Shown here piece by piece: positions 1-9,166 of a stretch of 9,166 nt of DNA. This DNA is from Bryobacterales bacterium (GTDB lineage Bacteria > Acidobacteriota > Terriglobia > Bryobacterales > Bryobacteraceae), in NCBI GenBank assembly GCA_003132865.1, contig PKYZ01000225.1, positions 1,842 to 11,007 on the forward strand, written 5' to 3'. The notes beneath the pieces are model-generated. The model did no database searches, had not been told where the DNA came from, and worked only from the letters and a program-made list of their open reading frames with translations. How positions within the stretch are numbered: the stretch's first letter is position 1; each line of letters starts with the position of its first letter. The position numbers were made by a program, and so were the translations under genes.

Positions 1-72
1 GCCGAGGGCCTGCCCCACAATTCCCTCAGCATTTTAGGCTGGAGCTTGGGCTACCGGGCCCTGTTACGATGA
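1..72 (+). CDS. C-terminal end of an unidentified upstream gene (partial)
   Basis: Frame 1 is open from the window edge to a TGA at 70-72 and encodes 23 residues ending 'GWSLGYRALLR'. The other two forward frames do not fit: frame 2 stops at once, and frame 3 runs through the start of the next gene. The stop lies four bases before the ATG of the TPR gene, the spacing expected in an operon. Too little remains to identify the product. The call rests on the open frame, the GC-rich third codon positions in its first half, and the spacing. Confidence 0.4.
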   Translation, partial: AEGLPHNSLSILGWSLGYRALLR

Positions 73-76
73 AAGC

Positions 77-1762
77 ATGCGGCGGTTGTTTCTGCTGTGC
101 GGTCTCGTGCCCTTGACGGCCGTAGCGAGCGAGCACTGGATCCGGTTCACCTCGGGTCCCATCGAGGTCTTCAGCAGCGCCGGCTCGAAGGACGGGCGCG
201 ACACCCTAGTCAAGTTCGAAGAGTTCCGGCACGCGCTGGGGCAGGTGCTCGGCGACAACGATCTCCAACTGCCGTTGCCGATCCGCGTCCTGCTTTTCAA
301 AACCGGCGCGCCACAGATTCCCGAGCCGGTGATCCGGGGCCGCGACCAATACAACATCGTCCTCACCGCCGGCCAAGCGATTCCCAACGAAGTGTTCGCG
401 CGGCTCACGCAGTTGTTTCTGGACACTAATACCGCCCGCATGCCTGAGCGGCTGGAGCGCGGCCTGGTGGCCCTGTTCTCGACCATTCAAGTGAGCGGCA
501 TCCGCATCACCTTGGGCGAGCCTCCTTTGCATCCCGACATGGACTGGGCGCGCGTGCACCTGCTGGCCGTCGATCCGGAATATTACGGCAATCTGCGCGT
601 GCTCACTTACAACTTACGCAAAGGCGTGGACGAGGACGCGGCCTTTCGCAACGCGTTCGGCAAGTCTCCGGAGCAGATTGAACTGCAAGCGCAATTGCAC
701 CTGGCGGAGGGCCGCTTCCAGGCCACTTCGATTTCGCCGCTGCCAATGAGTCCGCAGGATTTTCCGGAGAGATCCGTGGAGCCCGCGGCAGCGCAGTTGG
801 CCCTCGCCGACCTGTTGTTGGGCGATCGGTCGCGCACGATTTATCGCGAGCTGATCGGGCAAAAGACGCGCGTGCCGGAAGCCTGGGAAGGCCTCGGCAT
901 GCTAGCGCTGCGCGACCGGCAGACCGACGAAGCGCGCAAGGATTTCGCCGCGGCCATGGAAGCCGGCGCGAAGAGCGCGGAGTGCTACATGGAATATGCG
1001 CGCCTGCAGCCGGACAACGCCGCGGACAACGCCAAGGCTCTAGCCGCGCTGGAGCACGCCGCGAAGATCAACCCCAAACTGGCGGAGCCGCATTTTCTGA
1101 TGGCCCAGCGCCAAACCCAGCCACCCAAGCGCATCCAGGAACTCAAGCTGGCGGCCAAGCTGGATGCGCGCAACCTGGCCTACTGGCAGGCCCTGGCCGA
1201 AGCCTATCTGGACGCGCACGATTTTCCGCAGGCCGCGCAGACCTGGAAATCCGCCGAACAGGCTGCCGCCACGCCCGGCGACCGCGCCCGCATGCAACGC
1301 AAGCGCCTGGACGTCGAGGGGCAACGCCTGGATTGGGAAGACGCCGAAAAGAAGCGCAAGGCCGACGAAGAAGCGCGCGAAATCGATAGGTTGAAGCAGC
1401 AGGCGCGCGCCGATCTCCACGCGCTGGAGGCTCGTGCCAACCAGAGCCAGTCCCCCGCATCGCCGAATGAAAAGGTGGTCCCCTGGTGGGACGGTCCCAA
1501 GCCTTCGGGCGTAACCAGGGGCGTGCTGAAACAGGTGGACTGTCTTGGCAAACGGCTTCGCCTGGTGGTCCAGGACGACGACCAGAAAACCGTCAAGCTG
1601 CTGGTCCCCGATCCCGCGCAGGTCGCCATTCTGGGCGGCGCTGGAGAGCTGAAGCTGAGCTGCGGAGCGCAGGGGTCGCGCCGGGTGAAGGTGGAATACT
1701 TCCCCAAAGCGAACGCCAAGCTGTCGACCAAGGGCGAAGTGGCCACCATCGAGTTCCAGTGA
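77..1762 (+). CDS. Exported TPR protein with degenerate peptidase-like N-terminal domain
   Basis: The 561-residue product begins with a signal peptide (MRRLFLLCGLVPLTAVAS, cleavage probably after residue 18), so it should act outside the cytoplasm. Residues about 20-215 resemble the gluzincin-type metallopeptidase-like domains that precede TPRs in many acidobacterial proteins. The segment AIPNEVFARLTQLF (101-114) sits where HExxH is expected, and RGLVALFST (128-136) where 'EGLAELFST' is expected, so the zinc ligands and catalytic Glu appear lost. Residues about 235-395 are TPR-like helices. Residues 403-455 are a charged coiled coil. Residues 468-561 form a compact beta-rich tail (VTRGVLKQVDCLGKRLRL onward), probably a separate domain. 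It likely serves as a scaffold or binding protein rather than an enzyme. The ATG follows the upstream stop by four bases, and the 3' end overlaps the MFS start. The specific substrate is unknown; the domain reading is from memory of the family. Confidence 0.85.
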   Translation: MRRLFLLCGLVPLTAVASEHWIRFTSGPIEVFSSAGSKDGRDTLVKFEEFRHALGQVLGDNDLQLPLPIRVLLFKTGAPQIPEPVIRGRDQYNIVLTAGQAIPNEVFARLTQLFLDTNTARMPERLERGLVALFSTIQVSGIRITLGEPPLHPDMDWARVHLLAVDPEYYGNLRVLTYNLRKGVDEDAAFRNAFGKSPEQIELQAQLHLAEGRFQATSISPLPMSPQDFPERSVEPAAAQLALADLLLGDRSRTIYRELIGQKTRVPEAWEGLGMLALRDRQTDEARKDFAAAMEAGAKSAECYMEYARLQPDNAADNAKALAALEHAAKINPKLAEPHFLMAQRQTQPPKRIQELKLAAKLDARNLAYWQALAEAYLDAHDFPQAAQTWKSAEQAAATPGDRARMQRKRLDVEGQRLDWEDAEKKRKADEEAREIDRLKQQARADLHALEARANQSQSPASPNEKVVPWWDGPKPSGVTRGVLKQVDCLGKRLRLVVQDDDQKTVKLLVPDPAQVAILGGAGELKLSCGAQGSRRVKVEYFPKANAKLSTKGEVATIEFQ

Positions 1763-2961
1763 AGCCCAGCCCATACCGTTGGGTAGTGCTGAGCGTCTTC
1801 GTGCTCTCGACCGCCATCAACTACCTGGACCGGCAGACACTGGCCACCCTCGCGCCGCTGGTGCGCGCGGAGTTCCACCTCTCCAACGCGCAGTACGGTC
1901 TGATCCTGTCGGTGTTTTCGATCGCCTATGCCGCGTGCGCGCCCTTTGCCGGCATGCTGATCGATCGCATCGGACTGAATCGCGCGATCGGTATGGCGGT
2001 CGGCGTCTGGTCGTGCGCCGGTATTTGCACGGGATTTACGCGCGGGCTCGACGGGCTGCTGGGGTGCCGCGGCGTGTTGGGCATGTCGGAGGCGGCGGGC
2101 ATTCCCGGAGCCGGCAAGGCGATTCACAGCTACCTGCCGCCCGCGGAGCGCGCCTTGGGCAACGCGTGGAACCAGGCGGGCGTCAGCCTAGGCCTGATTG
2201 TGGCGCCGCCCGTCGCGACCTGGATCGCCATGCGCTATGGATGGCGGCAGGCTTTCGTGATTACCGGCACGCTGGGACTGATCTGGATTCCGGTGTGGAA
2301 CATCATTGCCCGTAGAAGCCAAGGCTCCCCAACGCCGGGACCCAGCACCCAGAACCCAGAACTCAGCACCCTCGACCTCTTCCGGTCGCCGCGCCTGTGG
2401 GCATTGGTCGCGGCGAACGCGCTCAACATGAGCGTCTATTCGCTCTGGACGAATTGGACGACGCTATATCTGGTCGAGAAGCATCGTCTGGCGCTGGCGG
2501 AGGCGAACTGGTATGCGGTGGTCCCTCCTTTGGTCGCCGCGCTCGGCGGGTTCGGCGGCGGTTGGCTGTCGCTCGTATGGATGCGGACGGGCTTGCCGGC
2601 GGTGGCCGCGCGGACGCGAGTTTGTCTGGTGGGCGCGCTGCTGGCCCTGCCCACCGCGCTGATCCCGCTGCTGCCCACGGCGGGTTGGACGGCCGCTGGA
2701 ATTTCGTTGAGCATCCTGGCCGTTTCGGCGGTCAGCGTCAACATGTATACGATTCCGCTGGACATTTTCGGCGGGGCGCGTGCGGCGTTTGCGATTTCCA
2801 TGCTGGTGGCGTCGTACGGCGCGGCGCAGGCGCTGATTTCGCCGGCGATCGGCGCGGTGGTGGACGGGTATGGTTATGGGCCGGTGTGTCTGGTGGCCGC
2901 CGTTTTGCCGCTGGCTGCCTACGCCGTGCTGCGGTGGCACAGGCTTCAGCCGTGGCTTTAG
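1759..2961 (+). CDS. MFS transporter, anion:cation symporter (ACS)-like
   Basis: This is a 400-residue inner-membrane transporter with about 12 predicted hydrophobic helices, close to the usual MFS length. The N-terminus carries INYLDRQTLA (20-29), typical of ACS-family carriers such as hexuronate, galactonate and glucarate permeases. The helix 2-3 loop has a motif A form, GMLIDRIGLNR (65-75). GWRQAFVITG (161-170) is also characteristic of the family. A likely substrate is an organic or sugar acid taken up with protons, but the sequence does not fix which one. The chosen start is GTG at 1759, which overlaps the preceding TGA (GTGA) and suggests translational coupling. The frame is open farther upstream, but that part lies wholly inside the TPR gene and lacks membrane character. 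The central cytoplasmic loop is encoded partly by a 7-base repeat (2341-2368). Confidence 0.9.
   Translation: MKPSPYRWVVLSVFVLSTAINYLDRQTLATLAPLVRAEFHLSNAQYGLILSVFSIAYAACAPFAGMLIDRIGLNRAIGMAVGVWSCAGICTGFTRGLDGLLGCRGVLGMSEAAGIPGAGKAIHSYLPPAERALGNAWNQAGVSLGLIVAPPVATWIAMRYGWRQAFVITGTLGLIWIPVWNIIARRSQGSPTPGPSTQNPELSTLDLFRSPRLWALVAANALNMSVYSLWTNWTTLYLVEKHRLALAEANWYAVVPPLVAALGGFGGGWLSLVWMRTGLPAVAARTRVCLVGALLALPTALIPLLPTAGWTAAGISLSILAVSAVSVNMYTIPLDIFGGARAAFAISMLVASYGAAQALISPAIGAVVDGYGYGPVCLVAAVLPLAAYAVLRWHRLQPWL
2341..2368 (+). repeat. Intragenic 7-base tandem repeat (CCCAGMA-like, four units)
   Basis: Four consecutive units read CCCAGCA, CCCAGAA, CCCAGAA, CTCAGCA. They lie within the MFS gene and encode a Pro/Ser/Thr-rich stretch (PSTQNPELST) in the loop between helices 6 and 7. 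Seven is not a multiple of three, so gain or loss of one unit would shift the reading frame. Confidence 0.75.
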
Positions 2962-2968
2962 CCTGTCA

Positions 2969-3016
2969 CCTTCTTCTTAAATTGAAGGTTGCCGGCCAAG
3001 CGGGTCTTGGTAGATC
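2969..3016 (+). repeat. 48-base imperfect repeat, copy 1 (partner at 4057-4104)
   Basis: The stretch begins CCTTCTTCTTAAA just after the MFS stop and ends CTTGGTAGATC. The same start, a shared AGCGGG.CTTGG block and a terminal GATC recur at the same spacing at 4057-4104. By hand count, 33 of 48 positions agree without gaps. It is probably a degraded intergenic element. The spacer between the MFS gene and the first tail relic (2962-3298) holds no convincing gene; it contains this element and the upstream part of the large repeat. Confidence 0.4.
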
Positions 3017-3031
3017 TCGTGAAACGGAGAC

Positions 3032-3450
3032 TCCGCGAAGTTTTTCACAACGAAGAGGAAGAATCGCTTCCTCAACGCCTTTGCGACCTGATGTTCCTTG
3101 GGCACGAACGCCAGACTACCCGTTCGTCCCTTCAAACCCTTGACCTCCGCCGCCAGAAAATCTCTGCGCGCCCGGACCGCAGTCGAAAATCGTACCCGCA
3201 CCCAAGCCGCGTTGTGCTCTCCGGAGTACAGTCTTTGAATCGGGAAGCCGGGGCTGAACCGGCTCGAAATACTGTTCGGCTGCTAGAGGACGGCCGAGGT
3301 GGATGACGCCGGCAATCCCAACGAAAAGGTCCAGCCGCCCGACGCCGGTTACGGGTTCTTCTGGCGTCTCGATACCTGCTGGCGATTTGAGGAACGGGAC
3401 GGCGGCGCGTACGCCGAATGCCGCGCGATTTCCCTAACGCGCGACATCCC
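3032..3450 (+). repeat. Large direct repeat, copy A (partner at 5547-5932)
   Basis: Copy A starts at TCCGCGAAG and ends at GCGACATCCC; the same landmarks in the same order and orientation bound copy B. The first part (to about 3132) agrees with copy B apart from scattered substitutions and small indels. Copy A then carries about 36 extra bases before AGTCGAAAATCGTACCCGCA. The middle (about 3203-3276) is unrelated in the two copies; here it has a short hairpin (AGCCGG/CCGGCT, 3246-3264). The last part (3277-3450) is about 96% identical to copy B by hand count. Indels in the first part argue that it is not coding. Copies A and B bracket the coiled-coil relic and the carbonic anhydrase. Confidence 0.85.
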
Positions 3451-3556
3451 CTCGATGTTGAAAGGATCATCGCACCCATGGTGCGGAGCCTGCCGAAGGA
3501 CACGTTGCCATACCCTCAAGGCAACGCGCGACGCAGTGGCTCGGGTGCCGGCTTAG
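3299..3556 (+). pseudogene. Frameshifted C-terminal relic of an acidobacterial hypothetical protein, copy A
   Basis: From the GTG at 3299 the frame encodes PDAGYGFFWRLDTCWRFEER and continues through ISLTRDIP. I recall this pattern from the C-terminus of a widespread family of acidobacterial proteins of unknown function. After codon 'RDIP' (about 3450) the family-like text continues in another frame as IIAPMVRSLPKDTL, then returns to the first frame at about 3508 as TLKATRDAVARVPA before TAG at 3554-3556. Two compensating frameshifts therefore reconstruct a plausible original tail. The N-terminal bulk of the protein is absent. The stretch looks like a dead gene end kept within the repeat, not an expressed small protein. 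Confidence 0.65.
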
Positions 3557-3907
3557 ATCTTGTATTTAGCGTGCGCAGTTGTATCCAGGCTCCCCTTTGG
3601 TTGCGGCCATGCTGCTCTGTGGGGCACGCAATCTTGCCCGCAGCCGCCTTTTCAGGCGGCTCTTTCGCCGGCCGCGCAGATCTGAGATTGCGCCAGGCAT
3701 CGGCTCTTCGGTCCCGCATGAACTCGCTCGTAGCCGAAACCAGCGCCTGGATGCGCGCGTCCGTATCGCGGAAACGCTGATCGGTCTCGCGGGAGCGCTC
3801 GTGTGATGCGCGATCGCGTGCGGCGGCCTCCAGGATCGATCCCCCAACTGGTCGAGTTGCCGTTCGGTACCGCGCGCGATTCTCTCAAACCGTTCTTCAG
3901 TCGTCAC
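3516..3907 (-). pseudogene. Frameshifted coiled-coil protein relic
   Basis: Reading leftward from a GTG at 3907 gives VTTEERFERIARGTERQLDQ and then LGDRS. At about 3836 the sense switches frame and continues ILEAAARDRASHERSRETDQ, RFRDTDARIQALVSATSEF and onward to a stop at 3516-3518. Joining the two frames yields about 130 residues with a heptad-rich, highly charged helical profile. It resembles small acidobacterial coiled-coil proteins that begin 'MTxEERFERIE' and contain 'DxRIxALVSA.xEF', a resemblance from memory. Each half lacks sense in the other's frame, so a single frameshift is the simplest explanation. The 3' end overlaps the tail relic on the other strand by about 40 bases (convergent). 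Function is unknown. A sequencing error could produce the same picture. Confidence 0.55.
3642..3661 (-). other. Perfect hairpin with GAAA tetraloop on the minus strand
   Basis: AGCCGCCT and AGGCGGCT are perfect 8-base complements separated by four bases. Read as minus-strand RNA the loop is GAAA, a GNRA tetraloop, which would make a very stable hairpin. It lies within the second half of the coiled-coil relic. No T-run follows on either strand, so it is not a standard intrinsic terminator. Confidence 0.5.
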
Positions 3908-4056
3908 CCTCGTCCCGCTTCCATGGTCATTATGCCCCAACGCGGCCACGGGGCCTGGCCTCCAGTACTTATTCGTGTGGTCTCGGGACAGGCCACGCTT
4001 ATCATCGCTCTTGCGCTATAAGTTAGCCAGCCAGGAAATCTCAACCACGACTCGTT

Positions 4057-4104
4057 CCTTCTTCTTAAACTTAAACAACTGGCGCGAGCGGGCCTTGGCT
4101 GATC
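4057..4104 (+). repeat. 48-base imperfect repeat, copy 2 (partner at 2969-3016)
   Basis: It begins CCTTCTTCTTAAA and ends CTTGGCTGATC, matching copy 1 in orientation and length with about 33 of 48 positions identical by hand count. Read on the minus strand it gives an ARSRQLFKFKKKERVVVE-like string, while copy 1 gives a GNLQFKKKV-like string; this may reflect an old coding origin or chance. The surrounding 3950-4160 shows no convincing gene. Confidence 0.4.
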
Positions 4105-4160
4105 GACGAGGCTGGAGGCCGCCGGCGGCATGGTTTGAAATGTTGGTTTGGGGGCTCTGA

Positions 4161-4466
4161 ATGACGAAGTACGAAGAACTGTGCGGAGCCTTTGGCAATC
4201 TGCGAACGATTGGACTGCCTGGCGGTGCGCGGCGAAAAGCGCTTCACCGAGGACACTATCCGAAAGTGGCGCCAGTCGGGAAGACTGATGAATGACTGGG
4301 AGGAGGCACAGGCAAGACCATACCTTGAAACATCCGAATTCCGCGGCCAGCCGGACGATTCGAAGGGTGTAAGCACGGTGAAAACGCAAAATTCGAGTGC
4401 CGGCGGCAGCGGAAGATCGCGCGCGATATCGTGGAACGGATTTTCGATTTGAAGCTAGTTGACTGA
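4161..4466 (+). pseudogene. Multiply frameshifted relic of an unrecognised small gene
   Basis: An ATG at 4161 opens MTKYEELCGAFGNLRTIGLP and stops at 4293-4295. An overlapping frame from about 4195 gives ERLDCLAVRGEKRFTEDTIR and WRQSGRLMNDWEEAQARPYL. The original frame resumes near 4377 as GENAKFECRRQRKIARDIVE and ends RIFDLKLVD before TGA at 4464-4466. The amphipathic start and the helical, charged end look like real protein termini, while the middle is spread over two frames. This suggests one decayed gene, but I do not recognise the family. Random open frames in GC-rich DNA are the alternative. Confidence 0.3.
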
Positions 4467-4770
4467 CAGAAATTGCCCCTCCTCCTCCGACACTGGTAGT
4501 AGGGCCGAAACGAAACGGGGGCAGGCGGTAAACGGACTGACTGGCCGGGGGGACGTCCCCTGGTTCCGGCCTGGTTCCGGGGGCAGGGGGACCGGGGGGC
4601 TGGCCGCCAACCCAAAATCGGCGAGCGCGTGAACGCTTACTATAGCCGTTCAGAAGGTTGCCGATCCGGTGCTCGACAACATTGCCCGAGAGAACCACGC
4701 CATACCCGCGTTCGGGCCGCGCGCTTGCCTATCGACTCCGATGCCGTTACCGCCGTACCAAACAACAACA
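4467..4770. other. Gene-free G-rich stretch with palindrome and 9-base direct repeat
   Basis: No gene is supported in these 304 bases. Positions 4549-4560 are a perfect 12-base palindrome (GGGGACGTCCCC). TGGTTCCGG occurs twice, at 4561-4569 and 4572-4580. The plus strand has G-runs at 4547-4552, 4579-4583, 4586-4590 and 4594-4599, which might allow a G-quadruplex. Positions about 4650-4700 read AVQKVADPVLDNIAREN in one frame, too short to call. It lies downstream of the carbonic anhydrase; no T-tailed terminator for that gene is visible. Confidence 0.5.
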
Positions 4771-5493
4771 CTATTTTTTCGGGAGTTCGACACTCCCTTT
4801 GTCAAGGTCGTAGTATGCGGGAACAACGCTCACGCCGCTTAGCAGACCGAGAACTTGGAGATCTTCCTTAACCTTTTCGGTCATATTGTCAATGTTTTTC
4901 CGCACAACTCGTTCCCACTCCGTCGCAGTGATCTCCGGAACCGGGTGGGGTATGCACTCCTTCCGCCGCCAACCCTCCGGGACCGCCGGTCTGATCAGCG
5001 TCCAGAGCGTAAGCAGGTGCTCTTTTGGCTCGGGACAGAACGCCGCTTCCACAGCACCGCATCGCTTGTGGCCCATGATCACGACGAGCTTCGCCCCGAG
5101 ATGATGTGGATCGACAGCATACTCGATGCTGCCCAGAACACCGGGTGTGGCAACATTTCCGGCCTCCCGAACTACGAACAGGTCGCCGATACCCAGGTCG
5201 AAGATTACCTCGGGCGGAACGCGGGAATCTGAGCAGCTCAAGATAACCGCAATCGGCTTCTGAGGGCAACAGGCCGAATTTATCCCACATTCGACGGTCT
5301 GATGCCAGTGTTCAGCGCCGCCTCTCTTGATGAATCGGGCGTTGCCTGCAAGCAGCGCGTCGAGCGGCGGGACGCGGGTGATGGACGGCTCGCAAAGTTT
5401 ACACGGAGTGCTACAGGCCGGGGGTTGCTGCGCCGCCAAGAACGAGGCAAACGCGACTAGGCAGAGCAACAATGCCGCACAGGTTTTGAGCAT
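4771..5493 (-). CDS. Secreted beta-class carbonic anhydrase
   Basis: The enzyme interconverts CO2 and bicarbonate using zinc. The 240-residue product has a hydrophobic signal peptide (MLKTCAALLLCLVAFASFLA), so it is probably periplasmic. Zinc ligands are visible as C87 in CSDSR (87-91) and H142 and C145 in GHKRCGAV (141-148); D89 and R91 are the usual catalytic dyad. The C-terminal PAYYDLDKGSVEL (225-237) is also typical. No lipobox is apparent. An unusual Cys cluster, CSTPCKLC (27-34), follows the signal peptide, and further cysteines at 69, 75 and 76 could form disulfides outside the cytoplasm. The ATG at 5493 is preferred because it places the signal peptide at the N-terminus; the frame extends upstream to 5565, but that part runs into the direct repeat. 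The gene stands alone, divergent from the downstream cluster and between the two direct repeats. No clear Shine-Dalgarno is seen. Confidence 0.92.
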   Translation of the reverse strand: MLKTCAALLLCLVAFASFLAAQQPPACSTPCKLCEPSITRVPPLDALLAGNARFIKRGGAEHWHQTVECGINSACCPQKPIAVILSCSDSRVPPEVIFDLGIGDLFVVREAGNVATPGVLGSIEYAVDPHHLGAKLVVIMGHKRCGAVEAAFCPEPKEHLLTLWTLIRPAVPEGWRRKECIPHPVPEITATEWERVVRKNIDNMTEKVKEDLQVLGLLSGVSVVPAYYDLDKGSVELPKK

Positions 5494-5500
5494 ACAGCGA

Positions 5501-5529
5501 AGTGTACTACCGAGAATCCACGCGCGCAA
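5501..5529 (-). promoter_or_regulatory. Possible promoter of the carbonic anhydrase gene
   Basis: On the minus strand TTGCGC (5524-5529) and TACACT (5501-5506) are separated by exactly 17 bases; each matches four of six positions of the sigma-70 consensus. The -10 box ends only seven bases before the ATG, so transcription from it would give an almost leaderless mRNA, in keeping with the missing Shine-Dalgarno. A weak match in GC-rich DNA could be chance. Confidence 0.25.
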
Positions 5530-5546
5530 GGCGGTGCGACATGCGG

Positions 5547-5932
5547 TCCGCGAAGCTTTCCACAACGAAGAGGAAGAATCGGTTGCTCAACGCCTCTTGC
5601 GACTTGATGTTCCTTGGGTGCGAACGCCAAAGAACCCGTTCGTTCCTTCAAACCCTTGACAGTCGAAAATCGTACCCGCACCGATGTGGCGCACGCTTTT
5701 AGCGTGCCGCGGCGGACTTCAGTCTGCCGTCTGCCGCGCTTAGGAATTGTCAATGTTTACCCGGCTGCTAGAGGGCCGAGGTGGATGACGCCGGCAAGCC
5801 CAACGAAAAGGTCCGGCCGCCCGACGCCGGTTACGGGTTCTTGTGGCGTCTCGATACCTACTGGCGATTTGAGGAACGGGACGGCGGCGCGTACACCGAA
5901 TGCCGGGCGATTTCCCTAACGCGCGACATCCC
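5547..5932 (+). repeat. Large direct repeat, copy B (partner at 3032-3450)
   Basis: It has the same order of blocks as copy A: TCCGCGAAG, CACAACGAAGAGGAAGAATC, GATGTTCCTTGGG, TTCAAACCCTTGAC, then AGTCGAAAATCGTACCCGCA, and after a divergent middle (about 5684-5761) the highly conserved end from 5762. The ~36-base insert of copy A is missing. The divergent middle holds a pair of hairpins not present in copy A. Similarity stops sharply at GACATCCC (5932), 34 bases before the start of the three-gene cluster. Its left end lies just upstream of the carbonic anhydrase start. Confidence 0.85.
5691..5729. repeat. REP-like tandem pair of hairpins
   Basis: The first hairpin is GCACGCT-TTT-AGCGTGC (5691-5707), a perfect 7-base stem. 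The second is CGGCGGACT-TC-AGTCTGCCG (5710-5729), a stem with one G:U wobble and a tight loop. Two GC-rich stem-loops side by side in a noncoding spacer look like bacterial REP elements. They replace unrelated sequence in the otherwise matching copy A, so they may have been inserted there. Confidence 0.5.
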
Positions 5933-5948
5933 GGCAACGATATACTAA
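5781..5948 (+). pseudogene. Truncated C-terminal relic of the same acidobacterial hypothetical protein, copy B
   Basis: The frame from GTG 5781 encodes 55 residues, including PDAGYGFLWRLDTYWRFEER and ISLTRDIP, and then ATIY before TAA at 5946-5948. It matches the relic at 3299 almost residue for residue up to 'RDIP', where both copies leave the family pattern. Copy A goes on in shifted frames to a near-complete end; copy B is cut off. It lacks the N-terminal body, so a functional protein is unlikely. The cut marks the junction with the three-gene cluster downstream. Confidence 0.6.
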
Positions 5949-5966
5949 AGAGCAGCGCCTCATCAC

Positions 5967-6770
5967 ATGGGCCGCAATCAGTGGAAAGCGAACCTCGACG
6001 AGCTTTGCCGCAGCCTGGAGCACTATGCCTCGGACCTGCCCGCGGCTCCGAGTTCCTCCGCGACGGCAGCGCGTTTGAGTGACTCCCTTTATCTGGCAAA
6101 CTCGGCTTCGGATGCGAATTTCTCGGCCATCTGCGCCAGCGGGTATCTGTTTTCGGCGGCGCGCCTCGGTAAATCGATGCCGCCAACGTGCCCCGAGATG
6201 ATACTGGGGACGGCCGGCTCTGTGTTCTTCTATCTTTCACCGTTCCGATATCCCAACACCAACTGCGGCTTACTGCTTGCCCATAGCCTGGAATCGGAGC
6301 ACGAAGATGACGGCGTGGCCACACCTTTCGATTCCGGCGGCCTGGTAAAGAAGTTTACCCGGCGCAATCCCGCCGAGTCGCCGCAAGAATTCTTATCCCG
6401 CCACGAGTTGCCGATTCCGGAGCACCGCCGCTATCTCTGCCGGTCCATGGACGCCCTCTTTCACAAACCTGAGGACTACGTAGAAGGGTCGCATCCGCAG
6501 TGGCCGGGACCCATTGGCTTGGATGGAGGAGACCAACGGCGCTGGACGCATGAAGTGCGAATCCCAGATCGAGTCCCGGTGCGTGGCAGCCATTTGCAGG
6601 CGGCCTTCGCTCCCAAAGCCCGCGTGGCAGCAAACCCGGCTGTGGAAGATCTCTTTCAGTGGTGCGCCACAGAGGGCGTGGACCGCATATCCTTTGACAC
6701 GCCGCGCGGGGATGACTTCGAAGCGTTGCGGCGGGAGTGCCGCGATTATATCCGCCGCAAGCTATACTAG
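5967..6770 (+). CDS. Uncharacterised protein, possible DarT-like ADP-ribosyltransferase fold
   Basis: The 267-residue product has no signal peptide or membrane helix, so it should be cytosolic. I do not recognise a named family, but three blocks appear in the order seen in ADP-ribosyltransferases related to DarT. LYLANSASDANFSAICASGY (41-60) resembles the 'LYHxTxxxNLxSIxxxGxL' motif. VFFYLSPFRYPNT (86-98) resembles 'VPFYFxPRSPM'. RRWTHEVRIPDRVPV (191-205), with E196, resembles the 'AEFLVxDxVP' strand that carries the catalytic Glu. The expected first-motif His is replaced by Leu43, so activity may be lost or the resemblance may mislead. The C-terminal helix (FEALRRECRDYIRRKL) is amphipathic. 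The ATG at 5967 is the first after the relic's stop; the Shine-Dalgarno is weak. The next gene starts after seven bases. The reading frame is certain; the fold is inference. Confidence 0.85.
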   Translation: MGRNQWKANLDELCRSLEHYASDLPAAPSSSATAARLSDSLYLANSASDANFSAICASGYLFSAARLGKSMPPTCPEMILGTAGSVFFYLSPFRYPNTNCGLLLAHSLESEHEDDGVATPFDSGGLVKKFTRRNPAESPQEFLSRHELPIPEHRRYLCRSMDALFHKPEDYVEGSHPQWPGPIGLDGGDQRRWTHEVRIPDRVPVRGSHLQAAFAPKARVAANPAVEDLFQWCATEGVDRISFDTPRGDDFEALRRECRDYIRRKLY

Positions 6771-6777
6771 ATTTTCC

Positions 6778-7440
6778 ATGCCAACCCAGTGGAACGTCGA
6801 TGACCTCGATATCGTGGGCTACGGAAACGTCCTCAATGACGACATGCTGCCTTCCGTGGTGCCACCCGTGTTCCGCTTGAGGAGCGATGCCACAAGGGCG
6901 TTGCTTCCCCCTTATTTTTTCAACGCTGGTTTCTTGTGCAACGCCACCGAAGTCTCCCAGTCTGAATTGGAGGATTTGAGAGACTCCAACGAGATCACTC
7001 TTTTCGATGATATCTTCGCCGCACGCGCCGGTTTTGAACTCTGGATCGACCAGGCGTTTCAGCGGCATTACCAACCACGCGACGAGGCAAACAGGGAGCT
7101 GAGTCGCATAGCGGCCGAGGCGATCGAAAATGCGGAGGAGGCACTGCGAGAAGGCAACCTCGAAGAGGCGGACCGTCTCAGCGGAGTAGCTATATCAGCG
7201 GACGACACGAAGCTAGAACCGCTGGCAATTAAAGCTGCGATTCGCCGGCGCAAGGGAAACGACGCCGGTGAGCGGCTCATGACTGAACTGGCTGCACCGG
7301 TGCTGGAAGAAAGACTGTTCAAGCTGCTGGTTGACGATTACTGCCGCGGCGCCGCCTGGAAACAACCAATTGAACCGGCGCAGGCTCACGTTACGCACCG
7401 GCCAATGCAGGGGATAGCCTGCCTGCGCGCAGCCGCGTAA
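6778..7440 (+). CDS. Uncharacterised helical protein, middle gene of the three-gene cluster
   Basis: The 220-residue product is soluble and unrecognised. Its first 95 residues, with LPPYFFNAGFLCNATE (43-58) and an acidic stretch SELEDLRDSNEITLFDDIF (62-80), may form a small globular domain. Residues about 101-190 are strongly helical and alanine/glutamate-rich, with a TPR-like pair around AEEALREGNLEEADRLSGVA (119-138). The final ~25 residues lack clear structure. The ATG at 6778 lies seven bases after the upstream stop; the frame is open farther upstream to 6514 but would overlap the first gene by over 250 bases, so the internal ATG is preferred. The stop is five bases before the ATPase gene. 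An adaptor between the first protein and the ATPase is a guess from position only. Confidence 0.8.
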   Translation: MPTQWNVDDLDIVGYGNVLNDDMLPSVVPPVFRLRSDATRALLPPYFFNAGFLCNATEVSQSELEDLRDSNEITLFDDIFAARAGFELWIDQAFQRHYQPRDEANRELSRIAAEAIENAEEALREGNLEEADRLSGVAISADDTKLEPLAIKAAIRRRKGNDAGERLMTELAAPVLEERLFKLLVDDYCRGAAWKQPIEPAQAHVTHRPMQGIACLRAAA

Positions 7441-7445
7441 AAGCG

Positions 7446-9166
7446 ATGCCCCTCCCGTACGTTTTTACCTTCTACAGCTACAAGGGTGGCGTAGGCCGGA
7501 GCTTGGCTGTCATGAACGTGGCCTACACACTTGCGGGGTGGGGCCGGCACGTTCTGATGGTGGACATGGACCTGGAGGCTCCGGGAATTAGTGGCTTCCT
7601 GCAAAGAAGTAACGAGCTTGCCGAACCAGAGTCTGCCCATCCGAAAGATATCCTGACCCTCCTTGGGGAAGGGGCCAGGGCGCTGCGGGATGGTAGCGCG
7701 ACGGACGAAATCGAACGCAACCTTCCTCCGGTGTCCAATTACATCCGAGCGGTGGCCGAAGAAAAACTGACCGCCCTCCGGCCGCAACTAGGGCTGTTGG
7801 GCCGCTTGGACGTCCTGGGCACGGATCTCTCTCGCGACTACAACGCGCGTTTGGCACAACTGGGCCTGCAGGACCTTCCGCAAGAACGGTTGATTGCGCT
7901 GAGCCGCCTGCTCCACCAGTATTTCAAGGCGCAGGTCTTCCCGCACCGGCCGCTCGGTATCGAGATCTTCGAGCCGCCCATCCAGACACCATACGACTAC
8001 GTTCTCGTGGATAGCCGCACTGGGATAACGGAGATCGGCGGACTGTGTGTGGGCCCGCTGGCCGATCGGCTCGTCGTGATCACAGGCTTGAACGACCAGA
8101 ACGTGTCCGGTACGCTGAGCTTCCTGGAAGAAGCCGGCATCCAGCCAAAATCGCGATCCGAAAAAGACCCACCGTGGGACGATGCCGACGCGGTTAGCGT
8201 CGGGGTTGCCGACAGCCAGAGCCTTGGCCCCAAGCCGACGATTCTGGTCGCCAGTCCGGTGCCAGCCGGTGAGATCGCCTACAAGCGGCAGCGGCTGAGT
8301 GAACTCGAGAGCCTCCTTGGCATCCGTCCGGTATCGCTCTCCTATCATCCGCAGATGGCCCTGATGGAGAGTGTCTTCGTGCGCGATTACCCGGAGGAAT
8401 ACCTAGCGCAGGAGTACAAGGGGTTGGCGACGAGGGTGATGGCACAGGTCAATGACGATCCGCAAGGCCTGGTGTTCGAGGCCGGGGTTCTGTGGAACGA
8501 GAAGAAGGAACCGGCCAAAGCGATCGCCCGCGCGCTGCGGCTCGCCTCTCACGTTCCGGAACTGGGCGCCCCACTGCTTGGACTGTTCTCGCAACGCAGC
8601 CCAGAGTCCGGCATTCCGGAGATGCGGCAACTGTACGCTGTTCTCTCCCGGAATGCGGCAGCGAGGCTGGCCGCACTCAACAACTGGGCCAATGCGCTAC
8701 AGCTCCTGGCTACGACGAAGGTGGGGGAGGAAGCCAACCTGCTGTTTGCGGAGGCGGGCGACAAGTACGCCGAGGCGCTGCGGCTGAAGCCGGACAATCA
8801 CGAGGCGCTCAACAACTGGGGTAATGCGCTGTCCGATCAAGCCAAGATGAATGCTGGGGAGGAAGCCGACCGGCTGTTTGCGGAGGCGTGCGGCAAGTAC
8901 GCCGAGGCGCTGCGGCTGAAGCCGGACTATCATGCTGCGCTCTTCAACTGGGGCGCGGCGCTGTCCGACCACGCCACGACGAAGGTGGGGGAGGAAGCCG
9001 ACCGTCTGTTTGCGGAGGCGGGCGGCAAGTTCGCCGAGGCGCTGCGGCTGAAGCCGGACGATGATGAGACACTCTACAACTGGGGCAATGCGCTGTACGA
9101 TCAGGCCAAGACGAAGGTGGGAGGGGAAGCCGACCGGTTGTTTACGGAGGCGTGCGGCAAGTACGC
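7446..9166 (+). CDS. KGGVGR-variant ParA/MinD-like ATPase fused to TPR-type repeats (partial, 3' end beyond window)
   Basis: 573 residues are visible with no stop. The N-terminus FTFYSYKGGVGRSLAVMN (7-24) is a deviant Walker A: the signature Lys13 is kept, but the second Lys of the usual KGGxGKT/S is Arg18. VLMVDMDLEAPG (36-47) is the switch I/Walker A' strand and YDYVLVDSRTGITEIGG (183-199) the Walker B region, both normal for SIMIBI ATPases. A helical insert lies between (about 60-180). The ATPase part ends near 335. It is followed by a linker and then by 44-residue repeats of the type ADRLFAEACGKYAEALRLKP, DYHAALFNWGAALSDHA from about 410 to the window end. Proteins with this motif carry names such as 'KGGVGR-motif variant AAA ATPase'; their biochemical role is poorly known. 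The ATG at 7446 follows the upstream stop by five bases. It is probably a cytosolic regulator or sensor in the cluster. Confidence 0.9.
   Translation, partial: MPLPYVFTFYSYKGGVGRSLAVMNVAYTLAGWGRHVLMVDMDLEAPGISGFLQRSNELAEPESAHPKDILTLLGEGARALRDGSATDEIERNLPPVSNYIRAVAEEKLTALRPQLGLLGRLDVLGTDLSRDYNARLAQLGLQDLPQERLIALSRLLHQYFKAQVFPHRPLGIEIFEPPIQTPYDYVLVDSRTGITEIGGLCVGPLADRLVVITGLNDQNVSGTLSFLEEAGIQPKSRSEKDPPWDDADAVSVGVADSQSLGPKPTILVASPVPAGEIAYKRQRLSELESLLGIRPVSLSYHPQMALMESVFVRDYPEEYLAQEYKGLATRVMAQVNDDPQGLVFEAGVLWNEKKEPAKAIARALRLASHVPELGAPLLGLFSQRSPESGIPEMRQLYAVLSRNAAARLAALNNWANALQLLATTKVGEEANLLFAEAGDKYAEALRLKPDNHEALNNWGNALSDQAKMNAGEEADRLFAEACGKYAEALRLKPDYHAALFNWGAALSDHATTKVGEEADRLFAEAGGKFAEALRLKPDDDETLYNWGNALYDQAKTKVGGEADRLFTEACGKY
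8733..9166 (+). repeat. 132-base in-frame tandem repeats in the ATPase-TPR gene
   Basis: Units start at 8733, 8865, 8997 and 9129, an exact 132-base (44-codon) period, with the fourth cut by the window edge. Units two and three differ at about 19 of 132 positions by hand count (about 86% identity). Differences cluster in the second half of the unit (the helix faces near 'DYHAALF' and 'DDDETLY'), while the start is nearly unchanged. A partial related unit precedes them (about 8673-8732). This points to recent expansion by duplication or slippage. Confidence 0.9.

Follow-up and report, generated by a model that had tools for sequence, protein, structure and literature searches.

Three adjacent genes of a Bryobacterales bacterium probably form an antiviral defence, as judged by profile searches, predicted structures and a comparison of related loci. 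The first-pass annotation of this DNA had put forward a candidate conflict system, and that proposal is supported indirectly by the toxin fold of the first protein, the patchy occurrence of the genes, their decayed copies, and sister ATPases that accompany TIR genes or PDC-M28. We tentatively read the genes as one module consisting of a toxin, a labile antitoxin and an ATPase/TPR guard, which would follow a logic like that of CmdTAC without SecB; we place this reading slightly below an even chance. New in this analysis are the -AA tails of gene 2 proteins, the tmRNA tags that match them, and a breakage of the ART genes that tracks the loss of the ATPase.

All three open reading frames lie on the plus strand of the window, the whole stretch of 9,166 nucleotides that was analysed, and the close packing described earlier was confirmed, with intergenic gaps of 7 and 5 bases. 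Gene 1 (5967..6770) encodes 267 amino acids and is predicted to be an ADP-ribosyltransferase-fold toxin, gene 2 (6778..7440) encodes 220 amino acids and is proposed to be a labile antitoxin or an adaptor, and gene 3 (7446..9166) encodes a KGGVGR ParA/MinD-like ATPase that carries TPR repeats at its C-terminal end, with 573 amino acids (7446-9164) in the window and a frame open at the window's end. The trio indeed starts right after a broken repeat, as had been noticed: plus-strand positions 5771..5932, just 5′ of gene 1, duplicate 3289-3450 at 96%, with both copies preceded by three shorter matched pieces at a spacing of 2480-2516 bases. This repeat was considered as the boundary of an element and rejected, since none of the fetched loci matched its sequence at E 1e-4 and the ORFs of both copies had no Pfam match at E 0.01. 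The upstream repeat is a gene remnant outside the system.

Fold and conserved residues of the gene 1 protein

The AlphaFold2 model of gene 1 (pLDDT 94) had its best solved fold matches in DarT toxins and in the SopF/OspC/CopC effectors. By these matches to solved ADP-ribosyltransferases (ARTs), the modelled protein has an ART fold over most of its domain; TM-scores against DarT, normalised by gene 1, were just 0.40-0.44. No match to PF14487 (DarT) or to any other Pfam family was obtained at E up to 1, the match in a profile-profile comparison with DarT was weak and local, covering the first two motifs (probability 0.8%, E 0.068), and an hmmsearch with the profile of alignment A1 against PDB sequences returned nothing relevant. 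At the level of sequence, the profile searches ruled out gene 1 as a member of the DarT family. The DarT-like blocks reported at first are thus borne out as an ART fold in the predicted model, but not as DarT membership. Among 120 listed of 368 relatives, precomputed annotations contained no Pfam model for this family, and the trio adds an ART family that lacks one. A fold search of viral models with gene 1 yielded 16 matches at E 0.001, to phage and large-virus proteins that are mostly unnamed, which only shows that the ART fold is common among viral proteins.

Gene 1 carries a PFDSG motif (residues 120-124; 6324..6338, plus strand). F121, D122, S123 and G124 of this motif, together with L126, R154, Y171, R191, E196 and R198, are identical in 26/26 diverse ART members, and the motif residues are also invariant in ten distant members (alignment A4). 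Glu196 (codon 6552..6554, plus strand) starts a predicted strand at 196-200, and we propose it as the counterpart of the catalytic glutamate of DarT, an equivalence that we infer. An excerpt of the DarT literature places this glutamate (E160 in DarT2 and E152 in DarT1) where the strand that follows the ARTT loop begins (PMC11543638). DarT has a conserved arginine (R51/R52) in its NAD-binding loop; in alignment A1, the gene 1 family shows no conserved arginine from residue 47 to 84, but gene 1 and DarT align only weakly by profile.

These results bear on a DarTG-like two-component system, in which the ART would modify DNA bases, gene 2 would be a binding antitoxin and the ATPase would be accessory. 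Such a system would fit the presence of DarT structures among the best fold matches and a locus (L013) that has an ART and gene 2 without the ATPase. We nevertheless consider it very unlikely: gene 1 has no PF14487 match, of 120 Bryobacterales genomes, the 24 with such a match all lack a gene 1-type ART, a Pfam search of gene 2 at E up to 1 gave neither a macrodomain nor a NADAR match, and SopF, OspC3 and CopC, which act on proteins, are about equally close to gene 1 in fold.

The gene 2 tail and the gene 3 ATPase

Gene 2 had been called a small helical protein, a description that holds for residue 101 onward, where the AlphaFold2 model (pLDDT 88.6, pTM 0.77) contains helices only, but not for the N-terminal half, which is beta-rich in the model (residues 1-100 form ten strands and a single helix). 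TPR-like matches cover residues 108-187 only (VIA-align), and a Foldseek search with gene 2 gave no match at E 0.001.

The C-terminal tail of gene 2 (PMQGIACLRAAA-stop; 7402..7440, plus strand) carries a PMxx[VIM]A motif followed by -AA. We found 154 gene 2 homologues; 92 of the 121 listed end in -AA compared with 13 of 343 control genes, and PM..[VIM]A occurs within the last 40 residues of 95 of the 121 compared with 6 of the 343 controls. The same ending was seen in 1 of 121 listed ARTs. When tail-bearing gene 2 sequences were clustered at 65% identity, 13 of 18 clusters showed the -AA ending, and the tmRNA tags end in YAA, FAA or LAA in 6 of 8 tmRNA loci from ART-bearing genomes. At the locus level, -AA ends just 9 of the 17 gene 2 proteins listed and the exact LAA is not conserved; five ATPase-accompanied gene 2 proteins end otherwise (SVN in L002, KYV in L005, CAL in L009, ARA in L101 and AVA in L015). 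We propose that the tail is a ClpXP-type degron, a peptide bound by the TPRs of the ATPase, or both.

The KGGVGR ATPase and the expanded TPR-type repeats recognised in the first-pass annotation both stand. Gene 3 matches NCBIfam NF047398 (AAA_KGGVGR) with 119.9 bits over residues 4-229, above the curated cut-off of 90, and TPR_11 at 9.2e-9, and tandem TPR units of 132 bp occupy 8714..9166 on the plus strand (3.4 copies in the window). The copy number of these units varies among loci. The ATPases of 13 trio loci form one clade with a support of 100/100, apart from the TIR-linked and M28-linked ATPases. NCBIfam names KGGVGR ATPases by their motif alone, and a literature search found no papers using the motif name or PADLOC's PDC-M28.

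An NLR-like abortive-infection receptor would account for part of this evidence. The ATPase/TPR sensor would then oligomerise on a viral product and activate the ART through gene 2 as an adaptor, the ART being harmless before. TIR proteins are an NAD+-using effector family, and a TIR gene adjoins a related KGGVGR/KGGTGR ATPase in 8 of the 25 non-trio regions examined, where a third small gene is not needed; the expanding, near-identical repeats (97% in L007) would suit a fast-evolving recognition surface, and the ATPases of the trio form a clade that keeps to a partner of its own. This receptor appears somewhat unlikely to us, however, as it leaves the -AA tails of gene 2 unexplained and, because an effector lacking its activator is harmless, also the broken ARTs found without an ATPase.

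Conservation, decay and surroundings of the locus

Conserved adjacency, which had been suggested as a check on the original proposal, was borne out. The ART adjoins gene 2 (18 loci) or a gene in its place (3 loci) in 21/21 loci, followed by an unbroken KGGVGR ATPase domain in 13 of the 21. Gene 2 stands beside the ART in 9/9 ART-bearing Bryobacterales genomes and in 15/15 gene-2 places in 14 genomes reached via ART loci. Because this neighbourhood recurs in loci from several phyla, spanning Acidobacteriota, Verrucomicrobiota, Lentisphaeria, Planctomycetota and Myxococcales, it is more than a product of chance. Intergenic spacing in 13 loci ranged from -4 to +10 bases, with two starts being approximate. 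The distance correlations gave r values of 0.93, 0.93 and 0.87, host relatedness being uncontrolled.

The state of the ART gene followed that of the ATPase. All 13 loci with the ATPase had an unbroken ART, and 4 of the 5 in which the ATPase is missing or broken had a broken one (Fisher 0.0016), a count that leaves out L016, with which the figure becomes 4 of 6; L016 has an unbroken ART and a KaiC-like ATPase in third place. The unbroken ART without an ATPase in L013 is accompanied by a longer gene 2 with a probable membrane helix. In L014 and L100, a broken ART lies beside a whole gene 2, and the reverse arrangement, in which the ART would be unbroken and gene 2 broken, occurred in none of the 21 loci (in two of them the sequence stops within gene 2). 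These are the remains expected of a toxin that needs both of its partners. The broken ARTs could also be ordinary decay of whole operons or metagenome assembly errors, and the gene calls in the loci are rough, made from open frames together with a codon-usage score for which the trio's own genes were the training set.

Co-location with known defence genes, a further check suggested for the proposal, is its weakest point: it is rare, and clear defence genes or modules were identified beside few loci. We scanned 101 proteins, three of them from partner genes of L015/L016 and the other 98 from the 110 genes that were called up to 6 kb from the loci (12 were dropped by hand); 58 PADLOC families matched at 1e-8. 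The matches viewed singly in L009, L010 and L014 (6166-7071) were of a generic ABC-type or deaminase kind. The clear cases were HEC-01A/B in L014, nucleotidyltransferase/HepT-like genes in L100 and, in L099, genes for an integrase-core transposase, a tyrosine recombinase and a PIN protein. Carriage by mobile elements was rejected, with no match in 72,556 plasmid records, 50,697 phage records or viral contigs, the last searched with two peptide patterns only.

Both this result and the flanking genes of the fetched loci, which look mostly like ordinary chromosomal genes, would agree with a module that has a regulatory or developmental part in normal cell life (for example, positioning or timing by a ParA-like ATPase), in which the ART would modify a host protein. 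We give this explanation little credence. A housekeeping role would predict steady vertical presence, but the occurrence is very patchy, with 9 of 200 Bryobacterales and 1 of 396 Acidobacteriota genomes positive, the latter being the query's own source genome (for each genome, the searches scored 6 or 7 top candidates in the Acidobacteriota set and at most 12 in the Bryobacterales set, and these figures may be low), and it is scattered over several phyla with several decayed copies.

Proposed mechanism and known systems

In the guarded-toxin reading that we prefer, gene 2 would keep the ART inactive in the resting cell. Its flexible tail, PMxx[VIM]A...AA, resembles the tmRNA tags recognised by ClpXP and may mark gene 2 for degradation. 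The TPR array of the ATPase would bind gene 2, perhaps at this tail, and a free ATPase in the right nucleotide state would keep the degron hidden. If the fast-changing TPR array were then engaged by a viral product or some other stress, the ATPase would be drawn off, gene 2 degraded and the ART freed. With NAD+ as its substrate, the freed ART would ADP-ribosylate a nucleic acid or protein that is either essential or viral, and this would halt growth and virus production. A more specific version, which we hold somewhat more loosely, is a nucleotide-gated, repeat-tuned release, in which a KGGVGR ATPase with an expanding TPR array would mask the ssrA-like degron of an antitoxin restraining a new-family DarT/SopF-like ART, and branches of the KGGVGR ATPases would control ART, TIR and M28 effectors.

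The trio thereby offers KGGVGR ATPases a testable job, the guarding of a toxin. If this is true, the TAC principle, a degron masked by a partner that the virus titrates, would not be tied to SecB, having arisen with an ATPase/TPR sensor, and viral triggers would be read at the repeats.

No title or opening abstract describing the trio was found by literature search, and the literature on FxsT was unrelated to it. The pairs of TIR and KGGVGR/KGGTGR genes resemble the trio in placing an NAD+-using effector family beside a KGGVGR-type ATPase and differ in having two genes, with no gene 2 homologue reported by the searches, and an ATPase of a separate clade. PDC-M28, a candidate phage-defence trio of PADLOC (M28A/B/C), likewise has a KGGVGR ATPase as its B protein, and gene 3 matches the B profile at 2.2e-23, with the best stretch covering residues 7-58 only; M28A and M28C, in contrast, have no match in genes 1 and 2 at E 1 (PADLOC), and the ATPases fall into separate clades. 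The VMAP ternary and related conflict systems, which an excerpt of their description presents as MoxR ATPase, vWA and VMAP proteins (PMC7159879), share with the trio a predicted conflict role and, as that excerpt has it, MinD/ParA-like domains among their effector domains, whereas these domains are there predicted to be inactive. No vWA, MoxR or VMAP component was among the Pfam matches of the three trio proteins within the window.

DarTG consists of the DarT toxin and a DarG macrodomain or NADAR antitoxin, according to the excerpted source (PMC11543638). The trio resembles it in the predicted fold of gene 1 and in the placement of an ART beside a proposed antitoxin; it differs in gene 1, which has no PF14487 match and, as far as the weak alignment shows, seems to lack the conserved arginine that aligned DarTs have between their first and FFY motifs, in a partner gene without a macrodomain or NADAR match, and in the additional ATPase. 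CmdTAC comprises an ART toxin, an antitoxin and a SecB-like chaperone, and its antitoxin CmdA has an LAA end and falls to ClpP after capsid has titrated the chaperone CmdC, as stated in an excerpt of the original report (PMC11618068). Both systems have three genes, one of them for an ART toxin (a predicted one in the trio), and the proposed antitoxin of the trio may share a ClpXP-type tail with CmdA, LAA in the excerpted account of CmdTAC and mostly -AA among gene 2 homologues. The fold neighbours of the trio ART are DarT and SopF/OspC, CmdT itself lying outside that comparison. SecB has no match in the three trio proteins (Pfam, E up to 1), and the third gene of the trio is instead a KGGVGR ATPase with TPRs, a component that could shield the antitoxin and would thus stand in for the SecB-like chaperone of CmdTAC.

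A conserved three-gene module

The three genes form a real, conserved module. In the window they all lie on the plus strand and are close-packed with intergenic gaps of 7 and 5 bases, as the first-pass annotation had claimed: gene 1 (5967-6770) encodes a protein with a predicted ADP-ribosyltransferase (ART) fold, gene 2 (6778-7440) the proposed antitoxin or adaptor and gene 3 (7446-9164, open at the window end) a KGGVGR ATPase. The broken repeat described before the cluster was recovered as a remnant at 5771-5932 that duplicates 3289-3450 at 96%. This multi-piece remnant has two copies (3032-3450 and 5547-5932), 2480-2516 bases apart with a carbonic anhydrase segment between them, and a Pfam search with the ORFs within the copies (WRFEERDGG...) gave no match. 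The carbonic anhydrase gene (4771-5565, minus strand, Pro_CA 2e-31), with a signal-like hydrophobic stretch at the start of its sequence, lies upstream of the trio, as do genes for an MFS transporter and for a protein that matches TPRs weakly.

We examined 21 loci with profile HMMs: the window, 17 loci from a genome-contig scan, and three (L099, L100 and L101) that later searches added. In all 21, the ART, whole or broken, adjoins gene 2 (18 loci, by HMM) or a substitute gene (3 loci); the substitutes are proteins with a common LEIVG/IEIIG start in L015 and L017 and a 248-aa protein without clear similarity in L016. A KGGVGR ATPase domain that spans most of the profile comes next in 13/21 loci. 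In the others, profile HMMs found no ATPase match in L008, L013, L014 and L099 and only fragments in L100, the contigs of L006 and L017 stop inside gene 2, and the third gene of L016 is a KaiC-like ATPase (PF06745 9.1e-7). The third slot may thus hold another P-loop ATPase, as in L016. At this locus (L016:9965-12890, in a bin of Myxococcales), the 248-aa gene and the KaiC-like ATPase come after a distant ART, with overlapping ends.

The loci are spread over Acidobacteriota, Verrucomicrobiota, Lentisphaeria, Planctomycetota and Myxococcales, and the relatives are for the most part Acidobacteriota. The ART was present in 9 of 200 Bryobacterales genomes, with gene 2 alongside in each, and a draw of 396 Acidobacteriota genomes yielded one match each for ART and gene 2, both in G002, the genome at the draw's centre. 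Among 17 genomes reached via ART loci, 14 carry gene 2, at 15 places, all 15 with an ART alongside. Distances across 12 loci were correlated (r 0.93 for ART/gene 2, 0.93 for ART/ATPase and 0.87 for gene 2/ATPase), which was matched in 0/2000 label shuffles and which common host ancestry alone could yield.

Membership of gene 1 in the DarT family was rejected, as PF14487 (Pfam DarT) gave no match at E up to 1. PF14487 matches in 24/120 Bryobacterales genomes, none of which is a genome where the ART was found, and a profile-profile comparison of 26 ARTs with 15 DarTs taken from these 24 produced only a weak local alignment (probability 0.8%, E 0.068). The ART of the trio is a new family.

Gene 3 scores 119.9 bits against NF047398 (AAA_KGGVGR; cut-off 90), with TPRs behind the ATPase domain and a repeat unit of 132 bp in 3.4 copies inside the window. 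Tandem arrays of 2.0 to 8.0 copies were detected in the third gene of 9/13 loci, but not in L003, L009, L012 and L015; the period is 135 in L010, and similarity between units reaches 97% in L007. The repeats behind the ATPase domain run on in a different frame in L001 and L003.

The tail of gene 2 and the decay of gene 1

In the gene 2 model (pLDDT 88.6), residues 1-100 comprise ten strands and a single helix and are followed by helices, with predicted disorder close to the C-terminus (pLDDT <50 at residues 196-207 and 216-220). Residues 108-187 in the back half match TPR proteins, and a search with the whole-protein model found no solved-structure match for the front half. Gene 2 has 154 homologues. 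Of the 121 sequences compared, 95 carry PM..[VIM]A among their final 40 residues and 92 terminate in -AA, as against 6 and 13, respectively, of 343 control genes taken from the fetched loci. Only 1/121 ARTs ends in -AA. Among sequences bearing the tail motif, -AA is found in 25/34 clusters at 75% identity and 13/18 at 65%. At the single-locus level the ending is less uniform (9/17), being absent in L002, L005, L009, L013, L014, L015, L100 and L101. The homologue at L013:994-2283 is a 429-aa protein with a probable membrane helix and an extra C-terminal part, without -AA tail and without ATPase. Because the tmRNA tags read in ART-bearing genomes have a YAA, FAA or LAA ending in 6/8 tmRNA loci (the other two gave no tag and an odd tag, respectively), the C-terminal degradation tag of these hosts has the -AA form.

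To compare ART decay with presence of the ATPase, we set aside L006 and L017, which reach a contig end, and L016, whose ATPase is of another kind. The ART forms a single open frame in all 13 loci that have the ATPase and is broken in 4 of the 5 that lack it (L008, L014, L099 and L100; Fisher 0.0016), or in 4/6 when L016 is included. The exception is L013, where the gene 2 next to the unbroken ART is longer, tailless and has the probable membrane helix. A whole gene 2 stands next to a broken ART in L014 and L100, and the reverse was found in 0/21 loci. This pattern is expected for a toxin not tolerable without both partners; whole-operon decay or assembly errors in metagenome bins could also produce it.

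KGGVGR ATPases outside the trio

NF047398 exceeds its cut-off in 18/120 Bryobacterales genomes, and we read 25 regions around non-trio ATPases (L074-L098). In eight (L081, L083, L086, L087, L089, L090, L091 and L095), a TIR_2 gene adjoins the KGGVGR/KGGTGR ATPase, which is probably a second effector-ATPase pairing in Bryobacterales. Five (L074, L075, L076, L078 and L079) contain the PADLOC candidate phage-defence trio PDC-M28, with part B in 5/5 and, in the neighbours scanned, C in at least 4 and A in at least 3. In L092:1-5597, a long KGGVGR ATPase is partnered by a carbon-nitrogen hydrolase and a winged-helix gene; the gene order of L093 and L096 is similar, with partners that are only possible hydrolases. 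The remaining regions yielded no established partner.

The 13 trio ATPases form a single clade (100/100) in a tree of 34 ATPases, which carries a long-branch warning (L088 foremost); those linked to TIR or M28 fall in other clades. L083, unlabelled in the tree, grouped with the TIR-linked ATPases, and its TIR gene was found afterwards. Because the clades follow the partners, KGGVGR ATPases form lineages, each tied to its own partner. The TIR/ATPase pairs favour the main rival reading, in which the trio would be an NLR-like receptor with gene 2 as adaptor, but both the gene-2 tails and the decay pattern tell against it.

Defence context and comparison with known systems

Co-location with known defence genes, proposed earlier as a check, is our weakest line, as PADLOC gave few clear matches among 101 flanking and partner proteins. 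The candidate defence pair HEC-01A/B lies ~1.9 kb behind the truncated ART and whole gene 2 of L014 (8006-10197, minus strand). L100 has nucleotidyltransferase/HepT-like neighbours, and L099 a transposase gene, a tyrosine recombinase and a PIN gene. A trio copy was not found in plasmid, phage or viral-contig collections.

The trio is neither a DarTG nor a PDC-M28 system. PMC11618068 describes CmdTAC as having three parts: a toxin of the ART type, its antitoxin, whose LAA terminus is a ClpXP signal, and a chaperone resembling SecB. A phage capsid protein draws off this chaperone, followed by antitoxin degradation. Because the trio is without SecB, it stands outside TAC membership. Judged against that account, the order of parts (ART, tail-bearing gene 2, third protein) appears alike. 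Fold, adjacency, gene-2 tail and decay pattern are results of the analysis; we infer that gene 1 would be toxic and gene 2 would neutralise it until degraded upon a trigger, with a role in defence, and the TPRs of gene 3 could bind the gene-2 tail or a viral trigger. By this analogy, the working of the trio most likely resembles that of CmdTAC.
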